From assembly GCF_900108485.1 (NCBI RefSeq), contig NZ_FNXF01000009.1, positions 62,001 to 126,000 of the forward strand: 64,000 bases of DNA. Reading direction: 5' to 3'. How positions within the stretch are numbered: the stretch's first letter is position 1; every line of letters begins with the position of its first letter. The position numbers and the translations under genes are program-made. This stretch comes from Rheinheimera pacifica (lineage in GTDB: Bacteria; Pseudomonadota; Gammaproteobacteria; Enterobacterales; Alteromonadaceae). The notes beneath the pieces were generated by a model. That model ran no database searches and was not told the DNA's origin. It worked only from the letters and a program-made list of their open reading frames with translations. This document shows positions 1-64,000 of this stretch, piece by piece.

Positions 1-777
1 AAGCAGGAATTGGTTAGCATTACCATTCTGATACACATCAACAAGGTTATCATCGCCAATCAGGTTAGACAGGATAAAAACGTTGCCATCACCTTGTTGT
101 TGCACAAAAGTACTATTGTTGTCACCGCTTACACCAACAATACCGCCAACGTTGGCATTACCGATTTGCTCTGACTCAAAGGTATTGCGGTTACCGGCCA
201 GATTAAACATGCCGGCTTCGTTGTTATCGCCCACCTGTACACTGAACAAGCTGTTGTCGTTACCACTGAAGCCAGCATTGGTCCAGTTAGCAAAACCTTC
301 CTGCGTAGTTTCAACCAAATTACCATTGCCGGTAATGTTGACAAAGGTTTCGTTCAAATCGCCTAGTTGTAACACAGCAACATCATTGATATTGCCGGTA
401 ACAACCGCTTCGGCAACATTGTAAAAACCGTCTTGCGTCATGCTTACGGTGTTGTCGTCACCAACAATGTCAATATAGGCAATATGCCAATCTGTCAGCT
501 GCTCGGTGCGGGTTTGGTTGTCGTTGCCGCTGACAAAATGATAAGCCTCCAGCCAAACACCATCCTGCATAGCACTGGCAGTATTTATGCTGCCGTTTTG
601 ATCTATAACAGCAAGGCTGATTTCGCCGCTTTGTGTCACTTCAGCCAAATTACCTTCAACCGCTGCTGCTGATGTCTGGTTAATAATAACTTCATTGCTG
701 ACAGCCATCGCAGGTGCTGACATTGCCAGCGCAACCGTAAGGCCAAGTATATGTTTACGTGAAATTAGACCTTTCAT
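1..777 (-). CDS. Curlin-repeat amyloid fibre subunit (CsgA-type), C-terminus outside window
   Basis: This is the major-subunit position of a curli-type operon: a secreted protein expected to polymerise into extracellular amyloid fibres. The frame stays open for 259 codons from the ATG at 777 to the window edge, so the C-terminus is missing. A Sec signal peptide of about 25 residues (MKGLISRK, hydrophobic core, AMA) is followed by degenerate repeats of about 22 residues carrying the curlin pattern QxGxxN / GNxN, for example TQSGEI, TQDGFYN, QLGDLN, TQEGFAN, QVGDNN, QQGDGN and YQNGNAN. It is already longer than E. coli CsgA (about 150 residues), with ten or so repeats visible. A strong AGGGAGA site lies upstream of the ATG. 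The csgB-like gene lies 91 bp upstream on the same strand. I am sure of the family; the csgA equivalence is inferred. Confidence 0.85.
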   Translation of the reverse strand, partial: MKGLISRKHILGLTVALAMSAPAMAVSNEVIINQTSAAAVEGNLAEVTQSGEISLAVIDQNGSINTASAMQDGVWLEAYHFVSGNDNQTRTEQLTDWHIAYIDIVGDDNTVSMTQDGFYNVAEAVVTGNINDVAVLQLGDLNETFVNITGNGNLVETTQEGFANWTNAGFSGNDNSLFSVQVGDNNEAGMFNLAGNRNTFESEQIGNANVGGIVGVSGDNNSTFVQQQGDGNVFILSNLIGDDNLVDVYQNGNANQFLL

Positions 778-868
778 CTGATTCTCCCTAACTCATTGTT
801 GTTTATTAATTTATTATTTACATCTTGTTGCCGGGTCACGTTAGTGCAAAGTGAAGAGTCCTCTGTCC

Positions 869-1270
869 TCAGTACTGAACGATAGAGATCCGCTCTCCAA
901 CACCGCTTTGCTCAATGGTCAATTGTCTGTTGCCCCACTGCTCTACCCGGATCAGATTGCTTTCACCAGTTTGGCTGATGTTGGCAATATTATTGTTACC
1001 TGTTTGCACCAGTTCAGCCTGATGCCCATAGCCAGTTTGTTGCAACAAAATTTGATTTAGCACGCCTTGTTGCAACAGCACAGCGTAATGAGCTTGACCC
1101 GACTGGGTAACATCGGCCACGTTCAGATCCCCTAATTGCGTAATGTCAACACCGCTTGCCAGTGCACGTCGTTCCAGCAAAGACGTCATTTGCAACGAGA
1201 TATCTGCATGCACGCAGCCGCATATCAGCAACAAACTCACTAATGCCAGTTTTTTGTTAATGCTATGCAA
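869..1270 (-). CDS. csgB: Curlin nucleator-like minor subunit (CsgB-type)
   Basis: A 133-residue secreted protein with curlin-type repeats (ITQLGDLN, VTQSGQAH, LLQQGVLN, LVQTGNNN, ISQTGESN, VEQWGNRQ). In E. coli the CsgB protein nucleates CsgA polymerisation at the outer membrane. The N-terminus is a signal peptide (KKLALVSLLLICGCVHA). The start appears to be TTG at 1270, preceded by a GAGGTAG ribosome site at a suitable distance; no in-frame ATG precedes the signal peptide. It is the first gene of the operon, with the longer curlin gene downstream, which matches csgBA order. The csgDEFG regulator and secretion genes are not in the window and are probably to the left. The assignment to csgB rests on size, gene order and repeats. 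Confidence 0.75.
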   Translation of the reverse strand: MHSINKKLALVSLLLICGCVHADISLQMTSLLERRALASGVDITQLGDLNVADVTQSGQAHYAVLLQQGVLNQILLQQTGYGHQAELVQTGNNNIANISQTGESNLIRVEQWGNRQLTIEQSGVGERISIVQY

Positions 1271-1557
1271 AATTTCTACCTCAAATCGTTACGGCGAAAG
1301 TTAGGCTAAAGCACTACGAAAAAGGCGCAATAGGAATAAAGAGCTATTTTTAAAAACATTTAAAACACCAATTAAAACAATATAACCATTAATAAACAAA
1401 CATATGCAGATTATTATTTACAACTACCCCACCAATCAGCCTAGTTAATTTGGCTTATTTTTGTATAAATTGTTTAATAGTTGTTGCATTGCATGCTATT
1501 CCTAGTTGGTGCTAAAAATGAGCATATTTTTTACAATTAATTAATCTGGGGACAGTT

Positions 1558-4047
1558 ATGACTAATAAAAAAATGATCACATTGGCTGTAGCAGCAGCCT
1601 TGTTATCAGCAAATGCACTGGCTGACACCGCAACAAGTTCGGCAGAAAATGCTGTATTGGTGATGTTTAAACATGGCGTATCCAAACAAGAACGTGAAAC
1701 TGTTATTCAGCAGCATGGCGCCAGCCTGCGTCAGTTGGATGCACAGGGCCGCGATATGAAAATGCGCTATGTTGCCGATGGTCGTATTGTTAAAGTTCAG
1801 GTGCCCAAAGGGGTTCAGCGTGATCATCTGATCAAAAAACTGGCATCAAACCCGGCCGTTGAAGTAGCCGAGCCAGATTATCCGTTGCACGCTTTGGCAG
1901 TGCCAAATGACCCCCGCTTTGGTGATTTATGGGGCTTGCAAAATACCGGGCAAAGCGGCGGCACTGCAGGTGCCGATATTAAAGCGGTTGATGCCTGGGA
2001 TATTTCGACGGGCAGCCATGATATCATTATTGGCGTAATCGACAGCGGCATGGACTACACCCACCCGGATCTTTTAGATAACCGCTGGGTAAATCCGGGT
2101 AATCTGCCAGGCAGCACTTATGGTTATTCAACATTAAATGCCGAACAAGATCCTATGGACAGCGACAGCCATGGTACCCACGTAGCAGGTACTATAGGTG
2201 CATCAGGCAATAATGGCGTTGGCATTACAGGCGTTAACTGGAGTGTCACCTTGTTACCGTGCCAGTTTTTGGGGCCTTTAGGTGGCAGCACCGCTGGCGC
2301 TATCGAATGTATTAACTATTTTACTGATTTAAAACTGAACCACGGCGTTGATATTAAAGCAACCAACAACTCCTGGGGTGGTGGTGCTTTTTCTGAAACC
2401 TTAAGGGCTGCCATTCAGTCAGGTGGTGATGCCGGTATTCTGTTTATTGCCGCAGCAGGTAATAATGGCGCAGACGCAGACAGCACGCCAATGTATCCGG
2501 CCGCTTATGATCTTGATGTTATCGTGTCGGTTGCATCTACTGACAGAAATGACAACCTGTCTATCTTTACCAATGGCGCCTCTAACTATGGTGCAACGTC
2601 GGTAGATCTGGGCGCGCCGGGTTCTGCTATTTTATCTACCGTGCCCGGTGGCGGCTATGCCAGCTACTCAGGTACTTCTATGGCATCGCCTCATGTAGCG
2701 GGCGCTGCAGCTTTGTTGTGGTCTGTTAACCCTGATATTACACCGCTTGAAATGAAGGCCATTCTGATGGATTCAGGCGATAGCCTGCCAGCATTAGATG
2801 GTAAAACGGTATCAGGCAAACGGCTGAATCTGTCCAGCGCAATGGTTGAAGCCGATCCTACTCCGTCGTTTAAGCTGTCTATCAGCCCGCGTACTCAGCA
2901 AATTACCGCCGGTGATGCCGCGCAATACACGCTGGATGTTGGCAATATTGCCGACTGGGCAGGCGAAGTTGCTCTGAGTGTTGACGTACAACCCGCTCTG
3001 GATGGCGTCAGCTTGTCTGCCAGCACGGCACAACCGGGTGATACTGTGACGCTGGACGTTGTCACTTCGGCTGATACTGACTGGGGTAGCTATCAGTTTA
3101 CTGTTACCGGCGTCGACAGTGCCACCGGTGAGCTGGTGAAATCGGTCAATGCCAGCCTGAATATATTGCCACAAGGCTTGCAGGATTACTCTTTTAGCAA
3201 CAACACTGCTGTGCCTATTCCGGACAACAATGCTGCTGGTATAGAAAGCATTATTAGTGTGCCGCAAACCGGCGTGGTGTTTGGTACTGATGTTGGCGTA
3301 AATATTACCCATACCTGGCGTGGAGATCTTATCGTTAAACTGCGCTCGCCAGAGGGCACAGAGCATATGCTGCATAACCGTACCGGTGGCAGTGCTGACG
3401 ATTTGATACAAAACTGGCAAGTGGACAGCTTTAACAGCGAAAGCATGCAGGGCGACTGGACACTGCTCGTGTCTGACAACGCCGGGTTAGATACCGGAAC
3501 CCTCAATAGCTGGACGCTGACTCTGACTGCATTGTCTGACGATGATACCCCACCCGGCCCTGTGGCACCGGTGGCTGATTTTAGTTTTGTCGCGTCAGGC
3601 TTAACGGTTAGTTTTACCGATCTTTCCACCGATGCAGATAACGATATCAGCAGCTGGAGCTGGGATTTCGGTGACGGCAATCAGGCCGATACAGCCAACC
3701 CAAGCCATACCTATGCCAGTAGCGGCAGTTACAGCGTTAGCTTAACCACCACTGACAGCACCGGCCTGAGCAACACGGCACAGAAAACAGTAACCGTAAC
3801 CGACAGCACTATTGTACTTAGCCTGCAACGCTCTGTACGCACCCGCACCGGTTCAACCATTGTTGATCTGCGCTGGACAGGTGCATCCGGTGAGTTAGAT
3901 CTGTTCCGCGATGGTCAATTAGTAGAAACCATTGATAATAGCGGCAGCTACCGTGATCGTTTTAACTCACAAGCTGCAACAGTAACGTACAAGATTTGTC
4001 TGGCAGGTACAGACGCTTGTTCGGCAGATTTAACCGTTAACTTCTGA
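1558..4047 (+). CDS. Secreted S8 subtilisin-like serine protease with I9 propeptide, P domain and PKD domain
   Basis: An 829-residue extracellular endoprotease. Domains in order: signal peptide (1-22, ending ANALA); inhibitor-I9 propeptide (about 33-108); S8 catalytic domain (about 120-430) with Asp162 in VIDSG, His205 in HGTHVAG, oxyanion Asn302 in AAAGNNG and Ser374 in GTSMASPHVAG; an intermediate beta domain (about 435-537); a proprotein-convertase P/Homo-B domain (about 540-658); a PKD domain (about 670-748, with WDFGDG and HTY motifs); and a final Fn3-like beta segment with a cysteine pair. The full triad predicts an active enzyme. The P domain usually stabilises the catalytic domain, and PKD domains often bind insoluble protein or polysaccharide. 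The gene is a single transcription unit divergent from the curli operon, with a strong terminator just downstream. Confidence 0.95.
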   Translation: MTNKKMITLAVAAALLSANALADTATSSAENAVLVMFKHGVSKQERETVIQQHGASLRQLDAQGRDMKMRYVADGRIVKVQVPKGVQRDHLIKKLASNPAVEVAEPDYPLHALAVPNDPRFGDLWGLQNTGQSGGTAGADIKAVDAWDISTGSHDIIIGVIDSGMDYTHPDLLDNRWVNPGNLPGSTYGYSTLNAEQDPMDSDSHGTHVAGTIGASGNNGVGITGVNWSVTLLPCQFLGPLGGSTAGAIECINYFTDLKLNHGVDIKATNNSWGGGAFSETLRAAIQSGGDAGILFIAAAGNNGADADSTPMYPAAYDLDVIVSVASTDRNDNLSIFTNGASNYGATSVDLGAPGSAILSTVPGGGYASYSGTSMASPHVAGAAALLWSVNPDITPLEMKAILMDSGDSLPALDGKTVSGKRLNLSSAMVEADPTPSFKLSISPRTQQITAGDAAQYTLDVGNIADWAGEVALSVDVQPALDGVSLSASTAQPGDTVTLDVVTSADTDWGSYQFTVTGVDSATGELVKSVNASLNILPQGLQDYSFSNNTAVPIPDNNAAGIESIISVPQTGVVFGTDVGVNITHTWRGDLIVKLRSPEGTEHMLHNRTGGSADDLIQNWQVDSFNSESMQGDWTLLVSDNAGLDTGTLNSWTLTLTALSDDDTPPGPVAPVADFSFVASGLTVSFTDLSTDADNDISSWSWDFGDGNQADTANPSHTYASSGSYSVSLTTTDSTGLSNTAQKTVTVTDSTIVLSLQRSVRTRTGSTIVDLRWTGASGELDLFRDGQLVETIDNSGSYRDRFNSQAATVTYKICLAGTDACSADLTVNF

Positions 4048-4070
4048 TAATAAAGTTAAACGGATCTACA

Positions 4071-4091
4071 GGCGGCTTCGGCCGCCTTTTT
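4071..4091 (+). terminator. Rho-independent terminator of the subtilase gene
   Basis: GGCGGC-TTCG-GCCGCC is a perfect 6-bp stem with a stable UUCG tetraloop, followed by TTTTT. It lies 24 bp after the subtilase stop. Confidence 0.92.
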
Positions 4092-4170
4092 AGTTTGCAG
4101 TTCTGCATTGCAGGGGTAGTATGAACCAACGGTATAGTGTTATTTCCGCTCACAGCAGTAAGGAGCCCTG

Positions 4171-5079
4171 GTGTTAACTCAGTTGCATAATGTAGAGCAA
4201 AGCCTTAATCAGGTGATTCTGGGAAAAAGCAGCCAGATCCGGCTGGCGTTATGCTGCCTGCTGGCAGAAGGCCATTTACTGCTAGAAGATTTACCCGGTA
4301 TGGGAAAAACCACTCTGGCGCATGCTTTGGCAAACAGCCTTGGCCTTAGTTACCGCCGGGTACAATTCACCAGCGATTTACTGCCCGGCGATTTAGTCGG
4401 CATGAGCATTTACGATGCCCGGTCACAACAATTTCGCTTTCAGGCCGGTCCGGTATTCAGCCAGGTATTGCTGGCAGATGAGATAAACCGTGCCAGCCCG
4501 AAAACACAAAGCGCATTGCTCGAAGCAATGGAAGAAAAACAAGTGTCAGTAGATGGTGAAACCCGCGCCCTGCCCACGCCGTTTTTTGTTATTGCCACCC
4601 AAAACCCGTTATTTCATGCCGGTACTTCAGCACTGCCAGAATCACAGCTGGACCGGTTTATGTTTCGCCTGTCGCTGGGCTTTCCCGATCATCAGGCCGA
4701 ACATCAGTTATTACAACGCGACAGCAGTACTTCGCGGCTCGAGCTGCTAACCGAGCAACTGAATACCGAACAGCTGCGCGCCCTACAGCAGCAAGTGCCC
4801 AAAGTTGCGGCATCAGATGCACTGATAGATTATTTACTGGCACTGGTTAACAGTAGCCGCCATCGCAGCGATATGTTGCCATTATCCCCCCGCGCATCAA
4901 AAGCTATTTTGCGTGCCGCCAAAGCGTTCGCCTTAATTAACCAGCGTGATTATGTTACCGCAGCAGATGTACAGCAGGTGTTTCCTTATGTGGCTGAACA
5001 CCGTCTGGCGCCATCGTCAGATGCACAGGAGAGCCGTTTAAGCCAGTTACTGCTATTACAGACGCCATGCCCAATCTGA
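4171..5079 (+). CDS. MoxR-family AAA+ ATPase
   Basis: A 302-residue cytoplasmic AAA+ ATPase of the MoxR family, chaperone-like ATPases encoded beside DUF58 and VWA proteins and thought to help assemble or activate protein complexes. Walker A is LPGMGKTT (41-48), Walker B LLADE (100-104), sensor 1 IATQNP (141-146), and an arginine-containing ESQLDRF box follows. The start is GTG at 4171, with AGGAG at 4161-4165; there is no better ATG nearby. Its last 13 bp overlap the DUF58 gene, so the two are translationally coupled. The MoxR-DUF58-transglutaminase order is conserved in many proteobacteria. The client here is not known. Confidence 0.92.
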   Translation: MLTQLHNVEQSLNQVILGKSSQIRLALCCLLAEGHLLLEDLPGMGKTTLAHALANSLGLSYRRVQFTSDLLPGDLVGMSIYDARSQQFRFQAGPVFSQVLLADEINRASPKTQSALLEAMEEKQVSVDGETRALPTPFFVIATQNPLFHAGTSALPESQLDRFMFRLSLGFPDHQAEHQLLQRDSSTSRLELLTEQLNTEQLRALQQQVPKVAASDALIDYLLALVNSSRHRSDMLPLSPRASKAILRAAKAFALINQRDYVTAADVQQVFPYVAEHRLAPSSDAQESRLSQLLLLQTPCPI

Positions 5080-6017
5080 CGTTAAAACAGCGGCTATACC
5101 AGCGATACTGGCAACTGATCAGCCGGTATCTGGATAAGCGCCAACCGGCTGCAGACAAGGTTACGCTGGTGCAAAAGCTGATTTTTATTCTGCCAACCCG
5201 TTATGGCTGGTGGTTTGTGTTGTTGATTGCGCTGTTATATTTATTGGGTACCAACTATCAAAACAACCTGATCCTATTATTGTGCTACCTGTTACTAAGT
5301 GTGTTTTTGGTCAATATTGGGCTGGCTTACCAGAATATCAGTGGTTTAACACTGCAATGCCAGCACGCAGCAGCAGGCTTTGCCGGTACAGACACCACCG
5401 TGACGGTAAATCTTAGCAGTGACAAAAAACACTTTATGCTGAACATGAATTTTGTCCAGCACAATGAAACAGTGTTGTTAAGCCAGCCAGCTGCGACAGC
5501 ATCACTAAACCTTACTGGCACAAAGCGCGGTAAATACCCCCTGCCACGTATAAAAATAACCAGCCAGTACCCTTTTGGTTTATGGCGCGCCTGGAGCTAT
5601 GTAGCACTGGCACAGCCTTACTGGGTATACCCGGCACCTGATGCAGATAAATCAGCTGTTAACGTCGCGGCCACTGATACCAGCCAACAGGCTAAAACCG
5701 ATGCCGGTGAAACACTGGCACCTTATCGTGCCGGCGATAGTGTGCGGCATATAGTGTGGAAACGCCTGGCGCGCGATCCAGCGAACCCGGTGGTCAGGCA
5801 ACAACACTTTTCTGCTCAGGCAGAGCCCAGCTGGGTAGTCGTGCCGGCGTTATCTGGTGATGCCTTAGAGCGTGCACTACGTTATGCCTGCCAGCAATTA
5901 TTGCAACTGGAGCAATCCGGCAGCAGTTACGGGCTGAAAACGCCGGCACTGACATTGCCTCAGGCAAAAGGCCCGCAACACTTACAGCGATGCCTGCAGG
6001 AGCTGGCACTGTGCTGA
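5067..6017 (+). CDS. DUF58 domain membrane protein
   Basis: A 316-residue protein with two transmembrane helices near the N-terminus (about 45-88), then a cytoplasmic or periplasmic beta-rich region and the DUF58 signature at about 215-235 (YRAGDSVRHIVWKRLA). DUF58 proteins are partners of MoxR ATPases. It sits between the MoxR gene (13-bp overlap) and the transglutaminase gene (overlapping starts and stops), so all three are one operon. The function of DUF58 is not established; a scaffold role in a cell-surface or protease-related complex is inferred from context. Confidence 0.9.
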   Translation: MPNLTLKQRLYQRYWQLISRYLDKRQPAADKVTLVQKLIFILPTRYGWWFVLLIALLYLLGTNYQNNLILLLCYLLLSVFLVNIGLAYQNISGLTLQCQHAAAGFAGTDTTVTVNLSSDKKHFMLNMNFVQHNETVLLSQPAATASLNLTGTKRGKYPLPRIKITSQYPFGLWRAWSYVALAQPYWVYPAPDADKSAVNVAATDTSQQAKTDAGETLAPYRAGDSVRHIVWKRLARDPANPVVRQQHFSAQAEPSWVVVPALSGDALERALRYACQQLLQLEQSGSSYGLKTPALTLPQAKGPQHLQRCLQELALC

Positions 6018-7966
6018 CACAACAGATGCAGAAACAAAAACAATTACTGCTTAGCTGGGCTGCCATTCAGTTTTCATTGTTGCTGCTACTGCAACAGGCA
6101 TTCGCCGGTTGGGTTATTGCCATATTTGCCTTGTTGCTGCTGTACCGGTTGTTAAGCGTATTTAAAGCCAAAGCCGGCATTAGCCTTAAACTGGTGAATC
6201 TGCTGGCCGGCATTATTGCCATAACATTCTTTTTGCAGCTACGACAAGCAGGTGTACTGCATTTTATGCTGCAAATTTTGCTGCTGGCGGCCACCGCGCG
6301 CCTGCTGGCTTTGCAGCATTTGTACGAAGCCCGCCAACTGGTGTGGGTGCATTATTTTCTGATTGCCTGCTGCTTTATTCTGCACCAGGACATGCTGATA
6401 GCCCTGTTCATTTTGCTGGTGTTTGCCGTTAACCTGTACAGCCATTACCGGCTGTTTTCGCCCTCTGTCAGCCGTTTAAACTGGTTGCAGACAGGCCGCG
6501 GCATACTGATTATTCTGCCATTATGGCTGGCCATCTTTTTACTGTTCCCGCGCCTGCCGCCGTTTTGGCAAATCCCGAATGTTAATATTGCCAGCACCGG
6601 CCTTAACGATACCCTGGATCCGGGCAGCATAGAGCAGCTGGTACAGGATGACAGCCTGGCATTTCGGGTAGAATTTGACGGTGCCCTGCCACCGCGGCAG
6701 CAGCTGTACTGGCGCGCCAGGCTATACGAAGACTTTGATGGCAGGCGCTGGCAGGTAAATGCGCTGCGGCAAAATGCCAGCCGGCAGCGCGCTGCAGACA
6801 CTGCTGCCGATAGTAGCCTGAGTTACCGTATTATTGCCGAAGCCAGCCAGCAAACCGGCTTATTTGCCTTAGCTACACCCGTTACCAGCAGCAGCAATGT
6901 TTTTATCAGCCCAAGTGGGCTGTTAAGCAGCAATAAGCCTGTTAGCCAGCGGTTAAGTTATCAGGTAAGCAGCAGCCTTACACCCGTGGTGTTGGTATCT
7001 GAGCAGGAGCAACAGCTTAACTTGCGTGTGCCGCCGGGTAACCCGCAGACGCAGCAATTTGCCTATCAGCTGAAGCAGCAGTATCCACAAAGCCATGAGC
7101 TGGTGCAGGCTCTGGCTGAGCATTTTAGCCGGCAGCCGTTTTATTACAGCCTTACCCCGCCGCGGCTTGGCAGCAACAGTATTGACGCCTTTTTGTTTGA
7201 CAGCCATACCGGCTTTTGCAGCCATTATGCGTCGGCCAGCGCCGTTATTTTACGCCACGCCGGTATTGCGGCGCGGGTGGTGGGTGGTTATCAGGGCGGT
7301 AACTGGCACCCGCAGCAAGGTTATCTGGCGGTACGGCAGCGCGAAGCCCATGCCTGGGTAGAATATCTGCATAACGGTGTCTGGCAGCCATTTGATCCAA
7401 CAGCGGCGGTAGCGCCTGAGCGCATTCTGGATAGCCTGGATTCTGCCTTACCGGAAGATCAGCGTGCTTTACTGGATCCGGGTTGGCGCCAGCTGGTTTT
7501 GCTGCAAAATCTGCGGCAACAGTTGATGCATCTCGACTATTACTGGTCAGTATGGGTACTGGGGTTTAATGATAACCGCCAGCGCGAGCTGTGGCGTACC
7601 CTGTACCGTTATTTGCCGGCTATGGCTTATTCAGCGGCTGTGCTGTTTAGCATTATTATTGTAGTGCTGCTGTATTTGCGCTTAACGCAAAGCGGCACTG
7701 ACAACACACCACAAGCAACAAAACAGCTGCACCGCTATTTGGGCAAAGCATTGGCGGCAAAACCGCTATCGCTATCTGTTTCGGCATTTTTGCTGCAATG
7801 CGCTAAGCGCTACCCGGCACATAATGCGTACCTTAAGCAGTTAACTGCACTATACGAACAGGCATTATATAAAGAGGACACTGAGGCACTTAATCAGCTG
7901 AAACAACTACTTAAGTGCCATAAAGCAGAGTTAGGCCGTTTGCGGCGTGCCATTAAGAATACGTAA
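6011..7966 (+). CDS. tgpA: TgpA-type membrane transglutaminase-like protein (DUF3488 + transglutaminase core)
   Basis: An inner-membrane protein of 651 residues with about five or six N-terminal helices (DUF3488), a periplasmic transglutaminase-like core, one more helix, and a C-terminal cytoplasmic tail (DUF4129-like). Counting from the upstream ATG at 5990, the cysteine-protease-type triad is Cys410 (GFCSHYA), His454 (EAHAWVEY) and Asp469 (PFDPTAA). I chose GTG at 6011 because AGGAG at 5998-6002 is correctly spaced from it and it overlaps the DUF58 stop codon; the ATG at 5990 has no such site. P. aeruginosa TgpA is essential and membrane-bound, but its substrate is unclear. It ends in a 36-bp convergent overlap with the next gene. 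Confidence 0.9.
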   Translation: MLTQQMQKQKQLLLSWAAIQFSLLLLLQQAFAGWVIAIFALLLLYRLLSVFKAKAGISLKLVNLLAGIIAITFFLQLRQAGVLHFMLQILLLAATARLLALQHLYEARQLVWVHYFLIACCFILHQDMLIALFILLVFAVNLYSHYRLFSPSVSRLNWLQTGRGILIILPLWLAIFLLFPRLPPFWQIPNVNIASTGLNDTLDPGSIEQLVQDDSLAFRVEFDGALPPRQQLYWRARLYEDFDGRRWQVNALRQNASRQRAADTAADSSLSYRIIAEASQQTGLFALATPVTSSSNVFISPSGLLSSNKPVSQRLSYQVSSSLTPVVLVSEQEQQLNLRVPPGNPQTQQFAYQLKQQYPQSHELVQALAEHFSRQPFYYSLTPPRLGSNSIDAFLFDSHTGFCSHYASASAVILRHAGIAARVVGGYQGGNWHPQQGYLAVRQREAHAWVEYLHNGVWQPFDPTAAVAPERILDSLDSALPEDQRALLDPGWRQLVLLQNLRQQLMHLDYYWSVWVLGFNDNRQRELWRTLYRYLPAMAYSAAVLFSIIIVVLLYLRLTQSGTDNTPQATKQLHRYLGKALAAKPLSLSVSAFLLQCAKRYPAHNAYLKQLTALYEQALYKEDTEALNQLKQLLKCHKAELGRLRRAIKNT

Positions 7967-8179
7967 AGCAGTTTGCAGATGTTCGGCGCAGTGAATGCCA
8001 AGATCGGTCAGGTAACCGCCATCTTCCTGCGTGACCAGCCCTTTGTCATACAGCCGTTTTATCGCGGCCAGCGTATCCGTATCGGCCGATTTGTGAACTT
8101 TAATTCCCTCCATGGCGCTATCAAGATTAAACAAGGTTAACACGCGAATTTCAGCATTAAGTTGTGGTGATATTGGCAT
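7931..8179 (-). CDS. Small conserved protein of the TIGR02647 type
   Basis: An 82-residue cytoplasmic protein with no signal peptide or membrane segment. The sequence (FNLDSAMEGIKVHKSAD, KRLYDKGLVTQEDGGYLTDLG) matches my memory of the TIGR02647 family, found in gamma-proteobacteria with no known function. Its predicted helix-turn-helix-like alpha content (LAAIKRLYDKGLVT...GGYLTDLG) recalls a small winged-helix domain, but that is only an impression. Its 3' end overlaps the end of tgpA by 36 bp on the opposite strand, so the transcripts converge. Confidence 0.75.
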   Translation of the reverse strand: MPISPQLNAEIRVLTLFNLDSAMEGIKVHKSADTDTLAAIKRLYDKGLVTQEDGGYLTDLGIHCAEHLQTALRILNGTPQTA

Positions 8180-8260
8180 AGGTGCGTTCCTGCTCTGTTG
8201 TTTTACTCACCATAGCTGCCCTTGGCCTAAAAGCAAAGCGCTGATGTGAAATACAGCAGT

Positions 8261-8288
8261 AAAAAAAGCCCGGTAATCTCACCGGGCT
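8261..8288 (-). terminator. Rho-independent terminator of the tricorn-like peptidase gene
   Basis: AGCCCGGT-AATCTC-ACCGGGCT forms a perfect 8-bp stem. On the minus strand it is followed by seven T residues. It lies about 30 bp after the peptidase stop and separates it from the TIGR02647 gene. Confidence 0.9.
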
Positions 8289-8317
8289 TATACAAAGCTG
8301 AATGCAAGCGAAATGCC

Positions 8318-11300
8318 CTAAGGCAATATATCCGACGCCAGCGGTTTTGCCATAGGTTGCGCTTTTAGCGGTGCAACCGGCTGGCTTTGCAATTTTTGCT
8401 GCAGGTAGGCAATGGCCTGCTCTAATTGCGCATCCTGGCCGTTAAAGCGGGCATAAGGTAAGTTATCTACCTCCTGATCCGGTGTTACGCCATAACCTTC
8501 AATGATCCAGCGCCCGTCCATAGCAAACTGAGCTGTTTCCGCTACCCGCGCCATGCCGTTATCGGCCAGCCGGTTACGGCCGGATAACCAGACACCGGCA
8601 CCGGCAGTACGCTTACCAATTAATGGCCCGAGCCCTAAAGCTTTAACCCCGGCAGAGAAGGTTTCACCATCGGAATATGTCAGTTGGTCGGTTAACACCA
8701 CTAAGTGACCACGAAACGCCTGCTGCATATTGGTGTAGGCATCGCCCTGGGTCGGCTGCCAGAATGCCCAGGCGCGGCGCAGCAGTTTTTCGATGATCCA
8801 GCTGTCAATATTACCGCCACGGTTGCGTCTTACATCAATAATTAAGCCGGGTTTGTCATAGTGGGCATAAAACTCGCGGGCAAAGTTGGCAATATCATTG
8901 GCGCCCATTGCATACAAATGTAAGTAACCTAACTGGTTATTGGCCGCGCCGGCAACCTGTTGCTGATTGGCTGACACCCAATCCTGATACCGCAGCATGC
9001 TGTCATGGCTACTGCTAACCGGCTCTACCACCGTTTGCCATTGTTGCTTGCCCCGCTGCAGAGTTAACAACACCTGCTTACCGGCCTGATTACGCAGTGC
9101 CTGAGTAAGGCCGGGAATATCCTTTACCGCGCGGCCATTAACAGAGACTAAGCTATCCCCCACTTTGGCATTAACACCGGGTTTGGCCAAAGGCGCAGCT
9201 TGTGCCGGTAGTTCACTGTCAGTACGGTAGATATGGCGGATCACCAGGCCATCTTTACCGGTACTAAACTCAGCCCCCAGGCTGGCGGCTTTCGCTGCTG
9301 TTTCATCCGCACGATATTCACCACCACGTACCTGCGAGTGCAATGCATTAAGCTCGCCCATCATCTGGGCAAAAATATCATCCAGCTCATAGCGGTCGGT
9401 CACCCGTGCTAATAATGGCTGATACTTCGCTTTGCTGGCTTGCCAGTCCAGGCCTCGCATGCCTTTATCAAACAGAAAATCACGGTGCATGCGCCAGCCA
9501 TCGGCAAACATTTGCTGCCACTCCTGTGCCGGATTAATACTCAGCTGCCAGCTGTCACTATTAAGCCGGGCTTTGGCCAGATCTGCCGGCGCTTTATCGC
9601 CGGCGTCCACCACATACATAGCGCCAGCGCCCTCGCTGGCGTGCTTACGCATAAACAGCTTTTTGCCATTGGCTGCTAACTGATAGTCGGCAATATCAGT
9701 GGCAAACACCTCAGCTTTGGCTTCTGTCTGGCTGAACTTAATCTGCTTTAATACCGGTTTGCTATCCGGGCCACTGTTACGATCCAGCAGATAAAGCCGT
9801 TTATCGGTTACCGCCAGTTGGCTGTAGTTGCCTGACGCCACCGGAACCTGCCACAAGCGGGCATTCAGGCCGTCCCAATCCACTAATGTCGCTTTTTTGC
9901 CTGTCAGGCTGTCTTTAGCCGCTTTGTCGTCACAGTTTTCCAGCTCCTGTAGCGGCCGAAACGCAAAGCAGGCTTGCTGCTTCAGGCTAACGGCAAACAG
10001 CTGGCTGCGCCGGTCAAACATCGGCCCCAGATTACGATCCCCCCAGGGATGGCCCGGAGTAGCCGTAAACTGCCGATCTGAGACAAAATACAGCCAGAGG
10101 CCATCGGGGCTGAACGCAGGTGCAAAGGAGGTGTATTTATCTGAAGTCAGCACCGCACTTTTCTGCTCGGCCAGGCTATACAGCACGACCTGCGAGCGGC
10201 TTTGCCTGGAAGAATTAAGCGTAAATGCCAGCAGTTTGCTGTCGGCCGACCAATTAATATCGTCATAACCGGCCAGGCCTATACCGCCACTGTAGACCTT
10301 GCTGTTACGCCCATTGCTTAACTGCAACAGCCATAAATCGCCGTTTTTATCATCATGTGCCAGATATTCGCCATCAGGCGATAGCGTTAGCTGCCAGCGA
10401 TGGCCGCTGCCATCTTTAGTTAATTGCTGCGCGTTATCTGAGCCATCGGCTGCAAAGCGCCAAATTTCATTTTCGCCACTGTGATCGTTAATGGCATAGA
10501 CCCATTTACCATCTTTAGACAGCACCGCCGCGCGGGAGCGGCTGCCAGCCGGCGTACTAATTTGCACCAGCCGTTGTTTGCCAGGCATAGCCAGCGCTAT
10601 CTGGCTGCGGGCAGTTACCACCACTTTATCGCTGTTATCGTGCTGCGCCTGATAAATAGCCGAATTAAAATACTGTAGTGGTTTATTGATAATACGCTCG
10701 CGCTGCTGCACTAAATCAGACTGTATCTGAAGTGTTAAAGTGCGGCTTTGGCCATCTGCCAGTTGCAGCAGCTGTAAATCGGCACCCAGCTGATACACAA
10801 TGCGCCCGTCTGACACACTGATGCGGCCAATACGCCAATCCTGATGAAAACTGTGCTGCTTAAAATCACCGCCTGAAGCAGCAACCGACCAGATATTGCT
10901 GTTACCGTCAGCGTCGCTGACAAAATACACCCGGCCCTGATAAAACAGCGGCTGGCTGATACTACCGTTGTGGCCTTTGCTTAGCAGTACGGCTTCATCT
11001 TTGCTACCCAGCGTCCAGCGCCATAGCTCACCCATGGCACCACCGCGGTATACCTTGCTATTGTCGCCGGTAAGCTGCAAACCAAAACGGCTGAAAAAAA
11101 CATTACCCCCTTGCTCGTCTATGCTGCCGCCGGAGGCATCTGCCAGCGGTAAGGTTTCAGTGGCTAAACTTAGCGGATCAACCGTTTTCAGCAGCCAGTA
11201 ATTGGCTGGCCCGGCGCCACTATCAGTAGCGTATAAAATACGGCCGTCAGCTAACCATTGTTGAATACGCACCCGGCTGTTTTCATAGCTGATACGTTTG

Positions 11301-11596
11301 GCTACACCACCAGCTAATGGCATCAGATAAATTTCAGCTGCGCCGTCATAATCAGCAACAAAGGCCAATTGGCTGCCATCTGGCGATAACAGCGGTTGGG
11401 TTTCTTCTGCAGCATGGCTGGTAATACGGCGGGCTTTTTCACTGTCTAGCCTGGCTTGCCATAAATCGCCTTCAGCGGTAAACACCAACTGATCCTGCTG
11501 TAATACCGGTGAACGGTAATAACCCTGTACTGCCAATGCCGGCAACGACAATAAACCCGGCAACGCCAGGCTTAGTAAGGTGTAACGTAGTTTCAT
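8318..11596 (-). CDS. Tricorn-like periplasmic S41 peptidase with WD40-like beta-propeller and PDZ domain
   Basis: A 1092-residue secreted peptidase resembling tricorn core protease. A signal peptide (MKLRYTLLSLALPGLLSLPALA) selects the ATG at 11596 over an upstream in-frame ATG at 11710 that would add 38 uncharged residues. Domains: TolB/PD40-type beta-propeller repeats (about 25-600, e.g. LLSPDGSQLAF, AFSPDGLWLYFVSD), a linker, a PDZ domain (KVGDSLVSVNGRAVKDIPG), and the S41B catalytic domain with nucleophile Ser975 in SDGETFSAG. It probably finishes the breakdown of peptides imported into the periplasm. A good terminator follows. It is transcribed in the same direction as the upstream aminotransferase but 118 bp away, so it may have its own promoter. 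Confidence 0.93.
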   Translation of the reverse strand: MKLRYTLLSLALPGLLSLPALAVQGYYRSPVLQQDQLVFTAEGDLWQARLDSEKARRITSHAAEETQPLLSPDGSQLAFVADYDGAAEIYLMPLAGGVAKRISYENSRVRIQQWLADGRILYATDSGAGPANYWLLKTVDPLSLATETLPLADASGGSIDEQGGNVFFSRFGLQLTGDNSKVYRGGAMGELWRWTLGSKDEAVLLSKGHNGSISQPLFYQGRVYFVSDADGNSNIWSVAASGGDFKQHSFHQDWRIGRISVSDGRIVYQLGADLQLLQLADGQSRTLTLQIQSDLVQQRERIINKPLQYFNSAIYQAQHDNSDKVVVTARSQIALAMPGKQRLVQISTPAGSRSRAAVLSKDGKWVYAINDHSGENEIWRFAADGSDNAQQLTKDGSGHRWQLTLSPDGEYLAHDDKNGDLWLLQLSNGRNSKVYSGGIGLAGYDDINWSADSKLLAFTLNSSRQSRSQVVLYSLAEQKSAVLTSDKYTSFAPAFSPDGLWLYFVSDRQFTATPGHPWGDRNLGPMFDRRSQLFAVSLKQQACFAFRPLQELENCDDKAAKDSLTGKKATLVDWDGLNARLWQVPVASGNYSQLAVTDKRLYLLDRNSGPDSKPVLKQIKFSQTEAKAEVFATDIADYQLAANGKKLFMRKHASEGAGAMYVVDAGDKAPADLAKARLNSDSWQLSINPAQEWQQMFADGWRMHRDFLFDKGMRGLDWQASKAKYQPLLARVTDRYELDDIFAQMMGELNALHSQVRGGEYRADETAAKAASLGAEFSTGKDGLVIRHIYRTDSELPAQAAPLAKPGVNAKVGDSLVSVNGRAVKDIPGLTQALRNQAGKQVLLTLQRGKQQWQTVVEPVSSSHDSMLRYQDWVSANQQQVAGAANNQLGYLHLYAMGANDIANFAREFYAHYDKPGLIIDVRRNRGGNIDSWIIEKLLRRAWAFWQPTQGDAYTNMQQAFRGHLVVLTDQLTYSDGETFSAGVKALGLGPLIGKRTAGAGVWLSGRNRLADNGMARVAETAQFAMDGRWIIEGYGVTPDQEVDNLPYARFNGQDAQLEQAIAYLQQKLQSQPVAPLKAQPMAKPLASDILP

Positions 11597-11714
11597 TAAG
11601 GCCTCGTAGCTATTTGGTATTGTTATGTTGCTGTTGTGCATCAACTTAGCAGAAGCGGCAAAACGCGCCAAACAAAAACGACCAAATAACCACAAGGCAT
11701 GATTAGCCAATAAA

Positions 11715-12854
11715 CTACGCTAAAACATCCTCTAACGCTTTGATACACAGCGCGATATTTTCGCGCCGGGCCGCATAACCCATCAGGCCGATACGCCAGG
11801 CTTTACCTGCCAGCTCACCCAGGCCAGCACCTATTTCCAGGTTATATTGCGCCAGCAACTGTTTACGCACGGCGGCATCATCGACACCCTGCGGAATATA
11901 CACACTGTTCAGCTGCGGCAGGCGGTACGGCTCTGCCACCACAAACTCCAGCCCCAAAGTTGTTAAACCTTGTTTTAGCAGCTCATGCATTTGCTTATGG
12001 CGCTGCCAGCTTTGCTCCAGCCCTTCGCCAGCCAGCAAGCGCAGCGATTCATGCAGTGCATACAGGGCGTTAACCGGTGCCGTGTGGTGATAACTGCGTT
12101 TGGCGCCACCACTCCAGTAGCTCATTACCAGGCTTTGATCTAAAAACCAGCTTTGTACCGGCCTGGTCCGCGCTTTAATACGCTCAACCGCTTTGGGTGA
12201 AAATGACACCGGCGATAAACCCGGCACACAAGATAAACACTTCTGACTGCCGGAATAGATAGCATCAATACCCCAGTCATCTACCCGCAGTTCAACACCG
12301 CCCAATGAAGTCACAACATCAACAATAGATAAACAGTCGTATTGCTGTGCCAGCGCACACAGGGTTTTCGCATCCGACAAGGCGCCGGTTGAGGTTTCAG
12401 CATGCACAAAGGCCAGATACTTTGCCTGCGGGTTGGCTTTTAATGCTGCTTCCACTGCAGCCGGGTCTACCGGCTCGCCCCAGGCATTGTCTACCGTAAT
12501 AGCGGTAGCACCACAGCGCTCAACGTTTTGGCGCATCCGTTCGCCAAATACACCGTTACGGCACACGATTACCGTATCACCTGGCTCTAACAGATTCACA
12601 AAGCAGGTTTCCATACCGGCACTGCCGGGCGCTGATACTGCCAGTGTCATATCGTTTTGGGTTTGAAAGGCATACTGCAGCAGCTGCTTTAACTCATCCA
12701 TCATGCCGATAAACAGTGGGTCTAAATGGCCGACTGTTGGCCGGGCCTGAGCGGCTAAAACCTGAGGGTGCACATCTGATGGCCCGGGGCCCATCAGGAT
12801 GCGGCGTGGGGGTAAAAATGCATCTATTTTCGGTGCCGGTATAGTCTGTAACAT
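11715..12854 (-). CDS. Class V aminotransferase (serine/alanine-glyoxylate type)
   Basis: A 379-residue PLP enzyme of the alanine-glyoxylate / serine-pyruvate aminotransferase group. It shows the N-terminal motif LMGPGPSDVHPQVL (20-33), the PLP-stacking and Asp region SIVDVVTSLGG (176-186), and the Schiff-base lysine Lys205 in SGSQKCLS. It transfers an amino group between small amino acids such as serine, glycine or alanine and glyoxylate or pyruvate; the exact substrate cannot be read from the sequence. No pathway partner sits beside it. The next gene downstream is the tricorn-like peptidase. Confidence 0.88.
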   Translation of the reverse strand: MLQTIPAPKIDAFLPPRRILMGPGPSDVHPQVLAAQARPTVGHLDPLFIGMMDELKQLLQYAFQTQNDMTLAVSAPGSAGMETCFVNLLEPGDTVIVCRNGVFGERMRQNVERCGATAITVDNAWGEPVDPAAVEAALKANPQAKYLAFVHAETSTGALSDAKTLCALAQQYDCLSIVDVVTSLGGVELRVDDWGIDAIYSGSQKCLSCVPGLSPVSFSPKAVERIKARTRPVQSWFLDQSLVMSYWSGGAKRSYHHTAPVNALYALHESLRLLAGEGLEQSWQRHKQMHELLKQGLTTLGLEFVVAEPYRLPQLNSVYIPQGVDDAAVRKQLLAQYNLEIGAGLGELAGKAWRIGLMGYAARRENIALCIKALEDVLA

Positions 12855-12927
12855 AAGAACTCCGTACAGTTATTTTTGCTTTACCATAGCAAAATCGCGC
12901 TTTGATAGCAGTATTGTTCGGCTATTG

Positions 12928-12983
12928 CCGCTATTCAAAGGATCAATAGTTCAAAGCAGCAATAACTCAAAGCATCAATAGTG
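12928..12983. repeat. Short imperfect tandem repeat, 16-bp period
   Basis: Between the aminotransferase and phnA genes, CAATAGTTCAAAGCAG (12944-12959) is followed at once by CAATAACTCAAAGCAT (12960-12975) and a half unit CAATAGTG. A more diverged unit (CTATTCAAAGGAT) precedes them. No function is evident. Confidence 0.7.
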
Positions 12984-13051
12984 CCACTGCAGGGCCAGCC
13001 TGAGGTATAATGCGCGTTTTTGCGCTTAAGCGCTGTTTCAGGAACCCTGCT

Positions 13052-13393
13052 ATGAGTACATTACCCGCCTGCCCTAAATGCCAGTCTGCTTACACCTATG
13101 AAGATGGCGCCCTGTTAATTTGTCCGGAGTGCGGCCATGAGTGGTCTGCTAATGTGGTCGATACCGCAGACAGTAAACAGATCCGCGATAGCGCCGGCAA
13201 TGTGCTGCAGGATGGTGATACGGTAACGGTGATTAAAGATTTAAAAGTCAAAGGCTCATCCTCAGTAGTAAAAATTGGCACTAAGGTGAAAAACATCCGC
13301 CTGGTAGAGGGCGATCATGATATAGACTGCAAAATTGATGGCTTTGGCGCCATGAGTTTAAAATCGGAGTTTGTGCGTAAAGTACAAGACTAA
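13052..13393 (+). CDS. yjdM: PhnA/YjdM-family zinc-ribbon protein
   Basis: A 113-residue cytoplasmic protein of the PhnA (YjdM) family. It has an N-terminal zinc ribbon, with Cys7-x2-Cys10 and Cys24-x2-Cys27 ([12 protein letters not shown]), and a C-terminal SH3-like PhnA domain ([31 protein letters not shown]). It was first linked to phosphonate utilisation in E. coli, but it lies outside the phn operon there and its function is not settled. I chose the ATG at 13052; the longer frame from 13010 adds an unconserved arginine-rich stretch. It is monocistronic and converges on htpX. Confidence 0.88.
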
Positions 13394-13400
13394 AAAAACA

Positions 13401-13433
13401 AAAAAGGGGCATAAAGCCCCGTTTTGTTTTTAC
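13401..13433. terminator. Bidirectional terminator between phnA/yjdM and htpX
   Basis: GGGGC-ATAAA-GCCCC (13406-13420) is flanked by a run of A on the left and a T-rich run (GTTTTGTTTTT) on the right. It can serve both converging genes. Confidence 0.85.
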
Positions 13434-13443
13434 CTGCTATCGA

Positions 13444-14307
13444 TTAAAAACGTCCGCGCAGCGCAGCAATACGTTTTTCCAGCGGCGGGTGGCTTAAAAA
13501 CAGCTCAGATTTTGCCGCACCACCGGCAATACCAAAAGCCATCATACTGCCTTCCAGCCGGCTTTCGTGGTTATGCTTTAAGCGTTCCAGCGCGGCGATC
13601 ATCTTATTCGGCCCGCCTTCAAGCTTGGCAGCACCGGCATCAGCACGGTATTCACGCTGACGTGAGAACCACATCACGATAATACTGGCCAGTACGCCAA
13701 ATACCATTTCCAGCACTATTACGGTGGCAAAATAGGCTATACCGCCACCCTGATTATTATTGCCGTTATTGTTCAGCATGCCGGCAACCAAACGGGCAAG
13801 GAAAATTACAAAGGTGTTTACCACGCCCTGGATCAGCGTCAGCGTAACCATATCGCCATTAGCAATATGCGACACTTCGTGCGCCAGCACCGCTTCCACT
13901 TCGTCTTCGCGCATATTGCGCAGCAAACCGGTACTTACGGCAACTAAAGCATCATTGCGGTTCATGCCGGTGGCAAAGGCATTCATTTCCGGTGAGTCGT
14001 ACACGGCCACTTCCGGCATACCAATACCGGCGGCTTTAGCCTGGCGCGCTACGGTAGCCATTAACCATTGTTCGGTAGCATTGCGGGGTTGCTCAATTAC
14101 CACTGCACCGGTAGAACGTTTTGCCATCCACTTTGACATGGCCAGGGAGATAAAAGAGCCGCCAAAACCAAACACTGCAGCAAATACCAGTAAGCCGCCA
14201 ATGCTGCTGCGATCCACGCCGAGGAAACTGAATACGATATTGAGCACTATGCTCAGCACCAGAATAACCGCCAGGTTGGTGGCTAAAAATAAAAATACTC
14301 TTTTCAT
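13444..14307 (-). CDS. htpX: Membrane zinc metalloprotease HtpX (M48B)
   Basis: A 287-residue inner-membrane protease for quality control of membrane proteins, working alongside FtsH. It has two N-terminal helices (about 4-29 and 35-58), the zinc motif HEVSH at 143-147 ([12 protein letters not shown]), two further hydrophobic segments (about 158-180 and 195-215), and the third zinc ligand region [11 protein letters not shown]. Length and motifs match E. coli HtpX (293 residues). It is monocistronic, divergent from pepE and convergent with phnA/yjdM. In enterobacteria the Cpx stress response controls htpX; I did not identify such a site here. Confidence 0.97.
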
Positions 14308-14449
14308 ACTGCATTCCTCAATTGGTTTACTGCACGTAATATATGGCTTTAGAGGCCATTTTCAATTTAAACAACGCAGATTATTTGTAAGAAAAGGTGT
14401 CTGCCGTAGCGCTTTTGGCTACAATGGCAGCAACATGAAGGAGTTAGCC

Positions 14450-15151
14450 ATGCAATTATTACTACTGAGCAGTTCGCGCGCTAATAACAGCGCTTATCTG
14501 GCCCCATATATGGCGTGGCTTACTGAGCACTTACGCGGTGTAGATGAGTTGCTGTTTATTCCTTACGCCGGCGTCAGCATTAACTATGACGACTATCTGG
14601 CCACAGTGCAGCAGGCACTGGCGCCACAGGGCATTAAGGTGCGCAGTATTCATCAGTTTGCTGATGCACGCCAGGCTGTGGTGCAAGCGCAGGCTATTGC
14701 GGTAGGTGGCGGCAATACCTTTCACCTGCTTTATCAGCTATATCAACAGGATATAGTGCAACTCATCAAGAAACGCGTAACCGAAGGCGTACCCTATATT
14801 GGTTGGAGTGCCGGCTCAAACATTGCCGGCGCCACCATTCGCACCACTAACGATATGCCAATCATTGAACCGGCCTCGTTTAATGCGTTAAACCTGTTAC
14901 CACTGCAATTAAACCCGCATTACACCGACTATAAGCCGGAAGGTTTTCATGGTGAGACCCGCGATATGCGCTTAGCGGAGTTTATGCAACTGCATCCGGC
15001 CACACCCATTATTGCCCTGCCAGAAGGTACGGCACTAAAACGCAGTGGCAATAGCCTGACATTGCTTGGTGCTGGCGGGGGTTATCTGTTTGTCGGCGGT
15101 AATAAAACGCCACTGGCAGCAGACAGCGATTTAGATGAGTTTTTGCTGTAA
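14450..15151 (+). CDS. pepE: Peptidase E (alpha-aspartyl dipeptidase, S51)
   Basis: A 233-residue cytoplasmic serine dipeptidase that cleaves dipeptides with N-terminal aspartate. The nucleophile elbow is GWSAGSNIA, with the preceding GGGNTFHLL motif and the following LNLLPLQLNPHY segment typical of S51. The start is ATG at 14450, with AAGGAG at 14438-14443. A longer open frame extends back to 13760 over the htpX gene on the other strand, but it has no ribosome site and no homology, so I reject that extension. It is a single gene; the downstream gap holds a palindromic repeat. Confidence 0.93.
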   Translation: MQLLLLSSSRANNSAYLAPYMAWLTEHLRGVDELLFIPYAGVSINYDDYLATVQQALAPQGIKVRSIHQFADARQAVVQAQAIAVGGGNTFHLLYQLYQQDIVQLIKKRVTEGVPYIGWSAGSNIAGATIRTTNDMPIIEPASFNALNLLPLQLNPHYTDYKPEGFHGETRDMRLAEFMQLHPATPIIALPEGTALKRSGNSLTLLGAGGGYLFVGGNKTPLAADSDLDEFLL

Positions 15152-15176
15152 GAGAATTCTCTGCGGAGCTCAGAGT

Positions 15177-15319
15177 CTGTTTACGAAGGTTGGAATAAAC
15201 AGCCTGTATGGACGGGAGCAATCGGTTTGCTCTAAACCAACCGTTGAAGGCATGGATGCCTGAATCGAGCCTACAGGGATGTATTCACGGCGTGTTGGTG
15301 TGGGCAAACCGGTTGCTCC
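15177..15319. repeat. Palindrome-rich intergenic element reaching into the bioD 3' end
   Basis: Two nested inverted-repeat pairs are visible. CTGTTTA (15177-15183) pairs with TAAACAG (15196-15202). GGAGCAATCGGTTTGCTC (15215-15232) pairs, with two mismatches, with GGGCAAACCGGTTGCTCC (15302-15319). The middle part (AGCCTACAGGGATGTATTCA, 15269-15288) reads like a dispersed gammaproteobacterial intergenic repeat I have seen, though only one copy is present here. The right arm lies inside the last codons of bioD. Confidence 0.6.
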
Positions 15320-16001
15320 TGACACCTTGCATAAGCTGTGTCGCCAAATCCAGAGCTAACTGCTGATACTGCACCGGTTCCGGCGCAAAAGGTACAACCC
15401 CCAAACAAGGTGCAGTGATACGCTGGCGTAAATCGGCAATATTTTGCTCAAGTAACGCCATGTGCGGATCAATACAGTTTGCAACCCAACCCAGCAAAGA
15501 GCAGCCGCTGCGCTCAATTTCGCGCACCGTTAGCATGGCATGGTTTAAACAGCCCAGTTTCATGCCTACCACCAGCACTACCGGTAACTGCTTATCGGCC
15601 ACCCAGTCGGCCAGATAACGCTGATTGCTTATCGGCAATAACCAGCCGCCGGCGCCTTCAATTAATAATTGCTGCACCGGTAATTGCTGCCACTGGGCCA
15701 AGGCAGCATCTAACTGAGCTTCGTCAATCGGTAATTGCTCGTTAGCGGCCGCCAAATGCGGTGCCACCGGCGCCTGATAACAGACTGGATTGATCATTTC
15801 ATAAGGTAACGCGATACCGGAATGTTGTTGCAACAGTAACGCGTCACCATTGCAGCCTTGGCCGTCAGCCCCCGCCGCTATTGGCTTTACGCCAAGCGCT
15901 GTTGTGCCCAGCGCTTTAAAGCCTTGCAACAGCAGGCTGCTGACATAGGTCTTGCCGGCGTCGGTATCGGTAGCGGTAATAAAGCAGTTGTTAATTGGCA
16001 T
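15285..16001 (-). CDS. bioD: Dethiobiotin synthetase
   Basis: A 238-residue ATP-dependent carboxylase that closes the ureido ring of dethiobiotin from DAPA. Its P-loop is TATDTDAGKT (9-18), close to the usual GTDTxxGKT, and the IEGAGGWLLPI motif for substrate binding is present. It is the last gene of bioBFCD, overlapping bioC by 11 bp. The C-terminal tail (RSNRFAHTNTP) is encoded by the inverted-repeat element that follows, so the natural C-terminus may have been altered by insertion of that element. This should not affect the catalytic core. Confidence 0.95.
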   Translation of the reverse strand: MPINNCFITATDTDAGKTYVSSLLLQGFKALGTTALGVKPIAAGADGQGCNGDALLLQQHSGIALPYEMINPVCYQAPVAPHLAAANEQLPIDEAQLDAALAQWQQLPVQQLLIEGAGGWLLPISNQRYLADWVADKQLPVVLVVGMKLGCLNHAMLTVREIERSGCSLLGWVANCIDPHMALLEQNIADLRQRITAPCLGVVPFAPEPVQYQQLALDLATQLMQGVRSNRFAHTNTP

Positions 16002-16800
16002 CTTTATAGCCGCTGATAATCAGCACCTGATAACTGGCCGGTAAGCCCAGCGTGCTGCGGTGGATGTTATAAGCACCGGCCAGATTTTGCCAGTAGCCTT
16101 TGCCGGTTAAACCGCGACTTTGCCGTCCGGCAACCTGATTGGCACCCAGCGCTTTTAACTCGCGCGCCAGGCTGATAACGTCCGGATAAAACAGCGGGTA
16201 ACAACGTTGTTCAAACTGCCAGCGAATGCTGCTGACCGGTTTTGCAGCGGCAACTACCTCAGCCGCAGGCAAAAAGCGGTTTACATGCTGCTGTTGATCC
16301 AAACTGGCAAATGCCTGTTTCAGCTCTGCCAGGGTACCATCGACTAAAGTCGTCAGTACCACCCGACCACCGGGCGCTAATATGCGGTCTATTTCGGCAA
16401 ATACCGCCGCCGGTTTGGCGCACCACTGCAGCATTAAGCTGGAAAACACTTTATCAACGCTGTGCGCCGCCAGTGGCAATTGCTTAGCATCTGCCTGTAG
16501 ATAGCTTGTACCGATGTGAGCGGCTAGCTGCTGGCTTGCAGCTTTTGCCAGCATACCGGCGCTTAAATCTGCCGCGGTAAAATGGCTGCAATAGGTAGCA
16601 AAGCGCGGATGGATCCAACCCGGGCCACAGCCTAAATCGAGCAAATGCCCCTGGTTGTTCGCCGGCAACAGTGCCAGCGCATCCAATGCCACCTGTTGCT
16701 GCAGCCGCGCTGCCGGTAAATAGCTGTCACAGGCTTTACCAAAACTCTGTGCCACCTGGCGGATAAAACCCTCTGCGGTTGCAGCGCTAACTGCTGTCAT
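15991..16800 (-). CDS. bioC: Malonyl-ACP O-methyltransferase BioC
   Basis: A 269-residue SAM-dependent methyltransferase that methylates malonyl-ACP, so that fatty-acid synthase can build the pimeloyl chain. SAM motif I is LLDLGCGPG (53-61), and the following acidic and HSVDKVFSSLMLQW motifs fit BioC. It lies between bioF (4-bp ATGA overlap) and bioD. The pimeloyl-ACP esterase partner (bioH) is not in this window. Confidence 0.94.
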   Translation of the reverse strand: MTAVSAATAEGFIRQVAQSFGKACDSYLPAARLQQQVALDALALLPANNQGHLLDLGCGPGWIHPRFATYCSHFTAADLSAGMLAKAASQQLAAHIGTSYLQADAKQLPLAAHSVDKVFSSLMLQWCAKPAAVFAEIDRILAPGGRVVLTTLVDGTLAELKQAFASLDQQQHVNRFLPAAEVVAAAKPVSSIRWQFEQRCYPLFYPDVISLARELKALGANQVAGRQSRGLTGKGYWQNLAGAYNIHRSTLGLPASYQVLIISGYKDAN

Positions 16801-17948
16801 AGCACCTGCCTTAATTGTTGCAGCAACAATGTAATATCTTCAGCCGTATGCGCCGCACTTAGTGTAATGCGTAAACGAGCACTGCTCTGCGGTACTGTTG
16901 GCGGGCGAATGGCGCTAAGCCAAATACCCCGTTGTTTTAATTGGTTACTGACAGCCACAGCGCGCTCGCTGCTACCCAATACCAGGCCCTGAATAGCACT
17001 TTGCGAATTAAGCAGCGGCAGATCGGCGCCCAGGCGGCGAAACAAGGTGATATTGCTGTGTAGCTTATCGCGCCGCCAACTATCGCTGCGGCACAGCTCA
17101 ATGCTTTTTAGCACGGCTGCACATAGCGGTGGTGGCAAAGCGGTACTGTAAATATAATGCCGGCCAAACTGCTCGATATAATCGATCACGGTTTTACTGC
17201 CAGCAATAAAAGCTCCGCCGGTGCCCAGTGCTTTACCAAAGTTAGCCATAGTGCAAAACAGCTCACTTTGCGCAATGCCCTGCGCCGCGGCAGTGCCTCT
17301 GCCCTCTGGCCCCAACACGCCCAAGCCATGGGCATCATCCAGCAGCAGCGGAGCATCATAGCGTCGGCACAACGTTAACATCGCCGCCAGATCCGGGCTG
17401 TCGCCATCCATACTGAACACACCTTCTGTCACCACCATCGGCTGGCTTACCTGGCTAAGCAGGTTTTGCAAGGCCGCAACATCATTGTGGGCAAAGCGCT
17501 TTAAGCTGGCTTCACTGTGCAGTGCAGCATCAATTATTGAGGCGTGGCTAAGCTTATCCAGTACCAGGGTGTCGTTTTTACTGCTTAATGTCAGCAGCAT
17601 GGCCTGATTGGCGGCAAAGCCGGAGGAGAACAGCAATACCCGCTCTACTCCCAGCCAGTCGGCTAAGCTGTCGCTAAGCTGCTGATGCACCGCATGCTGG
17701 CCAGTAACCAATGGCGAGCCGCTGCTACCAGCGCCAAACTGTGCAGCACCATCAGCATAAGCCTGCAACACCGGCGGTGCTGTTGCCAGGCTCAGATAAT
17801 CGTTACCGCAAAAGTTGAGGTAACTTGTGCCGGCAACAACTACTAACCTGCCGTTGTAACGTTCCAGCGTTACCGGAGTGCGCAGCAGCTGTTGTGCTCT
17901 GCGCAGTTCAAGCGCCTGGCTTAACTGCGCCAGCTTAGCCTGTGGCAT
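16797..17948 (-). CDS. bioF: 8-amino-7-oxononanoate synthase
   Basis: A 383-residue PLP enzyme condensing pimeloyl-ACP/CoA with L-alanine to give KAPA. The Schiff-base lysine is Lys239 in ANFGKALGTGG (E. coli Lys236), with the cofactor motifs FCGNDYLSL, SSGFAANQAM and DDAHGLGVLG. It starts 2 bp after the bioB stop and overlaps bioC by 4 bp, so the four genes are tightly coupled. Confidence 0.97.
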   Translation of the reverse strand: MPQAKLAQLSQALELRRAQQLLRTPVTLERYNGRLVVVAGTSYLNFCGNDYLSLATAPPVLQAYADGAAQFGAGSSGSPLVTGQHAVHQQLSDSLADWLGVERVLLFSSGFAANQAMLLTLSSKNDTLVLDKLSHASIIDAALHSEASLKRFAHNDVAALQNLLSQVSQPMVVTEGVFSMDGDSPDLAAMLTLCRRYDAPLLLDDAHGLGVLGPEGRGTAAAQGIAQSELFCTMANFGKALGTGGAFIAGSKTVIDYIEQFGRHYIYSTALPPPLCAAVLKSIELCRSDSWRRDKLHSNITLFRRLGADLPLLNSQSAIQGLVLGSSERAVAVSNQLKQRGIWLSAIRPPTVPQSSARLRITLSAAHTAEDITLLLQQLRQVL

Positions 17949-17950
17949 GT

Positions 17951-18991
17951 TTACTGCGCCGCGTGAAACAGCGGCGGGTTAACTTGATCTTTGATTGCAT
18001 CGGCCAATGCCAGCTCGTGCGCTTCGTCAGACACATCATGGCGCTGCTCCGGCTTAATACCCAGCTTGGCAAACAGCTGCATGTCGGCATCGGCTTCCGG
18101 GTTATCGGTAGTCAGCAGTTTATCGCCGTAGAAAATAGAGTTAGCACCGGCAAAGAAACACAGCGCCTGCATTTGCTCGTTCATACGTGAGCGGCCGGCC
18201 GATAAACGCACATGGCTTTGCGGCAATATAATGCGCGCCACCGCAATAGTGCGGATAAACTCAAAGGCGTCTAAATCGTCAACATTTTCCAGCGGCGTAC
18301 CGGCCACTTTTACCAGCATATTAATCGGCACACTCTCAGGGTGCTCAGGCAAATTAGCCAGTTGCATTAACAGCGCCGAGCGATCGTTAGCGCTCTCGCC
18401 CATACCCAAAATACCGCCACAGCATACTTTCATACCGGCATCGCGCACATGGCTTAGCGTATCTAACCGGTCCTGATAGGTACGGGTGGTAATAATTTCA
18501 CCGTAAAACTCCGGTGAGGTATCCAGGTTGTGGTTGTAGTAATCCAGCCCGGCACCGGCAAGGGTTTGCGCCTGTTCACCGGTTAACATGCCCAGTGTCA
18601 TACAGGTTTCCAGGCCCATGGCCTTTACGCCCTGCACCATTTCAATAATGTACGGCATATCGCGCTGCTTCGGGTTGGTCCAGGCGGCGCCCATACAAAA
18701 TCGGCTGGCGCCTTTGTCTTTCGCCGCTTTGGCCTGGGTTAATACCTTTTCCACTTCCAGCAGGCGTTCACGCTCCAGCCCGGTATTGTAGTGGCCGCTT
18801 TGCGGGCAGTATTTGCAGTCTTCTGCGCAGGCACCGGTTTTAATCGACAACAAGGTACTTACCTGTACTTCGTTTGGTTTAAAGTGCTGGCGGTGCACCG
18901 TTTGCGCCTGAAACAATAAATCGTTAAACGGCAGCGCATAAAGTGCATTGACTTGCGCGAGGGTCCAGTCGTGGCGGACAACAGCCTGCAT
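17951..18991 (-). CDS. bioB: Biotin synthase
   Basis: A 346-residue radical-SAM enzyme that inserts sulfur into dethiobiotin. The 4Fe-4S cluster cysteines are Cys55, Cys59 and Cys62 ([13 protein letters not shown]), and the auxiliary cluster motifs ([34 protein letters not shown]) are all present. It is the first gene of bioBFCD and divergent from bioA across a 106-bp gap that carries a promoter and a perfect 13-bp palindrome. Confidence 0.98.
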
Positions 18992-19032
18992 AAAAATCCC
19001 TGTTTAAATTGAGGTTAAAGGTGTTTTCGGCT

Positions 19033-19060
19033 AGTCTAACCGCCACCTTCGCGTTGTCAA
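19033..19060 (-). promoter_or_regulatory. Candidate bioBFCD promoter overlapped by a 13-bp palindrome
   Basis: On the minus strand, TTGACA (19060-19055) and TAGACT (19038-19033) are separated by 16 bp and lie about 40 bp upstream of the bioB ATG. The -35 box lies inside GCGTTG-T-CAACGC (19051-19063), a perfect palindrome that could be an operator acting on both divergent units. It does not look like the enterobacterial BirA operator. Confidence 0.5.
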
Positions 19061-19097
19061 CGCTGACCAGAATTAAAACTTTACTGCAGGTTAAATA

Positions 19098-20369
19098 ATG
19101 AGCATTGATTTGGCTTTTGATCGCACGCATATCTGGCACCCTTATACCTCCATGCAAAACCCTTTGCCGGTGTATCCGGTAGTGGCCGCTGAAGGCTGTG
19201 AGCTGGTGCTGGAAAATGGTCAGCGCTTAATTGATGGCACAGCATCCTGGTGGTCAGCCGTGCATGGTTATAACCACCCCGCCCTTAACGCTGCAGTAAC
19301 AGCGCAACTGGGCAAAATGGCGCATGTGATGTTTGGCGGTATTACCCATCAGCCAGCAGTTGAGCTGTGTAAACAGCTGCTGAGTATGGTGCCGCAAAAT
19401 TTAACCAAGGTGTTTTTGGCCGACAGCGGCTCTATCGCGGTAGAAGTGGCGATTAAAATGGCACTGCAGTACTGGCTGGCCAGTGAGACACCGCAAAAAC
19501 AAAAGCTGATTAGCCTGCGTAAGGGTTATCATGGCGACACCTTTGCCGCTATGGCGGTGTGCGATCCGGTCGATGGCATGCACGATATGTTCGCCGCCTT
19601 ACTGCCACAGCATTACTTTTTACCGGCACCGCAAAGCCGGTTTGACGGCGACTTTTTACAAAGCGATATTACCCCGCTGCAGCAACTGCTGGCAGAAAAA
19701 CACACTGAAATTGCCGCGCTAATTTTAGAGCCTATAGTGCAGGGTTACGGCGGTATGCGCTTTTATCACCCGGAGTTTTTACGCCGCGCCAGAACCTTGT
19801 GTGACGAATATAAAGTGCTGCTGATTGCCGATGAAATTGCTACCGGCTTTGGCCGCAGCGGCAAGTTGTTTGCCTGTGAGCATGCCGGCATAGCTCCGGA
19901 TATTATGTGCGTGGGTAAGGCACTCAGCGGTGGTTATATTACGCTGGCGGCCACACTGTGCACTGATGAAGTGGCGCGCGGTATCAGCGTAAGCCAGGCC
20001 GGCGGTTTAATGCACGGCCCTACTTTTATGGCCAACCCTCTGGCCTGTGCCGTAGCCCATGCCAGTTTAACGCTGATTGCAAAGGGTAATTGGCAGGCGC
20101 AGGTAGCAGCGATTGAAGCACAATTACAGCAGGAACTGGCCCCTTGCCGCCGCTCGCTCTCAGTAAAAGATGTGCGGGTATTAGGCGCTATAGGTGTGCT
20201 GGAAATGCACAACAAGGTAGATGTCGGCGCCCTGCAGCAGCAATTTGTTGAGCTGGGAGTATGGATCCGGCCGTTTAACAACCTGATTTACGTGATGCCA
20301 CCGTTTATTATTAGCAGCGAGCAACTGGGCAAACTTACCTCAGCCATGCGCAAGGTAACCGGAGTATAG
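19098..20369 (+). CDS. bioA: Adenosylmethionine-8-amino-7-oxononanoate aminotransferase
   Basis: A 423-residue class III PLP aminotransferase making DAPA from KAPA with SAM as amino donor. The N-terminal HIWHPYTSM signature is diagnostic of BioA, and the Schiff-base lysine is Lys274 (VGKALSGGY), the same number as in E. coli. It is monocistronic and divergent from bioBFCD, the classic gammaproteobacterial arrangement. Confidence 0.98.
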
Positions 20370-20383
20370 AGCAGTCAATACTT

Positions 20384-20411
20384 ACAACTAAAAACTCACA
20401 ACTTAAAACTC
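20384..20411. repeat. 14-bp tandem duplication
   Basis: ACAACTAAAAACTC (20384-20397) is followed directly by ACAACTTAAAACTC (20398-20411), between the ends of bioA and the next convergent gene. No terminator is visible in this short gap. Confidence 0.7.
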
Positions 20412-20416
20412 AAAGC

Positions 20417-20791
20417 TTAGACCTGCCGATACAGGTACAGCAGCAAACCAATGCTGCTAAGCAGCAATATAACAATATTAAAATGCAGGTGATCGCCACG
20501 ACGGCGCAAACGCAACCGGTTTAGCAGTAAACTCAAACCACTGACCAATGCCACCGCCCACAGCAGGTATTGCAGATAAACGGTTAACTGCGGGTGCCAG
20601 TCACTGCGAATTTCTATACCCCAGTAACGCACCAGCCCGGTATCCAGCTCCGGGCTGGCATAATGCGCTACCACCATGCCGGCAATAAATAGTATCCAGC
20701 CCAATACTGCCAGCCAGCCAAAAGCCCGGCACAGTATATCCGGCCCCTGGCGGCGCTCATATTTTTCTGACTTTTCCTGCTCTGTAATCAA
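20417..20791 (-). CDS. Small multi-pass membrane protein, unknown function
   Basis: A 124-residue protein with a short charged N-terminus (EQEKSEKYERRQGP) and three predicted transmembrane helices, about 22-44, 70-90 and 104-121, separated by an arginine-rich loop (NRLRLRRRGDH). The start appears to be TTG at 20791. I recognise no named domain. It is divergent from asnS and convergent with bioA; neither neighbour suggests a role. The reading frame, charge distribution and TM pattern suggest a real gene. Confidence 0.65.
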   Translation of the reverse strand: MITEQEKSEKYERRQGPDILCRAFGWLAVLGWILFIAGMVVAHYASPELDTGLVRYWGIEIRSDWHPQLTVYLQYLLWAVALVSGLSLLLNRLRLRRRGDHLHFNIVILLLSSIGLLLYLYRQV

Positions 20792-20892
20792 TTTTAAAGT
20801 CCTGATAACTTTTACTTGTGTTGTGCGTTTGGCTCAGTATCATTACAGGCTTTACGCAGTTTGCTAAGTTTACACCCTCTGGAGTTTGTTGC

Positions 20893-22293
20893 ATGACGCA
20901 TGCCGTTATTAAAGATGTTTTAGCTGGTCGCTATGCCGTTGGTGAGTCTATCACCGTTAAAGGCTGGATCCGCACACGCCGCGATTCAAAAGCAGGTATT
21001 TCCTTTTTAGCTATTCATGATGGCAGCTGCTTTGATGCGGTGCAGGCCGTAGCCCCTTCAGATTTACCTAATTACGAAGCTGAAGTAAAGCGCCTGACAA
21101 CGTCATGCTCTGTAGCCGTTACTGGTACTGTGGCACGTTCTGAAGGCCAGGGCCAGGCATTTGAACTGCAAGCAGCTGCGGTTGAGGTATTAGGCTGGGT
21201 AGAAAACCCGGACACCTACCCGATGGCACCCAAGCGCCACAGCATGGAATACCTGCGTGAACACGCCCACCTGCGCGCACGCACCAACATTATGGGTGCC
21301 GTTACCCGTGTGCGGCATTGTTTAGCCCAGGCGGTACACCGCTTTTTCCATGAGCAGGGTTATTACTGGATCAGCACGCCAATTATTACCGGCTCAGACG
21401 CTGAAGGCGCCGGTGAAATGTTCCGTATCAGTACGCTGGACCTGGAAAACCTGCCGCGTACAGACAAAGGCAATATTGATTACAGCAAAGATTTCTTCGG
21501 TAAAGAAACCTTCTTAACCGTATCCGGCCAGTTAAACGGCGAAACCTATGCCTGCGCCATGTCAAAAATTTACACCTTTGGCCCAACCTTCCGTGCCGAG
21601 AACTCCAACACCAGCCGCCACTTAGCGGAATTCTGGATGATTGAGCCAGAGGTCGCCTTTGCTGAGTTAAAAGACATCGCCCAGCTGGCAGAAGATATGC
21701 TGAAGTACGTCTGTAAAGCCGTACTGACCGAGCGCGCCGATGATATGGCATTTTTTGCCGAGCGTATCGACCCGACAGCAGTAACCCGTTTACAGCAGCT
21801 GGTTGATTCGTCTTTTGTGCGGATGGATTACACCGATGCTATCGAAATTTTAAAAACCTGCGGTAAGAAATTCGAATACCCTGTGGAATGGGGTGTCGAT
21901 TTGCAATCTGAACACGAGCGCTACCTGGCTGAAGAGCACATCGGCGCGCCGATCATTATGCAAAACTACCCGAAAGACATTAAAGCCTTTTATATGCGCT
22001 TAAATGACGACGGCAAAACCGTAGCGGCGATGGACGTACTGGCCCCCGGTATTGGTGAAATTATCGGTGGCAGCCAGCGTGAAGAACGCCTGGAAGAGTT
22101 TGATAAGCGTTTAGCTGAAATGGGTCTGGATAAAGAAGACTACAGCTGGTATCGCGACCTGCGCCGCTACGGCACAGTGCCACACGCCGGCTTTGGTTTA
22201 GGCTTTGAGCGTTTAGTGTCATACGTTACCGGTGTAGGTAACGTGCGCGACGTTATCGCCTTCCCGCGTACACCGGGCAACGCTGAGTTTTAA
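20893..22293 (+). CDS. asnS: Asparaginyl-tRNA synthetase
   Basis: A 466-residue class IIb aminoacyl-tRNA synthetase, the same length as the E. coli enzyme. It has an N-terminal OB-fold anticodon-binding domain (about 1-110, [12 protein letters not shown]) and a catalytic domain with motif 2 ([20 protein letters not shown]) and motif 3 ([15 protein letters not shown]). The ATG at 20893 gives the usual [10 protein letters not shown] start; the open frame upstream to 20818 is not conserved. It is a single gene with its own terminator. Confidence 0.98.
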
Positions 22294-22310
22294 TAACTCC
22301 CACAATACAC

Positions 22311-22338
22311 AAAAGGCGCTTTAAACAGCGCCTTTTTT
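22311..22338 (+). terminator. Rho-independent terminator of asnS
   Basis: AAGGCGCT-TTAAAC-AGCGCCTT, a perfect 8-bp stem followed by TTTT, 20 bp past the asnS stop. Confidence 0.92.
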
Positions 22339-22377
22339 ATTGCCCAAAGCAAAGGTTATTCAGTTAGCTACTTTTGT

Positions 22378-22689
22378 TTAACCATACAAAACAGAAACTA
22401 CCTTTTCTTGCGGGTTAAATTCTATATCGCAGCTAAGCAAGTGAAAATGCAGCACGCTACTGTGACTAACGCGTTTACCCTGCGGCAGGTTTTCCACTTT
22501 GTATTCCGACAAATTAACCGTGTTTAATTGCCGTATTACACTTGAGTAAGCGGTTCCTTTACTAACATTGCCGCAAAGATAATAAATTTCTTTTCGCGCT
22601 TCGTTTGCGTAGAAGCCGAAAACCAGTAAGCCCAAAATGCTGATTGCTGCAGCAATAAATTTTAGTTTAAGCATAATCCTGCTGTTCAT
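22378..22689 (-). CDS. Small membrane-anchored hypothetical protein
   Basis: A protein of 98-103 residues with one N-terminal hydrophobic segment (KFIAAAISILGLLVFGFYA) that could be a signal anchor, then a soluble domain with two cysteines (YLCGNV, LLSCDIEF). Two starts are possible; ATG at 22674 has AGGA a few bases upstream and may be the better one. I recognise no family. The gene ends at the left edge of the accessory region: the first flanking repeat begins 19 bp upstream of its start. It could therefore be either a core gene or part of the acquired segment. Confidence 0.6.
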   Translation of the reverse strand: MNSRIMLKLKFIAAAISILGLLVFGFYANEARKEIYYLCGNVSKGTAYSSVIRQLNTVNLSEYKVENLPQGKRVSHSSVLHFHLLSCDIEFNPQEKVVSVLYG

Positions 22690-22707
22690 TACAAAATGTA
22701 TTACCGT

Positions 22708-22787
22708 GTCAGATAAAAATTAAACATGATATTTTTCGCCCTTTTAATCTTTATCTGACCCTTTTATTTCTTTTCATTATGATCCCA
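22708..22787. repeat. Palindromic flanking repeat, left copy
   Basis: GTCAGATAAAAATTAAA (22708-22724) pairs with TTTTAATCTTTATCTGAC (22742-22759) as an almost perfect stem, with a loop of about 17 bp. The same sequence recurs in the same orientation at 27652-27730, and similarity extends about 25 bp past the right arm. The GGGTCAGA...TCTGACCC type of palindrome is reminiscent of sequences around REP-associated tyrosine transposases (from memory), but no transposase is present here. Confidence 0.85.
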
Positions 22788-22806
22788 TTTATTCAAGAGC
22801 GGGAGT

Positions 22807-24411
22807 TCACCTGTGGCTGCGCGAGTAGTTCTGATAAGCCACTGACGATTTCAGCATGTAGACACGTCCCTCGACTACAAATCCGTCAAGTTCATGTTGC
22901 AACGTGTAAGCCGACATATCGGACATCTTGTTTATGAAGCCCTTACTTTTGAAGTTCAGAGACGTATTGCACAGTACTCCATAACCTGTTTGCTCTTTGA
23001 AGGCAGTCAGTAACTCAAACAAAGTAAGATTGCTCACTGTGGACACTGTTTGAATACGCGCAGTCCCGTTAACATGGGTCACCGCTGCAAGTACGTCAGT
23101 GGTGGCCTGATAGGTGTAAAGCATGAATGGGCTAGGTTGGCTGCATCCAAACCATTTTTTTGCCTCCTCCTCCAAGCAAACGGGAGCGATTGGACGAAAC
23201 TGTTCCCGCTGCTTGATGATGTTCAGCCGCTCTCTGGTGCTGGCGTTAAAAGGCGCAGCCAAGATGGAACGATTACCGAGCGCGCGTGGCCCGATCTCGT
23301 AGCGGCCGCTTACCCACCCTAAGATCAAGTCGCCGGCAAGCATTGCGGCTACAGTGGCATTACTCGCTTCCCACTCATCGAATAGGGAGCTATCGACGGG
23401 TTCGTCAAAGATAAATTGCAAACCAGAGTAGACATCCCACTTTATCTTTGGGTCGCCGGTAAAATGAAACTGCGCGTCGATGGCTGTACCAATCGCTGAA
23501 CCTGAATCGTTAGCGACTGGGGGGACGAACACATCGCTGAATAATCCAGAATCTTTCCATTTAGTGTTCCAATCGCAATTAAGCCCGCATCCCCCCACTA
23601 TTAATAATGGCATACCCCGTTTCAGACTCATCTCAGCAAACCGGTGGAAACGGTCGAACAGGCGATTGCTGAAGATGCCAGCAAAGTTGCAGAACTCCGG
23701 ATCCTCCACTCCCACATTGTAATGCCGAGACCCTTTAAAGGCTTCACAGTCGCGGGGCTTAAGATGCTCGCAATCTTGCAACAAGAAAGACATGATTGCC
23801 TCTTCCTCAGCCGTTGGCTGGCTTCTTTTCGAGAAAGAAGCCAGCGCCATAAGCTTCCCGGCGTCAGACAACCTGGAGAATTCAGCGGTACTTTTGTCGA
23901 AGGTAGGATCTGCTAGTGCGTAGAGCATGGCATAGCGATGGCCAGGCTCCGGCATCACATCGGCCACCTTCGTCACATTCAATTCCGGATCGATCTCGTA
24001 GAACGCTCCAATAACGCCCTCCCAGAGCAACGCATAACATGGGGTGCCCTTCGCTAGACTAGACATCCCAAACGCACATAGAAGGTGCGAGCGCTCGTGG
24101 GATGATGAGAAGAAGTCAATGGTCTTTCCCAATAACTGCTTCTTGCTGACAATCATCTGGCCGTGATCGCTGCCGCGATATTCCGCCACCTTTTCCCCTC
24201 CTTGCGGAGAGTCACCAGGCCACCATCCTCCTTTACAGAGCACGTCGGGAATGTCATGAAGCTCGGCAAGGGCGTCGAATGTATCCGGAATAGATAGTGA
24301 AGAATGTCGGTATTTCGAACTCTTCTCGGCCTCGATAGAGAACACCAAACGCCCGTTCTCAATATATGCAAATGCGCCATCATGGCCTGGGTTGTATGAG
24401 AGTATCTTCAT
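22807..24411 (-). CDS. NodU/CmcH-family O-carbamoyltransferase
   Basis: A 534-residue enzyme of the NodU/CmcH/TobZ family, which moves a carbamoyl group from carbamoyl phosphate through carbamoyl-AMP to a hydroxyl group of a sugar or antibiotic. The N-terminal Kae1-like domain starts ILSYNPGHDGAFAYIENG and includes the histidine-bearing SSHERSHLLCAFG segment. The C-terminal domain has the hallmark GRYEIGPRALGNRSILA motif, REQFRPIAP and LCNTSLNFKSKGF. I chose the ATG at 24411, after GGAG in the upstream gene; it overlaps that gene by 32 bp. The upstream genes encode a glycosyltransferase and a GT25/sulfotransferase/GH16 fusion, so the acceptor is probably a glycan. The operon's codons (more AAG, GAG, CTC) look unlike those of the flanking core genes. 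Confidence 0.9.
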   Translation of the reverse strand: MKILSYNPGHDGAFAYIENGRLVFSIEAEKSSKYRHSSLSIPDTFDALAELHDIPDVLCKGGWWPGDSPQGGEKVAEYRGSDHGQMIVSKKQLLGKTIDFFSSSHERSHLLCAFGMSSLAKGTPCYALLWEGVIGAFYEIDPELNVTKVADVMPEPGHRYAMLYALADPTFDKSTAEFSRLSDAGKLMALASFSKRSQPTAEEEAIMSFLLQDCEHLKPRDCEAFKGSRHYNVGVEDPEFCNFAGIFSNRLFDRFHRFAEMSLKRGMPLLIVGGCGLNCDWNTKWKDSGLFSDVFVPPVANDSGSAIGTAIDAQFHFTGDPKIKWDVYSGLQFIFDEPVDSSLFDEWEASNATVAAMLAGDLILGWVSGRYEIGPRALGNRSILAAPFNASTRERLNIIKQREQFRPIAPVCLEEEAKKWFGCSQPSPFMLYTYQATTDVLAAVTHVNGTARIQTVSTVSNLTLFELLTAFKEQTGYGVLCNTSLNFKSKGFINKMSDMSAYTLQHELDGFVVEGRVYMLKSSVAYQNYSRSHR

Positions 24412-26614
24412 CTTGAACTCCGTTGATAACTGGCCCGTCCAAGTTATAGAGCCCCCTGGATTTCTGTTGGTGTACTGATGCTCTGTGCGCAAGCGCGCGA
24501 ATCGACTGTACATTTGCCACTGTCGGTAGCCGACGGGTATTGAGGCGCCCTGCGAGTTGAGAGGATCGAGTAGGCCACGTGTTGAAGTGCAGTTTCATCG
24601 GCAAATGGGGAATCGGGGTTGGATCCCAAAGCACACGTCGATGGACCAGGAGATCATCCACAAACCATCGAATCTCCCACGGTGTCCATTCAATAGCATA
24701 CCGATGCATACCTTTCGAAGCGTCGAAGCCCAATTCTATGTAGCTAGGAGCGCCCCGATAGCCGTAGTCGAACTTTGCGCCTTCCCCGCCTGGGTTGTAG
24801 AAGACATTTACAAGAAGGCGATTTGGCAAGTTACCGGCAATCTCGATGTCAATCTCCTGATGCGGAGAGTTACGGTGAAGAAAGAATCCAGTGACGATAC
24901 CTGGTACGTTGGACGCTTGGAAGGTTGATTCGAACCTCCCAAACAGGTAGTCGGCATGGCTAGTTAGCGCGCCTGCACTGTATTGTCGAGCGCCCAACTC
25001 TTCCCGTCGGACGTGAATAGTCGCTCCTCCATCTTCGTCAAATTCAATGTTCTGGGGGCGGAACAACGCTAAATTACCGGTGAATGTGTCTGACCGAGCA
25101 AACCAATACAGCGGGTCGAGCCTCCCAGAGGCATCTACCCAATCGTCCTCGCCCACCAGCGGGTGCGGTACAACTCGAATACCTGACCACGCGCGGTGAC
25201 TTGACTCAACAACCCAAGGAGATCGATCCCGCTTGGCTATCACACTTTTCTGGGTGAAGGCAGATTGGCTAGGCGTTTCCCCGATATGTCGTTGGCCCAG
25301 ATCGTCCAGTTTGGGGAATGAGCACAAAGGTGGCGCGCACCGGAGATGCTCACAGAGAGTCCGCCAGACATTGACATCGTCGCAATCAAGCACGATGACG
25401 TCCGCCCCCTCGAGGTCATCTAGAACGCCGCGAGCAGTTTGCCCGGCAGCGTCGGTTGTTAAGATGAACTTGGCATGGGGGTAACTATGTCGAAGATCCC
25501 CTATCATCAACTCGATGCATCCAATATTGACATACGCATTGAACACCCTATCAACATTACCCTCGCGAAGCCTTTTCAACTCTTCGCTCGGCAAATCCTT
25601 TAAATCGCTGCAGCATCGGTAACCAAGCATCAACAGTGCCATCCCGATGGATGACTGTCCCGAGTTGGACGGGCCAAACGCAAAGACAGGGAACTGCGTC
25701 GGACGAGAGTTGAACAATGCTGCCCCTTCGCTGTTGATCGCGCCAATCGTAGATAGGGCCGGAAGAATCGAGTACGAATTTGTTGAGGTTGTGTCTGTCC
25801 TTTGAAGGACTATGCTACGCTTAGTTGCGTACACGTCTAGAGCGCGGAACTGATGGTTTATCCAAAGATCAACCGGGCCGCGACACGGCAACATGCTAAG
25901 AAGTTTCTCGGCTCCCTTTTTGGAAAGGATGTATCCAGACAAAAACCACAGTCCACGCTCCGGCCGGAAAACATAGTTCGACACCTGCAACTTTGGAGCG
26001 CCATGTTTCACCTCCAAATAAGAAACGTAAAGAACGTCGAAGCTGCTTTGTTGATCATCGGCCTTGAAGTTCTTCCAAGCCTGGTCTAGATGGCGTGCGA
26101 AACGGGGATGAAACCAGACGTCATCCTCTAAAATAAGGGCATACTCTTGCGCCCCCTGCGCAACTCGTTTCCAGACCTCAATATGCGATTTGGCAACAGC
26201 CACCTCCGCCCTACTCATTCGGATTGGTGCGTCAAGCTCATAACTCGTCGGAAGAGTCCGAGGCTGAGGCTCAACAAATAGTTGATCCGCCAATGTGTAG
26301 TAAGGATCTACCTCTGAGTCTTTGGATGGGTCCTGCAAAAAACATCTCGCATCCACAGCAACGTGACGTTCTGTGAGGCTGAGAAGATCATTACCAAATC
26401 TATCCCTTATGCATCCTAGCTCCTGCTTCACGCGAGACCACCGACCTGGCTCACGATCGAGATTGATCACGTATATCTTTTCAATTGTCCGCGCCGCCGG
26501 GATCTGCTGAGCCCCAAATGCGATGGACGTCTGCATAGGAAGGAGCCTGCGAAGGCCGTGCCCTAGACGAAATGCCCAACGAAGAACGGCAAGGTATGGG
26601 CGTGCCGGATTCAT
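24380..26614 (-). CDS. Tri-modular GT25 glycosyltransferase - sulfotransferase-like - GH16 glycosidase fusion
   Basis: A 744-residue protein that joins three carbohydrate-active modules. Residues about 45-285 are GT25 (IYVINLDREPGRW, then SRAEVAVAKSHIEVW and the acidic motif LILEDDVWF). Residues about 308-445 look like a PAPS-dependent sulfotransferase of the Sulfotransfer_4 type: an N-terminal loop VFAFGPSNSGQSSIG, a KFILTT strand, and a C-terminal VIVLDCDDVNVWRTLCEHL segment. The usual G-x-x-R/K-x-G-T-T loop is altered, so activity is uncertain. Residues about 505-720 are GH16, with the catalytic EIDIE (Glu587, Asp589, Glu591) and later YAIEW and WFVDD strands. No signal peptide or membrane helix is seen. 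The start is ATG at 26614, in an ATGA overlap with the upstream gene. I know of no named protein with this architecture. Confidence 0.82.
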   Translation of the reverse strand: MNPARPYLAVLRWAFRLGHGLRRLLPMQTSIAFGAQQIPAARTIEKIYVINLDREPGRWSRVKQELGCIRDRFGNDLLSLTERHVAVDARCFLQDPSKDSEVDPYYTLADQLFVEPQPRTLPTSYELDAPIRMSRAEVAVAKSHIEVWKRVAQGAQEYALILEDDVWFHPRFARHLDQAWKNFKADDQQSSFDVLYVSYLEVKHGAPKLQVSNYVFRPERGLWFLSGYILSKKGAEKLLSMLPCRGPVDLWINHQFRALDVYATKRSIVLQRTDTTSTNSYSILPALSTIGAINSEGAALFNSRPTQFPVFAFGPSNSGQSSIGMALLMLGYRCCSDLKDLPSEELKRLREGNVDRVFNAYVNIGCIELMIGDLRHSYPHAKFILTTDAAGQTARGVLDDLEGADVIVLDCDDVNVWRTLCEHLRCAPPLCSFPKLDDLGQRHIGETPSQSAFTQKSVIAKRDRSPWVVESSHRAWSGIRVVPHPLVGEDDWVDASGRLDPLYWFARSDTFTGNLALFRPQNIEFDEDGGATIHVRREELGARQYSAGALTSHADYLFGRFESTFQASNVPGIVTGFFLHRNSPHQEIDIEIAGNLPNRLLVNVFYNPGGEGAKFDYGYRGAPSYIELGFDASKGMHRYAIEWTPWEIRWFVDDLLVHRRVLWDPTPIPHLPMKLHFNTWPTRSSQLAGRLNTRRLPTVANVQSIRALAHRASVHQQKSRGLYNLDGPVINGVQDEDTLIQPRP

Positions 26615-27486
26615 CGCACGTCCAGAAGTGAAGGAGCACAATACGCCTGCTGATTAGACAGTCTCCAGTTCCTTGAATCGTCGCGATAGCTCAATGGCCA
26701 CTGGCTGGAGGATATCAATTCCCAATCGTGCGCGACCATCATTGCGTCATGGGAGCAGCCTTCGCCAAGTATTTCGAAGACCGACCTAGTGAGATTGCCT
26801 GGTCCCGTCGTAGCCTGAACTTCAGGCAACCCGCTTGTACTGTCTGCTTCGAGAGATACCGTGGCATTCATCAGCGCTCTTTCAACTATGGGGTGACGGG
26901 CGGACGCAATAAGCGGGGTGGTATTGAAGTAGAAAATCCATCCAGGCTGATTGGCCCCAGGCTTGGTAAATATTGACGGCTCTACCATTCGAGACGTTGC
27001 AATGTCGTAACAGAATGGTTGAAGCTTCAACCTTCCATCGACGAAGAGTTGCTCAACGGGGGTTCCGTGGTAAACATCGTCGGCATCGATGTAGAATCCT
27101 CCCTCCACAAACACATAAGAGTAACGGAAGTAGTCCGACATCATTGAGGGGTGGTAGCACCTATTAAATGCGTCTTCATAGCGAGCCCCTAAGCGGTTTC
27201 GAATGAAAGCACTGGCCGATCTTTTGTCGAACACTTCTAACGTAAATCCACTTCGCTCCAACTGCTTCCATGAACTCATGCAGGCTTTGACATCTTGCGG
27301 CAATCGCTGTAAGTCGTCCCAGAACTGTACAATACGTTTGGGGGTGGGGGCAGCGGACCACGTCGCAGAGCCGAGCGAAGTTGGTTCACGCCGCTGTACC
27401 ATATCACGCACGAAATCAGAGCGTGCACGCTCCAAAGGACTTAGTGGGTCGGCCTCGACAATTTCGCTCACTATTACCTCGTTCAT
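26611..27486 (-). CDS. GT32-type glycosyltransferase (DXD-containing)
   Basis: A 291-residue cytoplasmic glycosyltransferase resembling the Gly_transf_sug / GT32 group. The nucleotide-sugar domain opens with PKRIVQFWDD (compare IPKIIHQFW in the family) and has SMMSDYFRYSYVFVEGGFYI followed by the metal-binding DADD (DXD). A further FYFNTTPLIASARHPI segment is typical. The first gene of the three-gene operon, it has GAGGAG well placed before ATG 27486 and a candidate promoter about 100 bp upstream. Sugar donor and acceptor are unknown. It probably builds the glycan acted on by the downstream enzymes. Confidence 0.8.
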   Translation of the reverse strand: MNEVIVSEIVEADPLSPLERARSDFVRDMVQRREPTSLGSATWSAAPTPKRIVQFWDDLQRLPQDVKACMSSWKQLERSGFTLEVFDKRSASAFIRNRLGARYEDAFNRCYHPSMMSDYFRYSYVFVEGGFYIDADDVYHGTPVEQLFVDGRLKLQPFCYDIATSRMVEPSIFTKPGANQPGWIFYFNTTPLIASARHPIVERALMNATVSLEADSTSGLPEVQATTGPGNLTRSVFEILGEGCSHDAMMVAHDWELISSSQWPLSYRDDSRNWRLSNQQAYCAPSLLDVR

Positions 27487-27587
27487 TTATAACTCCTCAT
27501 CTTTAATGTATTCTCTTCATCATTTAAAACTCCGCCCCGACATCGCTGAATCGTCGTGCCGCAGGAAGTTGATCGACACTAAGATGA

Positions 27588-27615
27588 TTTATATTAGTAA
27601 TACGCGTGGTCGCAA
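27588..27615 (-). promoter_or_regulatory. Candidate promoter of the glycan operon
   Basis: On the minus strand, TTGCGA (27615-27610) and TATAAA (27593-27588) are separated by 16 bp, giving a leader of about 95 nt to the GT32 start. This rests only on sequence similarity to sigma-70 boxes. Confidence 0.4.
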
Positions 27616-27651
27616 ATTCTGAGAATGACCATAAGTTATTAGAAATAATTA

Positions 27652-27730
27652 GGGTCAGATAAAAATTAAACATGATTTTTTTCAGCCTTTTAGTTTTTAT
27701 CTGCCCCTGTTTATTACTTTCATTTATCCT
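27652..27730. repeat. Palindromic flanking repeat, right copy
   Basis: A second copy of the 22708-22787 element in the same orientation. The first 24 bases after GGG (TCAGATAAAAATTAAACATG...) match exactly. The stem is GGGTCAGATAAAAATTAAA with TTTTAGTTTTTATCTGCCCC. Together the copies enclose the three-gene glycan operon. The 27487-27828 gap holds this element, the candidate promoter and an attC site; I see no gene in it. Confidence 0.85.
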
Positions 27731-27764
27731 TTTGTATCGATACCTGCTTATGTGCTTAACGTAG

Positions 27765-27834
27765 ATCTAACCGACGCCAAATCTCAGCTTTGGCGAGCCC
27801 AGCGAAGTGAGCAAAGTTGAGTGCCAGGTTAGGA
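27765..27834 (-). other. Integron attC recombination site
   Basis: A 70-bp site on the minus strand with the integron attC layout: R'' box TCCTAAC (27834-27828), R' box GTTAGAT (27771-27765), and between them an imperfect inverted repeat. CTCAACTTTG pairs with CAAAGCTGAG, next to GCTCACTTCGCTGGGCTCGC, which is typical of attC interiors. The R'' box is the exact complement of GTTAGGA at the other side of the TIR gene (28805-28799), as expected for a circularised cassette. The TIR stop codon overlaps the R'' box, as is common in cassettes. Confidence 0.75.
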
Positions 27835-28804
27835 CTTTGGCTTCCCATCAAATTTGTCCGCCACCTTGCTAATTAGCTCTGCAAATCGTGAATCTACTTT
27901 CTCAACGTCGAGGTGCGATAGGTCTGAGGAACCAGATGTGTTCCAATGCTGAAACACCTCTTTAATTTCTGCCGGTGTAATTTGTGTAGAAAAAACACGC
28001 ATATAGAATTTACCGAACGAAATAGCATGTAAGCGATCAGCATTCTTTAGCGCCTCAAGCTGATGTGCTTTTGCCAACAAAAATGCATATCTAGCAAGCC
28101 CCAGAAGCAAAGCAACAATTGTGACCCCTTTTACGGTATCAAACAGCAAACGATTGGTCTCAAGAGTGGCTTGAGCAAGTGTGCGTTCAGCCATCCACCA
28201 AAGTGTAAAGACGAAAATGACCGATGCGACAAGTGTGGCATAACCTGCCAAGTGCCATCTTGAAGCAAGTTTTCGCCCAGTTTTTTCCCGCGCAGTGAGA
28301 TCTTCAATGGTTTCTTTTATGTAGTCGGCTGAATTTTCTTCAAGAATTTTCCCTTGAAGATCCTTTATCTCTTCTTGAGCAATCCGGAACCCTTCGAAAC
28401 GACTTATGGCGTTTTCAATTTCCCCAACGAGAAAATCGAAGTCCTCAGTGCGCCCAAATAGAGCCTGAAATGCACCAAGATCGCTATCGTTCAGTGATGC
28501 CTGATCTAGCACCACTGGCAATATCAATTTATCCCTATTGCTGTGAGCTACATAGGAAACGGCTGAGGTGACTTCTATATTGAAATAATAGGATTTGTCA
28601 CTATGGTTGGTGACTAGCGCTAGAAAAACATCTGCATCTTTTAGGTGGCGCTTAATGTCCTCTTGCCAGTGAGCACCAATTCGAATCGATTGTTGGTCCA
28701 AGAACACATCATGCTTCCGCTGATGGAGTTCTGTGGTCAATCTTTGTGCGATTTGGCTGTCTTCTCTAGCATAAGAAATAAATATCTTGGCCATAAAGTC
28801 CTAA
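27771..28804 (-). mobile_element. Single integron gene cassette carrying the TIR gene
   Basis: The boundaries follow from the cleavage points in GTTAGGA (28805) and GTTAGAT (27771), giving 1034 bp: a 10-nt leader, the TIR gene, and attC. No integrase gene or attI site lies in the window, so this would be a lone cassette, either a remnant array or an insertion at a secondary site. An alternative reading is a gene framed by an 11-bp inverted repeat (GTTAGGACTTT / AAAGTCCTAAC). Confidence 0.65.
27829..28794 (-). CDS. TIR-domain protein with two transmembrane helices
   Basis: A 321-residue protein. Residues 1-135 form a TIR domain (MAKIFISYAREDS, FLDQQSIRIGAHW, DADVFLALVTNHS) with Glu74 (YYFNIEVTSA) in the position of the NADase catalytic glutamate. 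Next come an acidic helical linker (137-175), two membrane helices (about 180-202 and 222-243), and a C-terminal soluble tail of about 75 residues (HAISFGKFYMRVF, EIKEVFQHW). Bacterial TIR proteins are often antiphage effectors that degrade or convert NAD; membrane-anchored forms are less studied. It has a 10-nt leader and is packaged as an integron cassette, a frequent vehicle for defence genes. That it acts in defence is inferred; the domain calls are firm. Confidence 0.85.
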   Translation of the reverse strand: MAKIFISYAREDSQIAQRLTTELHQRKHDVFLDQQSIRIGAHWQEDIKRHLKDADVFLALVTNHSDKSYYFNIEVTSAVSYVAHSNRDKLILPVVLDQASLNDSDLGAFQALFGRTEDFDFLVGEIENAISRFEGFRIAQEEIKDLQGKILEENSADYIKETIEDLTAREKTGRKLASRWHLAGYATLVASVIFVFTLWWMAERTLAQATLETNRLLFDTVKGVTIVALLLGLARYAFLLAKAHQLEALKNADRLHAISFGKFYMRVFSTQITPAEIKEVFQHWNTSGSSDLSHLDVEKVDSRFAELISKVADKFDGKPKS

Positions 28805-28987
28805 CATTTTATTTTTGAGCATTCATTATATTTCTGCGCTCATCTGCAGTAAGCCTTTAACTTAGCTAAAGTATTTTGTATCCGCAACATATATATGCCT
28901 ATGTAAATAAAATATATCCGCTACTTTGCCGGTATTGATAAAGATAACTCTGTAGTTGTGTATTGAGGCACACGTTATGGCAGGCAA

Positions 28988-29019
28988 TAAAAAGCCGGGT
29001 GCTGTGAATAACGCCCGGC
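28988..29019 (-). terminator. Terminator of the YhhY-like acetyltransferase gene
   Basis: On the minus strand GCCGGGCG pairs with the distal CACCCGGC across a 9-nt loop, followed by TTTTTATT. It ends the GNAT gene transcript. The rest of 28806-29071 is AT-rich and I see no gene in it. Confidence 0.85.
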
Positions 29020-29071
29020 GGTTAGTTTGGTTTAAATCTACTTAGCGGTAGTTTATTCCGCTTTTTTATAT

Positions 29072-29569
29072 TCAAACAGAACCGGTATTGATACGTGCCA
29101 TACATAAGGCGTTGACATAGTTACCGTATTGAAAGGCAAAATCGGTTAGCTCTGCTTCTACTTCAAAACCAAAGCGCTCATATAAGGCTATTGCTGCTTC
29201 GTTGCTGGTGTAAACGGTAAGCTCCATACGGCGGATATTCAACCAGTTGTCGGCCATTTCTAACGCGGAGCGCAGCAGTGCCGAACCGATACCCTGGCCC
29301 TGATAATCCTCCGACACGCCCATGCCAAGCTCGGCCACATGGCGGCGCCGTGGGTTTTGGCATACCTGTAACCCGAGCTGACCTATTACTTTACCTTCTA
29401 CCTCGGCCACCAAGTTATAAAAACCGGCACCAGCGGTATACAGCCTTTGCCAGTTTGCCACCGGCTGATAAGGCAACTGCAGCGTATTGGCGTACACAGT
29501 AGGTTGATCATAAATAGCTTTAATAGCGTCAATGTCAGCAGGTTCAGCATGACGGATCACAGCGGGCAT
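29072..29569 (-). CDS. GNAT N-acetyltransferase, YhhY-like
   Basis: A 165-residue GNAT acetyltransferase similar to E. coli YhhY: VIRHAEPADIDAIKAIY at the N-terminus, YANTLQLPY, PRRRHVAELGMGV, the acetyl-CoA pyrophosphate loop YQGQGIGSALL, and NEAAIALYERFGFEVE. YhhY acetylates some amino acids and peptide analogues; the substrate here is not determined. The ATG at 29569 has AAGGA eight bases upstream and is preferred to the GTG at 29584. Confidence 0.85.
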   Translation of the reverse strand: MPAVIRHAEPADIDAIKAIYDQPTVYANTLQLPYQPVANWQRLYTAGAGFYNLVAEVEGKVIGQLGLQVCQNPRRRHVAELGMGVSEDYQGQGIGSALLRSALEMADNWLNIRRMELTVYTSNEAAIALYERFGFEVEAELTDFAFQYGNYVNALCMARINTGSV

Positions 29570-29641
29570 AATGGCGTCCTTCACAATATACAGGCAATTA
29601 TCTTAAGGGGGTTTAGTTGCAATCAACAAGGGCTAAAATGC

Positions 29642-29666
29642 AAAAAGCCAGCAAGATGCTGGCTTT
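29642..29666 (-). terminator. Terminator of etfBA
   Basis: AAAGCCAGCA-AGA-TGCTGGCTTT, a perfect 10-bp stem; on the minus strand it runs into a T-rich tract. It lies 19 bp past the etfA stop. Confidence 0.9.
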
Positions 29667-29684
29667 ATCGCACACTTGCTAGCT

Positions 29685-30611
29685 TCAGAGTTGCTGTTCG
29701 AGCTCTGGCAGCACGGTAAATAAGTCGGCTACCAGGCCGTAATCGGCGATCTGGAAAATCGGCGCTTCGGCATCTTTGTTAATTGCTACTATCACTTTAG
29801 AGTCTTTCATACCCGCAAGGTGTTGAATAGCACCGGAAATACCCACGGCTATATACAGCTCTGGTGCCACAATTTTACCGGTTTGGCCAACCTGCATATC
29901 GTTTGGTACAAAGCCCGCATCTACCGCTGCGCGCGAGGCACCAATGGCGGCACCTAACTTATCGGCAATGCCATTTAGTAGCGCAAAGTTTTCACCATTT
30001 TGCATACCACGGCCACCAGAGATCACCACCCGGGCTGCTGTTAATTCAGGCCGCTCAGACTTTGTCAGCTCCTGGGTTACAAAACGCGATATACCGGCGT
30101 CATGCACCGCCGTTAAAGCTTCAACCGGGGCGTTATTACCGGTTTGCGCTTCGCGAAATGCAGCCGGGCGCACGGTAAGCACTTTAATGGCATCAGCAGA
30201 TTTTACCGTTGCAATGGCATTACCGGCATAAATTGGCCTGACAAAGGTATCAGCACTTTCAATGGCGATAACATCAGAAATTTGCGCCACATCCAGCATG
30301 GCCGCTACCCGTGGCAGGAAGTTTTTGCCGGTGGTGGTCGCCGCTGCCAGAATATGGCTGTAATCTTTACCCAGCTCGGTGACCAAAGCAGCAATATTTT
30401 CTGCCAGCTGATGCTCGTAAGCGGCATTGTCAGCATGCAGTACTCTTGTTACGCCAGCTATCGCCGCGGCTTCGGTTGCCGTTGCTGCACTGTTAAAACC
30501 GGCTACCAGCACGGTAATATCACCACCAATAGCGGTGGCAGCCTGTACCACTTTAAGTGTTTCGCTCTTCAGGCTTTGGTTGTTATGCTCTGCAATAATT
30601 AAAATGGCCAT
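29685..30611 (-). CDS. etfA: Electron transfer flavoprotein, alpha subunit
   Basis: A 308-residue FAD-binding subunit of the soluble ETF heterodimer, which takes electrons from acyl-CoA and related dehydrogenases and passes them to ETF-quinone oxidoreductase. The C-terminal FAD-binding domain shows [44 protein letters not shown] and [12 protein letters not shown]. Its ATG overlaps the etfB stop (TGATG), so subunit synthesis is coupled. Confidence 0.97.
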
Positions 30612-31360
30612 CAGATCACCTTCGCTTCATGCTTTAACTTATCTACCAGCTCTGCCACTGATTCCACCTTAATACCACCCTGACGGGTTGCCGGAGGCAC
30701 CACTTTTAGCACCGTAACGTTAGAGCTTAAACTGACACCAAAGCTGTCGGCAGCTTTAACATCCAGCGGCTTTTTCTTTGCCTTCATAATATTGGGCAGT
30801 GAAGCATAGCGCGGCTCGTTTAAGCGCAAGTCGGTTGACACTATCGCTGGCAGTGGCAGTTCTACTGTTTGTAAGCCACCGTCAATTTCACGGGTAACCT
30901 GCACCTTGCCATCAGCCAGTTGTACTTTAGACGCAAAAGTACCCTGCCCCATACCGGTTAACGCTGCCAGCATCTGGCCGGTTTGGTTGTTGTCAGAGTC
31001 GATCGCCTGCTTGCCTAAAATAACCAGGCCGGGCTGTTCCTCTGCTACCACTTTGGCCAGCAGTTTTGCCACCTGTAATGAGTCCAGGTTTTGATCTGTT
31101 TCTATATGCAGTGCGCGATCTGCGCCCAACGCTAAAGCGGTACGCAGTTGCTCTTGCACAGCAGTGGTGCCGATGGACACAACGACGATTTCTGTCGCGC
31201 TACCGGCTTCTTTTAACCGTACGGCTTCTTCTACTGCGATTTCACAAAATGGGTTTAACGCCATTTTCACGTTAGCCAGATCAACACCTGATTGGTCAGC
31301 CTTTACCCGCACTTTTACGTTGTAATCTATTACCCGTTTCACCGGCACCAGTATTTTCAT
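30611..31360 (-). CDS. etfB: Electron transfer flavoprotein, beta subunit
   Basis: A 249-residue AMP-binding ETF subunit: [16 protein letters not shown] at the N-terminus, the [16 protein letters not shown] motif, and the ETF-beta signature ([20 protein letters not shown]). It is the first gene of etfBA and divergent from the ETF-QO gene over a 185-bp region with a perfect 18-bp palindrome. All three parts of the electron path from acyl-CoA dehydrogenases to ubiquinone are therefore encoded together. Confidence 0.97.
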
Positions 31361-31457
31361 AAATTCCTCATTCTTTTCCTGTAACAGGCAACAGTTTTGC
31401 TACAGGTTTACGTTAAGGTAAAGCTAGTACGCTTTGGTTTGCCACAATCTACTTACT

Positions 31458-31475
31458 GTTGACGTTAACGTCAAC
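31458..31475. promoter_or_regulatory. 18-bp perfect palindrome between etfBA and ETF-QO (probable operator)
   Basis: GTTGACGTTAACGTCAAC is fully palindromic and sits 98 bp from the etfB start and 71 bp from the ETF-QO start. Its form resembles the sites of the MerR-type regulator LiuR, which controls branched-chain amino acid and etf genes in related bacteria (from memory). Confidence 0.6.
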
Positions 31476-31545
31476 CTGCAATACCCTAAACAGCATGATA
31501 AAAGCAGTGTAAGCTGTAAATAATAAACTCCAAGAGGCCAGGGCT

Positions 31546-33195
31546 GTGGAAAGAGAATCAATGGAATTCGATGTAGTTATAGTAGGTGGTGGCCCGGCGG
31601 GGTTGTCGGCTGCTATCCGTTTGATGCAGCAAGCCAAAGCAGCAGCAAAAGAACTCAGTGTTTGTTTAGTTGAAAAAGGCTCTGAAGTTGGCGCGCATAT
31701 CTTATCAGGCGCGGTGTTCGAACCCCGGGCGTTAAATGAATTAATACCCGACTGGCAACAGCAAGGTGCACCGGTAACAGTGCCGGTTACTCATGATGAT
31801 ATTTATCTGCTGAAAAATGGCCAAAGCGCAACAAAACTGCCAGGCTTTGCCGTACCGAAAACCATGCATAACAGTGGCAACTATATTGTATCGGTGGCTA
31901 ACCTGTGTCGCTGGCTGGCACAGCAGGCCGAGCAACTTGGGGTAGAAATTTTCCCCGGTTTTGCTGCCAGTGAAGTTCTGATTGAAAACAATGTGGTAAA
32001 AGGCATTGTTATTGGTGATATGGGGCTGGATAAACACGGCCAGCCTAAAGACAGTTATGTGCCGGGTATGGAGCTTAGGGCAAAGTACACCGTATTTGCA
32101 GAAGGCTGTCGCGGTCATTTGGGTAAGCAGCTGATAAAGCACTTTAAACTGGATGAAGGTAAATCACCGCAGCATTATGCCATTGGTTTTAAAGAGATCT
32201 GGGATGTGCCGGCGGCCAAACATCATGCTGGCTTGGTGGTGCATTCAGCCGGTTGGCCGTTAGCCAGTGATACCGCCGGCGGTGGCTACTTATACCACGC
32301 CGAGAACCAGCAAATTGTGGTTGGCTTAATTATTGATCTTAGCTACAGCAACCCGCATTTAAACCCGTTTGAAGAGTTTCAGCGCTATAAACAGCACCCG
32401 GTGATCAGCCAGTACCTTAGCAACGGCAAACGCGTTAGTTATGGTGCCCGTGCTATTGCCAAAGGTGGCCTGAACAGCCTGCCGAAAATGAGCTTTAACG
32501 GCGGCCTGCTGATTGGTTGTGACGCCGGCACCCTTAACGGCGCTAAAATTAAAGGCAACCACACTGCGATGAAATCCGGCATGCTGGCCGCGGAAACGCT
32601 GTTTAATACCATCAGTAATGCTGACGAAGGTGGACAAGATCTGACCGCTTTTGCCGATGCGATAAAAAATAGCTGGCTGTATGACGAGCTATACCGCTCC
32701 CGCAATTTTAGCGCGGCAATGCATAAGTTTGGCACTTTCTGGGGCGGCGCCTTTAATACGCTGGAACAAAACTGGTTTGGCGGTAAACTTCCGTTTACAT
32801 TAAAAGATAACAGCCATGACTACGCTCAGCTGAAGCTCGCCAGCGAAGCCCCGGTTATCAACTACCCTAAACCAGATAATGTGCTGAACTTTGACCGCTT
32901 ATCTTCGGTGTATTTATCCAACACCAACCACGAAGAAGAACAACCCTGCCACCTTAAACTGGCCAATAGCCAGATCCCGGTTAGCGTTAACCTGCCCAAA
33001 TATAATGAACCGGCGCAGCGTTATTGTCCGGCCGGAGTGTACGAAATCGTACAAAACGAAAATAATGAGCCGCAGTTTCAGATAAATGCCCAAAACTGCA
33101 TTCATTGTAAAACCTGCGATATTAAAGATCCGTCGCAAAATATTACCTGGGTAACCCCGGAAGGGGCTGGCGGGCCTAACTACCCGAATATGTAA
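31546..33195 (+). CDS. Electron transfer flavoprotein-ubiquinone oxidoreductase
   Basis: A 549-residue membrane-associated flavo-iron-sulfur enzyme passing electrons from ETF to ubiquinone. The FAD dinucleotide motif is VVIVGGGPAGLSAAIRL, the central part has GCDAGTLNGAKIKGNHTAMK, and the C-terminal 4Fe-4S domain has CPAGVYEI and CIHCKTCDIKDPSQNITW. The start is GTG at 31546, giving the conserved MERESMEFDVV N-terminus with AGAGG upstream; the ATG five codons later is possible. The length is typical of bacterial ETF-QO. Confidence 0.95.
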   Translation: MERESMEFDVVIVGGGPAGLSAAIRLMQQAKAAAKELSVCLVEKGSEVGAHILSGAVFEPRALNELIPDWQQQGAPVTVPVTHDDIYLLKNGQSATKLPGFAVPKTMHNSGNYIVSVANLCRWLAQQAEQLGVEIFPGFAASEVLIENNVVKGIVIGDMGLDKHGQPKDSYVPGMELRAKYTVFAEGCRGHLGKQLIKHFKLDEGKSPQHYAIGFKEIWDVPAAKHHAGLVVHSAGWPLASDTAGGGYLYHAENQQIVVGLIIDLSYSNPHLNPFEEFQRYKQHPVISQYLSNGKRVSYGARAIAKGGLNSLPKMSFNGGLLIGCDAGTLNGAKIKGNHTAMKSGMLAAETLFNTISNADEGGQDLTAFADAIKNSWLYDELYRSRNFSAAMHKFGTFWGGAFNTLEQNWFGGKLPFTLKDNSHDYAQLKLASEAPVINYPKPDNVLNFDRLSSVYLSNTNHEEEQPCHLKLANSQIPVSVNLPKYNEPAQRYCPAGVYEIVQNENNEPQFQINAQNCIHCKTCDIKDPSQNITWVTPEGAGGPNYPNM

Positions 33196-33205
33196 CAATA
33201 AACCG

Positions 33206-33255
33206 ACAGCGCCTGCGCCTGTGTTTGCGAGAATATGGCGTTAAGGCGCTGTTTT
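33206..33255 (+). terminator. Possible terminator of the ETF-QO gene
   Basis: ACAGCGCCT (33206-33214) pairs with AGGCGCTGT (33244-33252), followed by TTT. The 29-nt loop makes it a weak candidate. Confidence 0.45.
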
Positions 33256-33406
33256 ACTTACTACATTTTAATTTACTGATATTTACTGTTTATATGCTGG
33301 TGTTTTTAAGCTTTTCATTGTATTAATTTTAAACAACAACTACCTTTGGTTATGGGTATTGTTTAAATTAACAAGCTGAAAGGCTTCGCCAGAGACAGGA
33401 AGTAGT

Positions 33407-35590
33407 GTGATGACAAATAAAATAAATACGGAACGGACCGTACAAGATGATGTAGTAATTGTAAAAAACGCGCCGAAAAAAAATTCACCTCAAATTCTGC
33501 CCCCCTCTTTCGCCAGCGATCGGTATATGTATTTTACTGAGCGTGATCTGAATAAAATTCTGACGAACCTGGATGCACTGCGCAGCAGCGTTTTTCCGCT
33601 GGTTAACCCTGACAACGAAATAGAAAGCCGTAAACAGCAAAACTTTCCTTCAGTATGCCTGATTGGCCTCGGCCGGTGTGGCTCTAATATTGCGCTTGAT
33701 GTGGCTTCATTAGTGTATAACGCCCGCAACTTTTACCTGAACGAATTTAACAACGAAGAAAAACAAACCCGCGAACAAGAATACCGGCCAATGCGCTGGA
33801 TTAAGCGCAGCCTGAATTTATCAGACACACAGGCGGTTAAACCGGTATTTTTAATTGAACCGCTGGTGATGCTCGGCGATTTGGATAAAGACATCGAAGG
33901 CCGCATCCGTTTCTCCCACAAGGGTGAAAAAAGCGGCTTTTTGCATGACTACACCAAGATGAAAATTATGGACTTGTCTGAAGTGCATGCCGGTGGCGCC
34001 GGTAATGCACCTATTCTTGGCCAGTATCTGGCAAAAATTATCCTCAACAAAGACACCCAGCGCTTTGCCAATGCTGAATGGAAGTATATCCATTCTTACC
34101 TGATTGATTCCTGTGGCATTAAAGCTAATCAGTCCAGGCTGTATTTTTATATCTTCAGTGCCGGCGGTGGCACAGGCTCTGGCATGGCATCTGAATTCGG
34201 TTTAGCTCAGCAGTATGCCTATATGAGCAAAACTTTCGACACCCGGATGATGGGTGAAGACGAAGAAAACCGCGGCCACTCCTTTGTGTTTGAACCAATC
34301 TTTACCAGCGGTATTTGTATTTTGCCGAACATTTCTGATCATGGCGTAGAGATGTCTGAAGCGCTGCATATCAACGCCGGGCGCTTATTGTGTAAATACC
34401 TGGCTGAAGAATGGGATTTCTCTTACAACTTTGATAACGAAGACAGCAGCGAATCCAGTGTAATGCACCGCATCCGGCCCTGGAATGCCATGATGCTGAT
34501 CTCCAATGACATTATGCGTTACGCCGAAGAAACCGATGACGGTGGCATTCAGCATATCGATGTTAATGCGATGGAAAAATATGCTAATCAGTACATCTCA
34601 CAACAGATTTTTAATATTCTGACCGCGCAGGCCGTGACCACAGATTACGACGAAAACTATTTCCGCCGTGCCGGTATCGATATCGGTGAAACTATCCGCC
34701 TTGACGCCAATGACCTGTTTATGAGCCTGGCCGGCCCCGTTGCGGTGGCTTATGCCGAATCTGTAATACCAGGTGATAGCAGCAACGCAGAGAAACTTAA
34801 GCTGTTTGAAAAAACCGGCACCGGTTTAAATATTGATGACTTGTTCTTCCGCTCTATCGACCTGCCACACTTTAACAAAGTGACTCAGGCCATTGAGGGT
34901 ATCAGCCTGTTGCCGATTGAATCCGGCCGCTACCGCGAAACATTGGCCAGCTATGTAAAGAACGGCTATAACGCCGCCGAGCTAAAAGATCTGCATTTCT
35001 TTAAAAATTGCTCGTCAGTGGTGTCTATAGTGTCACTGCCAAAAGACTACAAACTGTCTTACATGGATTTAAACCGGCTGAAGTCGCATTTAAATGCGTT
35101 GTTTCCTAACACCACACTAAAACGCTATGCGCTGGTAATTGGTGCTTCTGCCAACATTTCACTGACAACGCTGATTGTGAAAAGCCCCTGCTTAAGCGAC
35201 GACTTTTTAACGCTGATTGTCGCCTTTATTAAACGCTGTTTTGCCAAAGACAACTATCGTTTTGACGAGCAGTTAGATCAGGCGATGCTGGAGTTTATCC
35301 GTGCCGAACTCTTCGATGAAGACGCACTGGATAAAATGCTGCACGAGTTTGAAAACCCGGCCAAAATACTCGACACCAATTGGTATGCCATTAAGCCAAT
35401 GTACGAGAAAAAATACCGCGAACTTATTCATAACAAAGACAAATTTGTCTCAATAAATGATATTCGCCTAAGCCGCGACAGCGTGAAAAAAGCCATTAAA
35501 TACCTGCGTGAGATATACCGGCATAAGATCAGTAAAACCAAGGTTATTTCACTTAACCCGCAAACTAATAAAAAAGCCGCTGCAGAATAA
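33407..35590 (+). CDS. Large tubulin/FtsZ-superfamily protein, role unknown
   Basis: A 727-residue cytoplasmic protein with the tubulin/FtsZ GTP-binding signature: a T1-like loop CLIGLGRCGSNIALD (about 84-98) and the T4 signature SAGGGTGSGMASEFG (GGGTGSG at 253-259). It is nearly twice the length of FtsZ, with a roughly 80-residue N-terminal extension, a long insert between T1 and T4, and a C-terminal region of about 300 residues I cannot assign. It resembles the 'tubulin-like' family (Pfam Tubulin_2) and the FtsZ-like groups proposed by comparative genomics to act in membrane remodelling. Start: GTG 33407 or ATG 33410, both after AGGA. It is monocistronic, with an AT-rich 210-bp upstream region and a strong terminator; the neighbours are unrelated. 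Confidence 0.82.
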   Translation: MMTNKINTERTVQDDVVIVKNAPKKNSPQILPPSFASDRYMYFTERDLNKILTNLDALRSSVFPLVNPDNEIESRKQQNFPSVCLIGLGRCGSNIALDVASLVYNARNFYLNEFNNEEKQTREQEYRPMRWIKRSLNLSDTQAVKPVFLIEPLVMLGDLDKDIEGRIRFSHKGEKSGFLHDYTKMKIMDLSEVHAGGAGNAPILGQYLAKIILNKDTQRFANAEWKYIHSYLIDSCGIKANQSRLYFYIFSAGGGTGSGMASEFGLAQQYAYMSKTFDTRMMGEDEENRGHSFVFEPIFTSGICILPNISDHGVEMSEALHINAGRLLCKYLAEEWDFSYNFDNEDSSESSVMHRIRPWNAMMLISNDIMRYAEETDDGGIQHIDVNAMEKYANQYISQQIFNILTAQAVTTDYDENYFRRAGIDIGETIRLDANDLFMSLAGPVAVAYAESVIPGDSSNAEKLKLFEKTGTGLNIDDLFFRSIDLPHFNKVTQAIEGISLLPIESGRYRETLASYVKNGYNAAELKDLHFFKNCSSVVSIVSLPKDYKLSYMDLNRLKSHLNALFPNTTLKRYALVIGASANISLTTLIVKSPCLSDDFLTLIVAFIKRCFAKDNYRFDEQLDQAMLEFIRAELFDEDALDKMLHEFENPAKILDTNWYAIKPMYEKKYRELIHNKDKFVSINDIRLSRDSVKKAIKYLREIYRHKISKTKVISLNPQTNKKAAAE

Positions 35591-35605
35591 CCTGGCGGCT
35601 GAGCT

Positions 35606-35640
35606 AAAAAGGCCTGACATTTTAACGCCAGGCCTTTTTT
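35606..35640. terminator. Bidirectional terminator after the tubulin-like gene
   Basis: AAAAAGGCCTG pairs with CCAGGCCTTTTT (11-bp stem, 35606-35616 with 35628-35639) with oligo-A and oligo-T flanks, between two converging genes. Confidence 0.92.
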
Positions 35641-35666
35641 GTATCTGCCGTTAAGGTTTTTATCTG

Positions 35667-36626
35667 TCAGGGTAACGGCGCGCCACGGCTACTGATATAT
35701 AACTGATACCAGTGCTCACGGCTTAAATGCACCTGGCTTGCCCCGGCGCAGGCCGCAATGCGTTGCGGGTTAGCTGTGCCAATCACCGGTTGAATAGCAG
35801 CCGGATGCCGCATAAGCCAGGCCAGTACAATGGCTTCACGGCTGCACTGATATTGCTCGGCTAACTGAGCCACCAAAGCTGCAGTGGCACGCTCGGTGTC
35901 GGTTTGTGTTTGTGCCCCGCTAAAAGCGCCTTTTGCCAGGCTGCCCCAGCTTTGCAGCTGCACGCCCTGTTGCTGACAATATTCCACAGTGCCATAACTA
36001 AAATGCTTGTTACTACCCTGCGGCAGGCCCGTTAGCACACTTTCTTCCAGCCAGTCGATGTCGGCCAGGCTCATTTGCAGCTGATTCACCAGCAACGGCT
36101 GCGACAATGCCGACTGTAACCACTGCATTTGTGCCCAGCCCATATTCGACACGCCAAAATGGCGTACTTTACCTTGCTGTACTAACTGATCAAACGCTTG
36201 CGCTACCTGCTCTGGCTGCATCAGTGGATCAGGCCGGTGTAATAGCAACAGATCCAGATAATCAGTGTTTAACCGCGTTAAGCTCTGCTCCACAGAGCGG
36301 ATAATATAGTCTTTAGAAAAATCATAGCGGCCCGGCCCTTGCTCGTCGGCAAAGCGGATAGCACATTTAGTTTGGATAAACAGCTCAGCGCGTTTTGCCG
36401 GCGCAGCCGCCAGATATTGGCCAAACACCTGCTCGGCTTTACCACGGGTATAGATATCGGCGTGATCAAAAAAATTAATACCGTTGGCCAGCGCTGCATC
36501 AATAGCAGAAAACGCATGGCGATGCTGCTCGGCGGTAGTGGTATTGCTGTCCCAGCTGCCACCCAAACCCATACAACCAAACGCCAGTGAACTGATACCA
36601 GGCAGATGCCGGGATAAAGGGATCAT
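35667..36626 (-). CDS. Aldo/keto reductase (YdhF-type)
   Basis: A 319-residue NADPH-dependent TIM-barrel oxidoreductase. Tetrad residues are visible: Asp and Tyr in FFDHADIYTRG, Lys in IQTKCAI, and His in LLLLHRPDP. The cofactor-binding end is VIGTANPQRI. It resembles E. coli YdhF; the substrate is unknown. The ATG at 36626 has AGGAG eight bases upstream and is preferred to the ATG at 36641. Confidence 0.9.
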   Translation of the reverse strand: MIPLSRHLPGISSLAFGCMGLGGSWDSNTTTAEQHRHAFSAIDAALANGINFFDHADIYTRGKAEQVFGQYLAAAPAKRAELFIQTKCAIRFADEQGPGRYDFSKDYIIRSVEQSLTRLNTDYLDLLLLHRPDPLMQPEQVAQAFDQLVQQGKVRHFGVSNMGWAQMQWLQSALSQPLLVNQLQMSLADIDWLEESVLTGLPQGSNKHFSYGTVEYCQQQGVQLQSWGSLAKGAFSGAQTQTDTERATAALVAQLAEQYQCSREAIVLAWLMRHPAAIQPVIGTANPQRIAACAGASQVHLSREHWYQLYISSRGAPLP

Positions 36627-36726
36627 AAAAACTCCTGACAATGAAATACCGCGATAGTGTAGCGAAAAACAGCCTGAACCCCTACACTATCGCCATTATT
36701 AAATGCTGCCGGAATACTTCTGCGTT

Positions 36727-37485
36727 ATGTCTGATGCCACGTTATACAGGTTAAACAAATTTATCAGTGATACGGGTTTTTGCTCGCGTCGCGAAGCCGA
36801 TAAATTTATTGAAAATGGTCAGGTTACGGTAAATGGCGCCGTGGCGCCTGTTGGCCTTAAAGTCACTGAAAATGATCAGGTACTGATTGACGGTAAACCG
36901 TTAAAAGCCAAGCCAAAACGGGTTTATCTGGCTTATAACAAACCGGTCGGCATTACCTGCACCACAGAGCCGCATATTCACGGCAATATCATTGATGCCG
37001 TACGTTACCCGGAGCGCATATTTCCGATAGGCCGGCTGGATAAACCCTCTGAAGGGCTTATTTTTCTTACCAATGACGGCGATATCGTCAACAAAATTCT
37101 GCGCGCCGGTAATGCGCATGAAAAAGAATATGTGGTTACTGTTAATAAGCCCATTACAGAGCGCTTTATTCAGCAGATGGGTAAAGGTGTGCCCATCCTC
37201 GATACCGTAACCCTGCCCTGTACCGTGCAGCAACGCTCAAAACAGAGTTTTTCTATTATTTTAACGCAGGGACTAAACCGGCAGATACGCCGCATGTGTG
37301 AGTATCTGGGTTACGAAGTACAAACCTTAAAACGTACCCGCATTATGCATATTCGTGGCGCGGGCTTAAAACCCGGGCAATGGCGTTTACTCGATGACAT
37401 TGAAATAAAAATGCTTGAAGCACAACTGCTAAGCTCCAGTAAAACCGCCGACAGCAGTTTAGGCAACGATAGCTTTGATGATTAA
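36727..37485 (+). CDS. rluF: 23S rRNA pseudouridine synthase RluF
   Basis: A 252-residue enzyme making pseudouridine at 23S rRNA position 2604 (and tRNA-Tyr in E. coli). It has an N-terminal S4 RNA-binding domain (RLNKFISDTGFCSRREADKFI) and a catalytic RsuA-type domain with Asp105 in IGRLDKPSEGL. The segments GNAHEKEYVVTV, LNRQIRRMCEYLGYEV and LKRTRIMHI follow RluF closely. I took the ATG at 36727, which gives a normal N-terminus; the ribosome site before it is weak. Confidence 0.92.
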   Translation: MSDATLYRLNKFISDTGFCSRREADKFIENGQVTVNGAVAPVGLKVTENDQVLIDGKPLKAKPKRVYLAYNKPVGITCTTEPHIHGNIIDAVRYPERIFPIGRLDKPSEGLIFLTNDGDIVNKILRAGNAHEKEYVVTVNKPITERFIQQMGKGVPILDTVTLPCTVQQRSKQSFSIILTQGLNRQIRRMCEYLGYEVQTLKRTRIMHIRGAGLKPGQWRLLDDIEIKMLEAQLLSSSKTADSSLGNDSFDD

Positions 37486-37520
37486 AGCCACTTGGATAAT
37501 TAACGCAACCAGGGGTCGTT

Positions 37521-38963
37521 ATGCATATGCAGTTTAAATTACCGTTTTATATTACGTTGCTGCTTGGGCCTTTACTGTTTTTACTGACATTAGTCTCAGA
37601 ACCGGTGTTTAGCGATATGTCAGTAAATGCCTGGCTGATTACCGGCCTCACCTGCTGGATGGCCTTGTGGTGGATAACAGAGCCGGTGCCGATACCGGTT
37701 ACGGCCATGCTGCCGATTGTTATAGTGCCACTTATTAGCCTTGATACTATAGGCAATGTGACAGCGCCCTACGCTCATCCGTTAATTTTCTTGTTTCTTG
37801 GCGGCTTTATGTTGTCAATTGCCATGGAACGCTGGAACCTGCACAAACGCATTGCGCTATTAACCATGCTGTTGGTAGGTACCAAACCCAGCCAGCAAAT
37901 TGCCGGTATTATGCTGGTAACAGCTTTTTTATCTATGTGGATGTCTAATACAGCAACCGCCGTAATGATGTTACCGATTGGTTTGTCTGTTATTGCTATG
38001 CAGCAAGAGCAAGGTGTCAGTAACGATAATTTTGCCAAAGCCATTTTGTTATCCATTGCCTATGCCGCCAGCATTGGTGGTATAGCCACCTTAATTGGCA
38101 CACCGCCTAATGCCCTGCTTGCTGCCTATCTGGAACGCAGTTATCAGTTACAACTAAGCTTTAGTGACTGGATGCTGTTTGGTGTGCCGCTGGCAGTTAG
38201 TTTGTTACTGGTATGCTGGTTCTGGCTGACACAGGTGCATTTCCGCCTGGACAAGATGCCATCAGTAGATAGCCGCGCGTTATACCGGCAAAAGCTATCA
38301 GCATTGGGTGTTATGCATAATGCTGAAAAGTTAGTGCTGATAGTGTTTTCACTGGCAGCTTTTTTCTGGGTATTTCGTGGGCCCCTTAGCAATATCAGCG
38401 GCATTAAACTGGACGATACGTTAATTGCTATCTTTGCGGCCAGTTTGCTGTTTATCTTACCGGTGTCATTAAAAACCGGCCAACGCATTCTGAACTGGGA
38501 AGATTGCCAAAAGTTACCCTGGGGCGTATTGCTGTTATTTGGCGGTGGTTTAACGCTGGCAACCCAAATCGATAACTCAGGCTTATCGGCTTATATCGCC
38601 ACACAAATTGGCCAGCTTGGCAGCATTAATCTGGTTTTGCTGATTGTTCTGGTTACCACGGTAATTATTTTTCTCACCGAGATCACCAGCAATACCGCCA
38701 CCGCAGCGGCATTTCTGCCACTATTGGGGCCGGTGGCCGTATCGCTGGACACCTCAGCCGCCATGCTGGTGATCCCGGCAGCAGTGGCAGCCAGTTGTGC
38801 CTTTATGATGCCGGTAGCCACCCCGCCAAATGCCATAGTGTTTGCATCCGGCAAGCTGAAAATTATTGATATGGTAAAAGCCGGCCTGGCGCTGAACCTG
38901 GCGGCCATAGTGCTGATTACACTAGCGGTGTTATTCCTGGCGCGTTATATATTTGATTTTTAA
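37521..38963 (+). CDS. SLC13/DASS-family sodium:dicarboxylate symporter
   Basis: A 480-residue inner-membrane transporter with about 11-12 helices. Both SNT sodium/substrate motifs are present (WMSNTATAVMMLP and ITSNTATAAAFLP), as well as GTPPNALLAAYLER and the C-terminal MPVATPPNAIVFASG. Such carriers import succinate, malate or fumarate with sodium. It starts 35 bp after rluF, with AGGGG before the ATG, so the two may be cotranscribed. A perfect 8-bp hairpin (38972-38992) without a T tract follows. Confidence 0.93.
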   Translation: MHMQFKLPFYITLLLGPLLFLLTLVSEPVFSDMSVNAWLITGLTCWMALWWITEPVPIPVTAMLPIVIVPLISLDTIGNVTAPYAHPLIFLFLGGFMLSIAMERWNLHKRIALLTMLLVGTKPSQQIAGIMLVTAFLSMWMSNTATAVMMLPIGLSVIAMQQEQGVSNDNFAKAILLSIAYAASIGGIATLIGTPPNALLAAYLERSYQLQLSFSDWMLFGVPLAVSLLLVCWFWLTQVHFRLDKMPSVDSRALYRQKLSALGVMHNAEKLVLIVFSLAAFFWVFRGPLSNISGIKLDDTLIAIFAASLLFILPVSLKTGQRILNWEDCQKLPWGVLLLFGGGLTLATQIDNSGLSAYIATQIGQLGSINLVLLIVLVTTVIIFLTEITSNTATAAAFLPLLGPVAVSLDTSAAMLVIPAAVAASCAFMMPVATPPNAIVFASGKLKIIDMVKAGLALNLAAIVLITLAVLFLARYIFDF

Positions 38964-39010
38964 GCTTGCCCCCCACCCGGCCGACGGGTGGGCAATATGT
39001 CGACAATAAA

Positions 39011-39058
39011 GAATGCAGGCAATAAAAAATGCAGATAATAAAAAACGCAGCCAATGGG
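39011..39058. repeat. Three imperfect 16-bp tandem units before the tRNA terminator
   Basis: GAATGCAGGCAATAAA, AAATGCAGATAATAAA and AAACGCAGCCAATGGG lie end to end. The last forms part of the terminator stem, so the repeat may have arisen by slippage at the terminator. Confidence 0.55.
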
Positions 39059-39069
39059 CTGCGTTTTTT
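39041..39069. terminator. Bidirectional terminator between the SLC13 gene and the tRNA cluster
   Basis: CGCAGCC-AATG-GGCTGCG with AAAAA before and TTTTTT after. It ends the minus-strand tRNA transcript and the plus-strand transporter transcript. Confidence 0.9.
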
Positions 39070-39074
39070 ATGTT

Positions 39075-39150
39075 TGGAGCGAGTAACGAGGTTCGAACTC
39101 GTGACCTCGACCTTGGCAAGGTCGCGCTCTACCAGCTGAGCTATACTCGC
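39075..39150 (-). tRNA. glyW: tRNA-Gly (anticodon GCC), copy 1
   Basis: A full cloverleaf with acceptor GCGAGTA / TACTCGC, D arm AGCTCAGCTGGTAGAGC, anticodon stem-loop ACCTTGCCAAGGT, T arm GAGTTCGAACCTC, and encoded CCA. It is identical to the copy at 39438-39513. Gly-Cys-Leu tRNAs downstream of pgsA is the standard gammaproteobacterial order. Confidence 0.97.
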
Positions 39151-39181
39151 GAAAATCTGGTTATTTACTCTTAGTGAGTAA

Positions 39182-39268
39182 TGGTGCCCGGGGCCGGACT
39201 TGAACCGGCACGCCCTTTCGAGCGAGGGATTTTAAATCCCTTGTGTCTACCGATTTCACCACCCGGGC
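39182..39268 (-). tRNA. leuZ: tRNA-Leu (anticodon TAA)
   Basis: A class II tRNA with a long variable arm: acceptor GCCCGGG / CCCGGGC, anticodon stem-loop GGGATTTAAAATCCC, T arm CCGGTTCAAGTCCGG, encoded CCA. The position matches E. coli leuZ. Confidence 0.97.
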
Positions 39269-39333
39269 AGACAACTTTACTGTGTCAATTTTACTGTGTT
39301 ACTTTTCTGGTTTTACCAGATAAAACTGTGTGA

Positions 39334-39407
39334 TGGAGGCGGGTCCCGGAGTCGAACCGAGATGGACGGATTTGCAATCCGCTGCATGGCCATTCTGCCA
39401 ACCCGCC
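39334..39407 (-). tRNA. cysT: tRNA-Cys (anticodon GCA)
   Basis: Acceptor GGCGGGT / ACCCGCC, anticodon stem-loop GGATTGCAAATCC, T arm CTCGGTTCGACTCCG, encoded CCA; 74 nt. Confidence 0.97.
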
Positions 39408-39437
39408 ATTCAAACAATTTTCACTCTTTGAAAGAGT

Positions 39438-39513
39438 TGGAGCGAGTAACGAGGTTCGAACTCGTGACCTCGACCTTGGCAAGGTCGCGCTCTACCAGCT
39501 GAGCTATACTCGC
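39438..39513 (-). tRNA. glyW: tRNA-Gly (anticodon GCC), copy 2
   Basis: Identical over 76 nt to copy 1. This copy is the promoter-proximal one, nearest pgsA, giving the order Gly-Cys-Leu-Gly in the transcript. Confidence 0.97.
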
Positions 39514-39648
39514 GTTGTTATGGCCATGTGCCTTAACACGAGACGCATTCTACTGTTTTAATTCAGCCAGTCAATAATAAATTTTTGCTTTTATGACTGA
39601 CTGATTAAAATTTGACTGAGTTGCGCTAATAAGCAACAAAAACAGTTA

Positions 39649-40203
39649 TTAATGTATCAAATCCCGCCACGCTGCTTTGAGGTAACTGTACATAGACCAT
39701 ATTGTCAGCACCGTGGCGATATACAGTAACAGCATACCTACCGGCGTAAACCAGCTTACCAGCCAGAACTCCGGCCGCCAGATCAGGCCAATTAATGCCA
39801 GCATCTGGGCAATAGTTTTATACTTGCCTAAATTAGATACCGCCACATTAGCCCGCTTACCCAGCTCTGCCATCCACTCGCGTAAGGCAGAAATGACAAT
39901 TTCGCGGCCTATCATAATAATGGCCGGTATAGTCACCCAAAGCGATACACTGTCTACCGCTATCAGCACCAGCGCCACGGCAACCATCACCTTATCAGCT
40001 ACCGGGTCAAGAAAAGCGCCAAACGGCGTAGACTGCTCTAACTTACGCGCCAGATAACCATCCAGTGCATCGGTAATAGCCGCCAGGCAAAATACAAATG
40101 ACGCCCAGAACCGGGCATTCTCCATACCTGAATAAAAACATAAGATAAAAACCGGGATCAGAAACAGTCGGAACAGGGTTAACAGATTGGGAATATTCCA
40201 CAT
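39649..40203 (-). CDS. pgsA: CDP-diacylglycerol-glycerol-3-phosphate 3-phosphatidyltransferase
   Basis: A 184-residue inner-membrane enzyme making phosphatidylglycerol phosphate, the committed step to PG and cardiolipin. The CDP-alcohol phosphotransferase motif is present as [13 protein letters not shown]...[11 protein letters not shown], with all acidic residues. It has four to six helices. The gene lies 33 bp after uvrC and before the tRNA cluster, as in E. coli. Confidence 0.97.
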
Positions 40204-40236
40204 CTTAATATTCTCTACGGCATGTATGCCGCTATG

Positions 40237-42054
40237 CTACTTGTTATGACAGGCATGGTAAATCTTTTCTGCCTGTGCTTTTGATATTCCCGGCACTGAG
40301 CTAAGCTCGGTAACGGAAGCGCGCATTACGCCCTGTAAGCCGCCAAGATACTGCAACAGAGCCTGACGCCGTTTTTCACCGATACCTTTTACTTGCTCCA
40401 GCGGGCTTTTAATCAGCGCTTTGCCACGTTTATTACGATGCCCGGTAATAGCAAAACGATGCGCCTCATCGCGAATTTGCTGAATAAGGTGCAATGCCGG
40501 TGCATCAGCCGGCAAATTAATGCTGCGTCCGCTTTGTGCCAGAATAAGGGTTTCAAGGCCAGGCTTACGGCTGGTACCTTTAGCCACTCCTACCAGCAAT
40601 GGCATTTTGGCATGTGGCCAGTTAGCAAATTGTGTTATGGCAATATTCAGCTGGCCCTGACCACCGTCAATAAAAATAATATCCGGTATTTTTTCTTCAT
40701 CCTGCAGCTTAGTGTAACGCTTGTCCAGCGCAAACTGCATGGCTGCGTAGTCATCGCCACCGGTGATACCGGTGACATTATAACGGCGGTACTCTGCTTT
40801 ATATGGCCCCTGATCATCAAACACCACACAGGATGCTATCGTTGCCTGCCCCATGGTATGGCTGATATCAAAACACTCCATCCGTGTTATCGGCTGTTCT
40901 AACTGCAATAACTGTTGCAACTGCTGATAGCGTAATGCCATTTTCTGGCTAAGCGATTGCTTGTTGTCACAAGACAGCTGGGCATTTTTTTGCGCCAGGC
41001 TAAGATATTGCGCTTTCTCGCCACGCTGGGCATAAGTAATGCGCACTTTGCGACCGGCAATTTCACTGATTGCGGCTGCTACCGCGTCCATTTCCGGCAG
41101 TGGCTTGGCAATCACAATCTCCCGCGGCATTTGCTGGGTGCCATAACCATCAAGATAAAACTGCAGCAAAAAAGCGCTGAGAATTTCGCTCTCTTCAGTA
41201 TCTGCCGGCACTTTAGGAAAGTAAGCTTTGCTGCCCAGCACCTTTTGCTGACGAACAAAAAGTACATGTACTGCGGCCACCCCGTGCGAATAAGCAAAAC
41301 CAATAATATCCATTTCGTCGTGCTCGCCACTGACGCTTTGCTGTTCCTGCACTTTTCGCAGCGCAATAATTTTATCGCGTAGCTGGGCCGCCTGTTCAAA
41401 CTGCAGCGTCTCACTGGCCTGTGTCATGCGTTGCACCAAGTTATCAATAACCTGCTGATCTTTGCCCTGCAGAAATAAACTGGCCAGCCGCACCTGCTGC
41501 TGGTATTCCTCATCAGAAATTTTCCCGACACAGGGTGCTGAGCAAAGTTTTAGCTGGTACTGCAAGCATGGCCGGGTTCTGGCACGATAAAAGCCATCTT
41601 CACACTGGCGGATGGGAAAAATTTTCTGCAGGCTTTTCAGGCTTTGCCACACCGCCCCTGCATTGGGGTAAGGGCCAAAATACTGCCCGGCACTTTTACG
41701 GGGCCCGCGGTGCGAACTGATACGCGGATGCTTATGATCGCTGATTAAAATATAAGGGTAAGATTTGTCATCCCGCAGCAATACGTTGTAACGCGGCAAA
41801 AACTGCTTAATAAGGTTGTTTTCCAGGATCAGTGCTTCGGTTTCGCTATGTGTCAGAGTGTATTCAACCTGCACTATCTGGCTAACCAGAGAACGGGTTT
41901 TTATACTGTCAACATTAGTGCGAAAATAGCTACTGAGCCTGGCGCGCAGATCTTTAGCTTTACCAACATAAATAACCTGATCCGCGGCGTTTAGCATACG
42001 ATAAACGCCGGGCTGGTGAGGAACCTGCTTTAAAAAGGTTTTAGCGTCAAACAT
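40237..42054 (-). CDS. uvrC: Excinuclease ABC subunit C
   Basis: A 605-residue dual-incision nuclease of nucleotide-excision repair. It has an N-terminal GIY-YIG domain (GVYRMLNAADQVIYVGKAK, residues about 16-35) that makes the 3' cut, a UVR domain (about 200-235) for UvrB binding, an RNase H-like 5'-cutting domain (MECFDISHTMGQ...FIDGGQGQL) and C-terminal helix-hairpin-helix motifs. Its start overlaps the uvrY stop (TGATG). Confidence 0.98.
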   Translation of the reverse strand: MFDAKTFLKQVPHQPGVYRMLNAADQVIYVGKAKDLRARLSSYFRTNVDSIKTRSLVSQIVQVEYTLTHSETEALILENNLIKQFLPRYNVLLRDDKSYPYILISDHKHPRISSHRGPRKSAGQYFGPYPNAGAVWQSLKSLQKIFPIRQCEDGFYRARTRPCLQYQLKLCSAPCVGKISDEEYQQQVRLASLFLQGKDQQVIDNLVQRMTQASETLQFEQAAQLRDKIIALRKVQEQQSVSGEHDEMDIIGFAYSHGVAAVHVLFVRQQKVLGSKAYFPKVPADTEESEILSAFLLQFYLDGYGTQQMPREIVIAKPLPEMDAVAAAISEIAGRKVRITYAQRGEKAQYLSLAQKNAQLSCDNKQSLSQKMALRYQQLQQLLQLEQPITRMECFDISHTMGQATIASCVVFDDQGPYKAEYRRYNVTGITGGDDYAAMQFALDKRYTKLQDEEKIPDIIFIDGGQGQLNIAITQFANWPHAKMPLLVGVAKGTSRKPGLETLILAQSGRSINLPADAPALHLIQQIRDEAHRFAITGHRNKRGKALIKSPLEQVKGIGEKRRQALLQYLGGLQGVMRASVTELSSVPGISKAQAEKIYHACHNK

Positions 42055-42698
42055 CAGGCTTTAGCGATGTCAATCATGCCATGGCGCAATGCCATATGAG
42101 TCAGCTCTACATCGCCACTGATTGCCAGCTTTTCAAACATCCGGTAACGATATGAGTTCACCGTTTTAGCACTGACATTCAGCTGATCGGCAATATCATT
42201 TACTTTTTGTCCCTGCGTAATCATCATCATGATTTGCAGTTCGCGGTCGGATAAATCATCAAATGGGTTCTGGCTTTGGTTATTCACTTTACTCATGGCC
42301 ATTTTCTGCGCCACTTCATCAGAAATATGCCGGGCACCAGAATACACTTTACGTATTGCAGCCACCATTTCCCGCGGCGGTGAATTTTTTGAAATAAATC
42401 CTGCCGCCCCTAATTGCATGACTTTAGTCGGCACCGGCTCTTCGCAGGATACCGACAACGCCAGCACTTTAATGTCCGGACAATAATGTAAAATACGCTT
42501 TGTTGCCGTCATACCGCCCATACCGGGCATATTCATATCCATCAACACCACATCGGGCTCGTGTTGACGGCAAAATTGTAATGCTTCTTCGCCAGAGCCA
42601 GCCTCGCCAATCACCTTGATACCGCGCTCATCCATTAGTATGCGACTGATCCCAGTACGAACAAGCTCATGATCATCAACTAACAGAACGTTAATCAA
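42054..42698 (-). CDS. uvrY: Response regulator UvrY/GacA
   Basis: A 214-residue NarL/FixJ-family regulator, partner of the BarA/GacS sensor, which activates csrB-type small RNAs in related species. It has the receiver domain with phospho-acceptor Asp54 (VVLMDMNMPG) and acidic Asp8/Asp9, and a C-terminal LuxR helix-turn-helix (LSDRELQIMMMITQGQKVNDIADQL). The start is TTG at 42698, as in E. coli uvrY. The uvrY-uvrC-pgsA order is conserved. Confidence 0.96.
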   Translation of the reverse strand: MINVLLVDDHELVRTGISRILMDERGIKVIGEAGSGEEALQFCRQHEPDVVLMDMNMPGMGGMTATKRILHYCPDIKVLALSVSCEEPVPTKVMQLGAAGFISKNSPPREMVAAIRKVYSGARHISDEVAQKMAMSKVNNQSQNPFDDLSDRELQIMMMITQGQKVNDIADQLNVSAKTVNSYRYRMFEKLAISGDVELTHMALRHGMIDIAKA

Positions 42699-42907
42699 TT
42701 TCGCTCTCCGGATTACTGGATATTAGAATTATTCTAGCTGTCTAGCATAGCCGAGCATCAGCCATTTTGCTAAACAAATTAAATCAATAAACGTTGTTTT
42801 GCACTGTTGCAGCTTAGTGTGCCAGAAAGGTTAACCATATGAAACAAATCTATATGATTTGAGATGATTTGCGTGGAGGTAATTGATAACAGATAAAAAC
42901 AGGAAAG

Positions 42908-42998
42908 TGGCGGAGGGAGAGAGATTCGAACTCTCGGTGGGCTATTAACCCACGCCGGTTTTCAAGACCGGTGCATTAAACCGCTCTGCCATCCCTCC
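42908..42998 (-). tRNA. tRNA-Ser (anticodon TGA), copy 1
   Basis: A class II tRNA with acceptor GGAGGGA / TCCCTCC, anticodon stem-loop CCGGTCTTGAAAACCGG, long variable arm, T arm GAGAGTTCGAATCTCTC, and encoded CCA; 91 nt. Identical to copy 2. Confidence 0.97.
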
Positions 42999-43153
42999 GC
43001 GTTACAGGGCGCATATTAGAAACTGGCTGCGGCTTTGTAAAGCGCTTTTTTGCTATTTTCAGCCGTTTGCTTAGTAAATCATCAACAAAGCCATTTATCA
43101 GACAATTAATCTGCGCAAAACGCCCTGCCAGCTCCAACTTAATTGTACCAAAA

Positions 43154-43180
43154 CAAAAAAACCACCGGTAAAGGTGGTTT
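43154..43180 (-). terminator. Terminator between the two tRNA-Ser genes
   Basis: On the minus strand AAACCACC-TTTACC-GGTGGTTT followed by TTTT, just after tRNA-Ser copy 2. The two tRNA-Ser genes may therefore be separate transcripts. Confidence 0.85.
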
Positions 43181-43183
43181 TAG

Positions 43184-43274
43184 TGGCGGAGGGAGAGAGA
43201 TTCGAACTCTCGGTGGGCTATTAACCCACGCCGGTTTTCAAGACCGGTGCATTAAACCGCTCTGCCATCCCTCC
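43184..43274 (-). tRNA. tRNA-Ser (anticodon TGA), copy 2
   Basis: Identical over 91 nt to the tRNA at 42908-42998, 185 bp away and in the same orientation. Confidence 0.97.
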
Positions 43275-43438
43275 GGCGACGCGTATATTAATCAGTTAGA
43301 ACGGCAAAAGAAAGCACTAAATGCAAAAAAATTAACGCTATTATCAATTTGTATCCTCAGGCACTGGTCTGGCGGGAACTAACTGGGTATGATGGCATCA
43401 AATGCGTTAATAAACCTTTGTATCAGGAGAACATAATT

Positions 43439-44107
43439 ATGTCATACAGAGAAACCTCTACTCTCAGTACTGCCGGACGTAGTGTTGAGATTAATAAAGT
43501 ACTGCGCAACACCTACTTTTTGCTGGCAATGACGTTAGCATTTAGTGCGGCAGCGGCAGGCGTCGCCATGGCGCTGAACATGTCACCTATGATGTCTCTG
43601 GTGTGTTTTGTTGCTGGTTTTATCATGCTGTTTGTGGTGAATAAAAAGGCAGATTCTGCCAGTGGTATTTTCTGGGTGTTTGCTTTTACCGCAGCGATGG
43701 GTGCGTCGTTAGGCCCAATGCTTAATCATTATGCCGGCTTGCCAAATGGTACTGCATTAATTATGCAGGCACTGGGCGGTACTGCGCTGATTTTCTTCAG
43801 TCTGTCAGCTTATGCCCTTACCACACGTAAAGACTTCTCTTTTATGGGTGGTTTTTTAATGGTAGGTCTTATCGTGGTGCTGGTAGCCGCACTGGCAAAT
43901 ATTTTCCTGGCCATTCCGGCATTAAGCCTGACAATCAGCGCCGCTATTATCCTGATTATGTCAGCACTTATCCTGTTTGATACCAGCCGTATTATTAATG
44001 GCGGTGAAACCAACTATATCCGCGCTACAGTAAGTTTGTACCTGAATGTATTTAACATTTTCGTCCACCTGCTGCAGCTGCTGGGTATTTTTGGTGGTGA
44101 TGATTAA
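43439..44107 (+). CDS. yccA: Bax inhibitor-1 family membrane protein (YccA-like)
   Basis: A 222-residue inner-membrane protein with seven predicted helices, of the BI-1/YccA family. E. coli YccA is a substrate and modulator of the FtsH protease. Family features include the N-terminal NKVLRNTYFLLAMTLAFSA, GGTALIFFSLSAYALT and the C-terminal YIRATVSLYLNVFNIFVHLL. The ATG at 43439 follows CAGGAG by 8 bp; the upstream open frame to 43349 is not used. It lies immediately before tusDCBE, as E. coli yccA lies beside tusE. Confidence 0.93.
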   Translation: MSYRETSTLSTAGRSVEINKVLRNTYFLLAMTLAFSAAAAGVAMALNMSPMMSLVCFVAGFIMLFVVNKKADSASGIFWVFAFTAAMGASLGPMLNHYAGLPNGTALIMQALGGTALIFFSLSAYALTTRKDFSFMGGFLMVGLIVVLVAALANIFLAIPALSLTISAAIILIMSALILFDTSRIINGGETNYIRATVSLYLNVFNIFVHLLQLLGIFGGDD

Positions 44108-44140
44108 GCTCAGCGCTTTGCCTTAATCAGGTTATTCGCT

Positions 44141-44168
44141 AAAATGCCCCGCCAGTCGGGGCATTTTT
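44141..44168 (+). terminator. Terminator of the yccA-like gene
   Basis: AAAATGCCCCG pairs with CGGGGCATTTT (11-bp stem, 5-nt loop), followed by T residues. Confidence 0.92.
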
Positions 44169-44184
44169 GTTTTTAGGATCCGCT

Positions 44185-44547
44185 ATGACATGCTTTGGAT
44201 TGCTGCTTACCAGCGATAGCTTTGCCAGCCAAAGCCTGGCCAGTGCACTGTTGTTTGCTAAAACAGCGGTTAATCACGGCCACAGTATTGACCATATATT
44301 TTTATATCAGGATGCCGTCTATAGCGCAGCAAACCATATCGATTTGCCCGCTGATGAACCCGATCTAAGCGCTGAACTGGCACAGTTTTGTCAGCAGCAG
44401 AATATTCCTTTACTGTTTTGTGTCACTGCAGCCGAAAAACGGGGTGTAACCGGAAGCAACCTGAGTGCACGCCCCGGCTATATTGCTGCCGGCCTGGCAG
44501 AATTTGCTATGCGCCAGGCAAACATTGATAAACTGGTGCAATTTTAA
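44185..44547 (+). CDS. tusD: Sulfurtransferase TusD
   Basis: A 120-residue subunit of the TusBCD complex, which relays persulfide sulfur from TusA to TusE for 2-thiouridine in tRNA wobble positions. The active cysteine is Cys79 in LLFCVTAAEKRGV (E. coli Cys78). The start is ATG at 44185 with AGGA upstream. First gene of tusDCBE; its stop overlaps the tusC start (TAATG). Confidence 0.95.
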   Translation: MTCFGLLLTSDSFASQSLASALLFAKTAVNHGHSIDHIFLYQDAVYSAANHIDLPADEPDLSAELAQFCQQQNIPLLFCVTAAEKRGVTGSNLSARPGYIAAGLAEFAMRQANIDKLVQF

Positions 44548-44903
44548 TGCGTAATATTCTGTTATTGCAGCGCAGCAGCCCCTTTAACAACAGTAAAGGG
44601 CGTGAGGCACTGGATATAGCCCTGGCGCTGGCGGCGGTAGAGCATACTGTCAGCGTGCTATTCAGTGCTGATGCGGTGTATCAGCTACTGCCAACGCAAG
44701 ACCAGCCAGATTTTAAGCTTAAAGCGTATCCGCGCAGTTTTAAGCTGTTTGCGCTGTATGATATTGAGCAGGTATATGTTTGCCAGCAGTCACTTAAGCA
44801 GCGCGGTATTCATGCTTCAGATTTAAGTATTGACGTTACAGAACTCGATACTCAGGCTATAGCAGAACTGTTTGCCCGCCAACATCAGGTTATCAGCAGC
44901 TAA
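44547..44903 (+). CDS. tusC: Sulfurtransferase complex subunit TusC
   Basis: A 118-residue DsrF-like subunit of TusBCD: LLLQRSSPFNNSKGREALDIALALAA at the N-terminus and the family pattern KLFALYDIEQVYVC. It stabilises the hexamer. Start and stop codons overlap those of its neighbours (TAATG on both sides), so the subunits are coupled. Confidence 0.94.
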   Translation: MRNILLLQRSSPFNNSKGREALDIALALAAVEHTVSVLFSADAVYQLLPTQDQPDFKLKAYPRSFKLFALYDIEQVYVCQQSLKQRGIHASDLSIDVTELDTQAIAELFARQHQVISS

Positions 44904-45169
44904 TGAAATTAATCAGCGTTATTAATCCGTCAGTGAGCCTGAGTGAGCTAAGCCTGATATGCCAGCCTCAGGATATTATTTTGCTACGCCAGGATGCAGT
45001 CTATCTGTGCTTACGCACTGATCTTAGCTGGCCTAGCCAGCTTTACGCGCTGGATGTGGATATACAGGTAAGGCAAATCAAACCGCTGGCAGCAGTAACC
45101 GTTATCAGCGCCCAGCGTTGGGTTGAGCTGAGTATTAGCGCAGAGCAGAATGTGTTATGGCAGAATTGA
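44903..45169 (+). CDS. tusB: Sulfurtransferase complex subunit TusB
   Basis: An 88-residue DsrH-like subunit of TusBCD ([29 protein letters not shown]). It overlaps the tusE start by 13 bp. Confidence 0.92.
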
Positions 45170-45492
45170 TATTAAATGATGCGCCGCTGGCGCTGGATAA
45201 ACATGGCTATCTGGCAGATATGCAACAGTGGAATATGCAAGTGGCAGAAGAGTTTGCCCGGCTGGAAAACATTAACCTGACTGATGCACATTGGGAAGTG
45301 GTGCATTTTGTGCGGCAGTTTTATCTGGAATTTAATACTTCCCCTGCTATCCGCATTCTGGTAAAAGCCATGGCGCAGCAGCTAGGCCCGGATAAAGGCA
45401 ACAGTAAATACTTGTTTATGTTGTTCCCACAGGGGCCAGCCAAGCAGGCAACCCGCATAGCGGGGTTACCTAAACCGGCAAAATGCCTGTAA
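45157..45492 (+). CDS. tusE: Sulfur carrier TusE (DsrC family)
   Basis: A 111-residue protein that takes sulfur from TusD and hands it to MnmA for tRNA 2-thiolation. The conserved C-terminal tail ends GLPKPAKCL, with the essential penultimate Cys110, and the motifs [17 protein letters not shown] and [19 protein letters not shown] are typical. It converges on a tiny membrane-protein gene 3 bp away. Confidence 0.96.
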
Positions 45493-45495
45493 CCC

Positions 45496-45642
45496 TTAGG
45501 CCGCGTCTCCGATAATACCCACAATAGCCTCCAGGGTAATAAGGGCAAACACTGCAACAATACCGATGATAATAGCCCAGTAAATAGCCCGCATCAGAGC
45601 CGGATTGCTTTGTTTAATACTTTTACGCGGTTTTGGCGCCAT
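45496..45642 (-). CDS. 48-residue single-pass membrane protein
   Basis: A short reading frame with ATG at 45642 and TAA at 45496, preceded by an AAGGAT ribosome site. The protein starts with a basic stretch (MAPKPRKSIKQSNPALMR) followed by a single membrane helix (about 20-44, IYWAIIIGIVAVFALITL...) and a short acidic tail, so it should insert with the N-terminus inside. I recognise no family. Its clean fit between tusE (3-bp gap) and serS, the good ribosome site and the protein-like composition argue for a real gene. Confidence 0.6.
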   Translation of the reverse strand: MAPKPRKSIKQSNPALMRAIYWAIIIGIVAVFALITLEAIVGIIGDAA

Positions 45643-45707
45643 TTAGCTATCCTTATAAAGCTCCACCCAGTATAGCTGACGTGGAGCTAACGACGACCAG
45701 CAGCTTA

Positions 45708-47376
<1,669 letters not shown>

Positions 47377-47377
<1 letters not shown>

Positions 47378-48717
47378 TATTTATCTCTCTTGCGTGGGCT
47401 GTCGGCATCAAGCTGCTTCAGGTAACGCAGCTTCTCTGCCAGTTGCTTTTCCATGCCGCGCTCTACCGGCTGATAAAATTGCTGTCCGGCAAGCTCTGCC
47501 GGTAAATAACGCTCGCCGGCGGCATAAGCACCGGCTTCGTCATGCGCATAACGATACCCTTCGCCAAAACCCAGCTGCTTCATTAACTTAGTTGGTGCAT
47601 TGCGCAAATGCAGCGGCACCTCAAAAGCGGGTTGTTCTGCTACCAGCTGTTTAAGCTGATTAAAGGCGCTATACACGGCATTACTTTTCGGTGCCAGCGC
47701 CAGATACACTGCAGCCTGGGCAATAGCCCGCTCACCTTCGGCCGGCCCTACCCGTTCAAAAGTATCCCAGGCGTTTAGTGCCAGTGTCAGTGCGCGCGGA
47801 TCGGCGTTACCAATATCTTCACTGGCAATGGCCAGCAGCCGCCTGGCAACATACAGCGGATCGCCGCCACCGGCCAGAATACGGCAATACCAATACAAGG
47901 CTGCGTCAGGATCTGAGCCGCGTACTGATTTATGAAAGGCTGAAATCAGGTCATAAAACATATCACCCTGGTTATCAAAGCCCGGTAACTGCTTTGGCAC
48001 CAGATTTTTCAGCGTATCAAAGCTTATCACTTTGCCGTCGCTATCAGCCTCGGTAAGCTCTGCCGCTTGTTCCAGCAGGTTGAGTAACTTACGCGCGTCA
48101 CCGTCGGCCAGTTGTAACAGCAATTGCTCAGCATCGGCTGCCAGGCGCACAGCCTCAAGGCCCAAGCCACGCTCTTTATCTGTCAGAGCCTGTGCCAATA
48201 CCTGCTGTAAATCGGTATTAGTCAGCGGTTTGAGTACACACACCCGGGCACGGGATAAAATGGCGTTGTTCAGGGCAAAAGATGGGTTTTCAGTGGTGGC
48301 ACCAATAAAAATAATGGTGCCATCCTCAATAAAAGGTAAAAAGGCATCTTGCTGGCTTTTATTAAAACGGTGTACCTCATCGACAAACAGCAAGGTACGC
48401 TGCTGATACTGCTGCTGGCGTTGCTGCGCCTGTGCAATGGCTTCGCGAATTTCTTTAATACCGCAGGTTACTGCAGACAATTTGCTGATAGCTGCATCAG
48501 CATGCCGGGCTATAACTTCTGCCAGAGTGGTTTTACCGGTGCCCGGCGGGCCCCATAAAATAAGCGAAAACACCCGCCCGGCTTCAATTGCTTTTTTAAG
48601 TGCGGTGCCTTCGCCGATTAAATGTTGCTGCCCTGCATATTCGGCCAGTGTTTGCGGCCGCATTCTGGCAGCCAGCGGGCGAAAGTCATCAGCAAAATCA
48701 AGTGGCAATGAGTTCAC
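47377..48717 (-). CDS. rarA: Replication-associated recombination protein RarA
   Basis: A 446-residue AAA+ ATPase of the clamp-loader-like RarA/MgsA family, acting at stalled replication forks (E. coli 447). Walker A is [10 protein letters not shown], Walker [10 protein letters not shown], and sensor 1 [11 protein letters not shown]; the C-terminal tetramerisation part has [14 protein letters not shown] and [11 protein letters not shown] chose GTG at 48717, 4 bp after the lolA stop, which gives the usual length; the longer frame from 48795 lies inside lolA. Confidence 0.94.
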
Positions 48718-48721
48718 AGTG

Positions 48722-49333
48722 TTACCGCTGGCGCTGATCGTCAATATCAGTATGCTCTGGCGGATTAAACCGGAACAAGCCTTTGTCCAGCTCAATATTC
48801 AGCTGCATTAAAGTGAAATTAAACTCGCTGGTTTGCTGGTTCATATCCAGTACCTGCATTTTAGATAACGCCGCGCCGGCGAAGCTCAATGTTAGCTGTT
48901 TTACCGGGCTATCGGCGTCTTTGGAGCGGATCACAAACAGCTCGCCTTGTTGCTCTACATTATACTGGGCCCAAAGCTCAGGCTTCGTTGATGTGAGTAA
49001 CACAAAGGGAGTGCGGTTTACTTCACTGGCAGCATCATAAATGGTTAACTGTTCCAGCGCTTCATTATAAAACCACAGGCTTTGGCCATCGCCAATAAAC
49101 AGGTTTGGCTCGGGCTCCGTGGTTTCAAAGCGGAACAGTGCCGGCTGCTTGATCATCAGCTCGCCTTTACCCTGTTGCAGCAACTGCTTTTGGGCATCAA
49201 ACACCTGCTGCTCAAAACTGGCAGAAAAACTTTTAATACTGGCCAGTTTACGTTGTAGCGTCTGCTCAGCATTTTGCGCCACAGCAGAAACAGAACTACA
49301 CAACACAACAACCGCTAGCAAACTACGTAGCAT
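48722..49333 (-). CDS. lolA: Outer-membrane lipoprotein carrier LolA
   Basis: A 203-residue periplasmic chaperone that ferries lipoproteins from LolCDE to LolB. It has a signal peptide (about 1-19, ending AVA) and the LolA fold pattern ([47 protein letters not shown]). It begins directly after the ftsK stop with no spacer. Confidence 0.96.
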
Positions 49334-51790
49334 TTAATATCCTTTTGGTGGCGGTGGAGCCATCACTTCACGATTACCATTGTGGCCGGGGCCACTGACA
49401 ATACCGCTGTGTTCCATTTGTTCTACCAAACGGGCGGCACGGTTATACCCTATACGAAACTTGCGCTGTACACCGGACACCGAAGCTCGGCGGCTTTCGG
49501 TAACAAAGGCCACGGCCTGATCATACAGCGGATCGGCTTCACCATCTTCACCTTCGAGGGTTTCACCCGGCAGCAGATTTTCTTCGGTGGTTTCGCCGCT
49601 TAAAATTTCAGCAATATAGTTTGGCTTACCGCGTTTTTTCCAGTCGGCAACCACAGCATGCACTTCATGGTCGTCCACAAAGGCACCATGCACCCGGTTT
49701 GGTACACCTGAGCCTGGTGGCAGATACAGCATATCGCCCTGTCCCAGTAAGCTTTCAGCGCCTTGTTGATCCAAAATAGTACGGGAGTCAATTTTCGATG
49801 ACACCTGAAATGCTATCCGGGTAGGGATATTGGCTTTAATTAAACCGGTAATCACATCTACCGACGGCCGCTGGGTAGCTAAGATCAGGTGAATACCTGC
49901 CGCCCGCGCTTTTTGCGCAATACGGGCAATCAACTCTTCTACTTTTTTACCAACAATCATCATCATGTCGGCAAATTCGTCGATAACCACAACAATAGAC
50001 GGTAATTTCTCTAATAACGGGGCTTCAGTACGCATATTATCTGACGGGCGCCACAGCGGATCTTTTAACGGAGCGCCGTCTGCAATCGCTTCTTTAACTT
50101 TGGCGTTATAGCCTTTGAGATTACGTACACCCAGCGCAGACATCAGTTTATAGCGCCGCTCCATCTCGCCGACACACCAGCGTAAACCATTGGCGGCGTC
50201 CTTCATGTCGGTAACCACTTCGGTCAGCAGGTGCGGAATACCTTCATAAATAGACAGCTCAAGCATTTTCGGGTCGATCATTAAAAAGCGCACATCATCC
50301 GGCGTCGATTTATACAACAGGCTGCAAATCATTACGTTTACGCCAACCGACTTACCAGAGCCTGTCGTACCTGCCACTAGCAAATGCGGCATTTTGGCCA
50401 GATCAGCCACTACCGACTTACCGGCAATATCTTTACCCAATACCATTGTCAGTGGTGACTTAGAGCTTTCAAATATCTCATCACCAATCACTTCAGATAA
50501 ACGCACAATTTCGCGGTGCTGGTTTGGCAGCTCTAAACCGATAAAAGACTTACCCGGAATAACTTCCACTACCCGCACACTGATAGCAGATAACGAGCGC
50601 GCCAAATCTTTGGCCAGGCCGGTAATTTTACTGACTTTAACACCAGGCGCTAAATCCAGCTCAAAGCGGGTTACCACAGGGCCCGGGTGTACACCGACGA
50701 CTTTAGCGTCAACATTAAAATCAAGCAGCTTTGCCTCTACCAAACGTGACACCCGCTCTAAATCAGCCGGATCTATCGGGTTTACAGCTTTATCAGGCCG
50801 GTCCAGCAACGCCAGTGATGGCAGCTCCTCCATCAAATGCGATACTTCTTCGCTGTCATCTTCTTCATCTGCAATTTCAGTCAGAATGGTTTCAATTTCA
50901 GAATCTGGCGGTAAATCCAATTGTTGCAGAGTATCACTCCAGCGTGCAGCGTCCGGTTCATCAATAGCACTGAACGACAACTCTTCATCAGCCAGCGTAT
51001 CCACACTGTAAAACGCCTTAGCTTCAGTTTTGGCATTTAACGGCGTGATCGGCAAAGTATCAGCCACCGGCTTACTCAGCTGCGGTGTTTTACGTGGCTT
51101 CTCGGCTATAACTACAGGCTCATCGTCAAATTCATCTTGCTCCGGTTCAGCAGCAAAAGGGTCATAGTCGTCTTTACTACGTTCACGTAAGCGTTGTGGC
51201 ACAGACATAGCAAACTGCACTGCGCTGTAACAGGCCGCGCCCAGCGCATCAGCTACCGTTAGCCAGGAAATACCTGTCATTAACGTTAAGCCGGTAGCAA
51301 AACCACACAACAACAGTAAAACAGTACCAATAAAATTAAAGTACGGCAGCAAGGCGCCACTAACGACATCACCTATAACTCCGCCGGATGAAAAATAAAA
51401 AATATCATTAAAATTCATACTGCTTATTGCTGTTGCCGTTAACAGTGTTAGTACCAGGCCAATCAGGCGGAGGCCCAGGATCAAATAATCCAGGCTCATT
51501 AAATCGTGAAAACGTTTAAACAGCAGATAACCGGCCAATGCCACCAAAAATGGAATCAGGTAGGCAATCCAGCCAAAACTGAATAATAATAAATCGGCCA
51601 GCCAGGCACCTATTGGCCCGGCGTAATTATGAATGCTGGTTTGGTAACCGGTTTGCGACCAGCTGGGATCGGCGGGATCAAAAGATAACAATGCCAATAA
51701 CAGAAATAAGGCAAAGCCGGAAAACACAATTAATCCGACTTCCAGCAAGCGCTGTACACCGTTTAGCGGAAAATAAGCTCGGTTTTGCAA
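49334..51790 (-). CDS. ftsK: DNA translocase FtsK
   Basis: An 818-residue septal DNA pump. It has four N-terminal membrane helices (about 18-175), a short acidic linker (about 200-330, much shorter than in E. coli), and a motor domain with Walker [13 protein letters not shown] and Walker [13 protein letters not shown], then a C-terminal gamma winged helix ([23 protein letters not shown]) that reads KOPS and activates XerCD. The start is apparently TTG at 51790 with AGGG upstream; no in-frame ATG precedes the first helix. The lrp-ftsK-lolA-rarA order matches E. coli. Confidence 0.96.
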
Positions 51791-51911
51791 ATGAAAGACC
51801 CTACCTTTTTTATCATCGTTTTTTGTTCAAGCGCACCAGAGTGTAGTACTGCAGGCTAAGATACCAGAGACACTGTAAAAGTGCATCCGTGAAGCACGGC
51901 TGAACCGCTAA

Positions 51912-52412
51912 TTAGCTGCTTGGCGCCACATTTATCGCAACAAAGGTGGTTTGCTTCACCTCTTCCATCACCACATAAGTGCGGCTTTCGCGCACACTGG
52001 GTAATCTGAGCAGAGTTTCCCCCAACAGTTCCCGGTAGGCTGCCATATTGGCCACCCTGGTTTTCAGCAAAAAATCGAAGCTGCCGGATACCAGATGGCA
52101 CTCCTGAATTTCTTCCAGTTTTTGCACGGCTTTGCTGAATTCGTCAAAATCTTCCGGCGAGGTTTTACTTAAGGTAATTTCGACAAACACCAGTAACGCG
52201 GCGCCCACTTTATGTGGGTCAATTTGTGCACTGTAGCCTAAAATCACGCCCTCAGCTTCAAGCTTACGCACCCGCTCGAGGCAGGGAGTCGGGCTAAGCC
52301 CTACCCTGCGCGCCAGTTCTACGTTGGCTAAACGGCCGTCGCGTTGTAACTCCAGCAGTATTTTGCGATCTATCCTGTCTAACTTCTTGATACTTTTACT
52401 TAAAGAGTACAT
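51912..52412 (-). CDS. lrp: Leucine-responsive regulatory protein Lrp
   Basis: A 166-residue global regulator (E. coli 164). It has an N-terminal helix-turn-helix (KKLDRIDRKILLELQRDGR...VELARRVGLSPTPCLERVRKLE) and a C-terminal RAM effector-binding domain. It is divergent from ald over a 148-bp region. Lrp-family proteins commonly activate the adjacent alanine dehydrogenase gene, so direct control is likely. It also precedes ftsK, as in E. coli. Confidence 0.96.
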   Translation of the reverse strand: MYSLSKSIKKLDRIDRKILLELQRDGRLANVELARRVGLSPTPCLERVRKLEAEGVILGYSAQIDPHKVGAALLVFVEITLSKTSPEDFDEFSKAVQKLEEIQECHLVSGSFDFLLKTRVANMAAYRELLGETLLRLPSVRESRTYVVMEEVKQTTFVAINVAPSS

Positions 52413-52560
52413 AGCAGCTAAAAAATTCGCTTTTTAAATTTAAACAGAATTTTGCACTACTGCAGAGCCATAAAACAAGCATTAATTCTACAAAATTAGC
52501 AGTATACTGCGCACAAATTTTACCCAAGCCAACATTTACCTCAGAAAAGGGCATAACATT

Positions 52561-53679
52561 ATGATCATTGGCGTACCAAAAGAAATTAAAAACCATGAAT
52601 ACCGCGTAGGCATGACGCCGGCAAGCGTGCGTGAACTGGTAAATAACAAACACAGCGTACTGATTGAAACCCATGCAGGCATGGGCATCGGCTTTACTGA
52701 CGAAGATTACACTGCTGCCGGTGCTACTGTTCTGGCCACTGCTGCTGAAATTTTTGCCAAAGCTGACATGATTGTTAAAGTAAAAGAACCTCAGGCAGTT
52801 GAGCGCGCTATGCTGCGTGAAGGCCAAATCCTGTTTACCTACCTGCACCTGGCACCTGATTTACCGCAAACGCAGGATCTGATCAAATCAAAAGCAATTT
52901 GTATTGCCTATGAAACTGTAACAGACAACCGTGGCGGCTTACCGCTGTTAGCGCCAATGTCTGAAGTGGCCGGCCGGATGTCAATTCAGGCCGGCGCCCG
53001 CGCGCTGGAGAAATCCTGTGGTGGCCGCGGTATGTTATTAGGTGGTGTACCGGGCGTGGCTCCGGCTAAAGTTGTCGTGATCGGTGGTGGTATGGTTGGT
53101 ACTAACGCTGCGCAAATGGCACTGGGTTTAGGTGCTGACGTTACCGTGCTGGACCGCAGTGTTGATGTACTGCGCCGTATTAATGCCCAGTTTAACGGTG
53201 CAGTAAAAGCTATTTACTCTACCGCTGATGCACTGGAGCAGGAAGTACTGGCGGCTGACTTAGTGATCGGTGGTGTGCTGGTACCAGGCGCTGCGGCTCC
53301 TAAACTGGTTACCAAAGACCACATCAAGCGGATGAAACCCGGCTCAGCTATTGTTGATGTTGCTATCGACCAGGGCGGCTGTGTGGAAACCTCTAAGCCA
53401 ACTACCCATGCTGAACCTACCTATATAGTGGACGACGTTGTGCACTACTGTGTAGCTAACATGCCGGGTGCTGTGCCACGCACCTCTACCTTTGCACTGA
53501 ACAATGCCACCCTGCCGTTTATTCTGCGTTTAGCTAATAAAGGCTACAAGCAGGCGCTGCTGGATGATCAGCATTTAATGAATGGCTTAAACGTGATGAA
53601 TGGCCATGTAACTAACCAAAGCGTTGCCGAGGCACTGGGTTTTGCTTTTGTTGAGCCTAAAATTGCATTAAATGCTTAA
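52561..53679 (+). CDS. ald: Alanine dehydrogenase
   Basis: A 372-residue NAD-dependent enzyme interconverting L-alanine and pyruvate plus ammonia. The catalytic residues are Lys75 (VKVKEP) and His96 (TYLHLAPD), and the NAD-binding motif is VVIGGGMVGTNAAQMALGLG. The N-terminus MIIGVPKEIKNHEYRVGMTP is typical. It is divergent from lrp. AT-rich promoter sequence between them probably holds the Lrp sites; I did not find a clear consensus. Confidence 0.98.
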   Translation: MIIGVPKEIKNHEYRVGMTPASVRELVNNKHSVLIETHAGMGIGFTDEDYTAAGATVLATAAEIFAKADMIVKVKEPQAVERAMLREGQILFTYLHLAPDLPQTQDLIKSKAICIAYETVTDNRGGLPLLAPMSEVAGRMSIQAGARALEKSCGGRGMLLGGVPGVAPAKVVVIGGGMVGTNAAQMALGLGADVTVLDRSVDVLRRINAQFNGAVKAIYSTADALEQEVLAADLVIGGVLVPGAAAPKLVTKDHIKRMKPGSAIVDVAIDQGGCVETSKPTTHAEPTYIVDDVVHYCVANMPGAVPRTSTFALNNATLPFILRLANKGYKQALLDDQHLMNGLNVMNGHVTNQSVAEALGFAFVEPKIALNA

Positions 53680-53705
53680 TGCTCAATAAATAACCAACTT
53701 CGATT

Positions 53706-53729
53706 AAGGCCGCTTTTGCGGCCTTTTTT
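53706..53729 (+). terminator. Terminator of ald
   Basis: AAGGCCGC-TTTT-GCGGCCTT, perfect 8-bp stem followed by TTTT. Confidence 0.92.
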
Positions 53730-53802
53730 ATTTTTTTACGCTTTTTTATTACCAGACAACGGTTTATTTGCATTTTGCTATATACATTCGTTCCAGACCT
53801 GT

Positions 53803-53989
53803 TATAGTGATTCCCGGCCTGTAAAGCAGACCTATGTAACAAAATGTTTATGAAAACTTCGCTACACAGCTTCATTGTAAGTCATGTCCTGAAGATTCAC
53901 GCACGTTTGGCCGCATAAGTAAGGTAACAGTCAGGCTAAAAGCGCAATTAAGCGTCAATTAGTTTTATTAAAATTTTTAGGAGTCATTC
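53803..53989 (+). promoter_or_regulatory. Promoter and long 5' leader of the cold-shock gene
   Basis: TGTTATAGT (TATAGT at 53803-53808) looks like an extended -10 box without a clear -35. It would give a leader of about 175 nt before the csp ATG, similar in length to the thermosensing leaders of cspA-type genes. AGGAG lies 8 bp before the ATG. The rest of the 53680-53989 gap holds only the ald terminator. Confidence 0.5.
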
Positions 53990-54199
53990 ATGGCTAAAGT
54001 AACTGGTGTAGTAAAGTGGTTCAACGCTGATAAAGGTTTCGGTTTCATTACTCAGGATAACGGCGGCGCTGACGCATTCGTTCACTTCCGTGCTATCCAA
54101 ACTGAAGGTTACAAAACCTTAAACGAAGGCCAACGCGTAGCTTTCGAAATCGAACAAGGCCAAAAAGGCCCACAAGCTGCTAACGTTACAGTTCTGTAA
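53990..54199 (+). CDS. Cold-shock-domain protein (CspA family)
   Basis: A 69-residue single-strand nucleic-acid chaperone. The RNP1 motif is KGFGFI and RNP2 is DAFVHF, with the opening VKWFNADKG; it is slightly diverged from E. coli CspA. It is monocistronic with its own long leader and a strong terminator. Whether it is cold-induced, or constitutive like CspC/E, cannot be told from the sequence. Confidence 0.96.
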
Positions 54200-54213
54200 T
54201 TTAAGCACTTGCT

Positions 54214-54242
54214 AAAAAAAGGACACCGCGGTGTCCTTTTTT
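54214..54242. terminator. Bidirectional terminator after the cold-shock gene
   Basis: AAAAAAAGGACACC pairs with GGTGTCCTTTTTT around a CGCG centre; A and T runs allow use in both directions. Confidence 0.92.
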
Positions 54243-54317
54243 ATTGCCTGTAATTTGATATAAAAAATAAGCGCCAGATACAGGCGCCCTATTCATACTA
54301 CCTGCAGGGCAAATACC

Positions 54318-54563
54318 CTACTGCTCTTCTCTGACAAAAGCGATATCAGCAAACCCCATACGGGCAAATTCTTGTTGGCGGTAGTTTTTCACTGCTGCGC
54401 CTCGCTTGGCGGTCATTGCCACTTGCTGCTCCATCGCCAGAAAGCGGGTTAAATCTATGCCCTCAGCGGCAGCGACGGCTTCGTACATATCATGGTGTTT
54501 GTCATAACTGAAATTAATCACTTTGCGCTGCTTGTTAAAGGTATAGCTAATTTGTCTGGCCAT
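54318..54563 (-). CDS. DUF2960-like small protein
   Basis: An 81-residue soluble protein (ISYTFNKQRKVINFSYDKHHDMYEAVAAAEGIDLTRFLAMEQQV...YRQQEFARMGF). It resembles, from memory, DUF2960 proteins of Shewanella and Vibrio, which have no known function. It overlaps the upstream EamA transporter gene by 17 bp and is the last gene of a three-gene operon. Confidence 0.75.
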   Translation of the reverse strand: MARQISYTFNKQRKVINFSYDKHHDMYEAVAAAEGIDLTRFLAMEQQVAMTAKRGAAVKNYRQQEFARMGFADIAFVREEQ

Positions 54564-55422
54564 TTGCCCCTCCGGGTTTAACTGCGCTGCGTAAAGGCTT
54601 ACACAACATACAGGATAGTACTAATAACACCGAGCCTGTTGCCAGAGTCAGTAAATTCTCATTACGGTTCCACAGCAGAATATTCACCAGTAAACCGGCC
54701 GGGATCAGCATATTGTTCATTACTGCCAACATGCCGCTGCTGACCAGGGTAGCGCCTTTATTCCACCAGTAGTAACCACCACCGGATGCCACCAAACCAA
54801 GCCATAGCAACACTGCCCATTGGCTGCTGTGCTGCGGGTACTGCGCCGAGCCCAGTAACAACCAGGCCGGCAGCACTACCGCAAGCGCCCCCAGATAAAA
54901 CCAGCCAAAGACCTGATGCTGTACTAACTTAACCGGCTGCTTGGCCAGCAGCACTTTATAACCTACCTGGCCAATGGCAAAACACAGGTTGGCGCCCTGC
55001 ACTACGGCAAAACCCAGCCAGTAATCTTCAGTTAAGCCTTTATAGCGCATTAGCGCTGCTGCAATAACAGCCAGTAACGCCGCCAGTAAAAAGCGATACT
55101 GAAACCGGCGCTGCAGCGCATCGTAAAGTAAGGTGATGTATACCGGTGTAAAAATGGTGAAAATTAATACTTCCGGCACCGTTAGCAATATAAATGACTG
55201 ATAATAAAACAAATACATCAGCCCAAGCTGCACAGCCCCCAGGGCTGATAATCTGCAGGCCAGTTGCCAGGGTAACCGGCGCATAAAGGGTATAAATACC
55301 AGCAAAGCCAGTACCACCCGCAGCAAAACAGCAAAGTAAGCATCTACCTGACCGGCCAGATATACCCCGATCAGGCTAAAAGAAAACGCCCATAACAGGG
55401 TTACGCCAACCAGATAGCTCAA
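54547..55422 (-). CDS. EamA/DMT-family transporter
   Basis: A 291-residue inner-membrane protein with ten predicted helices in two EamA repeats (e.g. LVGVTLLWAFSFSLIGVYLA, and GYYWWNKGATLVSSGMLAVMNN in the second). The drug/metabolite transporter superfamily exports amino acids or other small metabolites; the substrate is not predictable. It starts at TTG 55422, overlapping the TGA of the acyltransferase gene (TTGA), so it is coupled. Confidence 0.88.
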   Translation of the reverse strand: MSYLVGVTLLWAFSFSLIGVYLAGQVDAYFAVLLRVVLALLVFIPFMRRLPWQLACRLSALGAVQLGLMYLFYYQSFILLTVPEVLIFTIFTPVYITLLYDALQRRFQYRFLLAALLAVIAAALMRYKGLTEDYWLGFAVVQGANLCFAIGQVGYKVLLAKQPVKLVQHQVFGWFYLGALAVVLPAWLLLGSAQYPQHSSQWAVLLWLGLVASGGGYYWWNKGATLVSSGMLAVMNNMLIPAGLLVNILLWNRNENLLTLATGSVLLVLSCMLCKPLRSAVKPGGANGQTN

Positions 55423-56558
55423 GTGCTGTGTTCCGTCTGCTGTTGTAGTTGTTGCTTAATCAGCGGCGCGGCATAAAGTGCACTTAGCATAGGGGCAGCG
55501 CCTGTGGGCAAGGTTTGTAAACGCTGTTGCCACAGCTCTACAACAGCCTCATCTACAGAAACGTGTTGCTGGCCTGCTGCCAGATAATTTACCGGAAACA
55601 ACCGGTACTGTTGCCAGATCTGCTGGTCAATTACAGCAGCCAGTTGCTCCGGCTCTGCTGGCACAGTAGTTAAGGGTTTGCCAAAAGCCACATGCACCCG
55701 GCCTTTATAACCAACTATGCCTTTAATAATGCTGTCGATATCTTCAAACTCGCCTTTTTGATACGAGCCCTCGGTGTGCTTTTGCCACAACTCGTTAATT
55801 TTATTGATATCACAGGGGTCATATTCGTACGACAAACACACCGGCACAATGTTTAAACCGGCCATATAAGTGGCAAAATCTTCGCCGCGTTTTTTGCCTT
55901 CCATATAAAACATTTTCAGAATAGCCGGATCGGTTTCATCATTACCGTCTTTGGCGCGGCCTTCTTTTTGTGCAATCCATACCGACTGCTGCTGTTGCAG
56001 CGAATGCTTAATATAGGCCGATAACTGCGAGAAGTTTTTCAGCATTTCGCGTGGACCTTTGGCACCGCGCTTAACAATAAAACTTTTATTTAGCTTCATC
56101 AGCTCGGTAGCACAGGCTTTGCGCAGCAGATTGTCACCAATAGCAATGCGCACTGTATCAAAACCGTTATGATGCAAACACCAGTTTACCAATGCCGGAT
56201 CCATGGCAATATCCCGATGATTAGACACAAACAGGTAAGCCTGGCTGGGTGTCAGGTTTTCCAGGCCCGACACAGTAATTTTATTGGTGGTGTTGTCTAT
56301 CATCCGGTCCATAAAACTGGCAACCTGCTTTTGCACCGCATGCACACTGTTTAATTTGGCCCAGCGCCGTTTTAAGGCAAATTTCACCATAGGCGACAGC
56401 AACCAGCCGAACGGGCCGGATAAATGCGGAAAACGGTAATGCAAAATAGCCTGAATAAACTCGTCATCGGCAATTAAACGGGCTATTGCCGGCGCGACTT
56501 CATCATCATTGTACGGCCGGATATCGGCATATAAATCTTGGTCTGGCACAGGGATCAC
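55419..56558 (-). CDS. Glycerolipid acyltransferase-like protein (PlsC type)
   Basis: A 379-residue acyltransferase with the PlsC/PlsB-type active-site block LFVSNHRDIAMDPALVN (residues 110-126). The histidine and distal aspartate are one residue further apart (HRDIAMD) than the usual HX4D, which I recall as normal for this gammaproteobacterial subfamily. Later blocks include KSFIVKRGAKGPREML and WIAQKEGRAKDGND. It probably acylates a lysophospholipid or glycerol-phosphate at the inner membrane. The start is taken as GTG at 56558 and is uncertain, as no good ribosome site precedes it. First gene of an operon with EamA and DUF2960. Confidence 0.8.
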   Translation of the reverse strand: MIPVPDQDLYADIRPYNDDEVAPAIARLIADDEFIQAILHYRFPHLSGPFGWLLSPMVKFALKRRWAKLNSVHAVQKQVASFMDRMIDNTTNKITVSGLENLTPSQAYLFVSNHRDIAMDPALVNWCLHHNGFDTVRIAIGDNLLRKACATELMKLNKSFIVKRGAKGPREMLKNFSQLSAYIKHSLQQQQSVWIAQKEGRAKDGNDETDPAILKMFYMEGKKRGEDFATYMAGLNIVPVCLSYEYDPCDINKINELWQKHTEGSYQKGEFEDIDSIIKGIVGYKGRVHVAFGKPLTTVPAEPEQLAAVIDQQIWQQYRLFPVNYLAAGQQHVSVDEAVVELWQQRLQTLPTGAAPMLSALYAAPLIKQQLQQQTEHST

Positions 56559-56722
56559 TACGTATGAGGCTCAAAGAGCGAACTATTTTACTGAGTTAAT
56601 CAAAATTCACCAGTACCGACAACCAATTGTTTTATAACATGCTGCGAACGGCTTATCGCATTGGAGTTGCATCAGCTGAATTTGCTGCAGACAATACAAG
56701 AAACCACACAAGGACTTAACAC

Positions 56723-58237
56723 ATGCACAGAATAATTACCGCAGCCCTGATACTGCTAAGCTTTACCACTTGCGCTACCGCCTTTGATATCCGCTTTACT
56801 GAGCAGGCCAATACCGATGCCGATACATTAATAGTACTTGGCGCCAGTAATACCCCCTTACAACAGGATGCTCTGAAGCAACTGGCCAGCAGCGAAAATT
56901 TTAGCGGTAAATCCGGCCAGAGCCTGCAGTGGCTAAGCCCGGCCGCCCCCTATAACACCTACAAACGTGTCGTAGTGTTCGGTGTTGGTAACGTTGCAGA
57001 GCACACTACAAGTAACGCGGCCAACGCCGGCGCTGATCTTGCCCGCTTGCTGACTAAATCAGCCGGAAAAAATATCGTTATTGATGCCAGCCAGATTAAC
57101 AGCAGCCTGGCCGACACTGAGCTGGCAGCACAGCTGGCGTTCGGCGCTACCCTAAGCGCTTATACCTTTACGCGCTACAAAGCTAAAGCTGCTGATGGCA
57201 AAGCGGATACCCAAAGCCAACAACTGAATTTTGTGGTTGCCAATGCCAGCGAAGCACAGCGTCGCCACGCCCAATTAAGTGCCATTGCTAATGGTGTCAC
57301 TCTGGCGCGGGATCTCACCAATGAGCCAGCTATGGGGCTGTCACCGGCTAATTTTGCCGACAAAGCCAATGAGCTGAAAAAACTGGGGGTAAAAGTTACT
57401 ATTTTCGATGAAAACGCGCTGCAAAAAAATAATATGGGCGCCATTTTAGCCGTTGGCCGTGGCAGTGCCCGCCCTCCGCGTTTGGTTATTGCCCACTGGC
57501 AAGGCAGCCAGCAGGCACCGCTGGCAATTATCGGTAAAGGTATTACCTTTGACACCGGCGGCTATAACCTGAAAACCCAGGCAGATTCTATTATCCGTAT
57601 GACCAGCGATATGGCTGGTGCCGCTGCAGCACTGGGTACTATTGCCGCTTTAGCCGAGCAAAAAGCAGCGGTAAATGTGGTGGTCGTTATGGCACTGGCA
57701 GAAAATATGATTTCTGACCGCGCCTACCTGCCCGGTGATGTGGTGAATACCGCCGCCGGCATTAGCGTTGAAGTGATTAATACCGATGCTGAAGGCCGCA
57801 TGGTAATGGCCGATGCGCTCTGGTACGCCGAAAAACACTACAAGCCACGCGCTATGGTAGATATTGCCACCCTGACCGGCGCTAAAGTAACAGCGCTTGG
57901 CGCCTACTATGCCGGTGTATTTAGCAAAAATGATAATCTGGTGGCGCAATTACAGCAGGCCGGCGAGCAGGTAAACGAGAAACTATGGCGCCTGCCGCTT
58001 AGCGACGACATGCTGCCAGAGCTGAAAAGCCGTATTGCCGATCTGCGTAATGGCGGCCGCAGTGCCGGTGCGTCAACCGCAGCGCTGTTTTTACAGCAGT
58101 TTGTCGGCAGCACGCCCTTTGCACATATTGATATTGCCGGTAATGCCCTGGCCAACAGTAGCAGCGGTATTACTCCTGAAGGGGCAACCGGCTATGGCGT
58201 ACAACTGCTAACGCAATGGGCGCTAACCCAGCCTTAA
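56723..58237 (+). CDS. Periplasmic M17 leucyl aminopeptidase
   Basis: A 504-residue di-zinc aminopeptidase of the M17 family. The catalytic domain (about 190-500) has GKGITFDTGGYNLK, the catalytic lysine region, the signature NTDAEGRMVMADAL and IADLRNGGRSAGASTAALF. Unlike cytosolic PepA it carries a signal peptide (HRIITAALILLSFTTCATA), so it should act in the periplasm, releasing N-terminal residues from imported peptides. It is a single gene with its own ribosome site (AAGGA). Confidence 0.94.
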   Translation: MHRIITAALILLSFTTCATAFDIRFTEQANTDADTLIVLGASNTPLQQDALKQLASSENFSGKSGQSLQWLSPAAPYNTYKRVVVFGVGNVAEHTTSNAANAGADLARLLTKSAGKNIVIDASQINSSLADTELAAQLAFGATLSAYTFTRYKAKAADGKADTQSQQLNFVVANASEAQRRHAQLSAIANGVTLARDLTNEPAMGLSPANFADKANELKKLGVKVTIFDENALQKNNMGAILAVGRGSARPPRLVIAHWQGSQQAPLAIIGKGITFDTGGYNLKTQADSIIRMTSDMAGAAAALGTIAALAEQKAAVNVVVVMALAENMISDRAYLPGDVVNTAAGISVEVINTDAEGRMVMADALWYAEKHYKPRAMVDIATLTGAKVTALGAYYAGVFSKNDNLVAQLQQAGEQVNEKLWRLPLSDDMLPELKSRIADLRNGGRSAGASTAALFLQQFVGSTPFAHIDIAGNALANSSSGITPEGATGYGVQLLTQWALTQP

Positions 58238-58248
58238 TAAAAGCAATA

Positions 58249-58271
58249 GCCTGAGGCTGTTTGCCTCAGGC
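58249..58271. terminator. Hairpin between M17 aminopeptidase and EamA genes
   Basis: GCCTGAGG-CTGTTTG-CCTCAGGC is a perfect 8-bp stem. It lacks a good T tract and includes the stop codon of the converging EamA gene, so its terminator role is weak. Confidence 0.5.
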
Positions 58272-59138
58272 CCACATTACCGCAATAGCGGCCAGTACAA
58301 TCAATGCCAGGCCCCAGTGGTCGGCTTTTTGCAGTTTTTCTTTAAATACAAAAGCAGAAATCAGCAGCATAAACAGCACTTCAACCTGCCCCAGGGTTTT
58401 TACCAGTGCCACCGATTCCAGGCTCATGGCGGTAAACCAACCTATAGAGCCGACGCAACTGCATAGGCTGATCAGTAAGGTAAGTTTAGGCCGCTGCCAT
58501 AAAGCCGTTAGCGTGGGCCGGTCTTTTAACGTTAACCACAGCAGCAATAACAGCGTTTGCAGCATAATAACCAGCAGCAATACCCAGGCTGCACCATAGG
58601 GAAAAGGCAAGCCCAGTACCAAACTGGCCTGGCGCACCCACAAGGATGTCAGCGCAAACGCTAAACCGCTGCCAAGGCCCAGCAACAACACCGGCACGGA
58701 CAACTGGCGTAAACTGGCACCACTGAGTAAAAATACCGCACAACCGCCTAAAGCAACGCCAAACCAGCCCAGAGCGGTTAACGACTCACTAAAAAACACC
58801 ACGCCCAGCACCGCAGCCAACACGGCTTCACTTTTTGCCAGGCCGGCACCTATGGCGTAGTTTCTTAACTTAAACAGTTTTACCATCAGGGCTGTAGCCA
58901 GTATTTGTGCCAAAGAGGCAGCAACAATAAAACCGGCAAAATGGCCGCTAAATACCGGCATAGCCACCGGCTGCCACTGATATAACAGGTATAAATAAAG
59001 CGCCGCTAAAGGCGAAGCCCAGATAAAACGCGCCAGCGTAACACCGGCTACGCTAACGTCTTTACTTAGTTGTTTTTGAAACGCATTGCGCCAGGCCTGC
59101 ATAAATGCAGCCAGCAAGGTAAAAGGGATCCACAGCAC
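58266..59138 (-). CDS. EamA/DMT-family transporter, second paralogue
   Basis: A 290-residue inner-membrane protein with about ten helices in two EamA halves (FRNAFQKQLSKDVSVAG, KLFKLRNYAIGAGLAKSEAVLAA, MSLESVALVKTLGQVEVLFMLLIS). It differs clearly from the one at 54547. The substrate is unknown. The start is probably GTG at 59138, with weak upstream signals. It converges on the M17 aminopeptidase gene. Confidence 0.86.
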   Translation of the reverse strand: MLWIPFTLLAAFMQAWRNAFQKQLSKDVSVAGVTLARFIWASPLAALYLYLLYQWQPVAMPVFSGHFAGFIVAASLAQILATALMVKLFKLRNYAIGAGLAKSEAVLAAVLGVVFFSESLTALGWFGVALGGCAVFLLSGASLRQLSVPVLLLGLGSGLAFALTSLWVRQASLVLGLPFPYGAAWVLLLVIMLQTLLLLLWLTLKDRPTLTALWQRPKLTLLISLCSCVGSIGWFTAMSLESVALVKTLGQVEVLFMLLISAFVFKEKLQKADHWGLALIVLAAIAVMWA

Positions 59139-59199
59139 TGCGACACACCCGAAGACGTAAAGACGGCTATGCTAACAAGAAAGCGTAAAAGTTGATAGC

Positions 59200-59220
59200 T
59201 GGCCGCAGTAATAGCGGCCA
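59200..59220 (-). terminator. Hairpin after the DUF4382 gene
   Basis: TGGCCGC-AGTAATA-GCGGCCA is a perfect 7-bp stem 21 bp past the stop codon. The following T tract is poor, so this is a moderate candidate. Confidence 0.5.
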
Positions 59221-59241
59221 TTCAATAAGCTGATGGGCTCT

Positions 59242-60213
59242 TTAGTCCATAAAGTCCACTTCAACCGGTGTTGCTGTAGGGCTTACCACCACATTTTTCG
59301 CCTGCAAAAAGCTGATATCGTCGGCCGCTTCAGGGTTGTCATCTACGTCACAGCTTAGCGCTACGGTGTAATTATCGGCCTTAATAAAACCAATACTGTA
59401 GTGGTATGCACTTACACCGTCAAAGTACACGTTGGTACTGGCATAAGGCTGATAGGTTTTATTGCCGCCATTATCCGATAACTCATTCAGCGGCCGATCT
59501 GCGCCCTGATACAAATACACCGCCGCTACCGGCACAGAGGCATCTGAGGGAGCCACAGCGCAATTATTATTGATTAGCAACCCCTCTGCTACCTGGCCGG
59601 TTAAATGGCCAACCTCAGTGTTATTAACTAGGCGCAAGCCGGTTGGTTTCATTAAGTAAGCATTTTGCCCCGGCGGGTTAATCAGCGCCTTGCGTAAATC
59701 AAACTCCAGTGTGTAATTAGCATTCCCGCCTTCAACCAGCGTTAAACTGCCCAGCTTTAATTCATTTGACGGCACCTGTAACGGCTCACGCATGCCATCT
59801 TCCAGCTCTACATAACTGCCAGGTGCAATTTCCAGCCGCAGTTGGCCATAATTGCCAGCCTCAATATCTGCATCGGTTAGCAGCGCTTCAGATTTAGCAC
59901 CATCGAGCAACAGTAAATCTATGCCACGGGTATTGGGAATAATAGTGCCCTGGGCGTCACGGCATTCATCATTCGCCTCTGCCGCCGCATCATCATCCCC
60001 TACCGTAAAACTCTGATTGCCCACGCCGTTGCCGGTTAACTCAATTTCGCTAAAACACAGCATAACGACTTTCGCGCCATTTACCGGTGCATCGCTTACT
60101 GCCAAACTAAAGCGGGTCATCTGCGGTTGTAAATCATCGTCAGAGTCGCTGCCGCACGCAGCCAGTAACGACAACGACGCCAGTACGGCACTTGTCAGTA
60201 TTGTCTGTTTCAT
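59242..60213 (-). CDS. DUF4382 lipoprotein
   Basis: A 323-residue lipoprotein with lipobox LLAAC (Cys20) followed by GSDSDDD; Ser/Asp after the cysteine makes retention in the inner membrane possible but not certain. Residues about 34-180 are a DUF4382 domain (FSLAVSDAPVNGAKVVMLCFSEIEL, RGIDLLLLDG, LRLEIAPGSYVELEDG), a beta-sandwich fold common in marine bacteria. The C-terminal half is a second beta-rich domain resembling a carboxypeptidase-regulatory-type fold. The function is unknown. Confidence 0.85.
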   Translation of the reverse strand: MKQTILTSAVLASLSLLAACGSDSDDDLQPQMTRFSLAVSDAPVNGAKVVMLCFSEIELTGNGVGNQSFTVGDDDAAAEANDECRDAQGTIIPNTRGIDLLLLDGAKSEALLTDADIEAGNYGQLRLEIAPGSYVELEDGMREPLQVPSNELKLGSLTLVEGGNANYTLEFDLRKALINPPGQNAYLMKPTGLRLVNNTEVGHLTGQVAEGLLINNNCAVAPSDASVPVAAVYLYQGADRPLNELSDNGGNKTYQPYASTNVYFDGVSAYHYSIGFIKADNYTVALSCDVDDNPEAADDISFLQAKNVVVSPTATPVEVDFMD

Positions 60214-60369
60214 TAATTTGTCCTCCGTTAGTGCAACCTAACTAATAGCAGTAAAGACTGAATGGTTACTTAATTGTTCAGCAGGCTATTGTTAAACTGG
60301 CGAAAATTGCTGCAGTCAGGCGATACAGCATTGCATTCTGGCGGGGAATCATTATGATACGCGCTACGT

Positions 60370-60446
<77 letters not shown>

Positions 60447-60461
60447 TTAAATTCCTCAAAA

Positions 60462-60493
60462 CAAAGCCCCGCTTTCGCGGGGCTTTGTTTTTT
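60462..60493 (+). terminator. Terminator of tRNA-Pro
   Basis: CAAAGCCCCGC-TTTC-GCGGGGCTTTG, perfect 11-bp stem followed by TTTTTT. Confidence 0.93.
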
Positions 60494-60513
60494 CTGCACT
60501 TACCTATATTGGT

Positions 60514-62217
60514 TTAGAGTTTAAAACCACTCAGCGACTTTTTCATATCACTGGCCATTTTTCGCAGTTGCTGGCTGGCTACAGATAGCTCGGTCGATTT
60601 TGCCGTGGTGCTTTCTACTGCAGTGGCGATATTCTCCATATTTTCATTGATGGTGCCCGACACCACTGCCAGCTCTTCGGTGGCGCTGGCCAATTGGTCG
60701 TTAACGTCGGTAATGCTGGATACTGCCGTATTAATGCGTTTTAGCGCCTCATTGGCCTGCTGCGAGCACACTATGGTTTGCTCAGTTTCAGCTTTGCTTT
60801 GCGCCATAGATTGCACGGCGTTGGCAGAGTCCTGCTGAATACCCTGAATACGTTTATTGATATCTTGCGTAGAGGCCTGCGAACGGCTGGCCAAAGTGCG
60901 TACTTCGTCAGCTACCACGGCAAAACCGCGGCCCATTTCACCGGCGCGGGCAGCTTCAATTGCGGCGTTTAGTGCCAGCAGGTTGGTTTGCTCAGCTATG
61001 GCGCCGATAACATCGGTTACTGCCCCAACCTCTTCGCCGCGTTTGGATAACTGCGCAATAACCTCAGATACCTGCTCTAACTTCAGCTTTAACGCATCAA
61101 TAGCAGTAATGGTTTGGCCTACCGAAGTTACCCCGTTTTGCGTTTCGGTATCAGCATCACGGGCGGCTTTGGCGGCAGTAGTGGCGCTGCGGGCCATATC
61201 TTCACAGGTGGCAGTCATTTCATTTACAGCGGTAGCAACCTGTGCAGTTTGATCCATCACATTTTGCAAAATCTGCTGCGTTTGCTGGCTGCTGTCGTCT
61301 AACGCTTCAGATTGCATGGCCAGTTGTTCGGCCATCGATATTTGCTGGCTGATAATACTGCGCAGCTGATTAACCTAAATGCTAAGGGCGGCCAGCAGAC
61401 TATCGTTGTCACCACTTCGCAGGGCAAACTGTACCGAGAAATCACCTGCTGCAACCTGCTGTACCAGAAGCTTAGTGTCAGCAACTTCGCCGCCGAGTGA
61501 GCGCAGTAACCAACTGCGGATAAACAACGATACGCCCGCCGTTAATAGAATAACAATAAGCACTACTACGCCGATTTGCAGCGCAACAGCCCAGAATGCC
61601 GCTTTTACATCATCAATATAAATACCTGAGCCCAGCACCCAACCCCAGTTATCGTCTTTGGCCACATAAGACAGCTTGGTATAGCGCTCTTCGGTTACCC
61701 CGCCACCTTTGATTGGTTTAGGCCACTGATACTCGACAAAACCATTGCCATAGCGCCCTATTACGTCAACGAAGCTGACAAACAAATTGGCATTATTTAA
61801 GGTTTGCTGCTGGCTGCCATCGCGGTTGCGCATTAAGGTGGCATGGTTAAAATTTGGCCTGTCCAGTACAGTGCCATCTAACGTTGGCACTGTCGGGTGC
61901 ATAATCATTTTGGGAATGGGCCGGCCGGTGTCGTTAATCCAGATATATTCGGTACCATCGTAACGTATGGCTTTAATGGCGGCCATGGCTTGTTGCTGTG
62001 CCTGCTCTTTACTCAGGCTGCCACTTTGCTCCAGTGCCTGATAATGCTTTACCAGGCTAAGGGCACTGTCAATTACAGCTACTACTCTATTTTCTCTGCC
62101 CTCTATCAGGCTGTGCTGCAATGCATTTAATGCCACTGCACCAAGTACCACAAAACCAAGCAATGCCAACAAAGGAATGCTTAACAAACGCCCGCCTACG
62201 GTTTTCCAAAATCCCAT
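60514..62217 (-). pseudogene. Methyl-accepting chemotaxis protein interrupted by an in-frame amber codon
   Basis: A chemoreceptor of about 567 residues if read through. It has a first helix (about 8-30), a periplasmic single Cache_2 domain (YDGTEYIWINDTGR, WGWVLGSGIYIDDV), a second helix (about 190-213), a short HAMP, and a complete signalling domain with the hairpin tip [36 protein letters not shown] single TAG at 61377-61375 splits it in the HAMP/linker region. The 13 codons between the TAG and the next ATG are in the same frame and read [13 protein letters not shown], normal MCP sequence. No frameshift exists; CAG to TAG is a likely one-base cause. The two halves (280 and 273 residues) would give a receptor without signalling domain and an orphan signalling domain. 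Confidence 0.88.
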
Positions 62218-62392
62218 GATGTATCCTTTTTTATCTACTTCGATGTTCCTGATTTAGCAGCTAAATTCGCTACCAGAGTCAAAGCTTTTTTTACTTTATC
62301 AGCATAGCTGGCGCTTTATAAGCTGTCACATCTTGTATTTAACAAACAACCACGTTAGAACTGATAACTGGTTATCACCGGAGTGGTTTGTT

Positions 62393-64000
62393 ATGCAGTT
62401 TTTGTATCGCGTTAGCTTTTACTTGTTGTTCAGCCTGGCTGTACTTTCACCCGCGGCACAGGCTTGCCTTAAAGGCCAGGCTGCTGTTGCTTCGCCGGAT
62501 CAATATGGCGCGTTGGTAGCAGAACAAATATTAAAAAAAGGTGGCAATGCGGTTGATGCTGCAGTAGCTACCGCCTTTACACTGGCAGTAACTTACCCTG
62601 AGGCTGGCAATATTGGCGGCGGTGGTTTTATGACGTTGTGGTTTGACGGTAAAGCTTACTTTCTCGATTACCGTGAAACAGCCCCTGCTGCGGCACATCG
62701 CGATATGTATCTGGATGAAGAAAAACAGGTTATTGAAAACTTAAGTTTAATTGGCCATAAAGCCAGTGGCGTACCGGGCACTGTGATGGGCTTATGGCAA
62801 GCCCACCAACGCTTTGGCAGCCTGTCCTGGGCAGAGTTGGTACAACCGGCTATTTCCTATGCCCAAAACGGTTTTACCGTAGCAGAAAACCAGTACCAGT
62901 ACCGTGCCGATTTACTTAGCCAACTGGAAGGCAAAACCAATTTTGGCCGCTATTTTGCCGCTATGCAGCCCAACGAAAACTTTATCCAGAACGAGCTTGC
63001 CAGCACACTTAAACGCATTGCTGAACATGGCCCGGCCGACTTTTATCAGGGTGAAACAGCCAAATTACTGGTAGCGCAAATGCAACGCGGTGACGGCCTG
63101 ATCACTCTTGATGACTTAGCTGCATATAAAGCCGGCTGGCGCGAGCCGGTTATTACCCCCTGGCGCGATTACCAGCTGGTAACTGCTGCACCACCAAGCT
63201 CTGGCGGTATTGCGCTTAGCCAGTTACTGGCGTTAAAGCAACGGCGCAGTGCAGACTTTAATAATGTTGCACTTAACAGCAGCCAGTATGTGCATTTAAT
63301 TGCTGAAATAGAAAAACGGGTATTTGCTGATCGCGCCGATTATCTGGGCGACCCAGACTTTACTGCAGTACCGCAGCAACAGTTACTCGACAGTGCTTAT
63401 TTAGATAAACGCGCCGCTGAAATAAACCCTGCAGCGATATCTGCCACAGCGGCGGTAAAGCCGGGGCTGGAAGGCTACCATACCACGCACTTTTCTGTGC
63501 TGGATAAAGACGGTAATGCGGTGTCTAACACCTATACCCTGAACCTGGATTTTGGCAGCGGCGTGGTAGTAGAAGGTGCCGGTTTTTTACTGAATAACGA
63601 AATGGACGACTTTTCCGCCAAAGCCGGGGTACCGAATGCTTTTGGCGTAGTAGGCAGTGACGCCAATGCCATAGCACCGGGTAAGCGTATGCTGTCGTCC
63701 ATGACACCCAGCCTGCTGTTAAAAGATAGCAAAATAGAGCTGGTGATCGGCACGCCGGGCGGCTCAACCATTTTCACCTCAATTTTTCAGGTAATGACTA
63801 ATTTATATGACTATCAGCTACCACTGAGTGAAGCTGTGGCCGCGCCACGTTTTCATCATCAGTTGCTGCCCAAAGATCAGATCACCATGGAACCTTATGC
63901 GCCCCTTAAAGCAGCCGTGCAGGACGAGCTAAAAGCCAAAGGCTATCAGCTGGTTACCCAGGGCTGGAACCTGGGCGATATTCAGGCAATTCAGGTGCTT
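62393..64000 (+). CDS. ggt: Gamma-glutamyltransferase, C-terminus outside window
   Basis: A secreted Ntn-hydrolase that removes or transfers the gamma-glutamyl group of glutathione in the periplasm. 536 codons are visible from ATG 62393 (GGAG upstream) to the window edge, so about 30-45 residues are missing. It has a signal peptide (LYRVSFYLLFSLAVLSPAAQA) and the large-subunit motif PEAGNIGGGGFM. The autocleavage and nucleophile site is Thr364 in HTTHFSVLDKDG, and the small subunit has MLSSMTPSLLL and GTPGGSTIFTS. Family motifs are intact, so it should self-process. Confidence 0.95.
   Translation, partial: MQFLYRVSFYLLFSLAVLSPAAQACLKGQAAVASPDQYGALVAEQILKKGGNAVDAAVATAFTLAVTYPEAGNIGGGGFMTLWFDGKAYFLDYRETAPAAAHRDMYLDEEKQVIENLSLIGHKASGVPGTVMGLWQAHQRFGSLSWAELVQPAISYAQNGFTVAENQYQYRADLLSQLEGKTNFGRYFAAMQPNENFIQNELASTLKRIAEHGPADFYQGETAKLLVAQMQRGDGLITLDDLAAYKAGWREPVITPWRDYQLVTAAPPSSGGIALSQLLALKQRRSADFNNVALNSSQYVHLIAEIEKRVFADRADYLGDPDFTAVPQQQLLDSAYLDKRAAEINPAAISATAAVKPGLEGYHTTHFSVLDKDGNAVSNTYTLNLDFGSGVVVEGAGFLLNNEMDDFSAKAGVPNAFGVVGSDANAIAPGKRMLSSMTPSLLLKDSKIELVIGTPGGSTIFTSIFQVMTNLYDYQLPLSEAVAAPRFHHQLLPKDQITMEPYAPLKAAVQDELKAKGYQLVTQGWNLGDIQAIQVL

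Follow-up and report, generated by a model that had tools for sequence, protein, structure and literature searches.

Here we report that the three-module protein encoded at 24380..26614 on the minus strand of the window (the whole 64,000-nucleotide stretch of Rheinheimera pacifica DNA analysed) is the core of a compact operon, B-A(-C), in which gene C is optional, and that this operon bears the marks of horizontal transfer. The architecture of the protein, GT25 followed by a degenerate sulfotransferase-like segment and GH16, is common yet apparently undescribed in print. Our literature searches found no published account of it, in agreement with the initial annotation, which knew of no characterised protein with such an arrangement.

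The open reading frame of gene A was confirmed as noted originally, running in one frame from an ATG at 26614 without internal stop and encoding 744 aa. The GT25 module (25868..26479, minus strand) is matched by Glyco_transf_25 (PF01755) over residues 46-249 (E 4e-14, 53.4 bits, cut-off 24) and carries the EDD motif at residues 163-165 (26120-26128), while the GH16 module (24551..25006, minus strand) is matched by Glyco_hydro_16 (PF00722) over residues 537-688 (E 3e-27, 95.7 bits, cut-off 22) and carries the catalytic EIDIE at residues 587-591 (24842-24856). With both matches above their cut-offs and both motifs present, these two assignments of the initial annotation hold. Between them lies the sulfotransferase-like module, residues 306-442 (25289..25699, minus strand), with a P-loop relic lacking Arg or Lys (25646-25675; GPSNSGQSS at residues 314-322). 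GT25 and GH16 occur together in all 120 database matches listed, of 2472 at E 1e-3 and with the window's own included, so the co-occurrence suggested for checking is found and A is not a chance fusion; 118 of these 120 homologues are at least 700 aa long. At 66 further genome loci A is mostly full length, with a few copies split or ended by contig ends.

Conservation was followed in diverse A loci, retrieved by pattern searches centred on IYVINLDR and HQEIDIE (51 of 67 proteins aligned), and by word search in the 120 close homologues listed, of 2472. The EDD of GT25 is invariant in both sets (51/51 and 120/120). The E-x-D-x-E of GH16 is likewise kept in 120/120 close homologues and in 51/51 diverse proteins, the latter figure being biased by the HQEIDIE-type search pattern. 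Judged from sequence, the GH16 module is of the lichenase/ExoK type with its catalytic residues complete; a non-catalytic lectin, the other identity the initial annotation had considered for this region, is ruled out by the invariance of the catalytic motif. By simple hydropathy, the N-terminal 60 residues are free of membrane-like stretches in all proteins compared (51 A, 24 B and 14 C), and a single such stretch lies further inside one of the 51 A proteins; by this measure alone, a signal peptide or secreted enzyme finds no support for A.

The middle module is, by its alignment to the family, a truncated, degenerate relative of Sulfotransfer_4. Within full-length A the match covers residues 310-387 at E 4e-4 and 20.7 bits, just under the 22.8-bit cut-off; scanned alone, the middle piece reaches 29.5 bits and passes it. 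Of 50 homologous middle pieces, 48 match the family at E <=0.01 (best 6e-16), so the absence of a sulfotransferase match, which was to count against the original reading, did not occur. A search for stand-alone relatives of this module gave 49 matches, judged by length and identity, not one by one, to be pieces or members of the family. PAPS sulfotransferases are recognised by a P-loop Arg or Lys and a 3'-phosphate Arg/Ser region, together with an acceptor region. The P-loop Arg is present in all three PDB relatives shown (GxxRTGT); the window's protein has Asn there, and the residue is Gly, Asn, Asp, Ser, Ala or Gln, never Arg or Lys, in the 51 diverse proteins. A Lys or Arg in just 4 of the 120 close homologues listed, of 2472 (word search), indicates that the position is not under conservation. 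Compared with solved chains, the module lacks about 65 residues that would follow the AKxIxT strand and precede the C-terminal segment, and the alignment of the 51 diverse proteins shows no conserved Arg at 387-391 of A. With the P-loop residue mostly absent and this segment missing, sulfation is unlikely. We rejected an active sulfotransferase on these two grounds, although Lys or Arg occupies the position in four close homologues; profile searches matched all three modules to their families, GT25 and GH16 with their motifs and the middle piece without its P-loop Arg or Lys. The claim that the middle part adds sulfate is not supported, and the caveat attached to it, that the sulfotransferase loop may be degenerate, is the better reading.

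Gene A rarely occurs without a partner, a near-obligatory cassette membership absent from the initial annotation. Gene B (26611..27486, minus strand, 291 aa), which overlaps A by 4 nt (ATGA), encodes a GT32-like glycosyltransferase with a DXD motif (Gly_transf_sug, 27.8 bits, cut-off 23; Asp 134 and 136 invariant in 24/24) and is, in 66 of 67 loci, the gene immediately upstream of A, in the same orientation. Gene C (22807..24411, minus strand, 534 aa), whose start overlaps A's end by 32 nt, encodes a NodU-like O-carbamoyltransferase in which the N and C carbamoyltransferase domains are both matched (78.8 and 181.5 bits); its best NCBIfam match is NodU at 258 bits, under the equivalog cut-off of 1000. 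C was found near A in 31 of 67 loci, a lower bound since some loci stop at contig ends, and was unseen in the other 36. No other recurring cluster around A appears in more than four loci; across the 67, no exporter, flippase, polymerase or lipid-carrier gene recurs beside the cassette, nor does a synthase or acyltransferase cluster. Alignments covered 24 of 66 B proteins and 14 proteins of gene C, of which 12 came from the 31 loci and two from plasmids, and pairwise distances correlate between A and B (rho 0.84, 24 loci) and between A and C (rho 0.92, 11 loci).

The cassette is found under 15 phylum labels, as given by the submitters themselves, and on plasmids and viral contigs; its carriers include Gram-negatives, Actinomycetota, Bacillota and Chloroflexota, and the tree of A mixes phyla. 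One metagenome-assembled copy (L040, Fusobacteriaceae) differs hardly at all from an Aliarcobacter copy and may be contamination. None of 50,697 phage records contained the cassette, and DNA megablast, the only search made there, gave no match in E. coli genomes. Among the viral contigs, one copy (L153) follows a terminase, a portal and an adenine-methylase-like ORF, a second (L154) shares its contig with a terminase, and around a third (L155) genes for an OLD-type AAA and UvrD lie within ~8 kb. The portal side of P2 is a known defence hotspot (PMC9122126, PMC9519451), and the L153 site, after terminase and portal, matches it.

In the window itself, the cassette occupies a variable hotspot (22693..28804, no strand assigned) with conserved flanks on the asnS side and the acetyltransferase/etf side. 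Relatives of the window's genome carry different fillings in this slot, a DUF262-like gene in one of them, and not one of 117 has the cassette at full length. A TIR-domain protein (27829..28794, minus strand) is a neighbour in the same hotspot; it was rejected as a cassette member, being in no recurring cluster. Two direct copies of a 71-nt hairpin repeat, 85% identical and both on the plus strand, lie on either side of C-A-B (22708..22778, fold z -5.3; 27654..27724, fold z -4.7). With only 4 genome copies at <=2 mismatches, the repeat was rejected as a genome-wide element; one other copy lies, by eye, near a transposase-like ORF, and there is no clear mobiliser. An attC-like stretch at 27760-27840 was not supported (fold z -0.8 and -0.7).

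Relative to control regions, the cassette is enriched in defence islands. The 114 nearest ORFs in each of two batches, drawn from 62 loci (the other four of 66 lacked a usable flank), matched 260 and 246 PADLOC models, chiefly of Gabija/OLD type, against 6 models matched by 112 ORFs of control regions; these figures count models rather than genes, there are models common to both batches, GajA, GajB and OLD-type models overlap heavily, and the control regions do not represent non-defence accessory genes. The control ORFs scanned were 112 of 160 chosen (28 of 40 regions), and mechanical ORF calling left spurious short ORFs of GC-rich genomes in both sets. Gabija- or OLD-type proteins adjoin the cassette at six loci (L022, L023, L027, L039, L050 and L051), and among the matches listed an N6 methylase or OLD-type AAA lies within 10 kb in 10 cases against ~2 expected, by a Poisson estimate that assumes independent matches, an assumption that does not fully hold, with distances compared by eye. 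Ten neighbours, picked after the positions of AAA_15 matches had been seen, were tested singly, and three had no defence match. GmrSD_N was not enriched near the cassette, since none of its 25 genome matches lay within 10 kb and a batch of 114 neighbours contained a single match, and A, B and C themselves matched no PADLOC protein model at E 0.01 (2023 database). Housekeeping genes make up many of the neighbours, and integrases, transposases and relaxases occur as well. Islands of this kind collect accessory cargo whatever its function.

We tentatively view B-A(-C) as a cytosolic glycan-building module serving phage or mobile-element conflict, its part in defence being suggested by its location. 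B and the GT25 module would build a short beta-linked glycan in the cytosol on an acceptor that most bacteria possess, its trimming or re-linking would fall to the GH16 module, the degenerate sulfotransferase fold might bind substrate or join the modules, and C, where present, would cap the product with carbamoyl groups. Going by where the cassette sits, it may be selected for protecting the cell, or the mobile element that carries it, against phages or rival elements, through a phage-inhibitory glycan or the glycosylation of a cytosolic target during infection. It is conceivable, and we put this a shade more cautiously, that the operon is a mobile anti-phage or anti-element system of a new class, with intracellular glycan chemistry as its effector. 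An infection-blocking glycan would then be made or attached by the two glycosyltransferases, the tethered GH16 transglycosylase and, where present, the carbamoyltransferase, and the dead sulfotransferase fold would have become a sensor or scaffold. Against a cytosolic defence role, GT25 and GH16 are usually enzymes of surface polysaccharides or exopolysaccharides. We know of no intracellular defence system with glycosyltransferases or glycan-cleaving enzymes as its core.

An unlikely alternative is surface-glycan tailoring, in which B and A would both add and remodel a side chain of LPS, capsule or exopolysaccharide, C would carbamoylate it, and phage receptors or serotype would be altered. 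GT25 is the "LPS biosynthesis" family, the GH16 module is similar to BglS and to ExoK, which processes succinoglycan, carbamoyl groups are known on surface or secreted glycans, and such tailoring would also account for the cassette's presence in mobile elements; however, the breadth of carriers set out above offers, to our knowledge, no common surface acceptor, no exporter, flippase or polymerase recurs, and simple hydropathy gives no membrane or secretion signal. We consider it doubtful that the cassette instead makes a secondary metabolite, a soluble carbamoylated oligosaccharide acting as signal, inhibitor or osmolyte, much as nod genes synthesise Nod factor in the cytosol. The NodU match of C, the self-contained cassette and a sulfotransferase-like fold beside a carbamoyltransferase, which recalls nodH/nodU decoration, speak for this; no cluster of synthase, acyltransferase or exporter genes recurs, C is unseen in 36 of 67 loci (some ended by contig ends), and the sulfotransferase module is degenerate. 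Hitchhiking metabolic cargo without a conflict role, lying near defence genes only because both inhabit mobile islands, fits the mobility genes among the neighbours and the lack of GmrSD enrichment, but seems rather improbable given that Gabija/OLD-type genes repeatedly lie close by and that one viral contig has the cassette on the portal side, a place with little room to spare for cargo. Very improbable is the initial proposal of one polypeptide elongating, sulfating and trimming a glycan: glycosyl transfer and cleavage or transglycosylation remain predicted from the conserved EDD and E-x-D-x-E, and three homologous modules do share one chain, with Lys or Arg at the P-loop in four close homologues, but against sulfation stand the P-loop of the 51 diverse proteins, the missing segment and the lack of a conserved Arg at 387-391. 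The cassette's strict conservation, wide transfer and frequent nearness to Gabija, OLD and a P2-type prophage hotspot point to a portable function and an acceptor common to most bacteria, whose identity would be of general interest, defence or not.

Each protein of the cassette has known relatives from which it departs. A shares PF01755 and the EDD motif with GT25 enzymes such as the collagen galactosyltransferase COLGALT1 and those of LPS synthesis (family profile against PDB 9u7j and 9evj, E about 1e-13), but its GT25 is fused to two further modules. With the GH16 beta-glycanases BglS (lichenase) and ExoK it has the fold region and EIDIE in common (family profile against PDB 3o5s and 1gbg, E 1-2e-25), but at 90 and 57 bits it falls under their curated NCBIfam cut-offs of 300 and 350, sits behind GT25 and has no evident secretion signal. 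Its middle module is colinear with Sulfotransfer_4 proteins (SgdX2, Schistosoma SULT-OR) in the N-terminal strand-loop, the AKxIxT strand and the WxxLCxFL segment, and differs in the unconserved P-loop residue, the ~65 missing residues and a length of 137 aa in the window's protein. B has the DXD-containing region of GT32 (Och1) glycosyltransferases (family profile against PDB 9n3s, E 8e-7), a weak and partial likeness, and C has both domains of NodU, but scores below its cut-off and has partners that are not nod genes. No protein family was found in common with Gabija, OLD or tin, systems of defence islands and P2 hotspots, and A, B and C match none of the PADLOC models; what the cassette shares with those systems is being compact, mobile and sparse, and living in the same neighbourhoods.

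Gene A is a single open reading frame of 744 aa from its ATG on the minus strand, spanning exactly 24380-26614 without a stop. Pfam places a GT25 module at residues 46-249, a GH16 module at residues 537-688 and, with a marginal match, Sulfotransfer_4 at residues 310-387; the coordinates and the Pfam matches thus bear out the initial annotation of all three in one frame. The GT25 EDD motif and the GH16 residues E587/D589/E591 are identical in 51 of 51 diverse aligned members, a set drawn from a genome scan with patterns around IYVINLDR and HQEIDIE, so that the GH16 figure is biased by the second pattern. Both motifs are also kept in all 120 homologues listed from a word search, and the two modules, including the GH16 EIDIE earlier read as catalytic, appear functional from these motifs.

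The likeness of the middle module to sulfotransferases is real homology despite the marginal match: of 50 homologous middle pieces scanned alone, 48 hit Sulfotransfer_4 (best E 6e-16), and the relationship first proposed stands. Searched against solved structures, a family profile of this module gave only sulfotransferases below E 1, namely SgdX2 8y9p, Schistosoma SULT-OR and their relatives, nine chains in all with E from 9e-7 to 5e-4. Whereas the P-loop of three solved relatives reads GxxRTGT, the Arg position is occupied by Gly, Asn, Asp, Ser, Ala or Gln in 51 of 51 diverse members of the gene A family, and Lys or Arg occurs there in 4 of the 120 close homologues listed; judged by the alignment, there is no conservation at this position. 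About 64-67 residues of the solved chains also have no counterpart in the alignment; in sulfotransferases this part bears the 3'-phosphate and acceptor contacts. These features argue against the suggestion that gene A sulfates a glycan, the four close homologues notwithstanding, and to judge by sequence the module is unlikely to work as a sulfotransferase. It is nonetheless retained, with a mean pairwise identity of 45% (GT25 50%, GH16 58%) and invariant residues that include F358, A360, Y361 and N363, and is therefore probably a structural or binding module, in keeping with the earlier alternative of a degenerate loop.

Gene A is a member of a cassette. Gene B, encoding a GT32-like glycosyltransferase of about 290 aa (26611-27486, minus strand, in the window), is the same-strand upstream neighbour of A in 66 of 67 loci (the window and 66 from genome contigs), often with overlapping start and stop; tblastn with 24 B proteins did not find it in the first 6,100 bases of the lone exception, L052. 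Gene C, a NodU-like carbamoyltransferase gene (22807-24411, minus strand), is near A in 31 of 67 loci: downstream on the same strand in 25, divergent upstream in four and downstream on the other strand in two. The window's overlaps are 4 nt (B/A) and 32 nt (A/C). Pairwise distances correlate for A and B (rho 0.84, 24 loci) and for A and C (rho 0.92, 11 loci), with 0 of 999 permutations as high in either case. Within the sequence available, up to 10 kb each side, no further cluster of ORFs of at least 90 aa recurs in more than four of the 67 loci. On an Aliarcobacter butzleri plasmid (L091:9083-9932), two short ORFs adjoin an intact gene A in the gene B position, where gene B may be decaying. 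In Sinorhizobium plasmids (H22-H24), the match is limited to the gene C side (query 545-2139) and adjoins IS66 transposase genes.

The cassette is mobile and sparse. Some match to gene A occurs in 31 of 118 genomes (the window's own and 117 relatives), at full length only in the window's own. A draw of 398 genomes from the phylum gave three matches at 1e-30: the own genome, one GH16-only match, and a full-length copy (G350) whose coordinates are those of the genome of another gene A locus, L009. A 51-protein gene A tree carries 15 phylum labels, with minimum label changes on starred branches of five for Pseudomonadota, four for Actinomycetota and three for Chloroflexota. Among 72,556 plasmid records, nine carry at least 80% of gene A. 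One of the nine, a Citrobacter freundii IncC plasmid (L088, NZ_MH475146.1), has 92% DNA identity over 68% of window 22300-29100, which suggests recent transfer; A and C on this plasmid lie near an integron and resistance genes. Gene A is almost identical in an Aliarcobacter (L038) and a Fusobacteriaceae MAG (L040), which points to very recent transfer or to contamination of the bin.

In the window, the cassette occupies an integration hotspot (22693-28804) between asnS and etf genes. Five same-genus relatives have asnS and the next small ORF (shifted by about 1.9 kb in one), and in four of them the DNA examined also includes the far flank, near 28805-28828; the content between the flanks differs among them, one carrying genes identified by eye as DUF262-like and nucleotidyltransferase-like. 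Direct 71-nt hairpin repeats (22708-22778 and 27654-27724) lie on both sides of the cassette, and only four copies exist in the genome at up to two mismatches. A TIR-domain gene in the same hotspot (27829-28794, minus strand) partly matches the defence models ThsB, SAVED-TIR and RT-TIR and is possibly a separate defence gene.

Defence genes also lie near the cassette elsewhere. At 62 loci, the two closest ORFs on either flank (228 ORFs, two batches of 114) matched 260 and 246 PADLOC models, figures that count models, as against 6 models for 112 control ORFs taken from other regions of those genomes; the 25 models listed per batch were mainly GajA, GajB, PtuA, AriA and Old. Ten neighbours tested singly, a non-random sample picked after AAA_15 positions had been seen, gave GajA, GajB or OLD matches in seven (at L022, L023, L027 with both GajA and GajB, L039, L050 and L051) and no match in three. 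Pfam families among the 228 ORFs included AAA_15 (7), OLD-like TOPRIM (6), UvrD (5) and phage integrase (5), with many housekeeping families too. In a set of 38 whole genomes, four cases had an N6 methylase within 10 kb (about 0.6 expected) and six, among the matches listed, an AAA_15 protein over the cut-off (about 1.4 expected), for a combined P of about 6e-5 if independence is assumed; none of 25 GmrSD_N matches in whole genomes was as close.

Three viral contigs carry full-length gene A. One has UvrD and OLD-type AAA genes about 4-8 kb away (L155), another a terminase gene on the same contig (L154), and in L153 the copy comes directly after terminase, portal and an adenine-methylase-like ORF, the last named by eye. 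L153 appears to be P2-type because of its gpP-like terminase match. Excerpts of PMC9122126 place a defence hotspot of P2-like prophages between the replication and portal genes, and excerpts of PMC9519451 confirm it and report a second; the L153 position fits the portal-side hotspot as so described.

No evident membrane or export signals were seen in A, B or C, and no transporter or polymerase recurs beside the cassette, so its chemistry is likely cytosolic. Glycan assembly from nucleotide sugars, the donors of these families, would fall to gene B and the GT25 module; GH16 would cut or re-link the product and gene C would carbamoylate it. To judge from carriers in both Gram-negative and Gram-positive phyla, the acceptor is one that most bacteria share. 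The genes found around the cassette point to phages or competing mobile elements as the source of selection, and to action in defence we would give a little under an even chance. Tailoring of surface glycans is unlikely, and a soluble product or mere cargo, each a shade more doubtful, complete the readings, whose odds overlap in part.

A full-text literature search found no paper combining GT25, GH16 and sulfotransferase, and only unrelated literature for carbamoyltransferase with either family name spelled out. Among the matches listed, papers naming both GH16 and GT25 appeared by title to be genome, CAZyme or transcriptome surveys, and no pertinent title joined glycosyltransferases or carbamoyltransferases with defence terms; with GT25 named in words, no title concerned such a fusion. 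The cassette, its degenerate middle module and its defence neighbourhood thus appear to be without earlier description in the literature searched. The gene A sequences themselves are not new, since public databases already list it as 'family 16 glycosylhydrolase' or 'GR25 family glycosyltransferase'; what appears to be new is the kind of module, with a putative function.
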